Source: Tolumonas lignilytica (GTDB lineage Bacteria; Pseudomonadota; Gammaproteobacteria; Enterobacterales; Aeromonadaceae). From it: a DNA stretch of 64,000 nt. Shown here one piece after another: positions 1-64,000 of this stretch (position 1 is its first letter; the number at the start of each line of letters is the position of its first letter). The notes below the pieces were generated by a model. It was given only the letters and a program-made list of their open reading frames with translations, made no database searches and had not been told where the DNA came from. The position numbers were made by a program, and so were the translations under genes. Location of the stretch: NCBI RefSeq assembly GCF_000527035.1, contig NZ_AZUK01000001.1, positions 124,001 through 188,000 on the forward strand, written 5' to 3'.

Positions 1-888
1 CTCTCCGGGATCGCGGCGGTGATGTTAGATGGGTTGTTATACGGTAGCGGAGATGCAGTGGTTGGCATTAATCCGGCGACAGACAGTTTACCAGGATTAG
101 CAAAACTGAATCACATGCTGGATGACGTGATTCAACGCTTTGAAATTCCAACCCAATCGTGTGTGCTCACCCACGTCACGAACACCATTGAATTGATCAA
201 TCGCGGTGTGCCGGTTGATCTGGTCTTTCAATCTATTGCCGGCACAGAAAAAGCCAACGCGGGATTCGGTGTCACCCTCTCGATTCTGGCGGAAGCCGAA
301 GCGGCTGCACAAAGTCTGAACAGAGGCACCATTGGCAAGAACGTGATGTATTTTGAAACGGGTCAGGGAAGTTGTTTGTCAGCCAATGCGCATTTTGGTG
401 TCGATCAGCAAACCTGTGAAGCCCGAGCTTATGCCGTGGCCAGAAAATTCAAACCGCTGCTGACCAACACCGTAGTCGGATTCATTGGACCGGAATATCT
501 CTACGACGGTAAACAGATTATTCGGGCAGGATTGGAAGATCATTTCTGCGGAAAATTACTCGGTGTACCGCTGGGTTGTGATGTCTGCTACACCAATCAT
601 GCTGAAGCAGATCAGGATGATATGGATACCCTGCTGACCTTGTTGGCCACAGCAGGGCTGACGTTCCTGATTGGGGTTCCCGGTGCCGATGACATCATGC
701 TGAACTACCAAAGTACCTCATTTCATGACGCACTTTATATCCGTGATTTACTGGGGCTGAAACGTGCGCCGGAGTTCGACCACTGGCTGGAAAAAATGCG
801 CCTGATCGATACACAAGGTCATCTTCTGGATCCGTCCCGACAACATCCGTTGTTGACCCAACTACCCTCTCTGGGGAGTGCTGCATGA
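1..888 (+). CDS. eutB: Ethanolamine ammonia-lyase large subunit EutB (5'-truncated by window edge)
   Basis: This is the catalytic heavy chain of the adenosylcobalamin-dependent lyase that splits ethanolamine into acetaldehyde and ammonia in the cytoplasm. The frame is open from base 1, so about 295 C-terminal residues are present; E. coli EutB has about 453, and the N-terminal third lies outside the window. Recognition rests on the conserved stretch LLYGSGDAVVGINPATDS near residue 12 of the fragment, and on CYTNHAEADQ and GADDIMLNYQ further on, all in the order found in E. coli EutB. The stop overlaps the eutC start by 4 bases, the usual translational coupling of the two subunits. Whether a wider eut microcompartment operon lies upstream cannot be seen. 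Identification is secure; only the true start is unknown. Confidence 0.96.
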   Translation, partial: LSGIAAVMLDGLLYGSGDAVVGINPATDSLPGLAKLNHMLDDVIQRFEIPTQSCVLTHVTNTIELINRGVPVDLVFQSIAGTEKANAGFGVTLSILAEAEAAAQSLNRGTIGKNVMYFETGQGSCLSANAHFGVDQQTCEARAYAVARKFKPLLTNTVVGFIGPEYLYDGKQIIRAGLEDHFCGKLLGVPLGCDVCYTNHAEADQDDMDTLLTLLATAGLTFLIGVPGADDIMLNYQSTSFHDALYIRDLLGLKRAPEFDHWLEKMRLIDTQGHLLDPSRQHPLLTQLPSLGSAA

Positions 889-1676
889 ACAAACAATTAA
901 TCCATCAGAATCCCTGGGATGAACTGAAACAATTTACGGCCGCCAGAATTGCGTTAGGACGGACAGGCAGTAGCTTGCCAACCGAAGAATTGCTGAAATT
1001 TGGTCTGGCACATGCACAAGCCCGGGATGCCGTACACCAGCCCTTTGGTATAGACGCATTGGCAGAAGAATTGCATCAACAAGGATTTTCCACACTACAG
1101 GCCTATAGTGCGGCCGCTGATCGTGAAACCTATTTGCGTCGTCCCGATTTAGGTCGCGAATTGGCGAATGAATCACGTGAGTGGCTGAAACAACAGGCTG
1201 TTGAGCCGATAGAACTGGTGATCGTAGTGGGTGATGGCCTATCTTCTACTGCCATCCATCGCAATACCGTACCTTTTTTATTGGAGTTACGCCCGCGCCT
1301 TGAAGCACTCGGCATTGCAATCGGCCCCATTGTTCTAACCCGACAAGCTCGCGTCGCGATTGGCGATGACATTGCTGAGAGCCTGAAAGCAAAGGCAGTA
1401 GCGGTACTGATCGGTGAACGCCCGGGTTTATCCTCGCCTGACAGCATGGGAATTTATCTCACCTGGTCACCCCAGGTCGGTTTATTAGATTCCGAACGCA
1501 ATTGCATATCAAACGTGCGTCCAGAAGGTCTCAACTACCCTGAGGCCGCACATAAACTTAGCTGGCTGCTGGGAGAAGCATTTCGCCGCCAGATTAGCGG
1601 TATTAACCTCAAAGATGAAAGTGATAATTTTCCAGATATTTTGTTGCAATATAAAACATCAGCTACACTCATATAA
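885..1676 (+). CDS. eutC: Ethanolamine ammonia-lyase small subunit EutC
   Basis: This is the light chain that, with EutB, forms the B12-binding ethanolamine ammonia-lyase. At 263 residues it is somewhat shorter than the roughly 295-residue E. coli protein, mainly because the N-terminal extension is short. Diagnostic blocks are TAARIALGRTGSSLPTEE near residue 19, VVGDGLSSTAIH near 118 and ERPGLSSPDSMGIYLTW near 180, all typical of the EutC family. The ATG lies inside the eutB stop (ATGA overlap), so the start is well fixed. It is the last gene of the transcript: a rho-independent terminator follows about 60 bases downstream, and the next gene is ldhA, not another eut gene. Acetaldehyde made here would need a dehydrogenase or reductase encoded elsewhere. 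Confidence 0.96.
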   Translation: MNKQLIHQNPWDELKQFTAARIALGRTGSSLPTEELLKFGLAHAQARDAVHQPFGIDALAEELHQQGFSTLQAYSAAADRETYLRRPDLGRELANESREWLKQQAVEPIELVIVVGDGLSSTAIHRNTVPFLLELRPRLEALGIAIGPIVLTRQARVAIGDDIAESLKAKAVAVLIGERPGLSSPDSMGIYLTWSPQVGLLDSERNCISNVRPEGLNYPEAAHKLSWLLGEAFRRQISGINLKDESDNFPDILLQYKTSATLI

Positions 1677-1736
1677 GTCCATCGTCATCCATCATCTGTT
1701 GTTTTATATACTCCCCCGTTGTTCGATGTTATTTAA

Positions 1737-1760
1737 GGAGCCTCTGGCTCCTTTCTTTTT
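1737..1760 (+). terminator. Rho-independent terminator after eutBC
   Basis: A GGAGCC / GGCTCC stem with a 3-base loop is followed at once by a T-rich run (TTTCTTTTT). It lies 61 bases after the eutC stop. Confidence 0.75.
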
Positions 1761-1819
1761 GGGCATTTTAGAACTGAACAACAGATTTGTACGTATATCT
1801 TGATATGCATCATAATTTA

Positions 1820-1849
1820 TTGACGATACCGCAAATAATGATGTAATTT
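1820..1849 (+). promoter_or_regulatory. Candidate sigma70 promoter for ldhA
   Basis: TTGACG (1820-1825) and TAATTT (1844-1849) are separated by 18 bases, about 30 bases before the ldhA ATG. The -10 overlaps a small GATGTA/TACATC inverted repeat. This is called by consensus only; no start site is known. Confidence 0.45.
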
Positions 1850-1878
1850 TACTACATCTTTTAGGTGGAGACGTACCT

Positions 1879-2868
1879 ATGAAAATCGCATTATTTAGTG
1901 CCAAAGCATACGACCGCGACTATTTTGAACAAGCCAATCAGCCATTTGGTTATGAACTGGACTATTTCGATGTTCGCTTAGAACAAAAGACGCTACGTCT
2001 GGCTCATGGCTACCCAGTGGTCTGTGCTTTCGTCAATGACGACTTATCACGTCCTGTATTAACTGATTTGGCCAACAATGGAACTCGGTTATTGGCCATG
2101 CGTTGCGCCGGATACAACAATGTTGATTTGATTGCAGCCAAAGAACTTGGTATCACCGTGGTACGTGTTCCAGCCTACTCACCAGAAGCGGTTGCAGAGC
2201 ATAGTGTCGGGCTGATGATGACATTAAATCGCCGTATTCATAAAGCCTACCAGCGGACACGCGATGCCAACTTTGCTCTGGATGGTTTGGTTGGGTTCAA
2301 TATGTTTGGCAAAACAGCGGGCATCATCGGAACCGGTAAAATTGGTATTGCAACACTCAGAATTTTAAAAGGTTTTGGGATGCGTCTATTGGTGAATGAT
2401 CCCTATCCGAGTCAGGCTGCGCTCGAACTGGGTGCTGAGTATGTCGATCTGGATACGTTATTCCGAGAATCGGATGTGATCAGCCTGCACTGCCCTCTGT
2501 TTAAAGAAAACTACCATCTTCTCAATGCTGAATCATTCGCCAAAATGAAAAAAGGGGTGATGATCATCAATACCAGTCGAGGCGCTTTGTTAAGTGCTCA
2601 AGATGCAATCGAAGCATTGAAACAAGGCAAGATTGGCGCTCTTGGTTTAGATGTTTATGAAGAAGAGAGTGAACTGTTCTTTGAAGATAAATCGAATGAA
2701 GTGATCACCGATGACACCTTCCGTCGGTTATCCGCCTGTCATAATGTTTTGTTTACCGGACATCAGGCATTTCTGACTCGGGAAGCATTGCTATCGATTG
2801 CCAGCACTACATTGAACAATACTAAAATCTTCATTGAAAACGGAAAAAGCGGCAACGAAGTGGAGTAA
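1879..2868 (+). CDS. ldhA: Fermentative D-lactate dehydrogenase LdhA
   Basis: This NADH-dependent enzyme reduces pyruvate to D-lactate, a cytoplasmic redox-balancing step of mixed-acid fermentation. The 329 residues equal the E. coli LdhA length, and identity to it looks high throughout (for example RVPAYSPEAVAEH and NRRIHKAYQRTRDANF). The Rossmann glycine motif GTGKIG is near residue 151. The catalytic arginine sits in NTSRGAL near 233, and the catalytic histidine in FTGHQAF near 294; these are the D-2-hydroxyacid dehydrogenase signature residues. The start has a GGTGGAG ribosome binding site 8 bases upstream. The gene is monocistronic, between the eutC terminator and its own terminator. Other 2-hydroxyacid dehydrogenases share the fold, but the full-length match makes LdhA the clear choice. 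Confidence 0.96.
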   Translation: MKIALFSAKAYDRDYFEQANQPFGYELDYFDVRLEQKTLRLAHGYPVVCAFVNDDLSRPVLTDLANNGTRLLAMRCAGYNNVDLIAAKELGITVVRVPAYSPEAVAEHSVGLMMTLNRRIHKAYQRTRDANFALDGLVGFNMFGKTAGIIGTGKIGIATLRILKGFGMRLLVNDPYPSQAALELGAEYVDLDTLFRESDVISLHCPLFKENYHLLNAESFAKMKKGVMIINTSRGALLSAQDAIEALKQGKIGALGLDVYEEESELFFEDKSNEVITDDTFRRLSACHNVLFTGHQAFLTREALLSIASTTLNNTKIFIENGKSGNEVE

Positions 2869-2895
2869 ATTTACAACACATTAATACTTTTATCA

Positions 2896-2917
2896 GGGGA
2901 AGCATTGCTTCCCCTTT
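2896..2917 (+). terminator. Terminator after ldhA
   Basis: A GGGGAAG / CTTCCCC hairpin with a 5-base loop sits 28 bases after the ldhA stop and is followed by a short TTT run. The stem is good but the U-tract is weak. Confidence 0.6.
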
Positions 2918-3086
2918 GTATATATAGAATTTGTTTATTTACTACATAAAAACTTCTTTGATCTAACTCTCAAATTCACTTGCACACGGCTGATCTGATC
3001 TCTAGAATCGCGCGGATTTTTACATAAATCTAACGTTCATCAGGATGATGAACCCTTTGTGTGAGTTATTAACCGGAGAATTTCTT

Positions 3087-3647
3087 GTGAGCGAAAAATT
3101 GGCTAATCCCGCACCATTAGGTCTGATGGGTTTTGGTATGACCACTGTGTTGCTGAACATCCATAATGCAGGCTTCTTCCCTCTCAGTGCGATGATTCTG
3201 GCAATGGGTCTGGCATATGGCGGTATGGCTCAAGTGATCGCAGGTATCCTTGAATTTAAAAAGGGCAATACCTTCGGCGTCACAGCATTTACCTCTTACG
3301 GTTTCTTTTGGATCAGCCTGGTATTCCTGATCCTGATGCCTAAATGGGGTTGGGCTGATGCAGCAAATGAAACATCGATGGGCTGCTATCTGCTGATGTG
3401 GGGTATTTTCACTCTGTTCATGTTCTTCGGTACCCTGAAGGGCCCTAAAGCACTGCAAGTGGTATTTGGTTCTCTGGTCGTATTGTTCTTCTTGCTGGCC
3501 GCCAAAGATTTCACTGGTAACGCAGCATTAGGTACATTCGCCGGTTTTGAAGGTATCTTCTGTGGTGCATCTGCCATTTATCTGGCAATGGCGGAAGTGC
3601 TGAACGAAAAATTCGGTCGTTCCGTACTGCCTGTTGGCGAAGCGTAA
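3087..3647 (+). CDS. satP: Acetate/succinate transporter SatP (AceTr/YaaH family)
   Basis: This small inner-membrane channel-like transporter of the GPR1/FUN34/YaaH family moves acetate and succinate with protons. The family signature [14 protein letters not shown] stands at residues 6-19. About six hydrophobic helices follow, with the conserved [14 protein letters not shown] block and the C-terminal [15 protein letters not shown] block. The frame is open back to an ATG at 3045, but I use the GTG at 3087: it has a GGAG ribosome binding site 8 bases upstream and gives 186 residues, against 188 in E. coli. Its position next to ldhA, with ackA elsewhere in the window, fits a role in fermentation-acid exchange. 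It is followed by a strong terminator shared with the convergent ndh gene. Confidence 0.94.
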
Positions 3648-3671
3648 TCCGCTAACAATTTAATAATAAAA

Positions 3672-3698
3672 AAACGCCGCATATTGCGGCGTTTTTTT
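3672..3698. terminator. Bidirectional terminator between satP and ndh
   Basis: A perfect ACGCCGC / GCGGCGT stem with a short ATATT loop is flanked by an A-run on one side and a T-run on the other. It can serve both convergent genes. Confidence 0.85.
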
Positions 3699-3716
3699 AT
3701 TGCTATCAACATGAAA

Positions 3717-5030
3717 TCAATGCAGTTTCAGGCGTGGACGCAGAATTCGGTTTAACTGACCAACCAACATGATCAAACCCGTTTTCACATAACCATAAAG
3801 CGCAACCTGGTGCATACGATACAGAGAAATATACATCACTCGAGCGATACGACCTTCGATCATCATCGAACCCCGCATCAGGTTCCCCATCAGGCTACCT
3901 ACCGTAGAGAAGTTACTCAGGGAAACCAGAGAACCATAATCCACATATTGGTAAGGTTTCAGTTCACCACCGTTGATCTGGGCAAGAATATTTTTCATGC
4001 ACTGTGTGGCCATCTGGTGAGCAGATTGCGCGCGTGGCGGAACCAATTTCCCGTCTTCCATCGCGCAGGCAGCACAATCACCTATCGCATAGATATGGTC
4101 ATCCAGTGTTGTTTGCAATGTGCCCTTAACAACCAGTTGGTTACCACGGTTGGTTTCCAAACCACCAATTTCTTTCATGAAATCAGGCGCTTTAACGCCA
4201 GCCGCCCAGACCATCAAGTCAGCTTCAATCAGTTCACCATCTTTAGTCATCAACCCTTTATCAGTTGCTTCACTGACGAAGGTAGCAGTACGGATATCGA
4301 CACCCAACTCGACTAATTCATGATGAGCCGCAGAAGAAATACGCTCTGGCAATGCCGGCAAAATACGTGGCCCAGCTTCAACGACAGTAACCTTGAGGCT
4401 ACGGCGTGACAGATTTTTATAGCCATAGGCCGTCAATTCTTCTACTGCATTATACAATTCAGCAGACAGTTCAATACCGGTTGCACCGGCACCAACAATC
4501 GCGATCTTGATATTGCCATCCTGAGGAATATCTGTGTTGCTGGTGGTGCGGGAACCCGCAAAGCGCAGGAACTTGTCCATCAGAATATTATGGAAACGGA
4601 ACGCCTGATCCGGGCTATCCAGGAAGATACAATTATCGCGAACACCTGGCGTGTTGAAATCATTAGAAACAGAGCCTAACGCAACGACCAGATAGTCATA
4701 CTCGATCTCACGTTCGCCTAACACCTCTTCGCCTTTTTCACCGAAGATAGGTGCTAATACAATACGTTTTTCTTCGCGTTTGATGTTGGTCAACGTGCCT
4801 AACTGGAATTCAAAAGCATTGTGGCGAGCCTGAGATTGATAGCTCAGCGCATCAACCCCTGCATCCAGTGAACCAGCAGCAACTTCATGCAACAACGGTT
4901 TCCATAAATGGGTGCGATTACGATCGACCAGCGTGATCTGCGCTTTACCTTTTTTACCCAATTTACGTCCCAGACGTGTGGCTAATTCCAAGCCACCTGC
5001 TCCACCACCAACAATGACAATTTTGGTCAT
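3717..5030 (-). CDS. ndh: NADH dehydrogenase type II Ndh
   Basis: This membrane-associated, non-proton-pumping FAD enzyme passes electrons from NADH to quinone. The 437 residues match the roughly 434 of E. coli Ndh. Two dinucleotide-binding folds are visible: [10 protein letters not shown] near residue 8 for FAD, and [17 protein letters not shown] near 178 for NADH. Further family blocks are [18 protein letters not shown], the quinone-side [14 protein letters not shown] near 330 and the C-terminal [14 protein letters not shown]. It is the last gene of the nagZ-ycfP-ndh cluster, which has the same order in E. coli. There are 65 bases between the ycfP stop and the ndh start, so ndh may also have its own promoter there, as it does in E. 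coli; no clear FNR site was found. Confidence 0.97.
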
Positions 5031-5095
5031 ACCAGAAACACCTTTTTCATAACTTATGTTAAGGATGCGTTACACACCCTCAATGACCACTTACA

Positions 5096-5638
5096 TCAAC
5101 TCGCATTTTTAAATGCTTTAATTCGTTGCAAGTGAGACGACAGATCTTTGAATTTATGGGTTTGTTGCTCATCCCATACAATGTCGTAATAATCTTTCAA
5201 TGCATCCACTGTTTGGCTATTATCCATGACTTCATCGTTAACAGAAAGGATACAAATACACTTTCCTGCATTTTTTTTACGAAATTCAGTTACACATTTT
5301 GATGCGATGTCGGTGTATTCTTCCGGCCGTTCAATTTTTCCCTGCATATTCTCTTCAGGAAAAAGATTAGGATTTATAATTACCTGTCGAATTCCGCATA
5401 AAAAGCCAATCCGTTCGCTCCAATATCCACCTAAACCCACACCACAAATCAGCGGATTGGGATCTTCTGTCGCGGTAATTTCACGATGGACTTCTTTTAA
5501 CAAGTGACTCATATCCTGCCGGGGATGAACAGTGCTGTAGCTAATCATGCGCACATCAGGATCGATAAATCGGAGTTGCATGACCTTTTCATAGTTACCA
5601 GGGCTGGTAGCATCAAAACCGTGCAGATAAATAATCAT
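5096..5638 (-). CDS. ycfP: YcfP family alpha/beta-hydrolase-like protein (UPF0227)
   Basis: This is a small cytoplasmic esterase-like protein of unknown physiological role. The sequence starts [15 protein letters not shown], where LHGF is the oxyanion-region motif of alpha/beta hydrolases. The nucleophile-elbow-like GVGLGGYW lies near residue 75; it has Leu where a classical GxSxG has Ser, as E. coli YcfP also does. DEQQTHKF near the C-terminus carries the presumed histidine. The frame extends 7 codons further upstream, but the ATG at 5638 has a GAGGA ribosome binding site 8 bases before it and gives 180 residues, the E. coli length. It lies between nagZ and ndh in the same order as in enterobacteria. 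The catalytic status is doubtful because the serine is missing. Confidence 0.9.
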
Positions 5639-5743
5639 GGTGGATTCCTCAATCAACAACCTTGTCAGAAACCACCATAGCAGGTCTTATACCTTGAGGT
5701 CATGGTCAAGCCATGAAAGGCTGCTTAAGATCAAAATATACAG

Positions 5744-6748
5744 TTAATTAACAAACTCTTCGCTAAATCGACGCACTTTGTCTTGCGTGTTTTTCCAGCG
5801 GCTTGTTTCCGTTAAACGCCGCCAATCACCAGCATGATGGCTCAGTAAGGTGTTGGCCCGGCTTTCAGGTGGATTTTTTAAGCCATCCAGAATAGCAATA
5901 GCGCCTGCCCTATTGTTACAAGCAAGCAACATATCACAACCTGCCGCCAATGCCGCTTGTGCTCTCTCGGGATACCCGCCGGCAACAGCAGCGCCTTCCA
6001 TGGTTAAATCATCACTGAAGATCACCCCTTGGAAACCATATTTTTGACGCAATATTTCTTGTAACCAAAACTGGGAAAATCCGGCTGGCTTGTCATCTAA
6101 TTCGGTATAGATCACATGGGCTGGCATCAGTGCATCTAATTTTCCGGTTGGAATGAGCTTTCGGAATGGCAACAAATCATAGGCTTCTATTTCTTCCCAA
6201 CTGCGATTATCACGAGGGCTTTCCAGATGAGAATCCGCGCGGACACTGCCATGGCCGGGAAAATGTTTACCTGTCGCCTTCATTCCCGCTTCATGCATAC
6301 CGTCAATGAATGCTTCTGCCAGTTGAATCACCTGCTCCGGATCACTACTGAAACTTCGGTTGCCGATCACATTGCTGCCTCGATCCAGATCCAAGACAGG
6401 TGCAAAACTGAGGTCAATATCCAAAGCCAGCAATTCTGCAGCCATGAGCCATCCACAGTCTTGAGCCAGGTTGGCCACTTGATTACCAGCATGATGCAAA
6501 AGGCCCATGGGCGGAATACGGGAAAAGCCATCCCGAAAACGTTGTACCCGCCCACCTTCATGATCAACCGCAATCAACAGTGGTTTAGAGGCGGCCTGTC
6601 GGATTGCACTGACTAATGCAGATAATTGTGATCGGTCATGGTAATTGCGCGAGAATAAAATGACACCGCCAACCGTGGGATGAGCCAGGATTTCCCGCTC
6701 TTCCGAATCCAGTTCACAGGCTTGAACATCTAACATCAAAGGACCCAT
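5744..6748 (-). CDS. nagZ: Beta-N-acetylglucosaminidase NagZ (GH3)
   Basis: This cytoplasmic glycosidase removes GlcNAc from anhydro-muropeptides during peptidoglycan recycling, producing the signal that induces AmpC in species that have it. The 334 residues fit the family (341 in E. coli). Visible features are the start MGPLMLDVQ, AVDHEGGRVQRFRDGFSRIP near residue 58, the flexible catalytic loop KHFPGHGSVRADSH near 165 and the nucleophile aspartate in FSDDLTMEGAA near 245. A longer reading from a TTG at 6760 is possible, but the ATG at 6748 has GGGGA 5 bases upstream and matches the E. coli N-terminus. It is followed by ycfP and ndh on the same strand, a conserved cluster. Confidence 0.96.
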   Translation of the reverse strand: MGPLMLDVQACELDSEEREILAHPTVGGVILFSRNYHDRSQLSALVSAIRQAASKPLLIAVDHEGGRVQRFRDGFSRIPPMGLLHHAGNQVANLAQDCGWLMAAELLALDIDLSFAPVLDLDRGSNVIGNRSFSSDPEQVIQLAEAFIDGMHEAGMKATGKHFPGHGSVRADSHLESPRDNRSWEEIEAYDLLPFRKLIPTGKLDALMPAHVIYTELDDKPAGFSQFWLQEILRQKYGFQGVIFSDDLTMEGAAVAGGYPERAQAALAAGCDMLLACNNRAGAIAILDGLKNPPESRANTLLSHHAGDWRRLTETSRWKNTQDKVRRFSEEFVN

Positions 6749-6912
6749 ACATCCCCGCAAAAAATTAAGAAATGAATTATTGTGACTATTCTATATATAG
6801 GCAGACAGGAAGTGTTACCATTTGCTGCATCAGAATGATTTACATCTGGTCATGTTTTCTTTAGTTTTCATATGCGTAATGATTATCGAATTTAATACAA
6901 GGAGAGTAAGCC

Positions 6913-8076
6913 ATGGTTACACTGGATGAGATCCGCCAGTCCATTAATGAGATTGACACCCAGTTGCTCACTCTTTTTGCCAAACGCCGTGCAATTAGCA
7001 TTGAAGTAGCGAAAAACAAACTAAGCAGCCAGCGACCTATCCGTGATCAGCACAGAGAACAGGAATTATTGGCATATCTGACTCAGATCGGACGCCCAAT
7101 GGGGTTATCCGCCCATTTTATTCAACGCGTATTCCAACTGATAATTGAAGACTCTGTTTTAATTCAACAGGATTTTATTCAACAACAGAAAAACCCTAAT
7201 ATCGCGCAAACTGATAGCAGTGTAGCTTATTTGGGACCGCTGGGTTCCTATTCCAGTCTGGCCGCCCGTAAATTCCTAGGGCGGGAAGTTTCAGAAATTA
7301 AGGAAGTGAGCTGTAATAGTTTTAATCAGGTTTTTCAGGAAGTAGAAAGCGGTGCCTGTCATTATGGCGTATTGCCAATTGAAAATATGACATCAGGTTC
7401 AATCAATGAAGTCTATGACCTGATGCAACAAACCAGTTTATCCATCGTTGCAGAACTGACTTACCCGATTGACCATTGCCTATTAACGGCAGTTGAAACC
7501 GATATTGCCGATATTGAAGTCATTTATGGCCATCCTCAGCCGATTACGCAATCTTCTTACTATCTCGATAAGCACCCGCATATCAAAAAAATATTCTGTG
7601 ATTCGTCGTCAGCGGCCATGCTGAAAGTGAAAGAGCTGGCATCGCCGAATGCGGCAGCTATTGGCAGTGCGGATGGTGGCGATATTTACGGGTTGATCAA
7701 ACTGGCAAACGGGTTGGCTAACCAGCCAGATAACTGTACTCGTTTCTGGGTTGTCGCTCGTGAACCCGTGCGCGTGTCTCCGTTAGTACCGGCCAAAACG
7801 ACATTCATTATGTCGACGACACAAAAAACCGGTTCATTGGTGGAAGCTTTGCTTGTTTTACGGAATCACAACATCAACATGACCAAACTGGAATCACGTC
7901 CTATTCCCGGCAACCCATGGGAAGAAATGTTTTATGTGGATGTGGCCGCTAATCTTGAAAGCGATGAAATGCAGACTGCCATTAATGAACTGCAATCTTC
8001 CATACGCTATATCAAGATCCTTGGTTGCTATCCCAGTGAAGATGTACATCCTGTGAATAGCCCAACCGCGGAATAG
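6913..8076 (+). CDS. pheA: Bifunctional chorismate mutase / prephenate dehydratase PheA
   Basis: This cytoplasmic enzyme converts chorismate to prephenate and then to phenylpyruvate, committing flux to phenylalanine. The domains are an AroQ chorismate mutase at residues 1-90 (IDTQLLTLFAKRR), a prephenate dehydratase from about 103 to 285 (YLGPLGSYSSLAARKF, VLPIENMTSGS) and an ACT regulatory domain from about 298. The ACT domain has GSLVEALLVL and ESRPIPGNPW, the phenylalanine-binding blocks (GALV and ESRP in E. coli). The 387 residues match E. coli (386). The start has an AGGAGAG site 8 bases upstream. I saw no Phe-rich leader peptide with attenuator hairpins in the 160 bases before it, so regulation by attenuation is not supported here. 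It converges on aroG across a shared terminator. Confidence 0.97.
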   Translation: MVTLDEIRQSINEIDTQLLTLFAKRRAISIEVAKNKLSSQRPIRDQHREQELLAYLTQIGRPMGLSAHFIQRVFQLIIEDSVLIQQDFIQQQKNPNIAQTDSSVAYLGPLGSYSSLAARKFLGREVSEIKEVSCNSFNQVFQEVESGACHYGVLPIENMTSGSINEVYDLMQQTSLSIVAELTYPIDHCLLTAVETDIADIEVIYGHPQPITQSSYYLDKHPHIKKIFCDSSSAAMLKVKELASPNAAAIGSADGGDIYGLIKLANGLANQPDNCTRFWVVAREPVRVSPLVPAKTTFIMSTTQKTGSLVEALLVLRNHNINMTKLESRPIPGNPWEEMFYVDVAANLESDEMQTAINELQSSIRYIKILGCYPSEDVHPVNSPTAE

Positions 8077-8084
8077 AAAATAAA

Positions 8085-8117
8085 AAAGCCAGATAGCAAA
8101 CACTATCTGGCTTTTTT
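8085..8117. terminator. Bidirectional terminator between pheA and aroG
   Basis: A GCCAGATAG / CTATCTGGC stem with a 6-base loop is flanked by AAAAAA and TTTTTT runs, so it works for both convergent genes. Confidence 0.88.
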
Positions 8118-8133
8118 CAGAGACTTATTAAGC

Positions 8134-9186
8134 TTAAGCGCGACGCGCTTTAACGGCAGCAGCCAATTCTCGTAACAAGTTCGCAGTATCGTCCCAGCCA
8201 ATACAAGCATCGGTAATACTCTGACCGCAAACCAGTTCCTGACCTTCGACCAAGTCCTGACGACCTTCAACCAGATGGCTTTCGACCATAACACCCATGA
8301 TGTGGCGATTACCAGAAGCGATCTGACCACAGACATCAGTACAGACTTCCATCTGCTTCTTGAACTGTTTGGAACTGTTAGCATGGCTGAAATCGATCAT
8401 CATCTTGGTTGGCAAACCAGCCTTTTCCAGATCTTTTACGACAGCAGCAACGTGCTTGGCACTATAGTTCGGCTCTTTACCACCACGCAGAATAATGTGG
8501 CAGTCTTTATTGCCTTCAGTAGAAACAATTGCAGAATGACCAAATTTGGTGACAGATAAGAAATTATGCGGCGCACCGGCTGCACTGATCGCATCAATCG
8601 CTACTTTTGTGGTTCCGTCAGTACCATTTTTAAAGCCAACCGGGCAAGACAAGCCAGAGGCCAGCTCACGATGCACCTGAGACTCGGTAGTCCGGGCACC
8701 GATAGCACCCCAGCTCATCAAATCAGCCATATATTGCGGCGTGATCATATCGAGGAATTCGGTAGCGGTTGGCATACCCATATCGTTCAGATCCAGCAGC
8801 AACTTGCGGCCAATACGCAAACCATCATTGATTTTATAGCTGTTATCCAAAAACGGATCGTTGATCAGACCTTTCCAGCCAACCGTCGTACGTGGTTTTT
8901 CAAAATACACCCGCATGACAATTTCCAGTTGGTCTTTCAGCTCTTCACGCATAGCCAGCAAGCGCTTGCCATATTCAATCGCAGTTTCTGGGTCATGAAT
9001 AGAACATGGGCCAATGACGACCAACAAACGCTCATCCTGATCGTTGAGGATCTTATGAATGGCCTGACGACTTTCAAATGCCGTTTGCGTGGCAGTTTCA
9101 GTGGCAGGATACCGCTCCAAAAGAGCAATCGGCGGTAATAATTCTTTGATCTCTTTGATCCTTACATCGTCTGTCTGATACATCAT
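8134..9186 (-). CDS. aroG: DAHP synthase, AroG type (phenylalanine-sensitive class)
   Basis: This enzyme condenses phosphoenolpyruvate and erythrose 4-phosphate to DAHP, the first step of the shikimate pathway. It is a type I DAHP synthase: metal and substrate motifs are GPCSIHDPETA near residue 62, [16 protein letters not shown] near 95, [20 protein letters not shown] near 163 and MIDFSHANSSKQ near 264. The closest family member I recall is E. coli AroG (start MNYQNDDLRIKEIKELLPP), so feedback by phenylalanine is inferred. The start at 9186 gives 350 residues as in E. coli. A second ATG at 9183 has better spacing to the AGAGG site, so either could be used. A second, AroF-type isoenzyme lies at 27.3 kb. 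I found no TyrR box here. Confidence 0.93.
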   Translation of the reverse strand: MMYQTDDVRIKEIKELLPPIALLERYPATETATQTAFESRQAIHKILNDQDERLLVVIGPCSIHDPETAIEYGKRLLAMREELKDQLEIVMRVYFEKPRTTVGWKGLINDPFLDNSYKINDGLRIGRKLLLDLNDMGMPTATEFLDMITPQYMADLMSWGAIGARTTESQVHRELASGLSCPVGFKNGTDGTTKVAIDAISAAGAPHNFLSVTKFGHSAIVSTEGNKDCHIILRGGKEPNYSAKHVAAVVKDLEKAGLPTKMMIDFSHANSSKQFKKQMEVCTDVCGQIASGNRHIMGVMVESHLVEGRQDLVEGQELVCGQSITDACIGWDDTANLLRELAAAVKARRA

Positions 9187-9312
9187 GACCTCTACACTAT
9201 ATCTGCTTACAGGCAATTCCTATTTACCTGTTTGTGGCGAATCAATCTAGTTAGATTGCACCGCCCCGTCAATCATATTGTGACTTTGTTCGCCCGGAAC
9301 CGTTGTACAGGG

Positions 9313-9318
9313 TATAAT
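9313..9318 (+). promoter_or_regulatory. Candidate -10 element for the DEAD-box helicase gene
   Basis: A perfect TATAAT lies 42 bases before the start codon. No good -35 stands 16-18 bases upstream, so the promoter is only partly supported. Confidence 0.4.
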
Positions 9319-9359
9319 ACGCCAAGAGCTTGATGCCATAGATAACCAGGAGAGATACA

Positions 9360-10748
9360 TTGCGCTTTGAAGAACTGACCATGCACAAACGATTAAAAGA
9401 AGCCATGGCGCACCTTAACTACACCAAAATGACTGAAGTACAGGCACAAACCATTCCTTATGCCTTGCTGGGTCGAGATCTGGCTGTAGCGTCAAAGACC
9501 GGATCAGGTAAAACACTGGCCTATCTGCTTCCGTTGATGCATCGGTTATTAACTTCTCGAGCGCTTTCCACTCGTGGTCCGCGGGCATTGATTCTGGCCC
9601 CTACCCGCGAATTGGCAAAACAGGTTTATGCCCAGCTTCGCTTTCTGGTTGCAGGCACACAAATACATTGCAGTCTGGTATTAGGCGGTGAAAATTTTAA
9701 TGACCAGATTAAAGCCCTGCGGAAAACCCCACAGGTATTAGTTGCCACGCCAGGACGTCTGGTAAACCATCTGCAGGCTCGTAGCTTTCTGTTTGACGGT
9801 GTCGAAATATTAGTGCTGGATGAAGCAGATCGAATGTTGGATCTCGGTTTTGCTGATGCCTTAAAAGCTATCCATTCCGCAGCGTCTCATCGATTACGTC
9901 AGACATGGCTGTTTTCAGCAACATTGCATCATCAGTCGGTTGAAATGCTGTCGGGCTATATTCTGAAAGCACCGCAGACCATTGCTATCGGTGAGATGCA
10001 TGCAATTCATAGCGATATCAACGAAATCTTTCACCTCTGTGATCATTTGGATCACAAGCAATCTTTGCTACAGCATTTGTTGATGCAACCTGATTATCAA
10101 CAAGCCATCGTTTTTCTGGCAACACGTGAAGATACAGATCGACTGGCTAATTATTACAACAGCTTAAATATTCCTGCTTTGGCGCTCTCCGGGGATATGA
10201 AACAAGCTCAGCGTAATCAGGTGATAGATCAATTTTCCCGAGGTCATGCCAAAGTGCTGTTCACAACAGACGTTGCTGCACGCGGGCTCGATTTACTGCA
10301 CGTATCGCTTGTCGTAAATTTTGATATGCCGAAACAACCAGAAGAATATATCCATCGTATTGGACGTACTGGCCGCGCGGGTAATCAAGGCACTGCCGTA
10401 TCCTTAATTAGCCCCAAAGACTGGTCGTCATTCCAGAATCTGCTGGCATTACAACGTCGTGAAGTCACTTTTACTGTTATTGCTGGTCTCGAAGGCAAGT
10501 TTAAGGGCGTATTGGCCCCGAAGAATCGGAAATTTTCAGGTAAAGAAATGCACCCGCTGGCAGAAGCAAAAGCAGCTCAGGGTAAGAAAAATCTGAAAAA
10601 GAACAGTTCTCGACCAACGGCCAAGAAAACATCGGGACGTGATGGCGGGATTTGGATCCGTGACACGGACGGTTATGCGCCATTGCGGAAAAAAGCACCG
10701 ACAGAACAACCCTATTCCGAAACGGATACAGGCAACGAAACTGAATGA
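9360..10748 (+). CDS. DEAD-box ATP-dependent RNA helicase, SrmB-like
   Basis: This cytoplasmic RNA helicase probably acts in ribosome assembly or RNA remodelling. All superfamily-2 motifs are present: Q-motif region FEELTMHKRL at the start, I (ASKTGSGKT) near residue 42, Ia (PTRELA), Ib (TPGR), II (DEAD) near 152, III (SAT), V (TDVAARGLD) near 303 and VI (HRIGRTGRAG) near 334. A basic tail from about 380 to 460 is rich in Lys and Arg, as in RNA-anchoring helicases. SrmB is the closest E. coli paralogue in length (462 against 444) and C-terminal character; RhlE or RhlB are less likely. Translation starts at TTG, supported by AGGAGAG 5 bases upstream; the next in-frame ATG falls after the start of the Q-motif. 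It stands alone between aroG and the signalling operon. Confidence 0.88.
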   Translation: MRFEELTMHKRLKEAMAHLNYTKMTEVQAQTIPYALLGRDLAVASKTGSGKTLAYLLPLMHRLLTSRALSTRGPRALILAPTRELAKQVYAQLRFLVAGTQIHCSLVLGGENFNDQIKALRKTPQVLVATPGRLVNHLQARSFLFDGVEILVLDEADRMLDLGFADALKAIHSAASHRLRQTWLFSATLHHQSVEMLSGYILKAPQTIAIGEMHAIHSDINEIFHLCDHLDHKQSLLQHLLMQPDYQQAIVFLATREDTDRLANYYNSLNIPALALSGDMKQAQRNQVIDQFSRGHAKVLFTTDVAARGLDLLHVSLVVNFDMPKQPEEYIHRIGRTGRAGNQGTAVSLISPKDWSSFQNLLALQRREVTFTVIAGLEGKFKGVLAPKNRKFSGKEMHPLAEAKAAQGKKNLKKNSSRPTAKKTSGRDGGIWIRDTDGYAPLRKKAPTEQPYSETDTGNETE

Positions 10749-10759
10749 AAATGAGCCGG

Positions 10760-12790
10760 CTAAACAGAATCAAGCCGGCTATGCAATGCTTGCCATGATG
10801 CCTCAGCGACATTGGTGGTAGCCTGCAACAATACAGCAATGTGTGGTTTTGACTCCCGACATGCAATTTCAAGTTGGCCACACATATCTTGTAAAGCAAC
10901 AGCGCCCAGAGCACCCGCACTACTTTTCACCGCATGCGCATGTTTTGCTGCACCAGCAAGATCGTCTTTAGCTGTTAATTCAGCTAAGGCATCAAAATGC
11001 TCTTTGCTTTCCTGTAGGAAAATAGCGATCAGATGTTTGAATAAATCCGGGCTTGTATCATTGACCAAGGTTTGAATAACACGCTCATCCAGTATCGGTT
11101 TTGTTGTTCCAATCATGGCAACTGGTGACTCCACAACTTCTGACACGGTTCCTGTATTATCAGTTAATGTCCATTTTTTCAGCAATGAATATAATTGGTC
11201 TCGCTGTAATGGCTTGCTGAGATAATCATTCATCCCTGCTTCCAGACAGGCATCTCGATCATGAGCAAAGGCATGTGCAGTCATAGCAAGAATAGGTAAA
11301 GAGGCATAGCGCCTTCCCATGGCACGGATCTGCCGTGTTGCTTCCAATCCATCCATTCCTGGCATAGAAACATCCATGAGAACGATGTCAAACTCACGCT
11401 GTTGAACCATCGTAATAGCTTCATAACCATTATTTGCAATAGCTAGCTGGCATCCGGTTTTTTCCAGCATGGCTGTAGCAACCATTTGGTTTGTAACGCT
11501 GTCTTCAACTAATAAGATGCTGATTGGCAACGTCACGTGCTCTTCATTCTGGATTTGTTCCGGTACGTTGCCGCTTGTTTTGACAGGTAAGGTAAACCAA
11601 AAGGTACTGCCAATACCGGGGACTGAATGGCAACCTATTTTACCACCCATGAGCATGACCAACCGCGCAGCAATGGCCAGCCCCAACCCCGAACCACCAA
11701 AGCGTCGATCCAGATTTGTATCTACTTGTGAAAATTCCTGAAATAACCGCTGCTGATCCTGTTCTGAAATACCAATCCCAGTATCGCTGATGTGAAATAT
11801 CATCATGGGAACAGATTCTGCCTTTTGCTGAGTAGCCGGCAACATTCTCACCGAAATACTGACGCTGCCCTTCTCTGTGAATTTGATAGCGTTCGCCAGT
11901 AGGTTTTGCAAAATTTGTCTTAATCGAGAAGAGTCTGCAGTCACTAAATCCGGAACGTCATGATGAATACTTAATCCAAAATGGAGCTTCTTCATTATGG
12001 CTTCTTTTTCAAATAAAGATGCCAGTCCATCAAGTAAATCATGCAGTTTGAACGACGTTGCTACCAGCTCCAAACGACCAGCTTCGATTCTTGAAAAATC
12101 CAATACATCGTTCACCAACTGTAATAAAGAACGTCCTCCTTCGCAGACCCCCTGAGTCAGCTTACGTTGTCGCTCATCAAGCTGCGTCTCTAGAAGCAAT
12201 TCTGAAAGATTAATAACAGCATTCAGTGGTGTGCGGATCTCGTGACTCATCGTTGCCAGAAAATGGCTTTTTGCTTTATTGGCGGCCAGCGCTTCATCTC
12301 TAGCCTGGATCATGCTTTGCTGTGCAAGTTTAAGACGCTGGTATTGACGGCAACTGATCAATGCCAGCGCCAGTTTATTCACTAGCGGTAAAATTTCCTG
12401 CAGCAAGCCATCGCGAAATGGCGCACTGCGGCCAAGAAGTAATGCCCCAAAGTCCTGTATCGGCCAAGCATAGTAATAAAGACCTGCAGACTCAAAATAA
12501 CAGAGAGGAACTGGCAACGCTTCATGGTGTGTCAGACATTCCAGTGAATGGTTAATAGCTTGATGTAAATACTGATTGCGGACTGCGGCTCTCGGCAAAA
12601 TGTAGGATGGCGTATAGAAATCGTCTTGTTCGTCACGAAGTAAAACAACAGCCGTAGCGCATCCCAACCCTCTTAAAAATACAGGGATGCATTCAGAGAG
12701 CATTTTTTCCAATTCAATGCCCTCGCCAATCGACATAGCGATTTCATGTAATACTTCCTGCTCAATTAATCCTTGGCGTATCACTGGCAA
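10760..12790 (-). CDS. Hybrid histidine kinase with receiver and HPt domains (VpsS-like)
   Basis: This cytoplasmic phosphorelay kinase has no clear transmembrane segment. Domain order over 676 residues: a GAF-like N-terminal sensor (about 10-150), a coiled HisKA with His183 in MSHEIRTPLN, HATPase (N box ANAIKFTEKG near 300, G boxes DTGIGIS and GGSGLGLAI), a receiver (about 423-541) with Asp473 in LMDVSMPGMDG and Lys in LSKPL, and a C-terminal HPt with His619 in HAVKSSAGALGA. All four phospho-transfer sites are intact, so signal can travel His-Asp-His to a separate receiver. The obvious acceptor is the LuxO-like protein two genes upstream. The start is a TTG at 12790 (AGGA 4 bases before) or a GTG at 12784; both lie inside the end of the FIST gene (29-base overlap). 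V. cholerae VpsS is similar, but as I recall it relies on separate LuxU. Confidence 0.9.
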   Translation of the reverse strand: MPVIRQGLIEQEVLHEIAMSIGEGIELEKMLSECIPVFLRGLGCATAVVLLRDEQDDFYTPSYILPRAAVRNQYLHQAINHSLECLTHHEALPVPLCYFESAGLYYYAWPIQDFGALLLGRSAPFRDGLLQEILPLVNKLALALISCRQYQRLKLAQQSMIQARDEALAANKAKSHFLATMSHEIRTPLNAVINLSELLLETQLDERQRKLTQGVCEGGRSLLQLVNDVLDFSRIEAGRLELVATSFKLHDLLDGLASLFEKEAIMKKLHFGLSIHHDVPDLVTADSSRLRQILQNLLANAIKFTEKGSVSISVRMLPATQQKAESVPMMIFHISDTGIGISEQDQQRLFQEFSQVDTNLDRRFGGSGLGLAIAARLVMLMGGKIGCHSVPGIGSTFWFTLPVKTSGNVPEQIQNEEHVTLPISILLVEDSVTNQMVATAMLEKTGCQLAIANNGYEAITMVQQREFDIVLMDVSMPGMDGLEATRQIRAMGRRYASLPILAMTAHAFAHDRDACLEAGMNDYLSKPLQRDQLYSLLKKWTLTDNTGTVSEVVESPVAMIGTTKPILDERVIQTLVNDTSPDLFKHLIAIFLQESKEHFDALAELTAKDDLAGAAKHAHAVKSSAGALGAVALQDMCGQLEIACRESKPHIAVLLQATTNVAEASWQALHSRLDSV

Positions 12791-13892
12791 GTAATCCTAC
12801 AACCGATGTTTTATTATAAAGTTCAAGGTAGTCATAGCCGCTATTCGCTATTTCACCCAAAGTCAGTGCCCCGATTAATGGAATATCAGGCATAGCCACA
12901 TGCGTTATTTCTCTGGCGAATAATTCCCCCAGAAATAACACTCTTGAAATACAATCCATGAACAACATAACTCGGGGTTTACGACCTTTCAGATTTTCCG
13001 CCGCTTTTTGTCGTGCACGACCAGCAGCGGCTGAGACATAATCAGGTTTTCCATGCATTACATGAACATACGAGCCACGTCTTACATCACCCACACAAAC
13101 AATCCGTTCCCCATTGAGTGCGATGGGATCTCTGATCACTAGTTCATCCGCCAGTTTAGCAATGCCGAATGGATATGCTCTGGCGATTTCAGTAAAAGGT
13201 ATTTCCGAAAAACAGATACCAGAATGGTCTTCAACAATACTCCGGTATACCTCTATCGCTGGTCGCCAATCAATAGAAATAATTTCATTCCCTTCTACCT
13301 CAGTGACCTTGAATGCCCGGGAAATCGATTGCCATCCATGTGCAACGCCAATACCACTCAAAATATCAGCCATCACTAAAACGGCAGCATCGGCTAATAT
13401 ACCCAGCGGAGTGATGACGCACGGCTGATCCAGTTTTTGCAACGAACCACATCCCCCGCCGATATAGTTTATTTCCAGACCATACTGATTAAATAAACCA
13501 TCAATGAGCCGTTGAACCCCTGAACTCATACCATGTACGAAGGTGAACAACGTGCCTCTTTCTGTATTTTGCCAAGGGAGTTGCTGTTGCAATTCAATTT
13601 CGAGCTGAGTGTTCTTACTTATATTCGGAATAACGGCCATATTGAATGGGCAAGAAAGACCAATCAGTACAATCCCAGATGTCAGCAACAATTTATCGTG
13701 GATGACATAAGGGAAGATCCCGCCAATCACAGGCTTTGCATTAGCAACCAGCAACTGATTAATATCATCATGCGCTATTTCGGTTTGAGAGGCACATAAC
13801 ATGATGATAAATCGGATATTTGGATCTGCATTCAGGATTGCCAATTCATCCTGAAGTTGAAGCACACCCGCTGATACCAGTACACATTTCAT
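12762..13892 (-). CDS. FIST domain sensor protein (VpsV-like)
   Basis: FIST_N and FIST_C domains bind small ligands, possibly amino acids, and usually accompany signal-transduction proteins. The 376 residues begin MKCVLVSAGVLQLQDELAIL. The FIST_N core runs to about residue 200 (FTFVHGMSSGVQRLIDGLF, NYIGGGCGSLQ), followed by FIST_C (ISIDWRPAIEVYRSI, FSEIPFTEIARAYPFGIA) and a typical C-terminal block (MLFMDCISRVLFLGELF, GALTLGEIANSGYDYLELYN). The frame is open 60 codons further upstream, but that stretch overlaps the preceding regulator gene and looks unlike FIST proteins; the ATG at 13892 lies 25 bases after that gene's stop. There is no signal peptide, so it should sense cytoplasmic ligands. 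Its stop overlaps the start of the hybrid kinase, implying a shared signalling function. Confidence 0.88.
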   Translation of the reverse strand: MKCVLVSAGVLQLQDELAILNADPNIRFIIMLCASQTEIAHDDINQLLVANAKPVIGGIFPYVIHDKLLLTSGIVLIGLSCPFNMAVIPNISKNTQLEIELQQQLPWQNTERGTLFTFVHGMSSGVQRLIDGLFNQYGLEINYIGGGCGSLQKLDQPCVITPLGILADAAVLVMADILSGIGVAHGWQSISRAFKVTEVEGNEIISIDWRPAIEVYRSIVEDHSGICFSEIPFTEIARAYPFGIAKLADELVIRDPIALNGERIVCVGDVRRGSYVHVMHGKPDYVSAAAGRARQKAAENLKGRKPRVMLFMDCISRVLFLGELFAREITHVAMPDIPLIGALTLGEIANSGYDYLELYNKTSVVGLLASDTPRIN

Positions 13893-13917
13893 ACCGCGTT
13901 CCCAATATTGCAGACCA

Positions 13918-15300
13918 TCAGGCCGACTGCCAAGCCAATCGCTTGCGATAAATAGTAGAAGGGCTAAGTTCCAGTAAAGCTGCCGCTTGTGGAATATTTC
14001 CGTCACAAGCAGCAATGGCATTCTCAATGGTCTCTTTTTCAACCACCCACATAGGCCGGATTTCTGCAGCACTATTTATTGCAGCTGCGGGTGTTAAAAC
14101 GGTCTGAATGATAGGGATCGCCATTGATACGGTGTTTAACGGCGGAGGAAACATGGCAGGTAACACTTTTTCACCATCATGCAAAACCACGATATTACGT
14201 ACTACATTTTGCAGTTGTCTGACATTTCCCGGCCATTCATAGTTCAGCAACATCTGTGCAGATTCAGGGCTGAAATCAATGAATCTCTTATTTTCTTCAC
14301 TCGCAAATTGACGGAGGAATCGACGGGCAATAGCTAATACATCCTCTCCTCGCTCCCGCAATGGCGGTAATGCCACCGGAATAACGTGCAGACGATAATA
14401 TAAATCTTCACGAAAACGCCCCGCCTGCACCTCCGCAATCGGATCCCGGTTGGTTGCACAAACGAACCGAACATCCACCGTTTCTAATTTGCTGCCACCT
14501 ACGCGTTGAAAAGTCCCAGTTTGAATAAATCTCAACAGTTTGGCTTGTAAATCCAATTCCATTTCACAGATTTCATCAAGGAACAACGTACCGCCATCAG
14601 CGCGGGCTGCCGCCCCTTCCCGATCAGACTGGGCCCCTGTAAATGCGCCTTTAACATGTCCAAAAATTTCACTTTCGATCAAATCTCGAGGGATAGCAGC
14701 ACAATTCAATACCACTAATGGTTTTTCTTTGCGAGGGCTGATCTTGTGCAATGTTTCGGCGCACACTTCCTTCCCTGTACCACTTTCGCCGGTAATAAAA
14801 ACAGTGGCCTTACTGGGGGCTGCACTTTCAAGTATCCGGTACACAGCCTGCATTTGTAATGAGCTGCCGATGAATCCACCGAATCCAGATAAATCATAAT
14901 TTGCACGATAGGTATCAACCAATGTACTTAATTGTTGATGCTTCGCGGCATTGCGCACCGTCGTGCATAACCGTTTTCCATCAAAAGGTTTGGTCAGAAA
15001 ATCAAATGCACTGTGCCGCATGGCTTCGACAGCGATATCAACAGAGCCATGTGCCGTAATAACGACCACGCTGGTTGGCAGCCCCTGTTCGCTGACAAAA
15101 CGCAGTAGCTCCATTCCATCCATGTCGGGTAATTCGAGATCCAGCAACAACACTTGTGGTGGTTGTGCTTTCAATGCCTCTAAGCCATCCTGACCCAGAC
15201 GAAATGCTTTGATCTCATAGGATTCTGCACGTAAATAATCCTGATAGAGCATGGACAGCATTTCACTGTCTTCTACCAAATAAACCAGTGGACTCATCAT
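13918..15300 (-). CDS. Sigma54-dependent response regulator, LuxO-like
   Basis: This is an NtrC-class activator. A receiver at residues 4-120 has Asp54 in LLLDLELPDMDG and Lys in LTKPF. An AAA+ domain follows, with Walker A GESGTGKE (171-178), the sigma54-contact loop GAFTGA (218-223) and Walker B GGTLFLDEI. A Fis-type helix-turn-helix lies at about 418-458 (ACDGNIPQAAALLELSPST). Similarity to Vibrio LuxO is strong in the AAA+ region (TLHKISPR, LLRFIQTGTFQRVGGSK, FVCATNRDP) and in the C-terminus. LuxO controls quorum-sensing Qrr sRNAs, but I saw no qrr-like gene or -24/-12 promoter next to this one. It is the first gene of the operon with the FIST protein and the hybrid kinase. Start codons at 15300 and 15297 are both possible. 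Confidence 0.9.
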   Translation of the reverse strand: MMSPLVYLVEDSEMLSMLYQDYLRAESYEIKAFRLGQDGLEALKAQPPQVLLLDLELPDMDGMELLRFVSEQGLPTSVVVITAHGSVDIAVEAMRHSAFDFLTKPFDGKRLCTTVRNAAKHQQLSTLVDTYRANYDLSGFGGFIGSSLQMQAVYRILESAAPSKATVFITGESGTGKEVCAETLHKISPRKEKPLVVLNCAAIPRDLIESEIFGHVKGAFTGAQSDREGAAARADGGTLFLDEICEMELDLQAKLLRFIQTGTFQRVGGSKLETVDVRFVCATNRDPIAEVQAGRFREDLYYRLHVIPVALPPLRERGEDVLAIARRFLRQFASEENKRFIDFSPESAQMLLNYEWPGNVRQLQNVVRNIVVLHDGEKVLPAMFPPPLNTVSMAIPIIQTVLTPAAAINSAAEIRPMWVVEKETIENAIAACDGNIPQAAALLELSPSTIYRKRLAWQSA

Positions 15301-15472
15301 TGTGATTCTCTTTGTTTTAATGTGCTCTTATTAACATTAACAGCTTAGCACTCATTCACAACATCTAGTTGTTGTCACTCAGATTTCTGAATCGATAACA
15401 ACAACCTATATAAATTTAGAATTATTCGTTCCCAACTTCCTAATATGATACGCTTTGCGTACCACCCCTGCT

Positions 15473-16879
15473 ATGCAACATCGTGTTTTCTACCTCATGC
15501 CGTCAACATTTCGCCTAAAGACGTTTCCTCTTCAATCGACAGCACAACAAATGTTCGCTGCGATTTCACATTTCCCCTGGGCTGTACTGCTTGAATCGGC
15601 AAGCCCAGATCATGTTGACAGCAGATTTGACATATTCTCAGCCGCACCCATTGCAACACTGGAAACCGTTGGGCCAATAACAACCATTACCGAGAAACAG
15701 CACACACACCAATCTTCGGCTGCACCACTCGCACTGCTTAAAGATGTTTTGCAACGCCAACTGGGCTCATTACCCACTTATCAGGGGGAATTGCCGTTCA
15801 TTGGCGGTGCATTGGGGTTGTTAGGATATGATCTTGGCCGGCAAATAGAAAAACTCCCAGCGCACGCAATCAGGGATATCGACTTACCAGATCTCGCTGT
15901 AGGTATCTACGATTGGGCCTGGGTTCTTGATCACCAGACACAGGAAGCCCATCTTGTCGTCTGTGGTTCAGACAGTGAATTAGAGAACCGCTGGCAATGG
16001 TGGTTGCAACAAGCTCCTCAAGAAGCAAAATCTTTCAGCCTGACGTCCCATTGGCAAGCCAATGTATCGAAAGAGGAATACACCCTTCGCTTTGAGGCGA
16101 TCCAGCGCTACTTACGTGCCGGAGATTGTTATCAAATCAATCTTACACAACGTTTTAATGCCAGCTATACAGGCGATGAATGGCAAGCATACTGTCAGCT
16201 ATCGCAAGTAAATCAGGCACCTTTTTCTGCATTTATGCGACTACCCAACGCGGCGATACTCAGCTTGTCTCCTGAACGATTTCTGGCCTTAAATGATCAA
16301 CAGGTTGAAACAAAGCCGATCAAAGGTACCCGCCCCCGTTATGCTGATCCGCAAGCCGATCAAGCCAGTATGGCTGAATTAAAAAACGCGTCGAAAGATC
16401 GGGCAGAAAATCTGATGATCGTTGATCTGTTACGCAATGATATTGGCCGGGTCTGTAAACTGGGGTCGGTACGGGTTCCTAAATTATTCGACATCGAATC
16501 ATTTAATGCGGTACACCATATGGTTTCAACGGTGACAGGAACGCTGGATACTGAATATACCGCGGCAGAATTATTGCATGCCTGTTTTCCCGGTGGGTCC
16601 ATTACCGGAGCACCTAAAATCAGAGCCATGCAAATTATCGAGGAACTCGAACCCCATCGACGCTCTGCTTATTGTGGCAGTATGTTTTATATCAGCCGTC
16701 ATGGCCGCATGGATTCCAGCATTACAATCCGAACATTGATTGCTTGGCACGACAACTTATATGTCTGGGCCGGCGGCGGTATTGTTGCCGACTCAGAAGT
16801 GAATGCGGAATATCAGGAAACGTTTGATAAATTGGCAAAAATTTTACCCGTATTGGAAAAAGCGCATGAACCGGGCTGA
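15473..16879 (+). CDS. pabB: Aminodeoxychorismate synthase component I PabB
   Basis: It converts chorismate to 4-amino-4-deoxychorismate for folate synthesis, using ammonia from PabA. The chorismate-binding fold fills the C-terminal two thirds: GDCYQINLTQRF, FSAFMRLPNAAILSLSPERF, the KPIKGTRPR block, DRAENLMIVDLLRND and GGSITGAPKIRAMQIIEELE. The PIKGT lysine separates PabB from anthranilate synthase TrpE, which has PIAGT. The N-terminal block HFPWAVLLESA matches E. coli PabB. The start is uncertain: a TTG at 15455, and ATGs at 15473 and 15497, all lack a clear ribosome binding site; I give the first ATG. The 3' end overlaps nudL, the same neighbour as in E. coli. Confidence 0.94.
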   Translation: MQHRVFYLMPSTFRLKTFPLQSTAQQMFAAISHFPWAVLLESASPDHVDSRFDIFSAAPIATLETVGPITTITEKQHTHQSSAAPLALLKDVLQRQLGSLPTYQGELPFIGGALGLLGYDLGRQIEKLPAHAIRDIDLPDLAVGIYDWAWVLDHQTQEAHLVVCGSDSELENRWQWWLQQAPQEAKSFSLTSHWQANVSKEEYTLRFEAIQRYLRAGDCYQINLTQRFNASYTGDEWQAYCQLSQVNQAPFSAFMRLPNAAILSLSPERFLALNDQQVETKPIKGTRPRYADPQADQASMAELKNASKDRAENLMIVDLLRNDIGRVCKLGSVRVPKLFDIESFNAVHHMVSTVTGTLDTEYTAAELLHACFPGGSITGAPKIRAMQIIEELEPHRRSAYCGSMFYISRHGRMDSSITIRTLIAWHDNLYVWAGGGIVADSEVNAEYQETFDKLAKILPVLEKAHEPG

Positions 16880-17432
16880 ACATTTTCTGAACCGTTTTAT
16901 TTTGCAAACAACATCACCGATACCAAAAGAAATTTCCGTCCCCGTCCGTGACGCAGCAGTCATCATTCCATTAATACTACGTGCTGAAGGTTGGGTGGTA
17001 CTGTTTACTCAGCGTAGCTGGCAGTTACGTCACCATCCGGGGCAGATTTGTTTCCCTGGCGGCAGAAAAGACGCAGAAGATATTTCACTGCAAATGACCG
17101 GGTTGAGAGAACTGGAAGAGGAACTGGGAATTTCTCCTCAATACGTCAATATCATTGGAGAAGTCTCTGGTGGTCAAACATTAAGCGGGTATCAGATCCA
17201 TCCCTATTTAGCCATATTACACCCTACTTTTCATCTGCATCCTGCTAAGGCCGAAGTAGAAGCGGTATTCGAACTCCCTCTTGAGACGCTACTTAATAAA
17301 AACAATTACCACTTGCTACAGATCAATCGAAACGGCAAAACACATAAAATAGTGGCGATTACTGTGAACGGTTGGTTTATCTGGGGAGCTACGGCAAGAA
17401 TGCTGCACCAATTAGCAAAGCATTATGGCTGA
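16866..17432 (+). CDS. nudL: Nudix hydrolase, NudL/YeaB-type (probable CoA pyrophosphatase)
   Basis: This is a small Nudix hydrolase of the CoA-pyrophosphatase-like subgroup. It has 188 residues with a hydrophobic beta-strand AVIIPLILRAEGWVVLFTQR near residue 35, the subgroup block HHPGQICFPGGRKD near 60 and the metal-binding RELEEELGI core of the Nudix box near 88. The spacing between GG and REXXEE is longer than in the classical box, as is usual for YeaB proteins. The start at 16866 overlaps the pabB stop by 14 bases and has a GGAAAA site upstream; an earlier in-frame ATG lies deep inside pabB and is unlikely. The pabB-nudL pair is conserved in enterobacteria. CoA hydrolysis is inferred from the family, and the exact substrate is unproven. 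Confidence 0.86.
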   Translation: MNRAEHFLNRFILQTTSPIPKEISVPVRDAAVIIPLILRAEGWVVLFTQRSWQLRHHPGQICFPGGRKDAEDISLQMTGLRELEEELGISPQYVNIIGEVSGGQTLSGYQIHPYLAILHPTFHLHPAKAEVEAVFELPLETLLNKNNYHLLQINRNGKTHKIVAITVNGWFIWGATARMLHQLAKHYG

Positions 17433-17441
17433 CAAAAAATT

Positions 17442-17515
17442 TGGAGGCGCGTCCCGGAGTCGAACCGGGCTAGACGGATTTGCAATCCGCTACATAACCG
17501 CTTTGTTAACGCGCC
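17442..17515 (-). tRNA. cysT: tRNA-Cys (anticodon GCA)
   Basis: The reverse strand folds as a 74-base cloverleaf with encoded CCA. The acceptor is GGCGCGT paired with ACGCGCC, the D-stem region reads GCGGTTATGTAGC, and the anticodon GCA is at 17481-17483 in the loop between GGATT and AATCC. The T-arm has GGTTCGACTCC. It is almost identical to E. coli cysT and is transcribed after tRNA-Gly, the glyW-cysT order of E. coli; no tRNA-Leu follows it here. Confidence 0.97.
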
Positions 17516-17518
17516 GTT

Positions 17519-17594
<76 letters not shown>

Positions 17595-17626
17595 TTAAAG
17601 ACGATGTTGCCTGAACAACGGCGCGC

Positions 17627-17654
17627 ATTATACGCAGCAGCGGAGTGAAGGCAA
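17627..17654 (-). promoter_or_regulatory. Promoter of the tRNA-Gly/tRNA-Cys operon
   Basis: On the minus strand TTGCCT (17649-17654) and a perfect TATAAT (17627-17632) are 16 bases apart. They are followed by a GC-rich discriminator (GCGCGCC), the mark of stringently controlled stable-RNA promoters. The tRNA-Gly starts about 26 bases after the expected start site. Confidence 0.75.
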
Positions 17655-17717
17655 AATACTTTTTTAAAACAACAGGCTGACTGCCTAGTATTTCCGCACT
17701 TCACTCACACTAAACGA

Positions 17718-20327
17718 TTATTTACTTTTCCCAGCAGAAATCTGCCAATGACCATTGGTAAAGTAAGCTGCCCAGCCTGTTGCCTTCCCTTCTACTTCAG
17801 AAGCAACATACTGTTCCTTGGTTTTACGACTAAAACGAACAACCGTAGGATTGCCCTGTGGATCTGCAACTGGCGCATCAGCAAGATACCGATGTTTCGG
17901 AGCTAAACGATCTTTAAACCGAGCCAGTTCAGCAACCAACGGTGCCCGTGTCTCGCGGGATTTAGGGAAAGTGCTGGCCGCAAGAAATAAGCCAGCCGCA
18001 CCATCGCGTAACACAAAATGCGCATCTGATTTACTGCATTTCAACTCAGGCAATGCTACCGGATCTTCTTTTGGCGGCGCTACATCACCATTTCTCAATA
18101 TCTTGCGTGTATTTTTACACTCAGCATTAGTACACGCCATAAACTTACCAAAACGCCCAGTTTTTAACTGCATGTCTGAACCGCAGCGGTCACACTCAAC
18201 AACAGGGCCTTCATAGCCTTTCAGACGAAAATTACCAACTTCGATCTCATAACCATCGCAATCCGGATTGTTACCGCAGATATGAATTTTCCGAGTAGCG
18301 TCCAGAACATATGAATCCATCGCTGTGCCGCATTTTTTACAGCGGTGCATTGCGCGCAAGGCATCAACTTCACCATCTTCCGAATCAGCAGCAATGAATT
18401 CATCGCCCGGCACCAGATTGATAGTTTGCTTACAACGTTCTTTCGGTGGCAACGCGTAACCAGAGCATCCCAAGAAAACCCCTGTCGATGCAGTGCGTAT
18501 GCCCATTTTCCGACCACAGGTTGGGCAATCGATATCCGTCAACACCATCTGGTTATTGCGCATACCGCCGGCTTCACCTTCTGCTTTTTGCAGATCCGCT
18601 TTGAATTCGGCATAAAACTCATCCAGTTGCTTATGCCAATCCAATCTGCCTTGTGCAATGTTATCCAGTGAATTTTCCATTTGCGCGGTAAAATCATAAC
18701 TCATCAGATCAGTGAAACTCTCCACTAAGCGATCAGTCACGATCTCACCCATTTTTTCTGCATAAAAACGGCGATTTTCGACTTTTACATAACCACGATC
18801 CTGAATAGTCGAAATAATGGACGCATACGTTGATGGCCGACCAATTCCACGTTTTTCTAATTCTTTTACCAGTGCGGCCTCAGTAAAACGAGCAGGTGGT
18901 TTTGTAAAGTGTTGCTTAGGGTCAAGTTTAACCAGTCGCAACACATCGCCAGCATGAACCGCAGGCAACTCAATATCATCCCCTTTGCGTCCCATTGGAG
19001 GCAATACTTTAGTCCAACCCGCAAAGCGGAGGATACGACCTTTCGCTTTCAGTTCAAAATCAGCCGCAGTGACCGTCAGGGTGCTGGTGTCATATTGTGC
19101 AGCAGTCATCTGACATGCAACAAATTGGCGCCAAATCAGGTCATATAAACGGACAGCATCCGATTCCATATCTTTTAATGTGTCAGCTTTCACCTCGACA
19201 TTAGAAGGACGGATAGCTTCATGTGCTTCCTGAGCATTCGCCTTAGCCCCATAAGCAATAGGTTCTTTAGGCAGGTATTTGTTACCAAATTGCTGGTCAA
19301 TATACTCACGTACCGCTGCAACCGCTTCCTGACTCAGGTTGGTCGAATCTGTACGCATGTATGTAATGTGCCCCGCTTCATACAAGCGTTGCGCCATCAT
19401 CATGGTTTTTTTCACACCAAAACCAAGGCGGGTACTGGCAGCTTGCTGTAATGTCGAGGTAATAAAAGGTGCAGATGGTTTACTACTGGTCGGTTTATCT
19501 TCGCGATCCCGGACTTGATAAGCAGCATTCGTCAATGCCTGCACGGCAGCCATTGCTTGTTGCTCATTTTTCGGATCAAAAGCCTTCCCCTGCTGACTAG
19601 TCACTTGCAAGCGCAAGGCTTCTTTCGATGCAGTCAAAGTATCAGCATGAATATCCCAATATTCTTCAGGAATGAACGCTTTGATTTCACGTTCTTTTTC
19701 CACAATCAGCCGGACGGCAACAGATTGCACTCGGCCTGCGGATAAGCCCCGGGCTATTTTTTTCCACAACAATGGGGAAACCATGTAGCCCACGACACGA
19801 TCAAGAAAACGACGCGCTTGTTGCGCATTAACTCGTTCAATATTCAATAAGCCCGGATGAGAGAAGGCTTCCTGAATGGCGGTTTTGGTAATTTCGTTAA
19901 AAACAACGCGCTTGAAGCGGGACTCGTCACCGCCAATCAGTTCACGCAAATGCCAAGCAATGGCTTCCCCTTCTCTATCCAAGTCGGTTGCGAGATAAAC
20001 AATATCTGCCTGAGCTGCCAGAGTTCGAAGTTCCGCAACCACCTTTTCTTTTCCTGGAAGAACTTCATAGCGCGCCTTCCAGCCGTGTTCCGGGTCTATC
20101 CCCATACGGGCAACAAGTGAGGAATACTCTTTTTTAGCTTTGTCTGCAGCAGTCGCTTTGGTGCCTTTTTTCACACCTTCTTTATCTGCAGATGAAGAGG
20201 TACTGCCACTTGTTGGCAGGTCTCTGACATGACCAACACTGGATTTGACAATAAAGTCTTTACCCAGATATTTGTTGATTGTTTTGGCTTTAGCCGGGGA
20301 CTCTACAATGACCAGTGCTTTGCCCAT
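17718..20327 (-). CDS. topA: DNA topoisomerase I TopA
   Basis: This type IA topoisomerase relaxes negative supercoils. It has 869 residues (865 in E. coli). A Toprim domain is at the N-terminus ([20 protein letters not shown], with the acidic DLDREGEA near residue 115). The active-site tyrosine is in [11 protein letters not shown] near 322, with [20 protein letters not shown] before it. Three C-terminal tetracysteine zinc motifs begin [18 protein letters not shown] and CDRCGSDMQ, followed by a zinc-less ribbon region ending in KSK. The ATG at 20327 (MGKALV) matches the family N-terminus; the longer reading would need a TTG at 20357 and adds 10 unmatched residues. sohB lies upstream on the same strand, a relationship close to that in E. 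coli. Confidence 0.97.
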
Positions 20328-20483
20328 ATGACCGACGATTTCCTTATTAGCGCGCAAAATTAAGCATATTTAATAGCTTCGCCTGAATGCAGGCGAAGTC
20401 TCTTCTTTTTATAAAATGGTTGGAGCTGCAGTGATAATCAACTTTTATTTACATTAAAGCGGCAAAATTCTCATTTTTAATCA

Positions 20484-21503
20484 TTAAAACGGTATCTTAC
20501 AGGTCTCAATGACACGATATATTGCTCTTTCAACAGCCAATGACGCAGCATGAGAGAAACGATCGGCCAATCCTTTTTTGCTGTTATATGTCACTTTGAT
20601 CACTTGTTTATTGTCAAATTGGGACAACAGGTAATCGTCACTGGTGCGTAATTCATCCACTAAACCTAATTTTTTCGCTTCTGCCGCTAACCAGTGTTCG
20701 CCTGTAGCAATTTGATCTATATCCATGCGAGGACGATGTTCGCTGACAAATTGCTTGAATTGTTGATGTACCGTTTCCAGCTCAGCTTTAAATTTTTCAC
20801 GTGCTTTATCGTCATTCTCACCGAATATGGTCAGCGTCCGCTTAAACTGACCGGCAGTATGTAATTCGACATCGACATCGTGCTTTTTCAGTAAGCGATT
20901 GAAATTAGGCAGTTGTGCTACCACGCCAATTGAACCAACAATTGCGAATGGTGCCGCAATAATTTTTTGCGCCACACAGGCCATCATATAGCCGCCACTG
21001 GCCGCCACTTTATCGATGGAAACGGTGAGGAATAAACCACGATCACGAATGCGCTGTAATTGTGAGGCACCTAAGCCATAACCGTGCACAACCCCACCAC
21101 CAGACTCAACTCTAACCAGAACCTCATCTTCACTTTTGGCCATCGTTAAAACAGCCGTAATTTCTTCCCGGAGTGCAGACACCTCTTTGGCATCCATACC
21201 ACCCTTAAAGTCAATGAAGAACAGTCGGGATTTGGATGATTCAACTGTATTTTTTTTCTTCGCTTTAGCTTCTTTTTTCTGCTCTTTTACAAGGGATTTC
21301 CGTTGTTCTTTATTTAATAGCGACTCAGTCAGATGTTGTTTATTCCGAAGATATTCAGCCGAAAGATCCGTAATCTCCAGCTCGCCTTTGCGTATTTTAT
21401 GGCGCGCAATTGCTGATATGATAGCGATCACACCCGCAGCAAACACGACAACAAGTGTGATACTCTTTGCTGCAAATAAACCATAATCATAAATAAATGC
21501 CAT
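20484..21503 (-). CDS. sohB: Inner-membrane S49 family protease SohB
   Basis: This is a signal-peptide-peptidase-like membrane protease. One N-terminal transmembrane segment (SITLVVVFAAGVIAIISAI) precedes a Lys-rich linker and the S49 domain. The domain blocks are FIDFKGGMDAKEVSALREEI near 110, VRVESGGGVVHGYGLGASQL near 148, the catalytic serine in DKVAASGGYMMAC near 182 and FAIVGSIGVVAQLPNFNRL near 203. ATGs at 21506 and 21503 adjoin; the AGGAG site is 3 or 6 bases upstream, so I prefer 21503, giving 339 residues (349 in E. coli). Its cellular substrate is unknown. It is transcribed toward topA across a 156-base gap. Confidence 0.93.
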   Translation of the reverse strand: MAFIYDYGLFAAKSITLVVVFAAGVIAIISAIARHKIRKGELEITDLSAEYLRNKQHLTESLLNKEQRKSLVKEQKKEAKAKKKNTVESSKSRLFFIDFKGGMDAKEVSALREEITAVLTMAKSEDEVLVRVESGGGVVHGYGLGASQLQRIRDRGLFLTVSIDKVAASGGYMMACVAQKIIAAPFAIVGSIGVVAQLPNFNRLLKKHDVDVELHTAGQFKRTLTIFGENDDKAREKFKAELETVHQQFKQFVSEHRPRMDIDQIATGEHWLAAEAKKLGLVDELRTSDDYLLSQFDNKQVIKVTYNSKKGLADRFSHAASLAVERAIYRVIETCKIPF

Positions 21504-21617
21504 CATGCTCTCCTGAAAATGCAAAACTGTCGCATTCTACGCGGTTAATGCAGCAGACAAAATCACTAATGCACGATTGGCTCAAACAAGACAAAGATAA
21601 TAATTGGAGACGGTAGG

Positions 21618-22574
21618 ATGTTTCGTCCAAAAAGCACTCTGGAACAATGGCGTATTTTTCAGGCTGTCGTAGAACATGGTGGTTACGCGCAAGCAGCTGA
21701 AAAACTTAACAAGAGTCAATCGTCTCTCAATCACGCTATTGCCAAACTGCAGCAAACTTTGGGCGTTGCATTGCTTGAGGTCCGCGGACGCAAAGCTTAT
21801 CTCACCGATGCGGGCGACATGTTTTTGCGCCGGGCAAAATCACTTAACCAGCAGATGCAAGAGCTGGAACTGCTGGCTCATAACATTCATCAAGGATGGG
21901 AAGCCGAAATTCGTTTTGCCATTGAATTAGCTCATCCTCGACGTCCTTTAAACCGTGCGTTACAAAACTACTACCCTGTTTCCCGCGGAACTCATTTGCA
22001 ACTATTTGACTCTGTATTATGGGGCACTACTGAAATCATTCTTGAACAAAAAGCCGATATTGTTATTTCAGGCCAAGTACCAAAAGGTTTTCTGGGAGAG
22101 CCGCTTGCCGAGGTAACACTGTGGCCCGTATGCCATCCACAGCATCCGCTGGCATTGGAGCAAGGTATTTTAAGCCCTGACGAATTGAGCCAGCAGTTGC
22201 AAATTGTTATTCGTGATACCGCAAAAAATCCGAAAGAATTGACCGGTTGGTTAAAAGCAGAACAACGGTGGACGGTAACCAACTTCCATGAAGCAATAGA
22301 GATACTACTCACCGGAATGGGGTTTGCGTGGTTGCCTCAGCATTTGGTAGAAGGGTTTATCCAACGGCAGCAATTACACCGAATTTCATTACGCGAAGGC
22401 AATGAACGTAAATTCTTTACCCAATTGATTGTGCCTGCGCCTGAACGTTTGGGCCCCAGTGCCAACTGTCTTTTGGAGTGTTTACGTTTGTCTCACCCAT
22501 TGACTGCCAGCTATTGGCTGAATAATAAGAAAACGACAACCGTTGAATTAAGCCCGCCAACTACAATGAGCTGA
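21618..22574 (+). CDS. LysR-type transcriptional regulator
   Basis: A winged helix-turn-helix at residues 8-66 (LEQWRIFQAVVEHGGYAQAA, then KSQSSLNHAIAKLQQTLG) is followed by a periplasmic-binding-protein-like effector domain from about 95 to 300. The 318 residues are typical for LysR regulators. The start has GGAG 8 bases upstream. The gene is divergent from sohB and converges on the Set-type exporter, overlapping its 3' end by 14 bases. The effector is not deducible; HTH residues SQSSLNHAI resemble a group of LysR proteins that I cannot name. Control of the adjacent exporter is possible but unproven. Confidence 0.88.
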   Translation: MFRPKSTLEQWRIFQAVVEHGGYAQAAEKLNKSQSSLNHAIAKLQQTLGVALLEVRGRKAYLTDAGDMFLRRAKSLNQQMQELELLAHNIHQGWEAEIRFAIELAHPRRPLNRALQNYYPVSRGTHLQLFDSVLWGTTEIILEQKADIVISGQVPKGFLGEPLAEVTLWPVCHPQHPLALEQGILSPDELSQQLQIVIRDTAKNPKELTGWLKAEQRWTVTNFHEAIEILLTGMGFAWLPQHLVEGFIQRQQLHRISLREGNERKFFTQLIVPAPERLGPSANCLLECLRLSHPLTASYWLNNKKTTTVELSPPTTMS

Positions 22575-23730
22575 TCCGCCATAAAGCACATAATGCACAT
22601 AGAGATAAAACGGCGGATGTCATAAAAACCCCTTGAAATTGAAACCATTCGGCAATTGCCCCAGCCAACATACCGGCAACAATACCACCACAACGGATAC
22701 TATTACTGAACAGAGTTGACGCCTGACCAGCATAACCCGGCAATAGATCCTGAAAACACGTCATCCCAATACCCGCCAAGATACCGATAAACAGCGCATT
22801 TAAAATTTGCGCCAAAAATAAAACTTGCTGCTGATGAAAAAATAACAGAATGGAATAAAAGCCAACCGCAGCGGTAGCCGAAATCAACATCAATTTGCGG
22901 TTTCCAACACGAGCACTGTAACGCCCAGCCAGCAGCATCACCGGTATCTCAAGTGCAGCAGCCAATCCCATTAACCACCCTGCTAATCCTTGCGGCCAAT
23001 GCAAGCTTTTACTGATATATAAAGGCATGGAGATCAAATACATGCTGTTGCAAGTCCACAATAAAAATGAACTGATGAACAGTAATAAGAGACGTTGATT
23101 TTGCCATATAGAATCAGATTCTTTAGTGATCGGCGCTTTCTGCCGAGGAATAACCGGTAAGTAACGGATAATGAGCCAGACACATCCCAGATATAACACC
23201 GCAACGCCTGAAAACAGGTGCATAAAATCAAAGTGCGCAGCAATAAAAAACGCCAGCGGCGGACCAACCACCCAAGCCAAGGAAAATTGCGCACGCATTA
23301 CCGTTGTGAAAGTGACCGCCGGTTTGTTTTGTGAATCGGTATACTCGCGAGCGAGTGCATACATTTGTGGTGTCATAGTTCCACACAAACTCATCAATAA
23401 AATACCGAGGCTGACTAACACACTAAAATGGCGGTCATAGGCATACAATAAACTACCCGCAATACCAGCTATTCCACAAATTATGATAAGCGGTTTACGA
23501 TTACTGATATTGTCGGAATATTTAGCGAGGAGTTGCCCAACAACAATCCCCATTACCGCATTTACAGTAAAAAAACTCCCGACCAATAATGGCCTGACTT
23601 TGAGTTCTTCGCTTAAAAACAGACTTAACACCGGAACAAGAAAAGCAACTGCAAGACCAGTAAGAAACGCCACTCCCATGAAACTCATTTCTATTTTATT
23701 TCGCATAAAAGTTGGCAATAAACGCTTCAT
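22561..23730 (-). CDS. MFS sugar-efflux-type transporter (Set family)
   Basis: This 389-residue, 12-helix major facilitator resembles E. coli SetA/SetB, which export sugars and analogues. Family blocks include VAFLTGLAVAFLVPVLSLFL near residue 16, FFTVNAVMGIVVGQ near 52, QMYALAREYTDSQNKPAV near 122, SLAWVVGPPLAFFI near 149 and FIGILAGIGMTCFQDLLPG near 312, all in the SetB order. The 3' end overlaps the LysR gene tail-to-tail by 14 bases with no terminator between them. It is divergent from the MalY/PatB-like gene across an 88-base promoter region with a striking inverted repeat. The actual substrate is unknown; the pairing with a C-S lyase leaves export of an amino-acid-related compound open. 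Confidence 0.87.
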   Translation of the reverse strand: MKRLLPTFMRNKIEMSFMGVAFLTGLAVAFLVPVLSLFLSEELKVRPLLVGSFFTVNAVMGIVVGQLLAKYSDNISNRKPLIIICGIAGIAGSLLYAYDRHFSVLVSLGILLMSLCGTMTPQMYALAREYTDSQNKPAVTFTTVMRAQFSLAWVVGPPLAFFIAAHFDFMHLFSGVAVLYLGCVWLIIRYLPVIPRQKAPITKESDSIWQNQRLLLLFISSFLLWTCNSMYLISMPLYISKSLHWPQGLAGWLMGLAAALEIPVMLLAGRYSARVGNRKLMLISATAAVGFYSILLFFHQQQVLFLAQILNALFIGILAGIGMTCFQDLLPGYAGQASTLFSNSIRCGGIVAGMLAGAIAEWFQFQGVFMTSAVLSLCALCALWRISSL

Positions 23731-23773
23731 TTGTCTCGGTTTCCCCTTGCACCACCCAACATTTCACCCTAGA

Positions 23774-23804
23774 GTGACCTTTCTTTAAGGTCGCTCACTA
23801 AAAT
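23774..23804 (+). promoter_or_regulatory. MerR-style promoter with internal inverted repeat
   Basis: GTGACC (23774-23779) and TAAAAT (23799-23804) are separated by 19 bases. The spacer region is filled by the inverted repeat GACCTT-N5-AAGGTC (23776-23792). A long spacer with a central dyad is characteristic of MerR-regulated promoters. It reads toward the C-S lyase gene, whose ATG is 15 bases after the -10. Confidence 0.5.
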
Positions 23805-23818
23805 TACAGGGATGCAGC

Positions 23819-24973
23819 ATGTTTGATTTCGATAAGCAGATTGATCGCCGCGGTACAAACAGCCTGAAATGGAATAAATATAAAGATCAAGACATTATTC
23901 CATTATGGGTAGCTGATACCGATTTTATGGCTCCTCAAGGCGTCATTGAAGCCTTACAGCAACGTGTTGCCCATGGTGTGTTTGGTTATAGTCGTCCATC
24001 ACCACGTTTGATTGAACTGGTCATTGCGCGGATGCAACAGCGCTACGGATGGAAAATAGAACCCGAATGGCTGTTATTTATGCCTGGCGTGGTCCCCGGA
24101 TTAAATTTTGGTATCAAAGCATGGTGCCGTCCTGAGCGGCATGTTATCACACCTAAACCGGTATATTATCCATTTTTACATGCACCTGAATACAATGATC
24201 GCCCCGTCAGTTATCTGCCGATGCAATTGGTAGATGATCGTTGGTTGCCTGATTTTGCCAAGCTGGAAGACCTGGCTAAAACGGCTGATGTTCTGCTGTT
24301 GTGTAATCCTCACAACCCCGGTGGTACTGTTTTTACTCGTGATGAATTAGAGAAGATTGCTGATATCGCTATTCGGCATGATCTGGTTGTGATTTCAGAT
24401 GAAATTCACTGTGATTTGCTCTTGGAACCAGGCGCACAGCATATTCCTTTTGCATCCATTTCACCTGAAGCTGCAGCACGCACCGCTGTTCTCATGGCAC
24501 CCAGCAAGACTTTTAACATCGCCGGTTTATGCAGTTCATTTGCTGTTATTCCAGACAACCGTTTACGGCTGAAATTACAGCAAGCCATGCGCGGTCTTAT
24601 GGCTGATAACAATTTGATTGGCTTGGTTGCTGCCGAGGCGACATATGAACATGGCGAATCTTGGTTACAAGCCCAGATTGAATATCTGCGTGGTAATCGG
24701 GATCTGGTTGTACAAACATTAGGTAGCATCCCTGGTATTAAAATTGCCAAATTGGAAGCCACATATCTGGCATGGATCGATGTATCTGGCTTAGGCCTGG
24801 ACGATCCTATCGCAGCTTTTGAAGCAGGCGGTGTTGGACTCTCTCCCGGCGCGCAATTTGGAGATAAAAACTTCGTGCGGCTCAATTTCGGCTGTAGTCG
24901 TACGCTATTGCAGCAAGCCTTGGAACGCATGGTAAAAGTGATTCAAACGACACGGCTAGCCGAACGGAAGTAA
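23819..24973 (+). CDS. PLP-dependent C-S lyase, MalY/PatB family
   Basis: This fold-type I PLP enzyme of 384 residues probably cleaves the C-S bond of cystathionine or related cysteine conjugates. The MalY/PatB signature MFDFDKQIDRRGTNSLKW opens the protein. LPLWV-like IPLWVADTDF is at about 28, HGVFGYSR near 54, NPHNPGGTVF near 163, the cofactor aspartate in VISDEIHCDLL near 196 and the Schiff-base lysine in MAPSKTFNIAGLCS near 232. The start has GGGATG shortly upstream and matches the family N-terminus exactly. MalY in E. coli also moonlights as a repressor of MalT; nothing here tests that. It sits between the Set-type exporter and a TAXI binding protein. Confidence 0.9.
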   Translation: MFDFDKQIDRRGTNSLKWNKYKDQDIIPLWVADTDFMAPQGVIEALQQRVAHGVFGYSRPSPRLIELVIARMQQRYGWKIEPEWLLFMPGVVPGLNFGIKAWCRPERHVITPKPVYYPFLHAPEYNDRPVSYLPMQLVDDRWLPDFAKLEDLAKTADVLLLCNPHNPGGTVFTRDELEKIADIAIRHDLVVISDEIHCDLLLEPGAQHIPFASISPEAAARTAVLMAPSKTFNIAGLCSSFAVIPDNRLRLKLQQAMRGLMADNNLIGLVAAEATYEHGESWLQAQIEYLRGNRDLVVQTLGSIPGIKIAKLEATYLAWIDVSGLGLDDPIAAFEAGGVGLSPGAQFGDKNFVRLNFGCSRTLLQQALERMVKVIQTTRLAERK

Positions 24974-25024
24974 AACAGGGATAATCTTGCGCTTTCACAT
25001 GTTCAACAACTTATAGGAAAGACT

Positions 25025-26026
25025 ATGTCTTGCATGCGTTTTCGTGGCGTATATTTGACAAATGCACTGACATGGATATGTCTCACATTTGGAATCAGTA
25101 CTGGTGTTTTAGCATCGCCACTGAGTAGTCTGACTATCTCAACTGGTAGTGTATCTGGTATTTACTATCCTGCCGGTGGTGCTATTTGCCGATTGGTAAA
25201 TAAAAGCCTACGACAACGTATTCCACGTTGCTCCGTTATTACCAGCGAAGGTTCTGTTGCCAACATCGAAAAACTTCGCAACAAACAAGTCCCCCTGGCA
25301 CTGGTTCAATCTGACGTTCAGCAACATGCCTTTGCTGGTACTCATGAATTTTCCACCAAAGGGAAGATGCCTCAGTTAAGAGCCTTATTTAGCCTTTATT
25401 CTGAGGCATTTACCTTGATAGCCCGTGAAGATAGCAAGATCAATCTCATGACTGATTTAATTGGGAAACGAATTGATCTTGGTAATGCTGGCTCGGGCGA
25501 ACAGGCAACCATGCAGTTACTCATGAATCAGCTGAATTTGAAACCAGCCGATTTTGCTGCTATTTCCAGCCTGAATGCTGATGAACGGGCTCAAGAACTG
25601 TGTGATAACCAGACAGATGCATTTATATATGTGGTAGGCCACCCCAATGGTGCTATTCGCGAAGCCACAAATAACTGCGACACTAAGTTGATTTCCATAC
25701 CACAAGAGCAAATTCAAAGCCTGTTATCTAATTATCCGGAATATCATGCAATGACAATTCCAGGTGGGTTGTATCAAGGTAATGATGCAGATGTTAATAC
25801 CTTTGGTGTTTCAGCCACCTTATTAACAACCGATGAACTGGATGATGAAACAGCGTATCAGATCGTCAAAGCAACCATGGAAAATCTGACACAGTTAGAA
25901 CGAAGCCATCCTGCACTGAAAGGATTGAAACCTGAAGATATGGCCAATGTGGGCTTAACCATTCCATTACACCCCGGTGCCATACGCTACTATCAGGAAC
26001 ACCATATTCCATTTAAGAAAATGTGA
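25025..26026 (+). CDS. TAXI family TRAP-type periplasmic binding protein (orphan)
   Basis: A signal peptide (about residues 1-30, hydrophobic NALTWICLTFGISTGVLA, cleavage near ASPLS) precedes the TAXI fold. ISTGSVSGIYYPAGGAICRL near 38 is the family signature and IDLGNAGSGEQATMQLLMNQ is near 155. TAXI proteins deliver dicarboxylates, glutamate or aromatic acids to a TRAP permease of 4TM/12TM subunits, but no permease gene is in the window. The 333 residues are a normal length. AGGAAAG lies 5 bases before the ATG. It is 51 bases after the C-S lyase gene with no terminator between, so the two are probably co-transcribed; a terminator follows. The ligand is unknown. Confidence 0.88.
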   Translation: MSCMRFRGVYLTNALTWICLTFGISTGVLASPLSSLTISTGSVSGIYYPAGGAICRLVNKSLRQRIPRCSVITSEGSVANIEKLRNKQVPLALVQSDVQQHAFAGTHEFSTKGKMPQLRALFSLYSEAFTLIAREDSKINLMTDLIGKRIDLGNAGSGEQATMQLLMNQLNLKPADFAAISSLNADERAQELCDNQTDAFIYVVGHPNGAIREATNNCDTKLISIPQEQIQSLLSNYPEYHAMTIPGGLYQGNDADVNTFGVSATLLTTDELDDETAYQIVKATMENLTQLERSHPALKGLKPEDMANVGLTIPLHPGAIRYYQEHHIPFKKM

Positions 26027-26049
26027 TAGATGGATATGTGAACTAATAA

Positions 26050-26076
26050 AAAGACCAGCAATTGCTGGTCTTTTTA
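26050..26076. terminator. Bidirectional terminator between TAXI gene and tyrA
   Basis: A GACCAGC / GCTGGTC stem with an AATT loop lies between an A-rich and a T-rich run, in the gap between the two convergent genes. Confidence 0.85.
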
Positions 26077-26097
26077 TTTCATTAATCTTGAGCAGGA

Positions 26098-27225
26098 TTA
26101 ATCGTGATGACGGCGATCACTGGCTTGAGCAAGCAATTGCTTACTCTCTTTCAGGAATTGTTGTGCGTACTCACCAAAGAATGCTGACACTTCCTTAAAG
26201 TGAGAGATAAATGCCTGTTTATCGCCTTTTTCCAAACGCTGTATCGCCTCACCCATACGTTGATGGTAACGACGGATGAGCTGTAAATTTTGTTCAGAAG
26301 ACAAAATGATATCAGCATACAGAGCAGAGTCTTGCGCAAAAAGACGACCCACCATAGCCAATTCAAGCCGGTAAATTGGCGAGCTGAGTGCCAACAAACG
26401 TTTCAAATCTGCTTTTTCTTCGAAAAGATGATAACCATAGACATATGTCGTGAAATGACGTAATGCCTGAATGAAGCTCATTGCATCATCGTGTTCTTTC
26501 GGAGTGACATACTGTAAGCGAGCCCCCCAAATCTGCATCTGCTCGAGCAACCATTGATACTGATCAGAACCCCGCCCACCACAGCAAACAATCACTTGCT
26601 TTGCCAAACTGGCAACATCAGGACCAAACATCGGATGTAATCCAAGTACAGGCCCGGCATGAGCGGCAAGCATATGTTCTACGGGAGCTTGTTTGATACT
26701 GGTGACATCCACTAACAGACAATCGGATGGCAGGTTCGTGAAACGATCCAGAATTTGACATGAGATGTCAATCGGAACCGCCACCAATACAACGCTAGCA
26801 TCCGCTAATAGACTATCGGCATTATCCCAGTCATCTTTTTCCAAAATATCAACTTGATACCCTGAAAGACGAAACATTTGGACAAATAAACGTCCCAATT
26901 GCCCGGCACCGCCTACCACGACAATACGGCGAAGATCAGGCTTTACACATTTAAAACCGGAATCGTTTTCGCTGCTATATGATTCGCGCATAACTCGGCG
27001 CAGCACATCTTCGATCAAATCAGCAGGGATCCCAGATGCTTCCGCTTCCGCTCGACGACTAGCCAACATGGCGGCTTCACGCTCCGGCGCATAAACCGGA
27101 ATACCATATCGACTTTTTACCTCTCCCACTCCAGCGACTAATTTCAGACGCTGCGTTAAAAGATCAATAAGTTGCTTATCCACGTGATCAATCTGATCTC
27201 GTAACGCATTCAACTCTTTATTCAT
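26098..27225 (-). CDS. tyrA: Bifunctional chorismate mutase / prephenate dehydrogenase TyrA
   Basis: It converts chorismate to prephenate and oxidises that to 4-hydroxyphenylpyruvate for tyrosine. The AroQ mutase domain is at residues 1-90 ([37 protein letters not shown]). The dehydrogenase from about 98 has the NAD motif [16 protein letters not shown] and the catalytic histidine in [16 protein letters not shown] near 200; [19 protein letters not shown] is near 298. It has 375 residues (373 in E. coli). The ATG at 27225 has GGAAG 9 bases upstream; the longer frame runs into aroF and is rejected. It follows aroF by 62 bases that hold an intercistronic hairpin, and the aroF-tyrA operon is conserved with E. 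coli. Confidence 0.97.
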
Positions 27226-27246
27226 CCGTCTGCTTCCATTAAACAA

Positions 27247-27267
27247 ACTCCGGCCTAAAGCCGGAGT
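27247..27267 (-). terminator. Intercistronic hairpin between aroF and tyrA
   Basis: A perfect 8-bp ACTCCGGC / GCCGGAGT stem with a 5-base loop is followed on the minus strand by TTTGTTT. It could partly terminate the aroF transcript or stabilise its 3' end while allowing some read-through into tyrA. Confidence 0.6.
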
Positions 27268-27287
27268 ATATGATGCGGTATTCAGGT

Positions 27288-28355
27288 TTAGACTCGATTT
27301 CTCAACGGTTCTTTCAGTTCTTCGTAACAACCCGCCAACAATTTATCAGTTGCATGCCAATCAATACAGGCATCTGTAATAGAAACACCATATGCCATAT
27401 CACATTTTGGCTGTTCGCTAGACTGGCTGCCCTCACCGATATTTGACTCCAGCATAATACCGATGATCGATTTATTACCATCCTGAATTTGATGAATTAC
27501 GTTTTCAGCAACTAAAGGCTGTAAACGATGATTCTTATTTGAATTGCCATGACTGCAATCCACAACCAGGCTCGCTGGCAGTTTCGCTTTTGCTAATTCT
27601 TGCTCAGCCAAGGCAACATTAACAGAATCATAATTAGGTTGCTTGCCACCACGTAAAATCACATGGCCATCAGGATTCCCCTGCGTCTGTAATAATGCAA
27701 CCTGACCCTGCTGGTTAATACCCATGAAAGAGTGTGAAGATGAAGCCGCTTTCAGTGCATTGATAGCCGTATCAAGATTGCCATCTGTACCATTTTTAAA
27801 ACCTACAGGCATGGATAAGCCAGATGCCATTTCACGGTGTGTCTGCGATTCAGTTGTCCGGGCACCAATAGCAGACCAGCTGAACAAATCAGCCAAATAT
27901 TGTGGACTGATCGGATCTAATGCTTCGGTAGCCAATGGCAGACGTAATTCGCCTAGCCAGGACAGAAGTTCACGTGCTTTTTGCAAACCCAGCTCAATAT
28001 CAAACGTACCGTCCAAATTAGGGTCATTGATAAAACCTTTCCAGCCAACGGTTGTTCGCGGCTTTTCAAAATAGACTCGCATGACGATGTACAGAGTGTC
28101 AGTATATTTGTCATGCAGCGCTTTCAGACGAGTGGCGTAGTCTTTCGCTGCTTCCATATCATGAATTGAACACGGACCGCAAATTACCAACAAACGGTGA
28201 TCGTTATGATGAACAATATCTGCAATCTGTCGACGCGCATCGGCAATGAAAGCAAGTGTTTCGTCGGAAACGGGGACTTTAGCTTTCAGCTCTTCCGGGG
28301 TTAATAAAACCTTTTCTGATTGGATGTGAACATTATTCAGTGAATCTTTCTGCAT
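27288..28355 (-). CDS. aroF: DAHP synthase, AroF type (tyrosine-sensitive class)
   Basis: This is a second type I DAHP synthase. The N-terminus [20 protein letters not shown] is nearly that of E. coli AroF (MQKDALNNVHI), which assigns it to the tyrosine-inhibited isoenzyme. Catalytic blocks are [12 protein letters not shown] near 60, [20 protein letters not shown] near 95, [20 protein letters not shown] near 163 and [15 protein letters not shown] near 264. The 355 residues match E. coli (356). A perfect TyrR box lies 13-30 bases upstream of the ATG, so repression by TyrR with tyrosine is strongly suggested. First gene of the aroF-tyrA operon. Confidence 0.97.
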
Positions 28356-28368
28356 GATGGCACCACTC

Positions 28369-28386
28369 TGTAAACTTAACTTTACA
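28369..28386 (-). promoter_or_regulatory. TyrR box upstream of aroF
   Basis: TGTAAA-N6-TTTACA is a full match to the strong TyrR operator consensus and a perfect dyad. It lies between 13 and 30 bases upstream of the aroF start codon, so it probably overlaps or follows the transcription start. The regulator itself is not in the window. Confidence 0.85.
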
Positions 28387-28502
28387 CCAACACTGCATCC
28401 TGAATTTTAATCTTATATTGACATAATTCTGAATTAGCATTAGCTCCGATGACAAAATACCAGTCTTGGTTATTTTTGCAAGATCTAAAACAGCATATAA
28501 AA

Positions 28503-28526
28503 GAAGAGCAACCCGAAGGTTGCTCT
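28503..28526 (-). terminator. Terminator after the BMP-type ABC operon
   Basis: GAGCAACC / GGTTGCTC (8 bp) with a stable CGAA/TTCG-type tetraloop is followed on the minus strand by TTCTTTT, 28 bases after the last permease stop. Confidence 0.8.
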
Positions 28527-28553
28527 ATCAGAATACAAATAAATAGCGCAAGG

Positions 28554-29519
28554 CTATTCCCTTTCTTTCACATAGGCGGTGCCCAATGCTTTGGGTGCAA
28601 CCGCTTTCCCGATAAAACCGGCTAATAAGAACACAGTCAGTAAATACGGTAATGCTTCAATGAATTGAACAGGAATAGCATGACCAGCAATTTGAACACC
28701 TTGTAGACGAATAGCCAACGCATCCAAGAAACCGAAAAGCAGGCAAGCACTCATTGTTGTCCACGGACGCCATTTACCAAACACTAATGCAGCAAGCGCC
28801 ATATAGCCTTTGCCAGCACTCATATTTGGAATAAATTGAGCGGTTTGCGCCATCGATAAGTATGTTCCACCCAGCCCTGCAAGCAGCCCACAGATGACGA
28901 TAGCACTATATCGCAGCCTGATGACTGATATCCCCGCAGTATCAACTGCTGCTGGTGATTCGCCAACCGCCCGCAGGCGTAAACCAAACCGCGTCCGGTA
29001 TAAAATCCACCAAGAAACCGGCACAGCCAATACTGCAATGTATTCCAGTATCGTATGACCACTCAGAAGTCCGGAGTATAACGGGCCAATAACAGGGATA
29101 TTCTGTATTGAAGATTCCAATGGCAGATGCAATGGCGCAAAACGGGCATTGCCATCCAGAGCAGGCGTTTGCCCCCCCTGATCAAACCAATACCGCCCTA
29201 ACGTGACAGTTAAACCAGCCGCTAGAATATTGACCGCCATACCACTGACGACCTGATCGCCACGGTGAGTAATAGTGGCAAAACCATGCAGCAGTGACAT
29301 AGTAATTGAAACAAATACGCCAGCAATGACACCTTCAAAAGCCGAACCTGTGACTGATGCGGTTGCAGCACCTGCAAATGCCGAAGCCAGTAGATTACCT
29401 TCCAGCCCAATATTGACAACCCCGGAACGTTCACAGAAAAGACCGGCCAAGGCGGCGAATATTAACGGTGTAGCCACACGGACGGTGGAGTCCAGCATCA
29501 GGATCAGTGTTTCATACAT
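28554..29519 (-). CDS. ABC importer permease (nucleoside-type, NupQ/BmpC-like)
   Basis: This is the second inner-membrane permease of a BMP-dependent importer, the family that takes up purine nucleosides in Bacillus (NupNOPQ) and related systems. Its 321 residues form about eight hydrophobic helices. The block GLFCERSGVVNIGLEGNLLA near residue 27 and the C-terminal MSAGKGYMALAALVFGKWRP near 232 are characteristic of this permease family, related to the ribose RbsC fold. It shares one base with the end of the upstream permease gene (TAATG), so the two are translationally coupled. Last gene of the four-gene operon. Substrate is inferred from the family only. Confidence 0.88.
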   Translation of the reverse strand: MYETLILMLDSTVRVATPLIFAALAGLFCERSGVVNIGLEGNLLASAFAGAATASVTGSAFEGVIAGVFVSITMSLLHGFATITHRGDQVVSGMAVNILAAGLTVTLGRYWFDQGGQTPALDGNARFAPLHLPLESSIQNIPVIGPLYSGLLSGHTILEYIAVLAVPVSWWILYRTRFGLRLRAVGESPAAVDTAGISVIRLRYSAIVICGLLAGLGGTYLSMAQTAQFIPNMSAGKGYMALAALVFGKWRPWTTMSACLLFGFLDALAIRLQGVQIAGHAIPVQFIEALPYLLTVFLLAGFIGKAVAPKALGTAYVKERE

Positions 29520-30625
29520 TATGCAGTCTCCTGTCTGCTGGTTATCTTCAGATACAGCGCTTCTAATCTGGGTTTAAACATATGTTCTAATGCTCCAGAG
29601 AAAAGGATCACTAATCCCTGCAGTACCACAACAATATTGCGGTCAACACCATAATCAAAACTCAGCTCTGCGCCACCCTGGTAGAGAAAGCCGAATAACA
29701 AACTAGCCAGAATGACACCGACCGGGTGATTTCGCCCCATGAGTGCCACTGCTATACCTGTAAAACCGAAGCCTTCAACATAGTTCAGTTTTATTTGGTG
29801 TAATTCACCTTGAATGACATTCAGGGCAAAGAAGCCAGCCAACATGCCGGATATGGCCATCGCCATAATGGTAACTTTGGAATAGGAAATGCCTGCGTAA
29901 CCCGCTGCATGGACGTTAGCTCCGACGGATCGGATTTGATATCCCCACCGGGTATGCCACAAAAAGACCCACACAAATACCGCACATAAAATGGCCCATA
30001 TCAGACTGATATTCACCGGGCTCTCAGTCATGTTAATGCCGACTAACGCCAAGAGGTTATGAATTTTAGGCAACCAACTGGCTTCAGCAAATACTGCACT
30101 TTCCGGAGCCATCGTATTGGCTGGTTTTAGAACATCAACCAAGAGATAAGCCATCAGCGAAGAGGCTATGAAATTAAACATAATAGTTGTGATAACGATA
30201 TGGCTACCACGTTTAGCTTGTAAATAGGCAGGAATAAAAGCCCAGGCTGCACCAAACAAACCGCCTGCAATTAATGCCAGCGGTAATAATAAATACAGCG
30301 GCAACTTATCGCCCAACCACAGACACACCAAACCAACACCTAATCCACCAACATACGCTTGCCCTTCTCCACCGATATTGAACAAGCCTGCATGATAGGC
30401 AACAGCAACGGCTAAACCAGTAAAGATAAAACCGGTTGCATAATACAGAGTAAAACCAACACCCTCCGCATTACCAAAAGCCCCTTCCCACATGACTTGA
30501 ACAGCCTCGAGAGGATTAATATTTATGTAATAGAACAGTAAAGCAGAGACGGTAAAAGCCATTAATAAATTAATGAGTGGCACCAAACCGACATTAATCC
30601 AAAGCGGGATCCGCTGTTGACTCAT
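29519..30625 (-). CDS. ABC importer permease (nucleoside-type, NupP/BmpB-like)
   Basis: This first permease of the BMP-dependent importer has 368 residues with about ten hydrophobic helices. Family blocks are FNIGGEGQAYVGGLGVGLVC near residue 83, RGSHIVITTIMFNFIASSLM near 140, RSVGANVHAAGYAGIS near 234 and GFGFTGIAVALMGRNHPVGV near 285. Its start overlaps the ATPase stop by 4 bases (30622-30625), and its stop overlaps the next permease start by one base. With the ATPase and the two permeases it would form the membrane complex for ligands captured by the BMP-family binding protein. Nucleoside transport is likely but not proven. Confidence 0.88.
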   Translation of the reverse strand: MSQQRIPLWINVGLVPLINLLMAFTVSALLFYYININPLEAVQVMWEGAFGNAEGVGFTLYYATGFIFTGLAVAVAYHAGLFNIGGEGQAYVGGLGVGLVCLWLGDKLPLYLLLPLALIAGGLFGAAWAFIPAYLQAKRGSHIVITTIMFNFIASSLMAYLLVDVLKPANTMAPESAVFAEASWLPKIHNLLALVGINMTESPVNISLIWAILCAVFVWVFLWHTRWGYQIRSVGANVHAAGYAGISYSKVTIMAMAISGMLAGFFALNVIQGELHQIKLNYVEGFGFTGIAVALMGRNHPVGVILASLLFGFLYQGGAELSFDYGVDRNIVVVLQGLVILFSGALEHMFKPRLEALYLKITSRQETA

Positions 30626-32220
30626 ATCTGATCCCCTTGTTTAACCTGTAAATGATCTGGAACGATATTTGCCATCATACAACCCAATGTTTTTTCATCA
30701 GCTTGTGCTGCTGACACTTCGCCGACAATTGCACCATCAAACATGACGAGAATACGATCTGACAGTGACATAATTTCATCCAGCTCTACCGACACCAATA
30801 GAACCGCTTTCCCCGCATCACGCATCGCCACAATCTGATGATGTATAAATTCGATCGCCCCGATATCCACACCGCGGGTCGGTTGCCCGATTAAGAGTAC
30901 ATCTGGATTTTTTTCGACTTCTCGAGCGATCACTAATTTCTGCTGGTTACCACCAGAAAAATTAGCCGTTTTTAATTGAGGGCTTGCAGGGCGAACATCC
31001 CACTTGTCCATTTTTTCCTGGCAGTCGCGTAAGATCGCTTCTTTGTTTTGCAAAAGACCTCGGTTATACATGGGGTCATTGTGATATCCCATGATAAAGG
31101 CTTCCTGCGCAGAGAATTTATTGATCAGACCCATTTTATGCCGATCTTCAGGCACATGGCCTAAACCATAAGTTCGCATTAATGCAGAATCAGCTGGTTG
31201 TTCAGCCGTTACATGATGTTGACCGACCGAGAATGTCCCGCTATCCGGTTTAATGATGCCACTGATCAATTCCAATAATTCGGATTGACCATTACCGGAG
31301 ACACCAGCGATCCCGACGATTTCACCAGCACGGACATTAAATGACACCGATTTTACTCGCTCGACGCCATTTCCATCGACATAACGAAGTTTATCCACAT
31401 CAAGCAGAATCTGACCAGCCTGAGCCTCTTTTTTGTCTACCTTCAGGCGAACTTTACGACCGACCATCAGCTCAGCCAAATCTTCACGTGACGTGTTTTG
31501 GGTAGCAACATGGGCCACCATTTCACCTCGCCGCATGACAGAAACCTGATCGGTAATTGCCATAATTTCACGCAACTTATGGGTGATCAAAATGACGGTG
31601 GTGCCCTGTTCCTTCAATTTTGCCAAAATGGCAAACAAATGTTCGGCTTCTTGTGGTGTCAGTACACCGGTGGGTTCATCCAGAATCAGTATTTCAGCAC
31701 CGCGATAAAGTGCTTTAAGAATTTCTACGCGCTGCTGTAAACCTACAGGAAGATCTTCAATATAAGCATCGAGCGGAACATCTAAACCATATTGTTCCGC
31801 TAATTCTTTTAGTTTTTTTCTGGCCGCTGTAAGGCTTGGAGCCAGTGTCCACCCCTGCTCAACGCCAAGAATAATATTCTCTAATACTGTGAAGGTATTC
31901 ACCAACATGAAATGCTGATGGACCATGCCGATACCAGCGGCAATCGCGTCCTGCGATCCCCCAGGCTTATAAGGAGTACCCTTTACTTTCATCTCGCCTT
32001 GATCAGCGTGATAAAAGCCATAAATGATACTCATTAATGTCGATTTCCCAGCACCGTTTTCCCCAACGATGCCATGGATCGAGCCTTTCCGAACTTGTAA
32101 ATCAATAAGTTTATTGGCGTGCACTTCACCAAATCGCTTATCAATACCACGGAGTTCTAACGCATATGAGTCTAATTGCGCCACAGTATTAATTTCCAGG
32201 ACACGGGTTAATAAATACAT
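30622..32220 (-). CDS. ABC importer ATPase with two nucleotide-binding domains (NupO/BmpA-type operon)
   Basis: This 532-residue fused ATPase energises the nucleoside-type importer. Domain 1 has Walker A GENGAGKST near 55, signature LPVGLQQRVEILKAL near 158 and Walker B ILILDEPTGVL near 176. Domain 2 has a degenerate Walker A GVSGNGQSELL near 304 and the LSGGQ-equivalent FSGGNQQKLVIAREV near 423, as usual in RbsA-like ATPases. The start is uncertain: the ATG at 32220 touches a 9-bp hairpin that buries its GGGG ribosome binding site, while a GTG at 32184 has GGAA 9 bases upstream. The 3' end overlaps the first permease gene by 4 bases. Confidence 0.9.
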   Translation of the reverse strand: MYLLTRVLEINTVAQLDSYALELRGIDKRFGEVHANKLIDLQVRKGSIHGIVGENGAGKSTLMSIIYGFYHADQGEMKVKGTPYKPGGSQDAIAAGIGMVHQHFMLVNTFTVLENIILGVEQGWTLAPSLTAARKKLKELAEQYGLDVPLDAYIEDLPVGLQQRVEILKALYRGAEILILDEPTGVLTPQEAEHLFAILAKLKEQGTTVILITHKLREIMAITDQVSVMRRGEMVAHVATQNTSREDLAELMVGRKVRLKVDKKEAQAGQILLDVDKLRYVDGNGVERVKSVSFNVRAGEIVGIAGVSGNGQSELLELISGIIKPDSGTFSVGQHHVTAEQPADSALMRTYGLGHVPEDRHKMGLINKFSAQEAFIMGYHNDPMYNRGLLQNKEAILRDCQEKMDKWDVRPASPQLKTANFSGGNQQKLVIAREVEKNPDVLLIGQPTRGVDIGAIEFIHHQIVAMRDAGKAVLLVSVELDEIMSLSDRILVMFDGAIVGEVSAAQADEKTLGCMMANIVPDHLQVKQGDQI

Positions 32221-32245
32221 GACCCCGGCGTATTAAGCCGGGGTC
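32221..32245 (-). terminator. Intercistronic hairpin between BMP gene and ABC ATPase gene
   Basis: GACCCCGGC / GCCGGGGTC is a perfect 9-bp stem with a 7-base loop. On the minus strand its 3' arm ends exactly at the downstream ATG, and there is no T-run after it. It probably limits expression of the membrane subunits relative to the binding protein. Confidence 0.65.
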
Positions 32246-32264
32246 ATGACTTTTTTACAGAAAA

Positions 32265-33266
32265 TTAGTATTTACAGGTGTTATCAGCCATGTAGTCATG
32301 AACTTTGATTTTGCCTGAAATAATATCTTTCTTGATGTCATCCATTTTTGTTTTCATTTCAGGGGTGATCAGTTTGGCATTGTTTTCATCCAGCGCCCAA
32401 TCAACACCACCTTCAGCTAAACCCAATACTTTAACTCCAGGCTTCCATTTGCCTTGAGCAGCTTCGTCCCAGCTTTGGAAGGAAGCCAGACCGACGCTTT
32501 TCACCATAGAGGTCAGCATGGTACCCGGATGCAGATGATTCTGATTTGAGTCAACCCCAATGGCCAGTTTACCGGCATCTTTGGCTGCCTGATAAACACC
32601 CAGACCAGTACCACCCGCCGCAGCATAAATAACATCTGCGCCTTTAGAGAACTGAGTTTTGGCCAGTTCAGAACCTTTTGCAGGATCAGCAAACGCAGCC
32701 GGCGTTGAGCCGGTCATGTTCTGAAATACTTCAGCTTTAGGATTAACGTATTTAACCCCTTGTTCGTAACCGCATTCAAATTTACGAATAAGAGGAATAT
32801 CCATACCGCCAACAAAACCGACTTTACCGGTTTTAGATGCCTGCGCGGCCAGAGCACCCACTAAAAAAGAGCCTTCGTTTTCTTTGAAAACAACAGATTG
32901 AACATTTGGTTTGTTAACAACTGAATCGATGATGGTAAATTGAACTTTTGGAAATTCAGTTGCAACTTTCTCGACAGAAGATGAGAAATTGAACCCAACT
33001 GCGACAATGGGGCTAAAACCACGACTAGCCAGACGACGAAGCCCCTGTTCACGTTGAGCTTCATTTTGTGGTTCAAATTCTTTAACTGTGATGTGTTTAA
33101 CTTTTTTGTATTCTTCCACACCACCACGGAATACCGCTTCATTAAATGACTTGTCAAATTTGCCCGCAGTATCATAAATAACTGCCGGTTCTGCCGCTTT
33201 AGCATGAGCACTTAATGCAGTCAGAGTAAACGTCGCTATTGTTGCCATTTTTAGAATATTATTCAT
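32265..33266 (-). CDS. BMP family ABC substrate-binding protein (PnrA-like, probable nucleoside receptor)
   Basis: This periplasmic receptor begins the importer operon. A signal peptide (MNNILKMATIATFTLTALSA, cleaved near AKA-AEP) is visible with no lipobox cysteine, so the protein is soluble rather than lipid-anchored. BMP/PnrA blocks are VIYDTAGKFDKSFNEAVFRG near 30, VGFNFSSSVEKVA near 83, VGFVGGMDIPLIRKFECGYE near 145 and IYAAAGGTGLGVYQAAKDAG near 210, all typical of purine-nucleoside binders. The ATG at 33266 has AAGGA 8 bases upstream; the longer frame adds 17 unlikely residues. 333 residues. A hairpin separates it from the ATPase gene, as in many ABC operons where the receptor is made in excess. 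Confidence 0.92.
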   Translation of the reverse strand: MNNILKMATIATFTLTALSAHAKAAEPAVIYDTAGKFDKSFNEAVFRGGVEEYKKVKHITVKEFEPQNEAQREQGLRRLASRGFSPIVAVGFNFSSSVEKVATEFPKVQFTIIDSVVNKPNVQSVVFKENEGSFLVGALAAQASKTGKVGFVGGMDIPLIRKFECGYEQGVKYVNPKAEVFQNMTGSTPAAFADPAKGSELAKTQFSKGADVIYAAAGGTGLGVYQAAKDAGKLAIGVDSNQNHLHPGTMLTSMVKSVGLASFQSWDEAAQGKWKPGVKVLGLAEGGVDWALDENNAKLITPEMKTKMDDIKKDIISGKIKVHDYMADNTCKY

Positions 33267-33451
33267 CTTCTTATCCTTCCAAGGGTAATCTGGCCTGAGC
33301 CCGGTAAAAGGGCACAAGATATAAGTCTATGAAGTGAAGAATTTTGGTCAAGTTTTTTACCTTAAAACTTGCTGTTATAGCGCTTTATTATAGAAAAATG
33401 AGCTTATTCGAAGTTAACTGCTAATGTCTTCCCCACAATGGGGCAAACTAA

Positions 33452-35176
33452 ATGGAACCTATCGCCATGAGCTTTCAGCAGATCACGCTTATCGTCTCGC
33501 TTTTGCAACAGATGTGCGTCTATGTCGTCATTGTTTATTTGTTAAGCAAAACGCCGCTTTTTCAACCGCTCACGCAGGTTACCATCCGATTACCCAATAA
33601 AATTCTTTGTTATTTAATTTTCTCCGCGTTTTGTATTATGGGAACCTACTTTGGACTTCGCATCGACAACTCGATTGCTAATACCCGCGCAACAGGAGCC
33701 GTGTTAGGTGGGATCGTCGGAGGCCCGTTAGTGGGTTTTTTAGTCGGCCTGACAGGCGGGATCCACCGTTACAGTTTGGGTGGATTTACTTCTTTCGCCT
33801 GCATGATTTCAACCATAGCTGAAGGCGTCTTAGGCGGATTGGTTCATCGTTATTACTTAAAACGTCGCCGCCCGGAGCAGTTATTTAATCCCTGGATTGT
33901 TTTTTCGGTTGCTCTGGTCGCTGAGTTTTTGCAGATGGGGATCATTCTCTTATTAGCCCGCCCTTTTGAACAAGCCTGGCATTTAGTACAAAACATCGCC
34001 TTGCCCATGATGCTAGCGAACAGTTTTGGCGCTGCGATCCTGATGCAAATGCTCTTGGATCGAAGAGCCATGTATGAAAAATATTCTGTCGCCTTTTCTG
34101 CCCGTGCATTGAAAATTGCCGAACGTTCTATGGGTATTCTCAATAAAGGCTTCAATCAGGAAAACTGCATGCAACTTGCCCGCATTTTGCTTGAAGAAAC
34201 CAATGTCGGTGCTGTCGCCCTGACCGATCGGGAAAAACTGCTGGCATTCATCGGTATCGGCGAAGATCACCATTTGCCCGGTTCACCTATTACCTCTTCA
34301 CATACCTTACGCGCGATAGCCAACAATGAGGTCGTCTATGCCGATGGAAATCTGATCCGTTATCACTGTACGCTCGACCCACGCTGTAAACTAGGTTCTA
34401 CACTGGTGATCCCGCTACGGGGGGAAAATGATCAGGTGATTGGTACCATCAAATTATATGAACCTAAGCGTAAACTTTTTTCCTCCTTAAACCGTACGCT
34501 CGGTGAAGGTATGGCCCGCTTACTCTCAACTCAGATCCTCTCTGGAAAATATTCAGCACAGAGTGAATTGTTATCACAGTCTGAAATCAAATTACTCCAC
34601 GCACAGGTCAATCCACACTTTTTGTTTAATGCGCTTAACACGTTAGCATCTGTCATTCGTACCAATCCGGAACATGCTCGACAACTGGTTCAGCATTTAT
34701 CACTGTTTTTCCGGAAAAATTTACGCCGTGAAGCCGAAGATGTAACACTGAAAGAGGAATTGGAACACGTAAACAGTTATTTACAGATTGAACTGGCCCG
34801 ATTCCCTGATCGGCTAAAAGTGGTTTTCACTATTGATGACTCATTGTTGAATCAGAAATTGCCAGCCTTCTCACTGCAACCGATCGTAGAAAATGCGATA
34901 AAACACGGCATATCTCATTCAATGAGCGGCGGCACAGTGACAATTGCCAGCCGACGGGAACCGGACCACTGGTTGTTGTCTGTCGAAGACGATGCCGGAT
35001 TATTCAATATGCCCGCACAGCCGGATAAACATGAAAATTGTAATGGCCTAGGTATGAATCTGGTTGATCGCCGTATAAAAGCCCATTATGGCGAACAGTT
35101 TGGCATTCAGGTTCAGTGTGAACCCGAGGTGATGACCCGGATCAGTATCAAATTACCGTTTACTAAGGTCGAATAA
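33452..35176 (+). CDS. btsS: Pyruvate-sensing histidine kinase BtsS (LytS/YehU family)
   Basis: This inner-membrane sensor kinase resembles E. coli BtsS (YehU), a high-affinity pyruvate receptor. A 5TM-LYT membrane domain covers about residues 10-200 (QQMCVYVVIVYLLSKTPLFQ; GLRIDNSIANTRATGAV; GLTGGIHRYSLGG). A GAF-like region follows (ALTDREKLLAFIGIGEDHHL), then the His_kinase domain with its phospho-accepting histidine in HAQVNPHFLFNALNTL near 390 and an HATPase (LQPIVENAIKHGIS near 480; CNGLGMNLVDRRIK near 530). 574 residues against about 561. Two starts are close (MEPIAM); the upstream ATG is used. Its stop overlaps the btsR start by one base (TAATG). Confidence 0.94.
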   Translation: MEPIAMSFQQITLIVSLLQQMCVYVVIVYLLSKTPLFQPLTQVTIRLPNKILCYLIFSAFCIMGTYFGLRIDNSIANTRATGAVLGGIVGGPLVGFLVGLTGGIHRYSLGGFTSFACMISTIAEGVLGGLVHRYYLKRRRPEQLFNPWIVFSVALVAEFLQMGIILLLARPFEQAWHLVQNIALPMMLANSFGAAILMQMLLDRRAMYEKYSVAFSARALKIAERSMGILNKGFNQENCMQLARILLEETNVGAVALTDREKLLAFIGIGEDHHLPGSPITSSHTLRAIANNEVVYADGNLIRYHCTLDPRCKLGSTLVIPLRGENDQVIGTIKLYEPKRKLFSSLNRTLGEGMARLLSTQILSGKYSAQSELLSQSEIKLLHAQVNPHFLFNALNTLASVIRTNPEHARQLVQHLSLFFRKNLRREAEDVTLKEELEHVNSYLQIELARFPDRLKVVFTIDDSLLNQKLPAFSLQPIVENAIKHGISHSMSGGTVTIASRREPDHWLLSVEDDAGLFNMPAQPDKHENCNGLGMNLVDRRIKAHYGEQFGIQVQCEPEVMTRISIKLPFTKVE

Positions 35177-35892
35177 TGTTACGCGTCATAATTGTTGATG
35201 ATGAACAGCCAGCGAGAGAAGAGTTACGTAGTCTTCTTGCCGCATATGATGAGCTGGAAGTGATTGGTGAATGCAGTAATGCACTGGAAGCCATTCCTGC
35301 CATTCATAAACAAAAACCCGATGTGGTTTTTCTGGATATTCAAATGCCTCGGATCAGCGGTCTCGAAATGGTCAATATGCTTGATCCGGAACAGATGCCG
35401 GCGATTGTATTTGTCACTGCCTTCGATGAGTTTGCACTGAAAGCATTTGAAGAAAATGCGTTTGATTATCTGTTAAAGCCCATAGAAATATCTCGGCTGG
35501 AAAAAACGCTACATCGGCTGCACAAAGAACTCGCACCACAATCTTATCAACCAATAGCCGAGCTGGCGCCTCTTCGCTCAATCCCCTGTTGTGGTCATAA
35601 CCGGATATTCTTAGTGCCATTATCTGATGTTGAATATATCCACAGTGATCTGGCTGGTATTCATGTCTGCAGCGCAAAACAATCGGGAATGACGCAACTG
35701 ACCATGCGTACTCTAGAGGAAAAGACCCCGTTCCTGCGTTGTCACCGCCAGTACATGGTTAACCCAGATCAGGTAGCAGAAATACAATTGCTGGAAAATG
35801 GCAGTGCGGAAGTGATAACTCGCGCACAACAACGGATCCCGGTCAGTCGTCGTTATCTCAAACCGCTGAAACAAAGTCTGAATATTCCCTGA
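35176..35892 (+). CDS. btsR: LytTR response regulator BtsR (YehT family)
   Basis: This is the cognate regulator of BtsS. The receiver at residues 1-120 has the acidic pair in IIVDDEQPAREEL, the phospho-acceptor aspartate in VVFLDIQMPRISG near 54 and Lys in YLLKPIE. A LytTR DNA-binding domain runs from about 135 to 235 (VEYIHSDLAGIHVC, FLRCHRQYMVNPDQV, RIPVSRRYLKPLKQ). The 238 residues equal the E. coli protein to within one residue. In E. coli BtsR activates the pyruvate/H+ symporter gene btsT; here a BtsT/CstA-type gene follows directly, and three BtsR-like repeats lie between the genes. Confidence 0.94.
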   Translation: MLRVIIVDDEQPAREELRSLLAAYDELEVIGECSNALEAIPAIHKQKPDVVFLDIQMPRISGLEMVNMLDPEQMPAIVFVTAFDEFALKAFEENAFDYLLKPIEISRLEKTLHRLHKELAPQSYQPIAELAPLRSIPCCGHNRIFLVPLSDVEYIHSDLAGIHVCSAKQSGMTQLTMRTLEEKTPFLRCHRQYMVNPDQVAEIQLLENGSAEVITRAQQRIPVSRRYLKPLKQSLNIP

Positions 35893-35901
35893 TCGTCATA
35901 A

Positions 35902-35950
35902 ACCGCTTCATCACGTTTCAGAACCGCTTAATACGCTATATCACCGCTTA
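35902..35950 (+). promoter_or_regulatory. Three direct repeats matching the BtsR (YehT) operator
   Basis: ACCGCTTC (35902-35909), ACCGCTTA (35923-35930) and ACCGCTTA (35943-35950) are spaced by 13 and 12 bases. The E. coli BtsR site is ACC(G/A)CT(C/T)A repeated with a 13-base spacer; the last two copies match fully and the first in 7 of 8. They lie about 100-150 bases before the transporter start. Confidence 0.8.
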
Positions 35951-36050
35951 CTTGTTTATGAATGTTATTCCTGAAGCAGGTTTTCTAAAGTGAATCTGTA
36001 CCGCCGGAATTGTTCTGGTGTCAGTTTTCACTTGTTCAGGAGTAACACAA

Positions 36051-37877
36051 ATGACGCATGCAATAACATTTGTCATCAGTGCACTGTGTATTCTTGCTAT
36101 TTGTTATCGGTTTTACGGTATCTTTTTCGTTCGAAAAGTACTGCAGGCCGATGACCGTCAGGTCACGCCTTCTCATGCGTTAGCTGACGGCAAGAACTAT
36201 GTGCCAACCAATCGCTGGGTGAATTTTGGTCAACACTTTGCAGCCATCGCTGCGGCTGGTCCGTTAGTTGGCCCTGTATTAGCAGCACAATACGGCTATC
36301 TGCCCAGTTTCCTTTGGTTGCTGATCGGTTGTGTTATCGGTGGCGCGGTGCACGACACAGTCGTGCTTTTCGCTTCCATGAAGTATCAGGGCAAATCATT
36401 ATCCGAAGTAGCTAAAGCTGAACTCGGCCCTGTTGCAGGATGGTGCACAGGGTTGGCAATGCTGTTCATCATTACGATCACCATGGCAGGTTTATCTATG
36501 GTGGTCGTACATGCCCTGGAACGCAATTCCTGGGGTACCTTTGCCGTCTTTATGACGATCCCGATCTCTATGGTGGTGGGTTTATATCATAAACACACCG
36601 GCGATTTGAAAAACTCGTCCATTGTTGGCTTCATTGCAGTTCTCGCTTGTGTATTCTTTGGACCCTATATTCAAGGTACGTTTCTCGGTGATTGGTTAAC
36701 TTTGCATGAGACCACCATCAGTCTGGCGTTACCTATTTATGCATTCTTTGCAACCGCTTTGCCAGTTTGGTTATTGCTGACACCTCGCGGTTACATCTCT
36801 TCATTCATGAAGATTGGCGTATTCGGCGCACTGATTGTTGGAGTGGTATTTATTAATCCAGAAATTCAGTTCCCTGCCCTGACCCAGTTTATTCATGGTG
36901 GTGGCCCGGTTCTTGGTGGTCCAGTATGGCCATTCATTTCAATCACCATTGCCTGTGGCGCAATCTCCGGTTTCCATGCCTTCATCGGCTCTGGCACAAC
37001 GCCTAAACTGGTTGATAAATGGAGTGACATCTTACCCGTCGCCTTTGGCGCGATGCTGGCAGAATGTGTGGTCGGTGTCATGGCGTTGATTGCGGCAACA
37101 GCACTGCATCCGGCTGATTATTTTGCTATCAACTCGGCGCCTGCTGCATTTGCAAACCTGGGAATGAATGTTATCGATCTGCCACAGTTATCCAAAGAAA
37201 TAGGTTTGGATCTGTATGGCCGTACCGGTGGCGCTGTTACTTTGGCTGTTGGGATGTCTTACATCTTCACCAAAGTAAGCTGGTTCAGCTCTCTGGCATC
37301 TTATTTCTTCCAGTTTGTTGTTATGTTTGAAGCGGTATTCATTCTGACAGCAGTGGATTCAGGCACCCGTGTATCACGTTATTTAATTCAAGACTTCTTT
37401 GGTGAATTTTATGCACCACTGAAACGGATTGACTGGATGCCAGGTGCCATTGGTGCAAGCGTACTGGCTTGTATGATGTGGGGTTATCTGCTGATGTCTG
37501 GTGATATTGGCTCTGTCTGGGCATTGTTCGGGGTTTCTAATCAGTTGATGGCATCGGTTGGCTTGATTATTGGCACAACCATTATCCTGCGTCTGTCTCA
37601 GAAACGCCGCTATGCGCTGACTTGTCTGATCCCGCTGGCATATCTTTTTGTGACCGTACAATATGCGGGTTACTGGATGATCTCTCACGTCTACTTCAAC
37701 CCGGCAGCAAAAGGCTACAACATCTTCAATGGTTGTATCTCCATCATCATGCTGGCACTGGGAATCATTATTCTGATTTCAGCATTACGTAAATGGAAAG
37801 AACTGCTGGTTAAGACACCCACTCAACGTCATCAGGCTGCGCTGGAATCAGCAACCGCACCGCAACAAGCAAGTTAA
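36051..37877 (+). CDS. btsT: CstA family pyruvate transporter, BtsT-like
   Basis: This multi-pass inner-membrane carbon-starvation family transporter is probably a pyruvate/H+ symporter. CstA-family blocks are YVPTNRWVNFGQHFAAIAAA near residue 45, AGPLVGPVLAAQYGYLPSFL, ITIACGAISGFHAFIGSGTT near 300 and FEAVFILTAVDSGTRVSRYL near 430. The 608 residues are about 100 shorter than E. coli BtsT (716) or CstA (701). The start at 36051 has AGGAG 8 bases upstream; the longer frame adds 11 residues with no site. Control by BtsSR is indicated by adjacency and operator repeats. It could be labelled cstA instead; the regulatory context favours btsT. Confidence 0.88.
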   Translation: MTHAITFVISALCILAICYRFYGIFFVRKVLQADDRQVTPSHALADGKNYVPTNRWVNFGQHFAAIAAAGPLVGPVLAAQYGYLPSFLWLLIGCVIGGAVHDTVVLFASMKYQGKSLSEVAKAELGPVAGWCTGLAMLFIITITMAGLSMVVVHALERNSWGTFAVFMTIPISMVVGLYHKHTGDLKNSSIVGFIAVLACVFFGPYIQGTFLGDWLTLHETTISLALPIYAFFATALPVWLLLTPRGYISSFMKIGVFGALIVGVVFINPEIQFPALTQFIHGGGPVLGGPVWPFISITIACGAISGFHAFIGSGTTPKLVDKWSDILPVAFGAMLAECVVGVMALIAATALHPADYFAINSAPAAFANLGMNVIDLPQLSKEIGLDLYGRTGGAVTLAVGMSYIFTKVSWFSSLASYFFQFVVMFEAVFILTAVDSGTRVSRYLIQDFFGEFYAPLKRIDWMPGAIGASVLACMMWGYLLMSGDIGSVWALFGVSNQLMASVGLIIGTTIILRLSQKRRYALTCLIPLAYLFVTVQYAGYWMISHVYFNPAAKGYNIFNGCISIIMLALGIIILISALRKWKELLVKTPTQRHQAALESATAPQQAS

Positions 37878-37899
37878 GATAAAACTTTTACAGATAGCA

Positions 37900-37925
37900 A
37901 AACGGCCCATGATGGGCCGTTTTTA
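37900..37925. terminator. Bidirectional terminator between btsT and ackA
   Basis: ACGGCCCA / TGGGCCGT with a 3-base loop is flanked by A-rich and TTTTTATTA runs, in the gap of two convergent genes. Confidence 0.85.
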
Positions 37926-37945
37926 TTATATAAATAATCTGAAAA

Positions 37946-39154
37946 TTATTTAGCAAACTCAGCAGCACCTTGTGCGATGACCAGCTCTTCGTTAGTCGGA
38001 ATAACGAATGCTTTAGTGCTGCCAGGTTTAGTAATCAAACCTGAACTGCCAAAACGCGCGGCTGCATTACCAGCTTCATCTTCCACAAAACCGAAGCCTT
38101 CCAGCAGTTTCAGAACAGCGCTACGCATTGGCATAGAGTTTTCACCGATACCACCAGTGAAAATCAGTGCATCGACTTTACCGACCGCAACATAGTAAGA
38201 AGCGATGTATTTCGCCAGACGATAGCAGTAAATATCAAACGCCTGCTGACAGTTTTCGTCACCTTGCTCAACACCTTCAATAATGCCGCGGAAATCGCTG
38301 GTTTTGCCAGACAGACCCAACAGGCCAGATTTCTTGTTCAGCGTATTACGAACGTCTTCAACTGTGTAGCCCAGTGTGTCGATCAGGAAGAACACAACTG
38401 ACGGGTCGATATCACCACAACGGGTACCCATTACGATACCTTCCAGCGGAGTCAGACCCATAGAGGTATCAACACATTTACCATTTTTGATAGCACTGAC
38501 AGAACCACCATTACCCAAGTGAGCAGTAATGATATTGGTTTCAGACATGGGTTTTCCGAGCATTTTAGCGGCTTCAGTGGTTACATAGTAATGGCTGGTA
38601 CCATGTGCACCATAGCGGCGAATAGCATGTTCAGTGTACAGCTCACGAGGAAGCGGATACATGAATGCTTTAGCAGGCATAGTCTGATGGAAAGCGGTAT
38701 CGAAAATTGCAACGTGAGGTAAATCGGAGAAGAGACGACGGGCGGCGGCAATACCAAGTAAGTGTGCCGGGTTGTGCAGCGGAGCAAGTGGAATACATTG
38801 CTCAATGCCTTTCACCACTTCATCAGTGATCAGTGTAGGCTGAGAGAATAGTTCTCCGCCAGATACAACACGGTGACCCACCGCGATGAATGACTTCATC
38901 AATTCAGGCTTACCTTCAAGGATATGTTCCTCGAGATAAGTTAACGCCGCAGTGTGATCCGCACCGGCAACTAACGCGTCCTTCTGTTTTTCGTTATCAC
39001 CAAACCGCCAACTGATATTAGCTTCGGGTAAACCTAAAGCTTCTGCCAGACCGGTCAGATATTGCTCACCTGAAACAGGATCAACGATAGCGAATTTCAG
39101 TGATGAACTGCCACAGTTAACAACCAGAACGGTTGGATTGATTGTTACTTCCAT
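37946..39154 (-). CDS. ackA: Acetate kinase AckA
   Basis: It interconverts acetyl phosphate + ADP and acetate + ATP, yielding ATP in fermentation. ASKHA-fold blocks are VLVVNCGSSSLKFAIVD near residue 8, GHRVVSGGELF near 92, FDTAFHQTMPAKAFMYPLPR near 150, HGTSHYYVTTEAAKMLGKP near 182, AHLGNGGSVSAIKNGKCVDT near 207 and GGIGENSMPMR near 328. 402 residues (400 in E. coli). The ATG at 39154 has GAGGAAA just upstream; the longer frame (9 more codons) does not match the family. The pta gene, normally directly downstream, is absent: the next gene is the convergent btsT. Upstream is an unusually long, structured gap with an FNR-like site at its far end. Confidence 0.97.
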   Translation of the reverse strand: MEVTINPTVLVVNCGSSSLKFAIVDPVSGEQYLTGLAEALGLPEANISWRFGDNEKQKDALVAGADHTAALTYLEEHILEGKPELMKSFIAVGHRVVSGGELFSQPTLITDEVVKGIEQCIPLAPLHNPAHLLGIAAARRLFSDLPHVAIFDTAFHQTMPAKAFMYPLPRELYTEHAIRRYGAHGTSHYYVTTEAAKMLGKPMSETNIITAHLGNGGSVSAIKNGKCVDTSMGLTPLEGIVMGTRCGDIDPSVVFFLIDTLGYTVEDVRNTLNKKSGLLGLSGKTSDFRGIIEGVEQGDENCQQAFDIYCYRLAKYIASYYVAVGKVDALIFTGGIGENSMPMRSAVLKLLEGFGFVEDEAGNAAARFGSSGLITKPGSTKAFVIPTNEELVIAQGAAEFAK

Positions 39155-39645
39155 TCTTTCCTCGCATTGCTTCAAACACATGGGTGTTAAAGCGGTTCAA
39201 GGTCAGGGCGAACGAATTAATTTCGTTCGACGATGGCCTACTCAATAAGTAACGTCTAAAAACCGGCTCAACGACTTATGGTTCATAAGTTTCGGCTTTT
39301 AGATGCTGCCTTAGATATATCAGCCTGAACCCGTAGTTTCGACTCAGGCCCCTGAATGTCAATCCATCATAAATTATGCCAATCCGACCAGGTCACTGCG
39401 TTTGCTATTCGACACACAGAACGTCCACGGTTATCAAGCTAACAGCCCTTTCCCCCGCCACGGTCTCTTTGCTACAAACCTCACATTTCCTGTCGGATTA
39501 CACACATTAATTGGTCTTACCAATTAATGTGGGATTCGACTATTTATTCTCCCTTATTCCTACCAATCCGTCACCTGTTTCAATAAGATTTAAATTGGCG
39601 TTTATACTGTTAAATGATTTAGATCAGTTTTCTGTGCAAATCCGT
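39155..39645 (-). other. Long structured intergenic region / possible leader RNA of ackA
   Basis: These 490 bases hold no convincing gene. They contain several dyads: CGAACGAA/TTCGTTCG (39209-39229), a composite hairpin 39255-39303 (11-bp outer stem with one mismatch, enclosing ACTTATG/CATAAGT at 39274-39290), GCCTGA/TCAGGC (39323-39349) and a perfect 12-bp CACATTAATTGG/CCAATTAATGTG (39503-39531). None has the T-run of a terminator. If the ackA promoter lies at the far end, the 5' leader would exceed 400 nt. I could not match it to a known RNA family. Confidence 0.5.
39613..39628 (-). promoter_or_regulatory. FNR-like dyad at the distal end of the ackA upstream region
   Basis: TGAT-N4-ATCA at 39615-39626 matches the FNR core (TTGAT-N4-ATCAA) except for the outermost bases. 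A TTAAAT hexamer lies about 30 bases further in the ackA direction, close to class II activator spacing. It is 460 bases from ackA, so the assignment is tentative. Confidence 0.35.
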
Positions 39646-40245
39646 CTATTCCTGCCATGTGACGAATTGTTTCAACGCCATACTGGCTTGTGAAGCAGAA
39701 CAAAAATGGATTGATCTGATACCTAATTGCTCAGCTGTTTGAACATTAGCCAGAGAATCATCAATAAAGACGCACTCAGAATTGGTAAGACCATTTTCAT
39801 TAAGCAAATATCTATAGATTGCTGGATCAGGTTTAATTAATTTTACTTCTGCTGAAATCACCCGACCTTCAAATTCATCCCAGAAAGGTGCATGTTTTGC
39901 CAGATAAGCCGCATTATCATGCCCCATGTTGGATAATGCATAAATGCCATGCCCCGCTTGCTTCAACTGTTTCAGCAAGGTAATGCTTTCATCAATGGGA
40001 GTTAATGAGGCCGGAACCGCATGGTAAATAGCAGCAACAATGTCCTCATCAATATCTGTCCGTTCAACCGCCCGCTTAATTATTTCAGGGATCGTCAACG
40101 CCCCCCTGTCTATTTCATGCCAGTCTGGATGTGCAAACAAAAGTTCCGCAACTCTGACAGCGCCGGGCGCATTGATCACTGAGCGTACAATATTGACTGG
40201 ATCCCATCTCACCAGCACGTTTCCGATATCGAAAATTATGTTCAT
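39646..40245 (-). CDS. HAD-superfamily phosphatase (YihX-like)
   Basis: This 199-residue cytoplasmic HAD subfamily IA hydrolase has motif I FDIGNVLVRWD near residue 5, motif II ALSNMGHDNAA near 106, motif III Lys in LIKPDPAIYRYLL near 142 and motif IV FIDDSLANVQTAE near 166. Length and layout match E. coli YihX (alpha-D-glucose-1-phosphate phosphatase, 199 residues), although motif I here is D-I-G rather than D-L-G; the substrate is inferred only. The ATG at 40245 has AGGGG 5 bases upstream, and a GTG two codons earlier is less well placed. It is divergent from serA and lies upstream of the ackA leader region on the same strand. Confidence 0.85.
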   Translation of the reverse strand: MNIIFDIGNVLVRWDPVNIVRSVINAPGAVRVAELLFAHPDWHEIDRGALTIPEIIKRAVERTDIDEDIVAAIYHAVPASLTPIDESITLLKQLKQAGHGIYALSNMGHDNAAYLAKHAPFWDEFEGRVISAEVKLIKPDPAIYRYLLNENGLTNSECVFIDDSLANVQTAEQLGIRSIHFCSASQASMALKQFVTWQE

Positions 40246-40493
40246 GACCACCCCTTCTTAAATTCATACAAAGATATGCCTTGCGGTATCCACTGTCCAA
40301 TCAGTAAATACGAACAGACCTTATTTAAGGCATATATTTTGCTAGTTCGATGAGCATCTAATGTATATAGATATATTGCATTAGCCATATAGAAAATTTG
40401 TATTACGTTAAGGCAATCTTCCTTGGCGCAGCCTCCCCTTTTTTGTTAATTTACTACGCAATCCAATGACGTTGCGTAAAAGGGAGCGCAGAC

Positions 40494-41726
40494 ATGACCA
40501 AATATTCTCTCGACAAGGACAAGATCAAAGTATTACTGCTGGAAGGTGTGCATCCAAATTCCGTAGATAACTTCAAATCTGCTGGTTACACCAATGTGGA
40601 ATATGTAAAAGGCTCACTGGAAGAAGAAGCGCTGATCGAAAAAATCCGCGACGTACATTTCATTGGTATCCGTTCTCGTACTCATCTGACTGAACGCGTT
40701 CTTGAAGCCGCTCAGAAACTGGTGGCTATTGGTTGTTTCTGTATTGGAACCAACCAGGTTGATCTGGCTGCAGCCGAAAAGCGCGGTATTCCTGTATTTA
40801 ACGCTCCATTCTCTAATACCCGTTCTGTTGCAGAATTGGTATTGGGCGAAATTCTGTTACTGCTGCGCGGTATCCCAGCTAAGAATGCGGGAGCTCATCG
40901 TGGTGATTGGGATAAGAGCGCCAACAATTCTGTTGAAGCCCGTGGTAAAAAATTAGGTATCGTAGGCTATGGCCACATTGGTAGCCAGCTGAGCGTTATC
41001 GCTGAAAGCATCGGCATGAAAGTTTATTACTACGATATTGAAAATAAACTTTCTATGGGTAATGCAATTCAAGTGGCAACGATGGATGAACTGTTAGCAC
41101 AGTCTGATGTCATCACCCTGCATGTGCCTGAAACACCATCGACCAAAGACATGTTTGGTGCTGAACAGTTTGCCAAGATGAAAGCAAACTCCATCTTTAT
41201 CAACGCAGCTCGCGGCACTGTAGTCAAAATTGATGACTTAGCGGCAGCGCTGGAAAGTGGTCATATCGCAGGTGCTGCAATTGACGTATTCCCTGTTGAG
41301 CCTAAAGCCAATGGTGAGAAATTCGTTTCTCCATTGCAGAAGTTTGACAATGTACTCCTGACTCCACACATTGGTGGTTCTACTCAGGAAGCACAGGAAA
41401 ACATCGGTATCGAAGTTTCCAGCAAGCTGATCAAGTATTCAGACAACGGTTCAACTCTGTCTGCTGTTAACTTCCCTGAAGTCTCACTGCCAGAACTGAA
41501 TCGTAAAACCAGCCGTCTGCTGCATATTCATCGCAACCAGCCTGGTGTTCTGAACAAGATCAACCAAGCATTTGCTGATGAAGGCATCAATATTGCCGGT
41601 CAGTTCCTGCAAACCAACGCTAACATCGGTTACGTTGTCATCGAAGTAGAAACTGAGCACAGTGATATTGCGCTGGCCCGCCTGAAAGAAATTGATGGTA
41701 CGCTGAAAGCACGTATCCTGTTTTAA
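40494..41726 (+). CDS. serA: D-3-phosphoglycerate dehydrogenase SerA
   Basis: This is the first step of serine synthesis, NAD-dependent oxidation of 3-phosphoglycerate. The 410 residues equal E. coli SerA. The NAD-binding motif is LGIVGYGHIGSQL near 156; FINAARGTVVKIDDLAAAL near 237 includes the catalytic arginine, and the histidine is in LLTPHIGGSTQEAQENIG near 289. A C-terminal ACT domain from about 340 (LLHIHRNQPGVLNKINQAF) gives feedback by serine. GGGAGCGC lies upstream of the ATG. An inverted repeat ACGCAA-N10-TTGCGT (40456-40477) stands about 20 bases before the start and could be an operator. The terminator follows 30 bases after the stop. Confidence 0.97.
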   Translation: MTKYSLDKDKIKVLLLEGVHPNSVDNFKSAGYTNVEYVKGSLEEEALIEKIRDVHFIGIRSRTHLTERVLEAAQKLVAIGCFCIGTNQVDLAAAEKRGIPVFNAPFSNTRSVAELVLGEILLLLRGIPAKNAGAHRGDWDKSANNSVEARGKKLGIVGYGHIGSQLSVIAESIGMKVYYYDIENKLSMGNAIQVATMDELLAQSDVITLHVPETPSTKDMFGAEQFAKMKANSIFINAARGTVVKIDDLAAALESGHIAGAAIDVFPVEPKANGEKFVSPLQKFDNVLLTPHIGGSTQEAQENIGIEVSSKLIKYSDNGSTLSAVNFPEVSLPELNRKTSRLLHIHRNQPGVLNKINQAFADEGINIAGQFLQTNANIGYVVIEVETEHSDIALARLKEIDGTLKARILF

Positions 41727-41754
41727 TTAATACCGAGTATTAATTAAAAACAGC

Positions 41755-41784
41755 AAAAAGCCTGACTAGATGTCAGGCTTTTTT
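41755..41784 (+). terminator. Terminator after serA
   Basis: AGCCTGAC / GTCAGGCT with a TAGAT loop is followed by TTTTTT. A preceding A-run could make it act on the other strand too. Confidence 0.88.
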
Positions 41785-41810
41785 ATAACCAAATTCAGCA
41801 GAATCAAACA

Positions 41811-41839
41811 TAAAAAAGGCGGCCTTAAGCCGCCTTTTT
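41811..41839 (-). terminator. Terminator after aroA
   Basis: GGCGGC / GCCGCC with a CTTAA loop is flanked by AAAAAA and TTTTT. It lies 20 bases beyond the aroA stop and backs up the serA terminator. Confidence 0.85.
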
Positions 41840-41858
41840 CCATATGGCAGTTCAGCAA

Positions 41859-43142
41859 TCAGTGTTGAGACACAGATGAAAATTTAGTGAAATAATCAGG
41901 GAACGTTTTAGAGGTGCATCCCGGATCATTAATCGTTACAGGCGTGTCACTCAATGCCACCAGCGAGAAACACATCGCTATACGATGATCATTGTAGGTA
42001 TCGATCGCAGCATGTTTTAACTGTGCAGCAGGTGTAATTTCGATGAAATCATGACCCTCAACAACCTCAGCACCTACTTTCCGCAATTCAGTTGCCATCG
42101 CTGTCAGACGATCTGTTTCTTTTACGCGCCAGTTGTAGATATTACGAATAGCGGTTTTACCTTTCGCAAACAATGCAGCTGTCGCGATTGTCATGGCCGC
42201 ATCTGGGATCTGGTTCAGATCCAAATCAACGGCACGCAATTCACCTACATTTTCTGCTTCGATAAAGTCATCACCCCAGGTAATTTTCGCACCCATTTTC
42301 TCCAGCACGTCCGCAAAGCGGATATCACCCTGAATACTGTCTTTGCCAATGCCAGTAACACGGACTTTGCCTTTGATTGCGCCAGCAGCGAGAAAATAAG
42401 ACGCCGAAGAGGCATCCCCTTCCACTAAAAACTTGCCCGGAGAGACATAGGTTTGATTACCACGCACATAGAACACCTGATAGTTGTCGTGTTCTACCGT
42501 CACACCAAACTGTTTCATGATATGCAACGTGATATCAATATAGGGTTTGGAAACCAGCTCACCGCGAATACGGATGCGTACATCACCGGAAGCCAATGGT
42601 GCAGCCATCAGGAATGCCGTCAGAAATTGACTCGATACCGAACCATCAATCACAACTTCCCCACCCCACAGGCCTTTGCCTTCGATAGTGAGCGGTGGAT
42701 AGCCCTCTTTTTTCAGGTAATGAATATGTGCACCGGCCTGACGTAAAGCATCTACCAGATGTGCAATTGGACGTTCTTCCATCCGAGGCTCACCGGTCAG
42801 AGTGAATTCGCCACTACTCAGACAAAGTGCCGCACATAAAGGACGCATGGCGGTACCTGCATTACCCAGAAATAAACTGACTGGCTCTGCTGAGGAAAAT
42901 GCACGGCCTAATCCATGAACCGTACAAGTCGTTTTATCCGCAGAAAGTTCATATTTAACACCCAGTGTTTTCAGGGCGTTCAGCATATGACGGATATCGT
43001 CGCTATCGAGCAGATTAGTTAAGCGGGTTGTTCCTCGAGCCAGTGCCGCTAGTAGTAAAGCACGATTGGAAACGCTCTTGGATCCAGGCAAGTTAACTGT
43101 CCCTTCTACACGCGCAATAGGTTCCAGAGTCAGGGTTTTCAT
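41859..43142 (-). CDS. aroA: 5-enolpyruvylshikimate-3-phosphate synthase AroA
   Basis: It transfers enolpyruvyl from PEP to shikimate 3-phosphate, the sixth shikimate-pathway step. 427 residues, as in E. coli. Substrate-binding blocks are [20 protein letters not shown] near residue 19, [19 protein letters not shown] near 90, [19 protein letters not shown] near 120, [18 protein letters not shown] near 165 and [17 protein letters not shown] near 382. The NAGTAMRP motif places it in class I EPSP synthases. It lies downstream of serC on the same strand, the conserved serC-aroA order, but a strong hairpin with a T-run lies in the 171-base gap, so aroA may need read-through or its own promoter. Confidence 0.97.
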
Positions 43143-43209
43143 AGTGTTCCTGTTACAACGAAAAATTCTTATTGTTAGGGAAATGAGACACGCTCATAGA
43201 TTCCACCAT

Positions 43210-43238
43210 AAAAATAACGCCGGATAATCCGGCGTTAT
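43210..43238 (-). terminator. Internal terminator between serC and aroA
   Basis: A perfect 11-bp stem ATAACGCCGGA / TCCGGCGTTAT with a 3-base loop is followed on the minus strand by a TTTTTAT run, about 75 bases after the serC stop. It should attenuate serC transcripts before aroA. Confidence 0.78.
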
Positions 43239-43313
43239 CCTCTACATTTAATATTACACTGCAGCGCAGAGGAACGCCGCTTTAAATCACATCAGCGGTG
43301 ACTGAATTGACGA

Positions 43314-44399
43314 TTAACTGTGCTTCTTAGCAAAATCATCCATAAAGCTGACTAATGTTTTGATCCCTTCCAGCGGCATCGCATTGTAGATGCTGGCCCG
43401 CATACCACCAACAATACGGTGGCCTTTCAGCGCCATCAAACCCGCATCTTTCGCTTCAGCCAGAAAAGCGGCATCCAGTTCAGGATTTGCCAGTTGGAAT
43501 GGGACATTCATGCGTGAACGGCAATGTGGAGCAACGTTATTGCTATAGAAGCTGCTGTTATCAATGTAGTTATACAGATAATCGGCTTTTTCTTTATTCA
43601 GTTTTTCCATGGCTTCTAAACCGCCCAGGTTCTTCAGCCATTTAAACACCAGACCAGCCAGATACCATGAATAGGTCGGCGGGGTGTTAAACATAGAATC
43701 GTTTTCAGCCGTCAGTTTATAATCAAAAATAGCAGGAACATCAGCACGGGCCTGATTCAACAAATCATCACGGACAATAGCAATGCACAATCCTGATGGG
43801 CCAATGTTTTTCTGTGCGCCGGCATAGATGATTCCAAACTTAGAAACATCAATCGGGCGAGACAGAATAGTAGAAGACAGATCAGCAACCAGAGGAATAT
43901 CGCCCGTGTCTGGCAGATCGAACATTTCGATCCCTTCGATGGTTTCGTTCGGGCAATAATGAATATAAGCAGCATCAGAACGGAACTGAGGTTTTTCGAC
44001 CAAGGTAAAATGGCCGTCTGCATCTTTGGTTACACCCTCAACCGCGACCGCATCAGCATATTTGTGCGCTTCAGTCAGTGCAGCCTTAGACCATACGCCA
44101 GAGATCAGATAATCCGCTTTCTTGTTTTCGCCACCCAGCAGGTTCATTGGCACTGCCGCAAATTGACCACGACCACCGCCATGCATAAACAATACTTTAT
44201 AGTTATCCGGTACATTCAGCAGATCACGCAGATCCTGCTCTGCTTCTGCAGCCAATGCCATGTATTCTTTACCACGGTGGGACAGTTCCATCACAGACAC
44301 GCCTAAACCCGCGAAATCAATAAATTCACGTTGAGCCTGTTGCATCACTTCCACCGGCAACATAGCCGGGCCAGCACAGAAATTGTACACTTTTTTCAT
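43314..44399 (-). CDS. serC: Phosphoserine aminotransferase SerC
   Basis: This PLP enzyme converts 3-phosphohydroxypyruvate to phosphoserine and also serves pyridoxal phosphate synthesis. The 361 residues match E. coli (362). Visible blocks are [19 protein letters not shown] at residue 5, [20 protein letters not shown] near 37, [17 protein letters not shown] near 74, the Schiff-base lysine in [20 protein letters not shown] near 197 and [20 protein letters not shown] near 293. The ATG is preceded by GGTATAAGGA. It is the first gene of serC-aroA. Together with SerA at 40.5 kb it places two of the three serine-pathway steps in one 4-kb stretch. Confidence 0.97.
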
Positions 44400-44574
44400 A
44401 TGTCCTTATACCTCAGCGTTTTATAGCTAAATAATAAAGTGGAACCGTCAGCTTTTTGCAATGTGTAGCGGCATACCGGGAAACGAAGGAAAAAGCTAAG
44501 CAGATTTGATCTGGATCTCATCATACAACATTGCAGTCGCAGGTACGGAATGGTTTTTTGATTTTCGTTATCAA

Positions 44575-44611
44575 TAAAAAATCCGGAGCGCGAAAAGAGC
44601 AAACTCCGGAT
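44575..44611 (-). terminator. Terminator after the Spy-like gene
   Basis: ATCCGGAG / CTCCGGAT (8 bp, 15-base loop) is followed on the minus strand by TTTTTATTG. It lies 29 bases after the gene's stop. Confidence 0.7.
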
Positions 44612-44639
44612 ATGATAAACCCAACTGATACGTCAACTA

Positions 44640-45020
44640 CTAGTTTTTCCCTCTACCGTAACCGTTTCCATTCATCATTCCCCCTTTCCCTGCTCTACCA
44701 CTACCAATGCCCTGATTATTCATCATTGGTGTATCGGGTAAGGTGACACCTTGCGCTTTGGCACGTTCAAGCATGAGGGTTCTATGTTGAAGACGGATTT
44801 TCTGGCGTTCTTCCGCCGTGGTGGCATTTTGCATTTGTGTTCTGAATGTTGTCCGTTCCGCCGGAGTCATCAGTTGATATCCGAAAATAGGCTCTTTATC
44901 TGCAACGTATGCTGCCTGAGGGGCTGGTTTTACTGGCGCGGTCTTATCTGCTGCAAAGCCCATGATGGGTACAATGAGTAAACCAATCATTATCGACTTG
45001 GTTATTGTAGATGCTGACAT
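44640..45020 (-). CDS. Small secreted protein, Spy/CpxP-like with glycine-rich tail
   Basis: This 126-residue periplasmic protein begins with a signal peptide (ITKSIMIGLLIVPIMGFAAD, cleavage after GFA). Its core reads YQLMTPAERTTFRTQMQNA near 48 and AEERQKIRLQHRTLMLERAK near 68, a charged helical pattern like the LTxxQ repeats of Spy and CpxP chaperones, although the match is to the wider YQLMTPAER group and not to Spy itself. The last 25 residues are Gly/Asn/Met-rich (GSGRAGKGGMMNGNGYG) and look unstructured. AGGAGACG lies 5 bases before the ATG. It is divergent from an HlyD/ABC exporter operon and has its own terminator. Function is unknown; a periplasmic chaperone or metal-related role is a guess. 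Confidence 0.75.
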   Translation of the reverse strand: MSASTITKSIMIGLLIVPIMGFAADKTAPVKPAPQAAYVADKEPIFGYQLMTPAERTTFRTQMQNATTAEERQKIRLQHRTLMLERAKAQGVTLPDTPMMNNQGIGSGRAGKGGMMNGNGYGRGKN

Positions 45021-45191
45021 CTTTCGTCTCCTCTTTATATCCTGACAAAGGAATCCTCACTATGTAGCTCTACAAGTTTAGTTTACATAGTTTAACTTTT
45101 CCTAATTTACATAAACATAAAACCATGCATTTTTTATGGAGTAAGACTATCTATACTTAGATCTGAGCCCTCATGAATGCAGGAGCCACCT

Positions 45192-46217
45192 GTGTTGACC
45201 CGACGGAAAGGATTCTTTGTGTTAATGGTGCTGGTCATGAGCACTGTGAGCATTATTTACTTTCTCGTTCCGCCATCGCTGCGTGTTGCTCATCCGTCCA
45301 GAGGACAAGTTATTGAAGCCGTCTATGCGACAGGTGAAATCGAACCCGACCCGTTAATTCGTGTTGCCACTGAACGAGCCGCTCGATTAACCCAATTGTT
45401 TGCCGATGAGCGAATGTCTGTAAAAGCCGGACAAGCTCTGGCTCAGTTAGACGATGCCGAACTGAAAACCTCCGTGCAGGAAATGCAGATCCGCCAAAAA
45501 AATGCAGAGAATAATCTCTATCGCATCACACACTTGTTTCAGCGAAAAATGGTGAGTGCAGAACAGCTCGAACAAGCCAAGACCGACGCAGATGCGGCTA
45601 ATGAAGTGACCCAACGAGCCTTGGCACAGCTCAAATCACTTACTTTAGTCAGCCCGGTGGATGGTGAGGTGATCCAACGCGATGGCGAGACCGGTGATTA
45701 TTTACCGGTAAATCAAATTGTTTTCTATCTCCGCAAGGCCGGAACCTCTTTGCGTTTATCGGCCAGTGTGGATGAGGAAGACATTCCTCGTGTGAAAACA
45801 GGCCAGCGCGTACTCATTACGGCCGATGCATTTCCCGGCGAAACCTTTGAAGGCATCATTCGCGAAATAACCCCCAAGGGGGATCCCATCACCCGCAGCT
45901 ACCGTGTACGGATCGCCTTACCTGAAAACGCTCCCTTCTTCATTGGTATGACGGCGGAATGCAATATTCTTATTGCCCAACGGGATCACGCCTTACTGAT
46001 CCCCAACACCAGTATTGTTAATCATGGCGTATGGCTGATTAAACACGACGAAACATTCTATCAACCCGTCACTACGGGAGAAAAAAACGCAGACAAAACC
46101 GAGATATTGTCCGGAATATCCGATCAGGATGTTGTCATTCTTAACCCACCCGAAAAATTGCAGGCCGGTCAGAAAGTGCGGGCTTATTGGCCAGATAAAA
46201 CGGACACCCGCTCATGA
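45192..46217 (+). CDS. HlyD/MacA-type periplasmic adaptor of an ABC exporter (DevB-like)
   Basis: An N-terminal membrane anchor (GFFVLMVLVMSTVSIIYFLV) is followed by the membrane-fusion-protein fold: a barrel-lipoyl half RVATERAARLTQLFADERMS, a coiled-coil hairpin from about 95 to 145 (VQEMQIRQKNAENNLYRITH; SAEQLEQAKTDADAANEVTQ), the second lipoyl half LVSPVDGEVIQRDGETGDYL and a beta-barrel domain. The GTG at 45192 has AGGAG 6 bases upstream; the earlier ATG at 45177 has none, so I use the GTG (341 residues). Its stop overlaps the permease ATG by 4 bases. It should link the inner-membrane ABC pump to an outer-membrane channel of TolC type encoded elsewhere. The substrate is unknown. Confidence 0.87.
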   Translation: MLTRRKGFFVLMVLVMSTVSIIYFLVPPSLRVAHPSRGQVIEAVYATGEIEPDPLIRVATERAARLTQLFADERMSVKAGQALAQLDDAELKTSVQEMQIRQKNAENNLYRITHLFQRKMVSAEQLEQAKTDADAANEVTQRALAQLKSLTLVSPVDGEVIQRDGETGDYLPVNQIVFYLRKAGTSLRLSASVDEEDIPRVKTGQRVLITADAFPGETFEGIIREITPKGDPITRSYRVRIALPENAPFFIGMTAECNILIAQRDHALLIPNTSIVNHGVWLIKHDETFYQPVTTGEKNADKTEILSGISDQDVVILNPPEKLQAGQKVRAYWPDKTDTRS

Positions 46218-47458
46218 ATCTATCTGCCTCTATCGCACTCAGTCATCTGATGTCACGTCGTCGACAAACGATAGTGTCTGTACTCGGTGTTTCACTGGGT
46301 GTGGCTTTTTTTCTGGCAATCTCCGGTCTGATGCGTGGCTCTGAACAAGACTTTATGCAACGTTTGGTTGATAACTCCCCTCATATCACTGTCTATGACG
46401 AATACCGATATCCGAAGAAGCAGCCGATTGAACTGGTATATCCGAAAGCGGTTTATACCCTACACGGCGTGAAACCCAAGACAGAAATCAAAGGTATTCG
46501 GCAATATAAAGAAAAATTGCTCCAGCTTGGAAAAATAAAAGATTTAGAAATAGCCCCCGTATTGCAAGGACAAGTCATTGTTTCCTATTCCGGTATCACG
46601 CGCGGGGTCACATTATCCGGTGTGGTGCCCGATTTAATGAAAAACGTCAGTGCTATTGCGCACTACTTCATTCAGGGCTCACTGGAAAGTTTATCCATCA
46701 ACCCCAATGGCATCATCATTGGTGCAGGTCTTGCTGAAAAACTGCAGATAACCATCGGCGATCAACTCACCATTACATCACCAACCGGCAGTGTTCGTCT
46801 CATGAAAGTGGTCGCACTTTTTCGCACCGGCACCGCCAACAATGATGACCGCCAAATTTATGCCTTATTAAATCGGGTTCAAAATTTTCTGGAAAAGCCA
46901 AATGTCGCCAATTTGCTGATTATTAAGATCAAAGATCCTAATCAGGCCACTACGGTAGCACATCAGATTGAACAGGATATCGGCTATAAGACGCAATCCT
47001 GGCAGGAAGCCAGTGAAGATCTAATGAATATGGTCTTGATCAGAAATCTCATCATGTACAGTGTCGTCAGTGCCATTCTGGTGGTGGCGTCGTTTGGTAT
47101 TTACAACGTCATTTCGACGGTCGTCTTGGAGAAAACCAAAGACATTGCCATTTTAAAATCGATCGGCTTTGGCGCAAATGACATCGAAGGCATCTTTTTA
47201 ATTGAAGGAAGCATACTGGGGTTGTTAGGCAGTGTATTGGGAACGGCACTTGGCCTGTCGTTGATGTATGGGCTGAGCCGAATTTCCTTTAAAAGCCCGT
47301 TTTATACGGCTCAGGCGTTCATCCCTATTTATTGGGGCATGGATCAACTGTTGTTTGCCATCGCGTTTGCCATGTTATCGTCATTATGCGCCGCTTGGTT
47401 ACCAGCAAGAAAAGGCGGTCGGGTTAAACCGGTCGACATTCTGCGAGGTGCCGAATGA
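46214..47458 (+). CDS. ABC exporter permease, FtsX/MacB-type (DevC-like)
   Basis: This 414-residue protein has the type VII ABC permease layout: one N-terminal helix (QTIVSVLGVSLGVAFFLAIS near 20), a large periplasmic domain to about 270, then three C-terminal helices in an FtsX domain (SVVSAILVVASFGIYNVIST; GSILGLLGSVLGTALGLSLM; LFAIAFAMLSSLCAAWLPAR). The conserved cytoplasmic EKTKDIAILKSIGFGANDIE coupling segment sits near 302 and the C-terminal block ends KPVDILRGAE. It overlaps the adaptor and the ATPase genes by 4 bases each, so the three proteins form one complex. LolC/LolE share this fold, but the adaptor gene argues for a MacAB/DevBCA-type exporter. Confidence 0.88.
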   Translation: MNLSASIALSHLMSRRRQTIVSVLGVSLGVAFFLAISGLMRGSEQDFMQRLVDNSPHITVYDEYRYPKKQPIELVYPKAVYTLHGVKPKTEIKGIRQYKEKLLQLGKIKDLEIAPVLQGQVIVSYSGITRGVTLSGVVPDLMKNVSAIAHYFIQGSLESLSINPNGIIIGAGLAEKLQITIGDQLTITSPTGSVRLMKVVALFRTGTANNDDRQIYALLNRVQNFLEKPNVANLLIIKIKDPNQATTVAHQIEQDIGYKTQSWQEASEDLMNMVLIRNLIMYSVVSAILVVASFGIYNVISTVVLEKTKDIAILKSIGFGANDIEGIFLIEGSILGLLGSVLGTALGLSLMYGLSRISFKSPFYTAQAFIPIYWGMDQLLFAIAFAMLSSLCAAWLPARKGGRVKPVDILRGAE

Positions 47459-48132
47459 GCGGTATTTTGCGAACAGAGAGACTGACTCGGATCTTGCCGG
47501 GTGAAGTGCCCGTTACCTTAGTTCAGAACATTGACCTGCAGATAGAACAGAATGAATTTGTTGCCATCATGGGGCCTTCAGGTTCAGGCAAATCATCCTT
47601 GTTATATTTACTTGGTCTGCTCGATTCTCCGACTTCAGGAAAACTCTGGCTGGAGGATGCAGAAACCAGTTTATTTACTGACAACCAATTAGCTCAAATA
47701 CGGTTACAACGTATTGGCTTTGTTTTTCAATTTCATTTTCTGCTTGCTGAATTTTCATCTTTAGAAAATGTCATGCTACCCATGCGGAAACTCGGTGAAC
47801 TTACCGAGATCCAGGCACGCGAAAAAGCCAATGCCTTATTAGACTCTCTGGATATGCGCGACCATAAACATAAACTGCCCCACCAACTTTCCGGAGGACA
47901 ACGTCAGCGTGTTGCTGTCGCCCGGGCATTAGCCAATGATCCAGTGTTAATTCTTGCCGATGAACCGACCGGCGCTTTGGATACCAAATCCAGTGCCAAT
48001 GTCCGGGATATTTTGCATAACCTGACACGTCAGCATAAATGTGCCATTGTCGCAGTCACGCATGATGCGGAATTTGCCAAAGCTGCAGATCGGCAAATTC
48101 ATTTGGTCGATGGCTGTCTGGTTCAGGCATGA
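47455..48132 (+). CDS. ABC exporter ATPase (MacB/LolD-type, DevA-like)
   Basis: This 225-residue single-domain ABC ATPase has Walker A GPSGSGKSSLLY near residue 40, Q-loop FVFQFHFLLAEFSSLENVML near 87, signature LSGGQRQRVAVARALANDP near 143, Walker B LILADEPTGALD near 165 and switch histidine in VTHDAEF near 200. FVFQFHFLL is typical of the LolD/MacB group. The start overlaps the permease stop (ATGA). Third and last gene of the exporter operon; 17 bases beyond it lies the convergent chemoreceptor gene, with no clear terminator between. Confidence 0.9.
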   Translation: MSGILRTERLTRILPGEVPVTLVQNIDLQIEQNEFVAIMGPSGSGKSSLLYLLGLLDSPTSGKLWLEDAETSLFTDNQLAQIRLQRIGFVFQFHFLLAEFSSLENVMLPMRKLGELTEIQAREKANALLDSLDMRDHKHKLPHQLSGGQRQRVAVARALANDPVLILADEPTGALDTKSSANVRDILHNLTRQHKCAIVAVTHDAEFAKAADRQIHLVDGCLVQA

Positions 48133-48149
48133 AACCAAGAATGAGAATC

Positions 48150-49781
48150 TCAGTTCATCAATTTCTGCATAGACTGATGCAATTCCGAAGAAAGAGTATG
48201 CAATTGAAGACTGGTGTCCTTCGTGATTTTTGCATTTTCTTCATTTTGTGATGCCGTATTTTTGATATCGATCAGATTGCTGGAAATATCTTCAATCACT
48301 GACGTTTGTTCTTCTGCGGCAGTGGCGATCTGATGAGTCATATTCTGAATGTCACCAATTGATTTCGTTATTTGTTCTAACATTATTCCCACTTCTGTTA
48401 CTTTACTTACACTGTCTCCACTTATTTGATGACTGCTGGCAATAGCTTGAACGGCATCGCTAGTTCCACTTTGAACCGTAGCGATAATCGTATTAATCTC
48501 AGCCGTAGAATCTGCAGTACGTTTAGCTAATGTTCTAACTTCATCGGCAACTACTGCAAATCCTCGACCATATTCCCCTGCCCGGGCCGCTTCAATCGCG
48601 GCATTTAATGCCAGTAAATTTGTTTGATCTGCAATACTACGAATCACCTCCAACACCGTTGTAATTCGACGGCTATCTATATCTAACTGTTGAATCACAT
48701 GCGCGGTATTTTCTATTTCATTACTCATCTCAGTGATCATAGAAATGGTAGATTGCATGACTCGTTCACTGTTATTCGCAGCCTGATTAGCCTGATCAGC
48801 AGCACTGGCAGCAATCGAGGTACTATTTGCGACATCCTTTGCTGTTGCCGCCATTTCATGAACTGCGGTTGCAACTAAATCAGCTCGGGCTAATTGATCT
48901 CGAGTGCCTGATGCCATAACGGTGGATGTGGCTTTTAACTGTGAGCTGGAAAGGTCAAGGTGATCAATACTGCTTTTCAATTGAGTAAAGGTATGGAAGA
49001 GAGAATCACGTAATATGCTGGCTGATTTGGCTAATGCACCCAGTTCATCTTCTCGATGGTTTACAAAACGCAGCTCAAAACGACCTTGACTTAATTGTGA
49101 AATATACGCAATCACTTCACGAATAGGATTTAGAATCCGGCGGTTAATTAACCAGATACTGGCTAATATGACAAATAGGCTGGAAGTAATAATAATCACG
49201 ACCCCGATGATGATTGCCTTATTTGAATGCTGAAGAATCAATGCTGATTCATTGTCACTTTGCTCATGCAGTTGCTTAGCCAATACAGACATTTTTTCAC
49301 TGGTAACACGATCAATTCCCTTTACGGCCTTATCACCCATATAAGGATCTGCATTAGCAGCCAGAAATGCATCTCTTCCTTTCCGATAAGAAATGCCTAA
49401 TCGGGTATGTTCTTCGATCAATTCTTTTATCTGTAGTACCAACACCGTGTTTTGCTGCCGGGTAGCCAGTGACTGTAAATCGGTCAGTATTGTCCTAACT
49501 TTCTTTTCTTGTGTCTCAAATTGCTGCCAATATTTATTCAAATTCTCCGGGTTTTTCCCGCGTAACAATACATCCTTCCATTCCTGTACCTGGATTTTGA
49601 ATTCCAGATTTGCATTATCTACCAATTGAGATTCTTTCAGCGGGCCCGCAAGAAGATCACCATATGACGTTACCGCCTGTGACAAATAGCGAAAACAAAA
49701 CAAGGCAATAATAATAAGCAGAATCACCGTGCATCCCTGCAGAATCAATAATTGCGCCCGTAACGATTTATTGATCGACAT
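48150..49781 (-). CDS. Methyl-accepting chemotaxis protein with periplasmic four-helix sensor
   Basis: This is a transmembrane chemoreceptor. TM1 is at about residues 11-33 ([20 protein letters not shown]), then a helical periplasmic domain (about 34-190), TM2 near 191-213, HAMP near 215-265, and the signalling domain with the hairpin tip RIAG-equivalent [20 protein letters not shown] and [19 protein letters not shown] near 395. The 543 residues are typical. The ATG at 49781 has AGGAAG 7 bases upstream; 8 further codons upstream are unlikely. I see no C-terminal CheR/CheB pentapeptide (the protein ends HQSMQKLMN). The ligand is unknown. It is monocistronic. Confidence 0.92.
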
Positions 49782-49962
49782 CTTGTAGCTTCCTGTTGTC
49801 TTCATTCTTCTGAGTTAATACTAGACCATAATTTTCCTTCTCTTTTTGACTTTTATCTCAATGAAGGTCAGAAAAATTTTGGTTCAAAAGATCAGATGCT
49901 CTAAACAAATAATAGAAATAAATGAGAGCAAACGAGAGAAATGAGAATGGATTAAGAAACGA

Positions 49963-49990
49963 AAAAGGCCACTTCTGAAAGTGGCCTTTA
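49963..49990 (-). terminator. Terminator after the first initiator tRNA
   Basis: AAGGCCAC / GTGGCCTT with a 7-base loop is followed on the minus strand by TTTTTCG, directly after the tRNA 3' end. Confidence 0.85.
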
Positions 49991-49994
49991 AATT

Positions 49995-50071
<77 letters not shown>

Positions 50072-50083
50072 TCAATGAGAATG

Positions 50084-50112
50084 ATAATAGTTGGAAACAA
50101 AACAAATTACAA
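50084..50112 (-). promoter_or_regulatory. Promoter of initiator tRNA copy 1
   Basis: On the minus strand TTGTAA (50107-50112) and TATTAT (50084-50089) are 17 bases apart. The tRNA starts 13 bases after the -10. Confidence 0.6.
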
Positions 50113-50229
50113 GCTTTTAATTCCGAAAAATGATTAGATGAAAAACAAATCATCTTTAAACGATTAAAATAATAGCGCAATTATCGAACAATATAGCCAG
50201 ACGCAATACGCGTATGCTGCAAACCGAAA

Positions 50230-50257
50230 ACAAAAAAGCCGCTTTAAAAGCGGCTTT
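50230..50257 (-). terminator. Terminator after the second initiator tRNA
   Basis: AAGCCGC / GCGGCTT with a T/A-rich loop is followed on the minus strand by TTTTTTG, just after the tRNA 3' end. Confidence 0.83.
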
Positions 50258-50264
50258 TAAAATT

Positions 50265-50341
<77 letters not shown>

Positions 50342-50353
50342 TCAGAGGCCAGA

Positions 50354-50382
50354 ATAGTAATCAGATAGTTATAAACAAGCAA
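50354..50382 (-). promoter_or_regulatory. Promoter of initiator tRNA copy 2
   Basis: On the minus strand TTGCTT (50377-50382) and TACTAT (50354-50359) are 17 bases apart, 12 bases before the tRNA. Copy 2 thus has its own promoter and terminator. Confidence 0.6.
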
Positions 50383-50550
50383 GCCTTATTTATTATTGCC
50401 AATCCTGACTGTTTATTTAATAAACACATCTAACCAGGCAAACAGAATGATTCGGTTCTATGCTCTGAATAACGCATTAATTCTGTTTACACAACCGGCA
50501 GACCGATGGGATCATCATGCTTTATCTTCATTATTGGATCATGACACGCT

Positions 50551-50952
50551 ATGAGTTACGAACTGACAGACCTGGAACGCAATGCAGCCCTAAAATTGAA
50601 TGCTGATTATCGTTATGAATACTTCCTCAGCAAAGTCGCACGTAGCGGTGAATTATGGGCCTTGAAGGATGAAAACGGGTTGCTGTTTCTTAACTCAGAT
50701 AATGATGAAACATGCCTGCCGGTATGGCCTCATCCTGATTATGCAAAACTATGGGCTGTCGATGACCTGAAAAACTATCAACCGCAATCCATCACCCTGA
50801 AAATCTGGTTGGAACGCTGGATTGATGGTCTGACACAGGATGGTATTTCCGTCACGGTATTCCCTCTTCAAGGTGAAGAGAATCTGGTGGAAGAACCCGC
50901 AGAACTGGCCGAAGCCTTAAATAAAAAACTGGCGCAATACGCACAGGAATAG
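50551..50952 (+). CDS. DUF2750 family protein
   Basis: This 133-residue cytoplasmic protein of unknown function starts with the DUF2750 pattern: ERNAALKLNADYRYEYFLSK then RSGELWALKDENG and LPVWPHPDYAKLWA, followed by LKIWLERWIDGLTQDGISVT and a short acidic tail. There is no signal peptide or membrane segment. The ATG has weak ribosome-binding sequence (GACACGC), but the N-terminus fits the family. It is followed 56 bases later by a UPF0303 gene and may be co-transcribed with it. Function cannot be inferred. Confidence 0.8.
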   Translation: MSYELTDLERNAALKLNADYRYEYFLSKVARSGELWALKDENGLLFLNSDNDETCLPVWPHPDYAKLWAVDDLKNYQPQSITLKIWLERWIDGLTQDGISVTVFPLQGEENLVEEPAELAEALNKKLAQYAQE

Positions 50953-51008
50953 TTCAAAAAGGAAGCGCATTCTCAGGCTATATATCCATATTATCCGGAG
51001 ATAATAAA

Positions 51009-51509
51009 ATGAATTTGCTTGAATTAAATGATTCACTGATGGAAATACGTCAGCAGGAAGAATCGCTGCAATGGCCTGTATTTAATGAAGCATTAGCCTG
51101 GGAATTGGGTTGTACACTTCAATTGGCCGCCTCACTCAATCAAGCAGCCGTACACATCGAAATTGAAGCTTTTGGTCGGATGTTGTTTGTCTGTGCCATG
51201 CCCGGCAGTGCGCCCAGCAATGCTGATTGGGCTCGCCGGAAACGGAATGTCGTTCAATTACTGCAACGCAGTTCATTGGCGATCGGGCTTGGATTGAAAC
51301 GCGATGACACGGATCTGCAGCGCAAAATGGGGTTGCCTGATCGCGACTATGCTCCTCACGGTGGCAGCTTCCCGTTACGAATTTTAGGTTCGGGTTGTAT
51401 TGGTACAATCACCGTGTCGGGGATGCCGGAATTTGATGACCACGAACTGATCGTCACTGTGTTACAAGCCTGGCAGGAAAATGGCTGGCAAAAACCCTCT
51501 CTTTTATAG
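51009..51509 (+). CDS. UPF0303 / HbpS-like domain protein
   Basis: This 166-residue protein has the UPF0303 layout, related to the heme-binding HbpS fold (DUF336): FNEALAWELGCTLQLAASLN near 25, HIEIEAFGRMLFVCAMPGSA near 50, ADWARRKRNVVQLLQRSSLA near 74 and the C-terminal GGSFPLRILGSGCIGTITVS followed by DDHELIV near 120-145. No signal peptide is present, so it is cytoplasmic. GGAG stands 9 bases before the ATG. Heme binding or degradation has been proposed for relatives; nothing in the sequence proves it here. A terminator for the convergent GH13 operon follows. Confidence 0.82.
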   Translation: MNLLELNDSLMEIRQQEESLQWPVFNEALAWELGCTLQLAASLNQAAVHIEIEAFGRMLFVCAMPGSAPSNADWARRKRNVVQLLQRSSLAIGLGLKRDDTDLQRKMGLPDRDYAPHGGSFPLRILGSGCIGTITVSGMPEFDDHELIVTVLQAWQENGWQKPSLL

Positions 51510-51533
51510 CTCCTGACGGGTTAACGCATCAGA

Positions 51534-51559
51534 TAAAAAAAGGCCGCCCGAAGGCGGCC
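51534..51559 (-). terminator. Terminator of the GH13/ABC sugar operon
   Basis: GGCCGCC / GGCGGCC with a CGAA/TTCG tetraloop is followed on the minus strand by TTTTTTT, 22 bases after the GH13 stop. Confidence 0.88.
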
Positions 51560-51580
51560 AATGCATTACACAGGGGTAAA

Positions 51581-53512
51581 TTATTTCTGTTTCAGCCAGA
51601 GGAACTGGAAAGGTTCCAAGGCGATCACACCGTTTTCTAGCGAAATATCCTGCTGCTGATATTGGTCATAAACATAATGACCAAAACCAGTTTGCTCCAG
51701 AATGGCTTGTGATAACGTTTGCTGTTGGGCAGACATATTCATCAGTACCAGCGTCTTATGCCAGTCACGTTCACGCATAAATGAAAAGACATGTGTATTT
51801 TCGTTGTGCACCATCTGATAGTTATTTTCGTTGTAAAACTCAGGGATCGTTTTACGCAAAGCGATCATCCGCTGTAATGCACTGAATACCCGATGTTCAA
51901 TCGTGCCGACTTCGTTACGTTTCGCCGCTTTCTTCCAGTCGATGATCGGACGGTTCAACCAACGGTTATCATCTTGTTTAGTCGGATCTTCCAGGAAGGA
52001 ATAGTCGTTCGTACAAGCCAGTTCATCACCGTAATACACCAGTGGTATGCCGCCAAAGGACATAATGCCGCTGTGCATCAGCAACGTTTTCCGGATGGCT
52101 TGTTCAATCAGTTCCGCATTCCCCTCTTCCAACCCTTTCTCTAACCCCAGTAACGTGGCGGTTGCCCCGGTGATCCGCGCATCCTGTGTTTTCGGGTTAT
52201 ACATGAAGCGTTGGCCTTTGGCGGGGCTGCCCGCAAACTCCCCGACATAATAGGAAATCATGAACTGCTTGTGATCGAACGGGTTATAACCAGCAGCCAG
52301 AATGTCCTGATCGGCATAACCTAAGCCAATATCATCGTGGCAACGGATGTAATTGATCCACGTGGTCCCTTTCGGTAAACGCGGGATGTTCTGCAGACCA
52401 TGCTCCAGAATACGCTTGTTCTGCGTTGCCATCGCATCCCACAAATACACCATGTAGGAGGCGTTATAAGCAATTTCACATTCGTCAACCGTGCCACCCC
52501 CGAGGTATTTCACAATCTCAACGGGCTGCACAATCGCTTCTGCTTTGAAGATCGCGCCGGGCGCGGCAATCTTGGTACACGCCTTAAACAGCTGCAACAG
52601 GATATGGGCTTCGTCTAAGTTCTGGCTCTGCGTACCCAGCTTTTTCCACATAAATGCCACAGCATCAAGTCGCAGAACGTCCACTCCCTGATTCGCCAGA
52701 TTGAGCAGGATCTTGATCATCTCAATAAAGACTTTCGGGTTGGTATAGTTCAGATCCCATTGGTAGGTGTTAAAAACCGTAAACACCCATTTGTTGATGG
52801 CTGGCAGATAGGTGAAATTCCCCGGTGCATTTTCCGGGAAAATTTCCGGCAGAGTTTGTTCAAACGCATCAGGCATCGTACGGTCATCATACATGTAATA
52901 CATGTCCTGATATTCTTTCTCACCCTGCAGCGCTTTTTTCGCCCACTCATGCTCATTAGAGGTATGGTTTAAGACCAGATCCAATTCCAGCAGCATATTC
53001 TTGGTGCGGAACGTTTGGGCTATCTTGCGGATATCCGCCATCGAACCAAAACGCTTTTCAACCGTACGATAATCACTGACAGCATAACCGCCGTCATTGG
53101 CCTCTTGTGGCATCTTCAGCAATGGCATCAGATGCACATAGTTCACGCCTAACTCTTCCAGATAGTCGATCTTCTGCATAAATCCTTTCAGATTTTTGCT
53201 GAACCGATCGACATACAACATAGTCGCGACCCAGTTCGGACTCATGATCCAATCTTTGTTTTCTTCACGCTGCCGATCGAGTTCGCGCAATTCAGGATCT
53301 CGCGCCAGATACATATCGGCCAGCGCTAACACCAGTTCAGAAAATCGGTTGGAAAAATCAGCCCGCTCGCCATAGAGACGAGCGAACTTGGCATACACTT
53401 CATTGAATTGAGCACCGAGACGAACTAAAAATTCGGATAAATTTTTATCACCGTGTTTTTTGCTCAGCAGGCTGACTACGTCGTGCAGTAGCTTGTCTTT
53501 ATTCACTGACAT
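51581..53512 (-). CDS. Amylosucrase-family glycoside hydrolase (GH13 subfamily 4-like)
   Basis: This 643-residue cytoplasmic enzyme has the amylosucrase architecture: a helical N-terminal domain (1-90, including ARLYGERADF), a TIM barrel with an inserted loop domain, and a C-terminal beta domain. Catalytic residues are Asp283 in LRLDAVAFMWK (nucleophile), Glu325 in FKAEAIV (acid/base) and Asp393 in RCHDDIGLGY. Their positions nearly coincide with those of Neisseria amylosucrase (286, 328, 393). DLVLNHTSNEHEWAK and QWDLNYTNP also match. It may transfer glucose from sucrose to a glucan or hydrolyse sucrose or another glucoside; the subtype cannot be told from sequence alone. No signal peptide. 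It is the last gene of the ABC importer operon, implying that the imported sugar is its substrate. Confidence 0.88.
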   Translation of the reverse strand: MSVNKDKLLHDVVSLLSKKHGDKNLSEFLVRLGAQFNEVYAKFARLYGERADFSNRFSELVLALADMYLARDPELRELDRQREENKDWIMSPNWVATMLYVDRFSKNLKGFMQKIDYLEELGVNYVHLMPLLKMPQEANDGGYAVSDYRTVEKRFGSMADIRKIAQTFRTKNMLLELDLVLNHTSNEHEWAKKALQGEKEYQDMYYMYDDRTMPDAFEQTLPEIFPENAPGNFTYLPAINKWVFTVFNTYQWDLNYTNPKVFIEMIKILLNLANQGVDVLRLDAVAFMWKKLGTQSQNLDEAHILLQLFKACTKIAAPGAIFKAEAIVQPVEIVKYLGGGTVDECEIAYNASYMVYLWDAMATQNKRILEHGLQNIPRLPKGTTWINYIRCHDDIGLGYADQDILAAGYNPFDHKQFMISYYVGEFAGSPAKGQRFMYNPKTQDARITGATATLLGLEKGLEEGNAELIEQAIRKTLLMHSGIMSFGGIPLVYYGDELACTNDYSFLEDPTKQDDNRWLNRPIIDWKKAAKRNEVGTIEHRVFSALQRMIALRKTIPEFYNENNYQMVHNENTHVFSFMRERDWHKTLVLMNMSAQQQTLSQAILEQTGFGHYVYDQYQQQDISLENGVIALEPFQFLWLKQK

Positions 53513-53529
53513 TAATGACCTCTCTCAAA

Positions 53530-54657
53530 TCAGGCAGCAGATAAAATCTTGGCAACGATCGGTGCTTTCTGTTGCTGTAACAAACTGCTTGCCGTATCCG
53601 TATCAAACAGGTGCACATGTTCAAGCTTGAAGCTTGCCTTAATCGTTTTTCCACGTGGAATGAGATGGCTACCATCAGTGACAACTACGACTTGATCTTC
53701 GTCCGCATATTGGGTGTATGCGAATGTCGTCCCGCCCAGTGCTTCAACAACATCGACTTTCAATGCAATATTGACATCACCTTCAACATCAATTTCCAGA
53801 TGTTCAGGACGAATCCCCATCAACAAGACATCACCGACTGTTACGGCGCGATCTAATGTCATGCTGAATTGTTCCCCACCAGCAAGCTCCAGCGTGGCTT
53901 TGTTGTTGTCCACCTGCAGCACTTTGGCGTTCAGGAAATTCATGCGCGGAGAGCCGATAAACCCAGCTACAAATTGATTTACAGGGTTATGATAAAGTTC
54001 CAACGGAGCGCCGACCTGCTCAACACGACCATCACGTAATACGACGATCTTGTCAGCCATGGTCATGGCTTCTACCTGATCATGTGTCACATAGACCATG
54101 GTGTTGCCCAATTGCTCGTGCAGTTTGGAAATCTCCACGCGCATTTGCACACGCAATTCCGCATCCAGATTCGAGAGTGGTTCGTCAAATAAAAACACCT
54201 TCGGATTCCGTACTATGGTACGACCAATCGCGACACGCTGACGCTGACCCCCAGACAGTTGTTTTGGCAAGCGATCCAATAAATGTTCTAGCTTCAGAAT
54301 GCGCGCGGCTTCGCCTACCCGTTGTTCAATTTCGTCTTTAGGACGCTTCGCCAGACGCAATCCGAAACTCATGTTTTCTTTCACTGTCATATGCGGATAA
54401 AGCGCATATGACTGAAACACCATGGCAATTCCGCGATCAGACGGAGACACGTCATTCACTGTCAAACCGTCGATAATCACTTCGCCATCAGAGATGGTTT
54501 CCAAACCGGCGATCATGCGCAGTAATGTGGATTTACCACATCCAGACGGGCCAACAAAGACCACAAACTCGCCATGTTTTATATCCAGATCCACCCCATG
54601 AATGGTTTGAACTGCACCGAAACGCTTAATGACTTTATTCAGTTTTAAATCAGCCAT
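53530..54657 (-). CDS. Carbohydrate ABC importer ATPase (MalK/UgpC/MsmX-type)
   Basis: This 375-residue ATPase has Walker A GPSGCGKSTLLRMIAGLE near 37, Q-loop MVFQSYALYPHMTVKENMSF near 79, signature LSGGQRQRVAIGRTIVRNPK near 134, Walker B VFLFDEPLSNLD near 153 and switch histidine in VTHDQVEAMT near 190. A C-terminal TOBE regulatory domain (about 240-360; MGIRPEHLEID) is typical of CUT1 sugar importers. The start has AAGGAT 9 bases upstream. It lies between the second permease gene and the GH13 gene, so the complex likely imports the enzyme's substrate. Confidence 0.93.
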   Translation of the reverse strand: MADLKLNKVIKRFGAVQTIHGVDLDIKHGEFVVFVGPSGCGKSTLLRMIAGLETISDGEVIIDGLTVNDVSPSDRGIAMVFQSYALYPHMTVKENMSFGLRLAKRPKDEIEQRVGEAARILKLEHLLDRLPKQLSGGQRQRVAIGRTIVRNPKVFLFDEPLSNLDAELRVQMRVEISKLHEQLGNTMVYVTHDQVEAMTMADKIVVLRDGRVEQVGAPLELYHNPVNQFVAGFIGSPRMNFLNAKVLQVDNNKATLELAGGEQFSMTLDRAVTVGDVLLMGIRPEHLEIDVEGDVNIALKVDVVEALGGTTFAYTQYADEDQVVVVTDGSHLIPRGKTIKASFKLEHVHLFDTDTASSLLQQQKAPIVAKILSAA

Positions 54658-54703
54658 TCTGGTTATCCTTCTTTCAAATCTTCATATCAATGCGAAATGC
54701 CAA

Positions 54704-55603
54704 TCAGCCTTTCACGCCGGCACTCGCCATACTTCTGACAAACTTTTTCTGGAACAACAGGAACACGATCAATACAGGGATCGTCACCATGCTGGCGTAA
54801 GCCATGATCTCGCCCCATTCGGTCGTAGTACCAAAGAATTGCTGGATACCAGGTTGCAATGGCCGGGCTGATTCGCCTTGAACCACCATGATTGGCCACA
54901 GGTATTGGTTCCACATGTTCAGGAATTGCAGGATAGCTACCGTTGCAAACACAGGGCCTGACATCGGCACGATAACCTTCCAATAGATCTGCCAAGGTGT
55001 GGCACCATCAATCGCAGCAGCTTCATCGAAGTCTTTCGGAATATCACGAAAGAACTGATAAAACAGGAAGATAGAAAAGGCATTCGCAACCATGGGTAAT
55101 ATTTGAACATGCAAGGTGTTCAGCCATGAACTTTCCAGAATGAGCTGACCATTTTCCCAGCCGATCCAGGGCAGATGCGCCACCAGCATCAGCAAAGGAA
55201 CGGAGATCGCTTCAAAAGGAATGATCAAGAGCGCAATGATCGCCGCCAGAACGAAATTCTGACCGGTCCAGCGCAAGCGTGACAAAGAAAACGCGGCAAG
55301 ACTGTTGACCAATAACCCAAGCAATACGGTGGAACCCGTAATGAACATAGAGTTCACGAACATGGTCTTGATCGCGCTTTTTTCAAAGACAGCAATATAG
55401 TTATTCAATGAAATATCACCCACCGGCAATAACGCCCGGATTGAGAACAAATCAGTGAATATTTGCTGCTGTGGTTTAAATGACGACATGATCATGAAAA
55501 CCAGAGGAAACAAGAAAATATAAGCCAGCAATAACAACGCCGCATAAGTCAGCAAACGTTTGTAGATAAAGCGTGGATCAACCATTTGAGATGAGGAAAC
55601 CAT
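54704..55603 (-). CDS. Carbohydrate ABC importer permease (MalG-type)
   Basis: This 299-residue inner-membrane permease has about six helices. It begins with a hydrophobic segment LTYAALLLLAYIFLFPLVFM and contains the EAA loop AAAIDGATPWQIYWKVIVPM near 205, which couples to the ATPase. The order of hydrophobic blocks and length fit the MalG/CUT1 class. Its ATG lies 2 bases after the stop of the MalF-type gene, which suggests translational coupling. The exact sugar is unknown. Confidence 0.9.
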   Translation of the reverse strand: MVSSSQMVDPRFIYKRLLTYAALLLLAYIFLFPLVFMIMSSFKPQQQIFTDLFSIRALLPVGDISLNNYIAVFEKSAIKTMFVNSMFITGSTVLLGLLVNSLAAFSLSRLRWTGQNFVLAAIIALLIIPFEAISVPLLMLVAHLPWIGWENGQLILESSWLNTLHVQILPMVANAFSIFLFYQFFRDIPKDFDEAAAIDGATPWQIYWKVIVPMSGPVFATVAILQFLNMWNQYLWPIMVVQGESARPLQPGIQQFFGTTTEWGEIMAYASMVTIPVLIVFLLFQKKFVRSMASAGVKG

Positions 55604-55605
55604 GA

Positions 55606-56727
55606 TTATTTCTCCCGCTTGTCGAAGTAGTATTTCTGACCCAGTGCAATCGCCAGAATGACAAGGAAATACACCACACTGATCGTGGCACCATAGCCAA
55701 TATCCTGTTCACGGAAGCCTTTGCGAACAGCGTGATACATGACTGTGGAGGTCGAATCAGACGGCCCGCCACCGGTCATGACATCAACTTGGGTAAACAA
55801 GCCAAATGCCGCGATGGTAGTAGAGATAATGACGAAGATGGTGGTGTTGCGCAGACCCGGCAGCGTGACATTACGGAATTTCTGCCAGCTATTGGCGCCA
55901 TCTAATGATGCAGCTTCATATAAATCTTCCGGGATGTTCTGCAAACCAGCCAGAAAAATTAACATCTGATAACCCGCACCCTGCCAAGCAGACATGATCA
56001 CGATGGCAGGCATCGACCATTTAGGATCACCCAGCCAATTGATCTTACCGATCATGCCAAATGAGATTTTGTTCAGGAATTCATTCACCAGCCCAATGTC
56101 TTTGTGGTAAAGAAATGTCCATACGATCGACACCACCACCATCGAGGTGACGACGGGAGCAAAATAGGCGGTTCGGAAAAAGTTCGTTCCTTTCAACCCC
56201 ATATTGACCAGCAATGCCAGTAACAAAGCCGCACCACATTGCAGTGGAATGACCATGAAGGCGAATTTGATCGTATTGATAAACGACTTAATAAACAGTG
56301 GATCTTTTGCCAATATCACGACGCGCGAATCACTAAAAGTAAACGTCGAGAGTTCGTCATATCCTTTATAAGATTCATTCTGACGCAGGACTTTACGCAA
56401 GCGTTCGAATTGCGGTTCCCCTTTTGCGTCGAGCAGCACATGATTCTGCTCATCATGTTGTGCATCCTGCTTTAACCAAGTCACGGCAAGCAGACGATCA
56501 TAATTACGAAATCCAACCCCTTCGGTAGGATTCGGTGATAACAATCGTTGATTGGTGAAAGACAAAATAATTGCCATCACAAATGGAACAAAGATGAAAA
56601 GGATCAATCCCAGAAATGCCGGACTGCCCATGAGCCAGCCGTAAAACCGCTGACGCCGCATCAGGCTGTCATTCTTTTTTGTCCGCGCCATTGGCGGTGG
56701 TTGAATAAATGCTGAATCGGTCATCAT
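55606..56727 (-). CDS. Carbohydrate ABC importer permease (MalF-type)
   Basis: This 373-residue permease has a hydrophilic N-terminus and about six helices (GWLMGSPAFLGLILFIFVPF near 30; FAFMVIPLQCGAALLLALLV near 150). The EAA loop EAASLDGANSWQKFRNVTLP is near 278. A 90-residue periplasmic insertion between the first helices (about 75-130, QDAQHDEQNHVLLDAKGEPQ) is longer than in most CUT1 permeases but shorter than in MalF. Its start follows a 63-base gap after the binding-protein gene, with an intercistronic hairpin. An upstream ATG pair (MMTDS) makes the start ambiguous by one codon. Confidence 0.9.
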   Translation of the reverse strand: MMTDSAFIQPPPMARTKKNDSLMRRQRFYGWLMGSPAFLGLILFIFVPFVMAIILSFTNQRLLSPNPTEGVGFRNYDRLLAVTWLKQDAQHDEQNHVLLDAKGEPQFERLRKVLRQNESYKGYDELSTFTFSDSRVVILAKDPLFIKSFINTIKFAFMVIPLQCGAALLLALLVNMGLKGTNFFRTAYFAPVVTSMVVVSIVWTFLYHKDIGLVNEFLNKISFGMIGKINWLGDPKWSMPAIVIMSAWQGAGYQMLIFLAGLQNIPEDLYEAASLDGANSWQKFRNVTLPGLRNTTIFVIISTTIAAFGLFTQVDVMTGGGPSDSTSTVMYHAVRKGFREQDIGYGATISVVYFLVILAIALGQKYYFDKREK

Positions 56728-56753
56728 TTACGCCCTATCTGAACATCAGGAAA

Positions 56754-56772
56754 GGCCCGCGTTGCACGGGCC
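56754..56772 (-). terminator. Intercistronic hairpin between sugar-binding-protein gene and permease gene
   Basis: GGCCCG / CGGGCC with a 7-base loop is followed on the minus strand by TTTCCTG. It probably raises binding-protein mRNA relative to the permease genes. Confidence 0.55.
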
Positions 56773-56790
56773 CGACTACAGACCTATGGA

Positions 56791-58056
56791 TTATTTTTTA
56801 AACCCATATCCATTGTTGTCTTGAATGTTGCGGTCGATGGTTTGTACAGCTTTGTCTAAAGAATCCTGTACATCGTTGCCATCAAGAATGTCATTAACAG
56901 CTTTAGCAAAACTGCTGGTGATCACAGGATATGCTGGGGTTTCTGGACGCATTTTGGCGAATTTCTTAGAGAAATCGTAGAATATGCGCCATTTTCCGCC
57001 AGCCTTATAATTCTCTGTCATGGCAGCCGCCGCGGCAGTATTCGGAATCAGGCTGGTTGCGTTTGACATCGCTGCAATCTCTTCCGGTGTGATCAGGAAT
57101 GTCAGCCATTTAGCCGCACCTTCCTTGTTAGGACAGGCTTTGCTAATGCCCCAATGCCATGAACCACCACCAATGACTGGGCCATTACCAAAATCAGGCA
57201 CCGGTAAAATAGCTAAATCATCACCGTAAGCTTTGGTCATATCACCCACCGCCCACGAGCCGTTATAGTGAATAGCAACCTTGCCTTGCAGGAAGCCTTT
57301 ATCATCCGTCGGTTTACGATCGATATATTTGTTTTTAACCAATGACTGCAGCCAGTTACCAAATGCAACGGCTTTATCGCCATTCAAGACACCTTCTGAT
57401 TCCAGATAGGTAGAACGGTTGATTTCATCCCCACCAAAGCTTTGCAGGAAAGGACCAAACCCGTAGGAATACCATTCACCACTCCAGCTGGTGTTGATGT
57501 CGAATGGATAACGGAATTCACCAGATTTTTTCAGCTTCGCCAGAATTTCGTTGAATTCGTCTTTGGTCCATGGCTTATCGATAGTTGCTTTGCGAATACC
57601 ATATTTATTGAGGATGCTCTGACGTGTGAACAATGCCAGTGATACGTCAAATTGACCAACAGAGTAAACTTTGCCTTTGTAAGTACCTTTACCTACGCTG
57701 TTTAACTGTTCCAGCAATGGCGCAGGGATCAGACCATTTAATTCCACCAGATTTCCAGCCCAGGCAAAATTAGGAACAACTGGTTGGTCCATATCCAGAG
57801 CACAAGGCAATTTCCCCGCTAACGCAGCGGCATTGATAGTTTGTGTATAGGCGCCTTCAGGAATCATCTCCATTACGACTTTGTATTCGTTCTGGCTTTT
57901 GTTGAAGCGTTCTACTGCAGCTTTAGAAGCGGCGATCTCTTTTTCATTGGTATCATGACGCCAAACTTTGATTTCGGTTGGCGCTGCCATTGCTTGTGCA
58001 GAAGCTGCCGCAACCAATGTAGCAAGAACAGCAAAGCTCACAGTTTTCATGTTCAT
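56791..58056 (-). CDS. Carbohydrate ABC importer substrate-binding protein
   Basis: A signal peptide (TVSFAVLATLVAAASAQAMA, cleavage after AMA) leads into a bacterial type 1 solute-binding fold of 421 residues in total. Blocks seen are TEIKVWRHDTNEKEI near 27, GKLPCALDMDQPVVPNFAWA near 82, SWSGEWYSYGFGPFLQSFGG near 190 and GGGSWHWGISKACPNKEGAA near 300. The ATG at 58056 has AAGGA 7 bases before it; the longer frame is unsupported. It is the first gene of the operon with two permeases, an ATPase and the GH13 enzyme. The ligand is probably a di- or oligosaccharide, but is not identifiable here. Confidence 0.9.
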   Translation of the reverse strand: MNMKTVSFAVLATLVAAASAQAMAAPTEIKVWRHDTNEKEIAASKAAVERFNKSQNEYKVVMEMIPEGAYTQTINAAALAGKLPCALDMDQPVVPNFAWAGNLVELNGLIPAPLLEQLNSVGKGTYKGKVYSVGQFDVSLALFTRQSILNKYGIRKATIDKPWTKDEFNEILAKLKKSGEFRYPFDINTSWSGEWYSYGFGPFLQSFGGDEINRSTYLESEGVLNGDKAVAFGNWLQSLVKNKYIDRKPTDDKGFLQGKVAIHYNGSWAVGDMTKAYGDDLAILPVPDFGNGPVIGGGSWHWGISKACPNKEGAAKWLTFLITPEEIAAMSNATSLIPNTAAAAAMTENYKAGGKWRIFYDFSKKFAKMRPETPAYPVITSSFAKAVNDILDGNDVQDSLDKAVQTIDRNIQDNNGYGFKK

Positions 58057-58533
58057 TTGATCATCCTTTGTTAATTTCCGCTTACTAAGCAGTAAAACAC
58101 TGCGTTTTACAGCTCCAAAAGCCCTCTTTCTTTGTAACAATGTAACAAGGTTTGCTTTCAGAGGCTTGGTATGGCGCTAAATATGGCGCTAAAACGGTTC
58201 AGCCGGTGTGATCGATGTTGTAATTTTGTAAAAGCCGCTGCGATGTAACTGTTACATTTTCATTGTGTGATCATCGTCATACATATATTAGACCTAGCTA
58301 ACTTTTAGTTTTCCCCTTTGCTGATTCGATACAGCATTGAATTTTGCAATTGCAAAATGCACGGACAGAATTGCGTTTTGCAAGATCACGCCTTTCGCCC
58401 CCTCTAATAAGAGATATTGGTAACGATTTTTATTTGGCGCAAAAAATGCTGTATGAAAATTGATCTAGATCATTTCCTTGCGGTCGATCTATCTCGTATC
58501 TGTCAATTCCTGATATTTACTCTGGAGAACCAA
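58057..58533. promoter_or_regulatory. Repeat-rich divergent regulatory region of the sugar operon and chemoreceptor
   Basis: This 477-base region has no credible gene. It holds tandem TGTAACAA copies (58133-58148), a tandem 12-mer TATGGCGCTAAA (58170-58193), a 15-bp dyad ATGTAACTGTTACAT (58243-58257), a CRP-like TGTGA-N6-TCATA (58266-58281), an 18-bp palindrome ATTTTGCAATTGCAAAAT (58341-58358) and a further TTTTGCAA half-site near 58376. These are candidate operators for the operon and the chemoreceptor gene. Confidence 0.65.
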
Positions 58534-60162
58534 GTGAAAAATAATCAGCCCGTCACCCAAAAAGAAAGAATGTATTCACCCGAGTTGAATCTCATTTCCA
58601 CTACGGATTTACAAAGCCATATCACCGATGCCAATGCTCATTTTTGTGACATTGCAGGGTTCACACTTGATGAACTGCGTAATAAGCCTCATCACATTGT
58701 GCGTCATCCTGATATGCCCCCTCAGGCATTTGCAGATATGTGGCAACATATTAAACAGGGTCGCAGTTGGATGGGTTTGGTTAAGAATCGTTGCAAGAAT
58801 GGAGATCATTATTGGGTCAATGCATTTGTAACCCCGATACGAAATGCTCAGGGTAAAATCATGGAATATCAATCCGTACGCGTCGCGCCGGGCGATGAAG
58901 AAAAGAAACGTGCAGAAAAAATTTATGCTCAGTTAAGAAACAACCAGACCCCGCTCGCATTACGCCTGCCCAAAATTGCCTCGGCAACTTGGCTGCAAGG
59001 TATTCTTATTCTGAATACACTGATTTTAAGCTGGACATTGATGTTTGGTTTTAATACCCCTCTTCTGTCACTCGCTGTTTTTATGATTGTCGTCGCGTTA
59101 TTGATGAACCATAAACAAGCAAAACGATTACAGAAATTAAGTCAAAAAGCACGTCAACGTTTTGATAACCCGTTAATGCAATTAATTTATACCGGAAAAG
59201 TCGATGACTTAGCCGCCATTGAGCTGTCGGCATTAATGAGTGAGGCTGAACTGCGAGCTGTTGTAGCCAGAACCGGGGAAACCAGTCATGGCATTCTCAA
59301 TGCCGTTGGCAATGACGTGAACAATGTCATGTCAATTACTCGTAATCTGGAACAACAACGTGCCGAAACAGACATGGTGGCCACTGCCGTATCAGAAATG
59401 AGCAACTCCATCCGCGAAGTCTCTCAAAGTGCGGCAGATACTTCACTCTCGATTGACCAAGCGACACATCTATCCAGCGAAGGAAGAGAAAGCGTCGAAG
59501 GCACAATTGGCGCAGTGGTCGGGATGCACAATGAAATTACCCGCTCCCAGGCGGTAATCAAAGCATTGGCAGGCGATTGCCGGGCTATTGAGCATGTTCT
59601 GGATGTTATCAATAACATTGCTAATCAAACGAATCTGTTGGCACTGAATGCCGCTATTGAAGCAGCCAGAGCTGGAGAACATGGTCGAGGCTTTGCGGTG
59701 GTTGCAGATGAAATTCGTGCATTAGCCATTAAAACGCAGTCATCGACCAGTGAAATTCAAAACATGATCAGTGAATTACAAAGTAGCGCCAGCAAAGCAG
59801 AACAGGCCATGGAATCAGGACAAAAACTGTCGGCCACCTGTCAGGATAAAGCACAAAACACAGGGCTGATCCTTGAAAAAATTGATGCCATGTTGCAACA
59901 AATAGCCGCTGCAGGCACCCAAATTGCGCAGGCGGTCGGCCAGCAAGCAAACGTGACAGAAGAACTCAGTCATAATGTATTCAACATCAAAACACTGGCT
60001 GAAGAATCGACAACCCGCAGCGATAAAACAACGGCTGGTATCAATGCGCTTGCGGAACGATTGCTGACCTTAGATCGGCTAATCACTCAATTTCAACGGA
60101 AAGGAACGCAGGATGCGTTTCAAAGCAATGTACTACTTGAACCCGTTATTGAATCTTTGTAA
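58534..60162 (+). CDS. Aer-like PAS-domain chemoreceptor
   Basis: This 542-residue methyl-accepting protein has a cytoplasmic N-terminal PAS domain (residues 15-120; [59 protein letters not shown]) like the FAD- or heme-binding PAS of Aer. Two adjacent hydrophobic segments near 160-205 ([36 protein letters not shown]) anchor it in the membrane without a periplasmic domain. The signalling domain follows ([37 protein letters not shown]). The GTG at 58534 has GGAG 7 bases upstream and gives a family-like N-terminus; a longer frame from 58417 does not. A likely role is redox or aerotaxis sensing. Confidence 0.87.
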
Positions 60163-60168
60163 ATACAG

Positions 60169-60185
60169 CGGAGACCCGCTCTCCG
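60169..60185 (+). terminator. Weak hairpin after the PAS chemoreceptor gene
   Basis: CGGAGA / TCTCCG with a 5-base loop lies 7 bases past the stop. There is no proper T-run, so termination is doubtful. Confidence 0.35.
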
Positions 60186-60246
60186 TTGGTATGGAAATGA
60201 TAAGGCGAATCAGATCATGCACCGACCCGATATCGCCTGTTGTTCC

Positions 60247-61023
60247 TTATTTCACAGAGACATCAAAGCCAGTGAAGTATTTTTTCGCGAGTTTAGTGAC
60301 AGTACCGTCATCCTGCACTTTCTTAATCGCTTTGTTCAGATCGTTTGTCAGTTTGCTATCGCCTTTCCGTAAACCGAAACCAATACCACTACCTAAGATT
60401 TTGCTGTCTTCTACCGGTTTTCCGATGAAGGCAAAACCCTTTCCTTCCGGCTTATCTAAAAAACCTGCCTGACCCGCTGCGGCCATCACCAAAGTGGCAT
60501 CTAGGCGCCCTGCAGCCAGATCGTTATACACCAGATTCTGATCTTTATATGACGTCACGGTAACGCCTTTAGGCTCCCAATGGGCTTTAGCAAATACCTC
60601 CTGAATTGAGCCTTGCAGCACGCCGATATTTTTCCCTTTTAATGATTCGACGGTTGGTTCAAGCCCTTGACCCGGTTTACCCACCAGTTGCGAAGGAATA
60701 CGGTAAATGGGATTGGTAAAATCAATCGCCTGTTTCCGTTGCTCGGTGATATTCATGGCTGAATTGATCACATCAAACTTCTTGGCCTGTAAACCAGGGA
60801 TCAGCGTATCGAAAGAACTTTCCACCCACGAACATTTAAAATGACCTACCTTGCAAATCGCCTTTCCTAATTCAATATCGAAACCTTCCAGTTCACCCGA
60901 TGCATTCTTACTTTCAAATGGCGGATATTCCGCTTCAAGGCCAAAGCGCAGTTCGGTTTGGGCCAGAGCCGCTGCAGATGATAATAAGCCCAGTGACAAT
61001 ACCAGCTTGTTTAACTTTTTCAT
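60247..61023 (-). CDS. Periplasmic amino-acid-type ABC binding protein (HisJ/ArgT-like, orphan)
   Basis: This 258-residue protein has a signal peptide (MKKLNKLVLSLGLLSSAAAL, cleavage before QTELRFG) and the SBP_bac_3 fold: RFGLEAEYPPFESKNASGEL, EGFDIELGKAICKVGHFKC and VINSAMNITEQRKQAIDFTN near 85. The pair of Cys residues (KVGHFKC) also occurs in lysine/arginine/histidine binders, which this resembles most, but the ligand is not proven. No permease or ATPase genes accompany it. It converges on the PAS chemoreceptor gene. It may share permeases encoded elsewhere. Confidence 0.85.
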   Translation of the reverse strand: MKKLNKLVLSLGLLSSAAALAQTELRFGLEAEYPPFESKNASGELEGFDIELGKAICKVGHFKCSWVESSFDTLIPGLQAKKFDVINSAMNITEQRKQAIDFTNPIYRIPSQLVGKPGQGLEPTVESLKGKNIGVLQGSIQEVFAKAHWEPKGVTVTSYKDQNLVYNDLAAGRLDATLVMAAAGQAGFLDKPEGKGFAFIGKPVEDSKILGSGIGFGLRKGDSKLTNDLNKAIKKVQDDGTVTKLAKKYFTGFDVSVK

Positions 61024-61065
61024 TTCAAGATCCTTCTCAGGTGATAAACACGAATGTTAACAAGG

Positions 61066-61881
61066 TTATAAAACACGGTTTTGTAACGACGGTAAATTCT
61101 GACGGATGGTATTCATGCGCTGTAGATCCAGATCCGCAATGACAAAACCATTCCCATCGGCCTTTTCAGCCATAACATTGCCCCATGGGTCAATGATCAT
61201 GCTGTGCCCGAATGTTCGTTTCCCACTGGGATGCATTCCGGTTTGGGCGGCAGCGATGACATAACACTGATTTTCTATTGCCCGGCAACGTAACAATATT
61301 TCCCAGTGCGCAGCGCCGGTGGTGTAGGTAAACGCCGCCGGGGCCGTGATCAGATCGCAGTTCGGCGCCAGACGATATAGTTCTGGAAAACGCAGGTCAT
61401 AACACACAGAAGCCCGGATCTGACCAATGGGTGTCGTAAACGTGGTCACCGTATTGCCCGGCTTTAATGTGTCTGATTCAGCGTAGCTTTCGGTGCTGTC
61501 TTTAAACCCAAAAAGGTGGATTTTGTCATAGCGGCCAACGCAGTGGCCTTCATCGTCAAATAACAGATTACTGTTATAAAGATGCAACGGATCTTCACTC
61601 TGAATCGGCACAGTACCGCCAGAAATCCAGATCTGATGATGTCTGGCTAGATTCGACAAAAAGCGCTGAATTGGGCCATTTCCTATATCTTCACTAAATG
61701 CCAGGCGATCCTGATCTTCTTTGCCCATGAAGTAGAAATATTCGGGCAACAAAACAAACTGTGCCCCTTCTTCTGCTGCAGCGGCAACCAGTTCGGCGGC
61801 CAGATCAAGATTATTCTGTACTTGGTCAAGACTGTTCATCTGAATAGCCGCGACTCGAGATGGAGAGAAACTCACAGACAT
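61066..61881 (-). CDS. Carbon-nitrogen hydrolase, Nit1-type (probable deaminated glutathione amidase)
   Basis: This 271-residue nitrilase-superfamily enzyme has an intact Glu-Lys-Cys triad: Glu in FVLLPEYFYFMG near 46, Lys in GRYDKIHLFGF near 115 and Cys in RASVCYDLRFPELYR near 150. HWEILLRCRAIENQCYVIAA and GHSMIIDPWGNVMAE fit the Nit1/NitA branch that hydrolyses deaminated glutathione; the omega-amidase branch (Nit2/YafV) is the main alternative. The ATG at 61881 has GGGAGAG 4 bases upstream. It is 14 bases after the aminotransferase stop, so the two form an operon: a transaminase that can produce deaminated by-products next to an amidase that can remove them. Confidence 0.84.
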   Translation of the reverse strand: MSVSFSPSRVAAIQMNSLDQVQNNLDLAAELVAAAAEEGAQFVLLPEYFYFMGKEDQDRLAFSEDIGNGPIQRFLSNLARHHQIWISGGTVPIQSEDPLHLYNSNLLFDDEGHCVGRYDKIHLFGFKDSTESYAESDTLKPGNTVTTFTTPIGQIRASVCYDLRFPELYRLAPNCDLITAPAAFTYTTGAAHWEILLRCRAIENQCYVIAAAQTGMHPSGKRTFGHSMIIDPWGNVMAEKADGNGFVIADLDLQRMNTIRQNLPSLQNRVL

Positions 61882-61895
61882 TTCACTCTCCCTTC

Positions 61896-63065
61896 TCAGC
61901 GTGGTTTGACCTGGCACAGTGCTTTTGCACCGGCACAGATAGTGGCGTCATCTTTTGCAAACGACAATCGAATCAGTTTGTTATCTGTGCCATCGGTATA
62001 GAAGGCAGAAAGCGGTATCGTTGCCACCCCATAATCGGTGATCAGTCGTTTCACCATGTCACTGTCATTTTCATCGCTAAAATGAGCATAACTGGCCAGC
62101 ATGAAAAAAGACCCGGCTGACGGCAGTAATCGGAACGGTGCATCTTTTAGATGCTCGATCATCAAATCTCGTTTTTGCTGATAAAACGAAGACAAATGCA
62201 GATAAGTTTGTGGGTCTTGCATGTATTCGGCAAAGGCATACTGCATCGGGGTATCTGCCGAAAACATCATAAATTGATGCACTTTTAAAATTTCACGCAT
62301 CAGCTCTGTCGGTGCTAAACAGTACCCTACTCGCCAGCCGGTCACATGAAACGTTTTTCCGAAGGAAGAGACGATGACACTGCGCGCCGCTAATTCAGTA
62401 TGGGTTGCCATCCCGTGATGTTTTTGGCCGTCAAAGACAATATGTTCATACACCTCATCAGACAAAATCACGATGTTGGTATTTCTGGTGATTTTTGCCA
62501 GTTGCGCCAAATCAGCTGGGTTCAACACCTGCGCACTGGGATTATGTGGGGTATTGATAATGATCATGCGGGTGCGTGAATTCACCGCCGCCAGCACTTC
62601 ATCCCAGTCAATTGAAAACTCCGGCACCGATAATTTCAACGCAACAGGGATGCCGCCTTGCAGACGAACGATCGGCGCGTAACTGTCAAAAGAAGGTTCA
62701 AAATAAATGACTTCATCACCGGGATGAACCAGTGCAGAAATCGCAGAATACAACCCCTCACTGGCACTTGCGGTAATGGCAATTTCACTGTTGATATCAT
62801 ATTTCTGGCCATAAAGTGTGTGTACTTTAGCCGCCAACATCTCTTTGAGCGAGACCAGCCCCGACATTGGTGCATATTGGTTATCTCCCTGCTGCATAGC
62901 CTGCGTGACGTGCTGTATCAATTTAGGATCACAGGGAAAATTGGGGGCTCCCTGAGAAAGATTAATAGCCTGATATTGGCTGGATAACTGACCGATAACA
63001 GTGAAGATGGTCGTGCCTACATCCGGTAGTTTTGACTGTAGTTGCACTGGGGTTTCGATCGTCAT
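61896..63065 (-). CDS. PLP-dependent aminotransferase, YbdL/methionine-glutamine transaminase type
   Basis: This 389-residue fold-type I aminotransferase matches E. coli YbdL in length and blocks: INLSQGAPNFPCDPKLIQHV near 35, QYAPMSGLVSLKEMLAAKV near 63, NTPHNPSAQVLNPADLAQLA near 165, the cofactor Asp/Tyr in VILSDEVYEHIVFDGQKHHG near 197 and the Schiff-base lysine in SSFGKTFHVTGWRVGYC near 236. YbdL prefers methionine and also uses glutamine, histidine and phenylalanine. The ATG at 63065 has GGAGAT 4 bases upstream; the longer frame starting at 63101 is less likely. It is followed by the Nit1-type amidase and is divergent from a LysR regulator gene. Confidence 0.88.
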   Translation of the reverse strand: MTIETPVQLQSKLPDVGTTIFTVIGQLSSQYQAINLSQGAPNFPCDPKLIQHVTQAMQQGDNQYAPMSGLVSLKEMLAAKVHTLYGQKYDINSEIAITASASEGLYSAISALVHPGDEVIYFEPSFDSYAPIVRLQGGIPVALKLSVPEFSIDWDEVLAAVNSRTRMIIINTPHNPSAQVLNPADLAQLAKITRNTNIVILSDEVYEHIVFDGQKHHGMATHTELAARSVIVSSFGKTFHVTGWRVGYCLAPTELMREILKVHQFMMFSADTPMQYAFAEYMQDPQTYLHLSSFYQQKRDLMIEHLKDAPFRLLPSAGSFFMLASYAHFSDENDSDMVKRLITDYGVATIPLSAFYTDGTDNKLIRLSFAKDDATICAGAKALCQVKPR

Positions 63066-63126
63066 GGTATCTCCGTTTTTTCCCGTATCGACAGAACTCA
63101 TTGATACTCATTAAACGTTTCTCACC

Positions 63127-63156
63127 TTGTTGTCACAATCGAATTGTTGTCATAAT
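63127..63156 (+). promoter_or_regulatory. Candidate promoter and LysR-type site between the aminotransferase and LysR genes
   Basis: TTGTTG (63127-63132) and CATAAT (63151-63156) are 18 bases apart and read toward the LysR gene. Between them lies the dyad ACAAT-CGA-ATTGT (63136-63148), which fits the T-N11-A LysR pattern, and a direct repeat TTGTTGTCA (63127-63135 and 63144-63152). Confidence 0.45.
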
Positions 63157-63190
63157 AGCCATGAGAAAAATGCATGACTCGAAGGTAGCA

Positions 63191-64000
63191 ATGAATAAAC
63201 GAATTCCCCCCCTGAATGCCCTGCATGCTTTTGTGGTGACCGCCAGACACCTCAATTTAACGCGGGCGGCAGAAGAGTTATTTGTGACGCAAGGTGCGGT
63301 CAGTCGCCAGATTGCTACGCTGGAAGATTACTTTGGATTTGCCTTATTTCATCGTCATGCGCGAGGGCTACGGTTAACCCAACAGGGTTTGAACTTATTG
63401 CCGGAACTCAAAGGTGCATTTGAGCAGTTATTTAAAGCGACCGATAAGGCCTGTCGTGAAAATAGCGTGATCCGCCTGAAGGCTCCGACGTGTGCACTGC
63501 GATGGTTGCTCCCCTGTTTGGTAAAACTGGAACAGGAAAATCCGGAAATGCATGTTTCCCTGACCACCACGACCGATCATGGCATTGATTTCAAAACGGA
63601 AAACTACGATGTAGCCATTATCTTTTCAGAAGACACGACTCCATTTCGGCATGCTTATAAGTTGTTTGATGAGGTCATTTCTCCGGTGATGGCACCGCAT
63701 TTATGCGACAACGTGGCAAATAATTTCAGTATTGAAAATCTGGCCCGGATGACTTTTCTGCACCCGACACATGATCAGCGGGACTGGAAGTTATGGCTCC
63801 AAAGTCAATCGATGGATGAACAAATTATGCGACGCAATCAACAGTTCGACACGATGGATTTAGCGATCAGTGCGGCCATTCAGGGGTTTGGGATCGCCAT
63901 GGCTGATATCAGCCTGGTGGCAGAAGACATAAAAATGCACCGGCTCGTAATGCCATTTCCAGACACAGTGAAAACCGGTGCCGCCTATTATCTGGTACAC
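63191..64000 (+). CDS. LysR-type regulator, GcvA-like (3'-truncated by window edge)
   Basis: The frame runs 270 codons from the ATG at 63191 to the last base without a stop, so the C-terminus (probably 20-40 residues) is outside the window. The N-terminal winged helix matches GcvA/AmpR-type proteins: LNALHAFVVTARHLNLTRAA, EELFVTQGAVSRQIATLEDY and FGFALFHRHARGLRLTQQG. The effector domain follows from about 90 (RLKAPTCALRWLLPCLVKLE). AAGG lies 6 bases before the ATG. It is divergent from the aminotransferase-amidase operon, which is its most likely target. The effector is unknown. Confidence 0.88.
   Translation, partial: MNKRIPPLNALHAFVVTARHLNLTRAAEELFVTQGAVSRQIATLEDYFGFALFHRHARGLRLTQQGLNLLPELKGAFEQLFKATDKACRENSVIRLKAPTCALRWLLPCLVKLEQENPEMHVSLTTTTDHGIDFKTENYDVAIIFSEDTTPFRHAYKLFDEVISPVMAPHLCDNVANNFSIENLARMTFLHPTHDQRDWKLWLQSQSMDEQIMRRNQQFDTMDLAISAAIQGFGIAMADISLVAEDIKMHRLVMPFPDTVKTGAAYYLVH

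Follow-up and report, generated by a model that had tools for sequence, protein, structure and literature searches.

The window, i.e. the whole 64,000-nt stretch of DNA that was analysed, belongs to a Tolumonas genome and carries a minus-strand operon, delineated from the list of open reading frames (ORFs), that encodes a LuxO-like σ54 activator (LuxO1), a FIST protein and a hybrid kinase with a fused HPt domain. On balance, comparison of sequences favours reading this operon as a FIST-gated, LuxU-independent relay onto an analogue of the Qrr RNAs and onto a chemoreceptor gene. The operon contains the following features, with kinase residues numbered from TTG 12790:

13918–15300, minus strand: LuxO1, LuxO/SypG-type σ54 response regulator, 460 aa (Pfam REC, Sigma54_activat, HTH_8)
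15139–15141, minus strand: codon for Asp54, where LuxO1 is predicted to be phosphorylated (LLLDLELPD motif)
14767–14790, minus strand: Walker A motif GESGTGKE of LuxO1, from residue 171
14632–14649, minus strand: GAFTGA σ54-contact loop of LuxO1, from residue 218
12762–13892, minus strand: sensor protein with FIST_N and FIST_C domains, 376 aa (PF08495 and PF10442 above cut-off)
10760–12784, minus strand: hybrid kinase HisKA–HATPase–REC–HPt (674 aa from GTG 12784; 676 aa from TTG 12790)
12242–12244, minus strand: codon of kinase His183, HisKA phospho-acceptor
11372–11374, minus strand: codon of kinase receiver Asp473
10934–10936, minus strand: codon of His619, HPt phospho-acceptor (AHAVKSS)

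The regulator domains Response_reg, Sigma54_activat, AAA_lid_14 and HTH_8 score above the Pfam cut-offs, as do the HisKA, HATPase_c, Response_reg and Hpt domains of the kinase; no sensor domain was detected by Pfam in the kinase. The three ORFs lie where the sequence-only reading had placed them, with Asp54, GESGTGKE and GAFTGA in the regulator, and a motif check of the translation found His183, Asp473 and HPt His619 in the kinase. The 25-base gap between luxO1 and the FIST gene is correct, provided that the latter starts at ATG 13892. The overlap between the FIST and kinase genes, given as 29 bases, is probably 23 bases, since the relatives L097 and L098 use a GTG start equivalent to 12784.

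The gene order is non-random, because luxO1 and the FIST gene adjoin in all 11 Tolumonas genomes (by coordinates) and the whole operon lies between the window's flanking genes in L097, L098 and L029, the three loci of sufficient length to show this. Nearby are genes resembling topA, pabB, a helicase gene and aroF (named by eye), with no polysaccharide locus. The genes for LuxO1, FIST and kinase also remain close together in the sister genus (g5), despite inserted genes. The kinase and the FIST protein are both judged to be cytoplasmic; their highest 19-residue Kyte–Doolittle means are 1.72 and 2.0, respectively (usual limit 1.6), and these peaks look like domain cores.

LuxO1 has the REC–AAA+–Fis-type HTH architecture with GAFTGA that the definition of LuxO requires, and it matches the LuxO crystal structure 5ep0 with 475 bits. 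Its score with the NCBIfam LuxO model NF041946, 647.1 bits, is below the cut-off of 800 but still the best among all NCBIfam models. There is no adjacent luxU. The identities of receiver, AAA and HTH domains are 44/65/66% with a SypG-like protein and 45/70/61% with vibrio LuxO, making LuxO1 about equally close to both by sequence. Deep branching of the regulator tree is not settled. An AU test rejected grouping LuxO1 with the LuxU-linked LuxOs (p-AU 0.0105); it likewise rejected the LuxU-linked LuxO set alone as a clade (p = 0.0382) and LuxO1 together with the kinase-linked set (p = 0.034), all groups having been defined from gene neighbourhoods once the tree was known. The tree does not place LuxO1 as an orthologue of vibrio LuxO, and its earlier description as a LuxO copy is not upheld. 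In V. cholerae LuxO, 11 DNA-contact residues have been mapped, according to part of the published account (PMC11407668). Our alignment mapping finds nine of them identical in LuxO1; the two deviations, V420L and L429R, are SypG-like residues.

A genome search detected no second LuxO-type regulator, the next best protein having 42% identity and 304.9 bits, and no stand-alone HPt or LuxU protein: all 11 Hpt matches (10 above the cut-off) are in frames of at least 678 aa. The same model, PF01627, detects the stand-alone LuxU-like proteins of relatives and of one vibrio in six cases out of six (33.7–55.4 bits), so the LuxU-free His–Asp–His–Asp path is the only obvious one. These results agree with the proposal that LuxU is unnecessary here, and the separate LuxU–LuxO pair that had been named beforehand as refuting it was searched for in the genome and not found. 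In a comparison aimed at a possible derivation of the fused HPt from LuxU, its best match is the HPt of the g5a kinase, followed by a mix of kinase HPts and LuxUs.

The eight exact TTGCANNNTGCAA sites in the genome (G000), against one for the reversed control, are a weak enrichment. Reading of their contexts led to the discovery of a candidate small RNA of about 76 nt:

G000:C1:3005110–3005185, outside the window: small RNA, flanked by folE- and sbcB-like genes

The other seven exact sites were dropped because they overlap or adjoin ORFs or because no promoter near them is convincing. The RNA gene lies downstream of LuxO boxes and a σ54-like promoter and has a conserved structure with two hairpins. 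Both helices covary (nine pairs changed on both sides; 0/500 shuffles). Its covariance model matches 70 of 75 Aeromonadaceae genomes; no match was obtained in G038, the sole family genome without LuxO, or in four LuxO-bearing genomes, all in many contigs. Outside the family, no match was found in G228, G249, G083 and the vibrio G196 despite their LuxO-type genes. G228 has a luxO–luxU locus (L146) with fragments of FIST and kinase genes, and G249 is its congener. No Rfam model, including the Qrr model RF00378, matches the RNA, which is apparently undescribed.

LuxO boxes with at most one mismatch stand upstream of 33 of the 45 examined copies of the small RNA (200 shuffles: mean 2.35, maximum 7), and exact boxes at 18 of 45 (shuffles: 0.175); at g4 copies, a box with at most one mismatch is absent in 12 of 18. 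The −24 position of the promoter is TTGGCA in 44 copies and CTGGCA in one. The −12 element is TC in 41 and CC in three of the 44 Aeromonadaceae copies, and atypical in 44 of all 45, while vibrio qrr promoters have GC in 29/29. Vibrio qrr loci share the layout, with boxes 60–117 bases upstream in 29/29. Outside Tolumonas, the RNA neighbours luxO–luxU or luxU (g4 and g5). These neighbours are gone in Tolumonas, leaving LuxO1 as the sole LuxO-type activator found and the likely switch for the RNA, which looks like the Aeromonadaceae counterpart of vibrio Qrr RNAs.

Pairing of the RNA with luxO1 mRNA (z of −1.9 or lower) was predicted at seven of nine Tolumonas loci, several near-identical; the corresponding counts for luxO mRNA were 0/5 in g5, 0/4 in g4 and 3/8 in g2. 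A scan of 83 window starts ranked luxO second, after a short antisense ORF. Direct feedback of the RNA on luxO1 mRNA is a lead only. The core of the RNA for target searches is UUUAUCCCGUGCUCUCUUCAG.

Target genes had been described as not visible in the window. This is now partly answered, by the RNA elsewhere in the genome and by a candidate region in the window at 58337–58449, upstream of a chemoreceptor gene:

58337–58383: three LuxO-box-like sites, each with one mismatch to TTGCANNNTGCAA, candidate LuxO1 binding region
58436–58449, plus strand: σ54-like promoter core GG-N10-GC, about 52 bases past the boxes
58534–60162, plus strand: PAS–MCP chemoreceptor gene, a candidate target of LuxO1 (MCPsignal and PAS_3 exceed their cut-offs)

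The GTG start at 58534 follows from comparison with L307; the mechanical ORF starts at 58417. The three sites are the window's only matches with at most one mismatch, fewer than the 6.8 expected by chance in 64 kb, and only their clustering and conservation count in their favour. Three boxes within 60 bases occurred in 0/100 Markov windows. L301 and L307, both of the relatives in which the chemoreceptor locus was found, have near-boxes at the same place, and TTGGC-type sites ending in TTGC where the window has its σ54 site. The box cluster has no copy of the small RNA (best score 5.7 bits) and no Rfam family up to the cut-off, and the operon itself has no LuxO box with at most one mismatch.

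Boxes of the same type and σ54-like promoters flank the LuxO1 gene in all three g5 genomes, which suggests that LuxO1 loci use such boxes. The g5 promoter pattern misses the window's σ54 site, which has TGGCGC. A search of six Tolumonas genomes for strict σ54 sites (TGGCAYN5TTGCW) listed 69 places, and 20 loci were read. G000 has 12 such sites, which were rejected: five are within ORFs, one precedes a 192-aa ORF of unknown kind, and the remainder precede flagellar, nif-like, glutamine-synthetase-operon-like and pseB-like genes (named by eye). A combined box–promoter pattern, TGCANNNTGN{54,84}TGGCAYN6TGC, run on 28 genomes, recovered qrr promoters of vibrios as well as the LuxO1 promoters of g5, and missed the Tolumonas small RNA because of its −12 element. 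In G000, G070, G071 and the vibrio G137 it also gave matches containing a TGCACCATGATT core, which look like NtrC sites.

In a rather doubtful, SypG-like alternative, LuxO1, FIST and kinase govern protein-coding operons (surface polysaccharide, chemoreceptor, etc.), and something else drives the small RNA. The LuxO1-linked promoters of g5 precede a STAS-like gene in two of three genomes and glycosyltransferase- or acetyltransferase-like genes in all three (named by eye), and some other families have kinase–LuxO pairs adjoining glycosyltransferase-like genes. The SypG-like DNA-contact residues point the same way, as does the GC −12 element, which is kept at the window's chemoreceptor promoter and not at the small RNA promoter. 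However, the Tolumonas locus is free of polysaccharide genes, and boxes are retained at the small RNA, yet no other LuxO-type activator was found. The alternative is not exclusive of the preferred relay; both can hold.

It is unlikely that the FIST protein is a NosP-type haem sensor and that the operon reports nitric oxide to a vibrio-like LuxO circuit. Like NosP by definition, it combines FIST_N and FIST_C domains next to a histidine kinase, here one whose own sensor domain Pfam does not see. NosP genes are often in an operon with their kinase, according to an excerpt of PMC12570481, and V. cholerae NosP acts via VpsS and LuxU in vitro (PMC6769237, in part). Nevertheless, the NosP model gives the FIST protein 18.9 bits, far below its cut-off of 450, and a near-NosP protein (L001, 427.9 bits) is encoded elsewhere in the genome. 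The best four of 12 plasmid matches are haloarchaeal FIST proteins with 38–39% identity, and no solved structure of a relative was found. The proposal that the operon joins the VpsV/VpsS pair to LuxO is not supported: the FIST protein is distant from the model of NosP, VpsV presumably being the NosP of V. cholerae, and FIST–kinase pairs adjoining luxU or luxO–luxU exist separately in relatives. Least probable is that the fused HPt has a different response regulator as its partner while other HPt domains feed LuxO1, co-transcription alone suggesting the relay. The genome does contain ten further Hpt matches and many receivers, and several kinases can feed one HPt, e.g. RscS to SypF in an excerpt of PMC10162802; against this stand the luxO1–FIST adjacency throughout Tolumonas and the proximity kept in g5 despite inserted genes.

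In the preferred relay, the operon would be a phosphorelay of the SypF–SypG or VpsS–LuxO kind whose HPt is part of the kinase. The operon's one sensor-type protein, FIST, would bind some ligand and, by contact with the kinase, shift its kinase/phosphatase balance; phosphate would pass from His183 via Asp473 and His619 to Asp54 of LuxO1, without LuxU. Phosphorylated LuxO1 would work at TTGCAnnnTGCAA boxes upstream of σ54 promoters; in Tolumonas, the small RNA and the PAS chemoreceptor gene are the best candidates for its targets. The RNA would be expressed and have targets of its own, and LuxO1 would have inherited it. SypG, a LuxO-like activator, turns on qrr1 via sites containing TTGCAWWWTGCAA, according to a section of PMC10162802; for this trait of LuxO, the Tolumonas genome offers boxes and a candidate RNA, with putative binding.

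Whether an undescribed LuxO/σ54-controlled RNA replaces Qrr in Aeromonadaceae, probably including Aeromonas, with its activator exchanged during evolution, is an evenly balanced question. The series may run from LuxO2–LuxU in some genera through genera that combine LuxO1 with a separate LuxU to LuxO1 with the FIST-gated HPt kinase in Tolumonas, where an ancestral quorum-sensing RNA would have been switched from autoinducers to a different signal sensed by FIST. The RNA would offer a natural series of one RNA kept while the relay above is exchanged, and the operon illustrates how placing the shuttle domain on the kinase shortens a four-step relay. A 2017 review lists LuxQ, LuxU, LuxO and LitR in Aeromonas on purely genetic evidence, and its main text contains none of the terms Qrr, sRNA and small RNA (PMC5247445); a widespread RNA of conserved structure, preceded by LuxO boxes, would fill the missing middle step of Aeromonadaceae LuxO signalling.

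Several known systems resemble the operon. V. fischeri already provides a LuxO-type regulator next to an HPt-bearing kinase: the C-terminal HPt of its hybrid kinase SypF is held to feed SypG (PMC10162802, in part). The idea of a self-contained relay stands in that the HPt is carried in the operon, but the design has this precedent. A location in a polysaccharide locus, taken as a defining trait of SypF–SypG, is not seen for the operon; the SypF-like kinase of L149 has a HAMP domain, which the operon kinase does not show, and is encoded 5′ of the regulator with no FIST gene beside it, whereas the operon kinase is 3′ with FIST between. NosP–VpsS–LuxU–LuxO, as partly described in PMC6769237, shares a FIST-type protein controlling a sensor-less hybrid kinase that feeds a LuxO-type regulator, but has a separate LuxU in place of the fused HPt, and the operon's FIST scores far below the NosP cut-off. 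The clusters of luxO, luxU, FIST and kinase genes (L082 and L083 of g5, L154 of f3, fragments in L146) likewise bring together a LuxO-type regulator and a FIST–kinase pair; there LuxU is separate, the g5 kinase stops after the receiver domain and the g5 FIST reaches 65.4 bits with the NosP model, against 18.9. The small RNA resembles Qrr (RF00378) in its LuxO boxes, putative σ54-type promoter and short length with a terminator hairpin, and adjoins luxO–luxU or luxU in g4 and g5 as vibrio qrr1 adjoins luxO. It differs in its length of about 76 nt, its two hairpins and its TC or CC in place of GC at −12; RF00378 misses it, and its own model misses the one vibrio genome tried.

The LuxO-type regulator, FIST protein and hybrid kinase recognised from the sequence alone do form a three-gene layout in the window:

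13918–15300, minus strand: LuxO/SypG-type sigma54 response regulator (LuxO1)
12762–13892, minus strand: FIST protein
10760 to about 12784, minus strand: hybrid kinase

A LuxO-type regulator was found at E ≤ 1e-110 in 74 of 75 Aeromonadaceae genomes, the exception being G038, and at E ≤ 1e-125 in 105 of the 345 genomes of an order-wide draw. FIST orthologues (E ≤ 1e-30) occur in 14/75 genomes of the family, comprising all 11 of Tolumonas and all three of genus g5. Gene neighbours were read in family loci and in 20 hand-picked loci of the order (L137–L156). In 15 of these 20, the regulator has a hybrid kinase on its 5′ side, directly adjacent in 13 and with an intervening receiver-like ORF in two; the HPt of such kinases was confirmed by Pfam in both of those scanned (SypF-like L149 and L137). 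Other arrangements include luxO–luxU without FIST, in two loci (L147 and L148) of the vibrios and one (L087) of genus g4, which we take to be the Oceanimonas/Oceanisphaera group; luxO–luxU–FIST–kinase, in g5 loci L082 and L083 and in L154; luxO–luxU followed by short ORFs matching fragments of FIST and kinase (L146); and a regulator with no kinase, LuxU or FIST as neighbour (L152).

The description of LuxO1 as a LuxO copy is overstated, because its domain identities to vibrio LuxO (45, 70 and 61%) and to a SypG-like protein (44, 65 and 66%) are alike and the phylogenetic tests do not favour it. The regulators of Tolumonas, g5a and genus g2 (presumably Aeromonas) constitute one supported group (95/93); the tree, with long branches flagged, does not settle how this group relates to vibrio LuxO, SypG-like proteins and the remaining kinase-linked regulators. 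AU tests rejected a LuxU-linked clade, whether by itself (p = 0.0382) or with the LuxO1 group included (p = 0.0105), and also the LuxO1 group joined with the kinase-linked set (p = 0.034). Judged by its sequence, LuxO1 is a regulator that works like LuxO or SypG. According to one paper, DNA binding by V. cholerae LuxO needs eleven residues (PMC11407668); LuxO1 shares nine of the 11 and departs at two (V420L and L429R), as mapped by hand on the domain alignment. LuxO boxes also precede sigma54-like promoters at the LuxO1 locus itself in three g5 genomes. In all three, they stand before the divergent genes that separate luxO1 from FIST, one genome having TGGCCC at −24; in two of the three, they also stand before a STAS-like gene on the upstream side of luxO1. 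The genes that follow are STAS-like and glycosyltransferase/acetyltransferase-like:

L089, 8300–9270: LuxO boxes and sigma54-like promoters
L090, 7500–8200 and 10600–10900: the same
L091, 780–1000 and 3560–4720: the same

A LuxO-like box and a sigma54-like site, 72 bases apart, were also seen in two f6 loci with a kinase–LuxO pair (L150 at 305 and L151 at 759, both minus strand), a possible further target.

The proposal that the operon makes LuxU unnecessary gained from a search of the window's genome, G000, in which the window occupies C1:124001–188000. The closest other match to LuxO1 there is 42% over residues 2–388 (304.9 bits versus 1021.6 for LuxO1), and the whole-genome search found no close paralogue. 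PF01627 gave 11 Hpt matches, one below the cut-off, all within open frames of 678–1275 aa; no stand-alone HPt or LuxU-size protein is among them. The missing LuxU is meaningful because PF01627 did detect, in relatives and a vibrio, six of six tested small HPt proteins whose genes neighbour luxO or FIST (33.7–55.4 bits); the completeness score of the assembly is 99.96%. With neither a second LuxO-type regulator nor a small HPt, a relay that would not need LuxU is the most economical reading, and its phosphate route is a predicted one.

Named records matching the window FIST comprise six from Tolumonas (68–85% identical) and two from Psychroflexus (28–32%); 12 plasmid records carry a relative, the best four being haloarchaeal (38–39%). 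The window protein scores 18.9 bits against the NosP model, the cut-off of which is 450. The FIST beside luxO–luxU in g5 (L082) reaches 65.4 bits and that of g2 47.4 bits; those of L154 and g5a gave no match to this model. An NO effect is reported for V. cholerae NosP with VpsS (PMC6769237), and this effect should not be carried over to the window FIST as such. The cytoplasmic metabolite signal proposed in the sequence-only reading is a possible input. G000 carries three further FIST proteins. The one in L001 is near-NosP (427.9 bits); those in L002 and L003 are fusions, with a chemoreceptor-like signalling domain in one case and GGDEF/EAL-like domains in the other, as named by eye.

The window contains three LuxO-box matches with at most one mismatch, all within 47 bases (58337–58383). 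By chance, 6.8 would be expected in 64 kb, more than the three observed; three boxes within 60 bases occurred in 0/100 Markov windows, so it is the clustering, not the number, that is unusual. A candidate target lies downstream:

58436–58449: sigma54-like site GGCGCAAAAAATGC (GG-N10-GC), about 52 bases after the boxes
58534–60162, plus strand: PAS-MCP chemoreceptor gene, the candidate target

Stretches of four relatives (G074, G070, G066 and G065) were compared. The chemoreceptor gene stands beside a malE-like gene in G074 (L301) and G070 (L307), where three and two boxes, respectively, are kept with one to two mismatches each, and TTGGC-type sigma54 sites ending in TTGC occupy the same position as in the window. 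In G066, the malE-like gene is present and the chemoreceptor was not found; neither was found in the G065 stretches. Elsewhere in G000 (L191, region of G000:C1:3113575), a sigma54 promoter precedes a nifH-like gene, as it does in G073 (L201), and this Tolumonas may fix nitrogen.

More surprising than the operon is the other candidate target, a small RNA found across the family. Rfam identified no Qrr within the 64-kb window; RF00378 matched above the cut-off in 18/295 genomes of the order, all of family f22, which we label vibrios for this reason, and below it in G222 of family f2. Under strict filters, the Aeromonadaceae genomes drawn gave no RF00378 match. One of eight exact LuxO-box matches in G000, in locus L105, has further near-matches beside it; these boxes are followed by AAAAAGTTGGCACGGCATTTTCAT and then by a short hairpin-terminated unit:

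G000:C1:3005110–3005185 (L105:1688–1763): candidate small RNA of about 76 nt, with upstream LuxO boxes and a sigma54-like promoter

Of 14 genomes searched at the DNA level, 12 carry the unit. In nine aligned copies the first 29 bases are invariant; conservation upstream extends to the −24 element and the boxes, with variable spacers. The RNA is predicted to fold into two hairpins (z = −5.24 for the G000 copy). Rfam gave no match near it (PhrS, 14.8 bits versus a cut-off of 37) or, at E ≤ 1, at the RNA in five loci. Among the open-licence papers listed on Aeromonas/Tolumonas quorum sensing, sRNAs and FIST operons, no title or abstract opening names such an RNA.

A covariance model built from the nine sequences was run on 80 genomes (75 of the family and five others). 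It matched 70/75 family genomes: 9/11 in Tolumonas, 36/37 in g2, 0/1 in g3, 22/23 in g4 and 3/3 in g5. The five lacking a match are the LuxO-less G038, a small control of one genome, and four LuxO-bearing genomes (G071, G072, G031 and G057) with 240–730 contigs each and 80–95% completeness. A weaker match in G351 of family f3 (E = 2e-4) has three LuxO boxes upstream, and its −12 element is GC; G228, G249, G083 and the vibrio G196 gave no match. The Tolumonas RNA shares an identical 21-base core with the 17 copies read in g2. Forty-five copies from the 71 genomes with a match were aligned; 98.7% of cells pair in this alignment, which was fitted to the model and so leans towards it, and nine pairs have changes on both sides (slid controls, 0–2). 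None of five pairing measures was reached by any of 500 shuffles. The RNA leader is also predicted to pair with the leader and start of luxO1 (window 15260–15350; −21.7 kcal/mol, z = −4.1), in seven of nine Tolumonas loci and in none of the g5 and g4 loci.

In 33/45 copies (6/6 Tolumonas, 3/3 g5, 17/17 g2, 6/18 g4 and 1/1 f3), the 260 bases upstream of the RNA contain LuxO boxes with no more than one mismatch; 200 dinucleotide shuffles averaged 2.35 such copies and never exceeded 7. In the vibrio qrr positive control, 29/29 loci carry GC at −12 and have such a box 60–117 bases ahead of TGGCA. In the 44 Aeromonadaceae copies, the −12 dinucleotide reads TC 41 times and CC three times (L105 read by eye); it counts against a sigma54 promoter, since GC is expected, yet it is conserved.

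The gene names folE, sbcB, uvrB, yvcK and malE used here are presumptive, given by eye or recall. The g4 RNA is encoded 3′ of luxO–luxU, in the opposite orientation (L260, G040); a molybdenum-cofactor riboswitch (RF01055, 80.6 bits) is found nearby at L260 1120–1271, minus strand. In g5, it lies at the 3′ end of luxO–luxU–FIST–kinase with a slight overlap (L082, L083) or adjoins luxU (L243). The probable Aeromonas loci L296–L300 have luxU, FIST, kinase and RNA together in all five read. In three of them, a yvcK-like ORF is clearly called between luxU and FIST; no close luxO occurs within the 13–14 kb read, and the kinase of L300 is split across two frames. The g2 LuxO1 gene (L092, L095) has a separate place in the genome and no kinase beside it. 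The Tolumonas RNA is flanked by folE- and sbcB-like genes, adjacent to uvrB, and none of the relay genes is there; vibrio luxO–luxU also has a uvrB-like neighbour, with a yvcK-like gene on the other side. From this synteny, the simplest history would start with one ancestral luxO–luxU–RNA neighbourhood. The g2 lineage would have lost the LuxU-linked LuxO (LuxO2) from it, and Tolumonas would have lost LuxO2 together with LuxU and the genes next to them, with LuxO1 taking over the small-RNA promoter. Experiments in V. fischeri offer a parallel to such a takeover: there, SypG activates qrr1 via sites with the LuxO motif TTGCAWWWTGCAA (PMC10162802).
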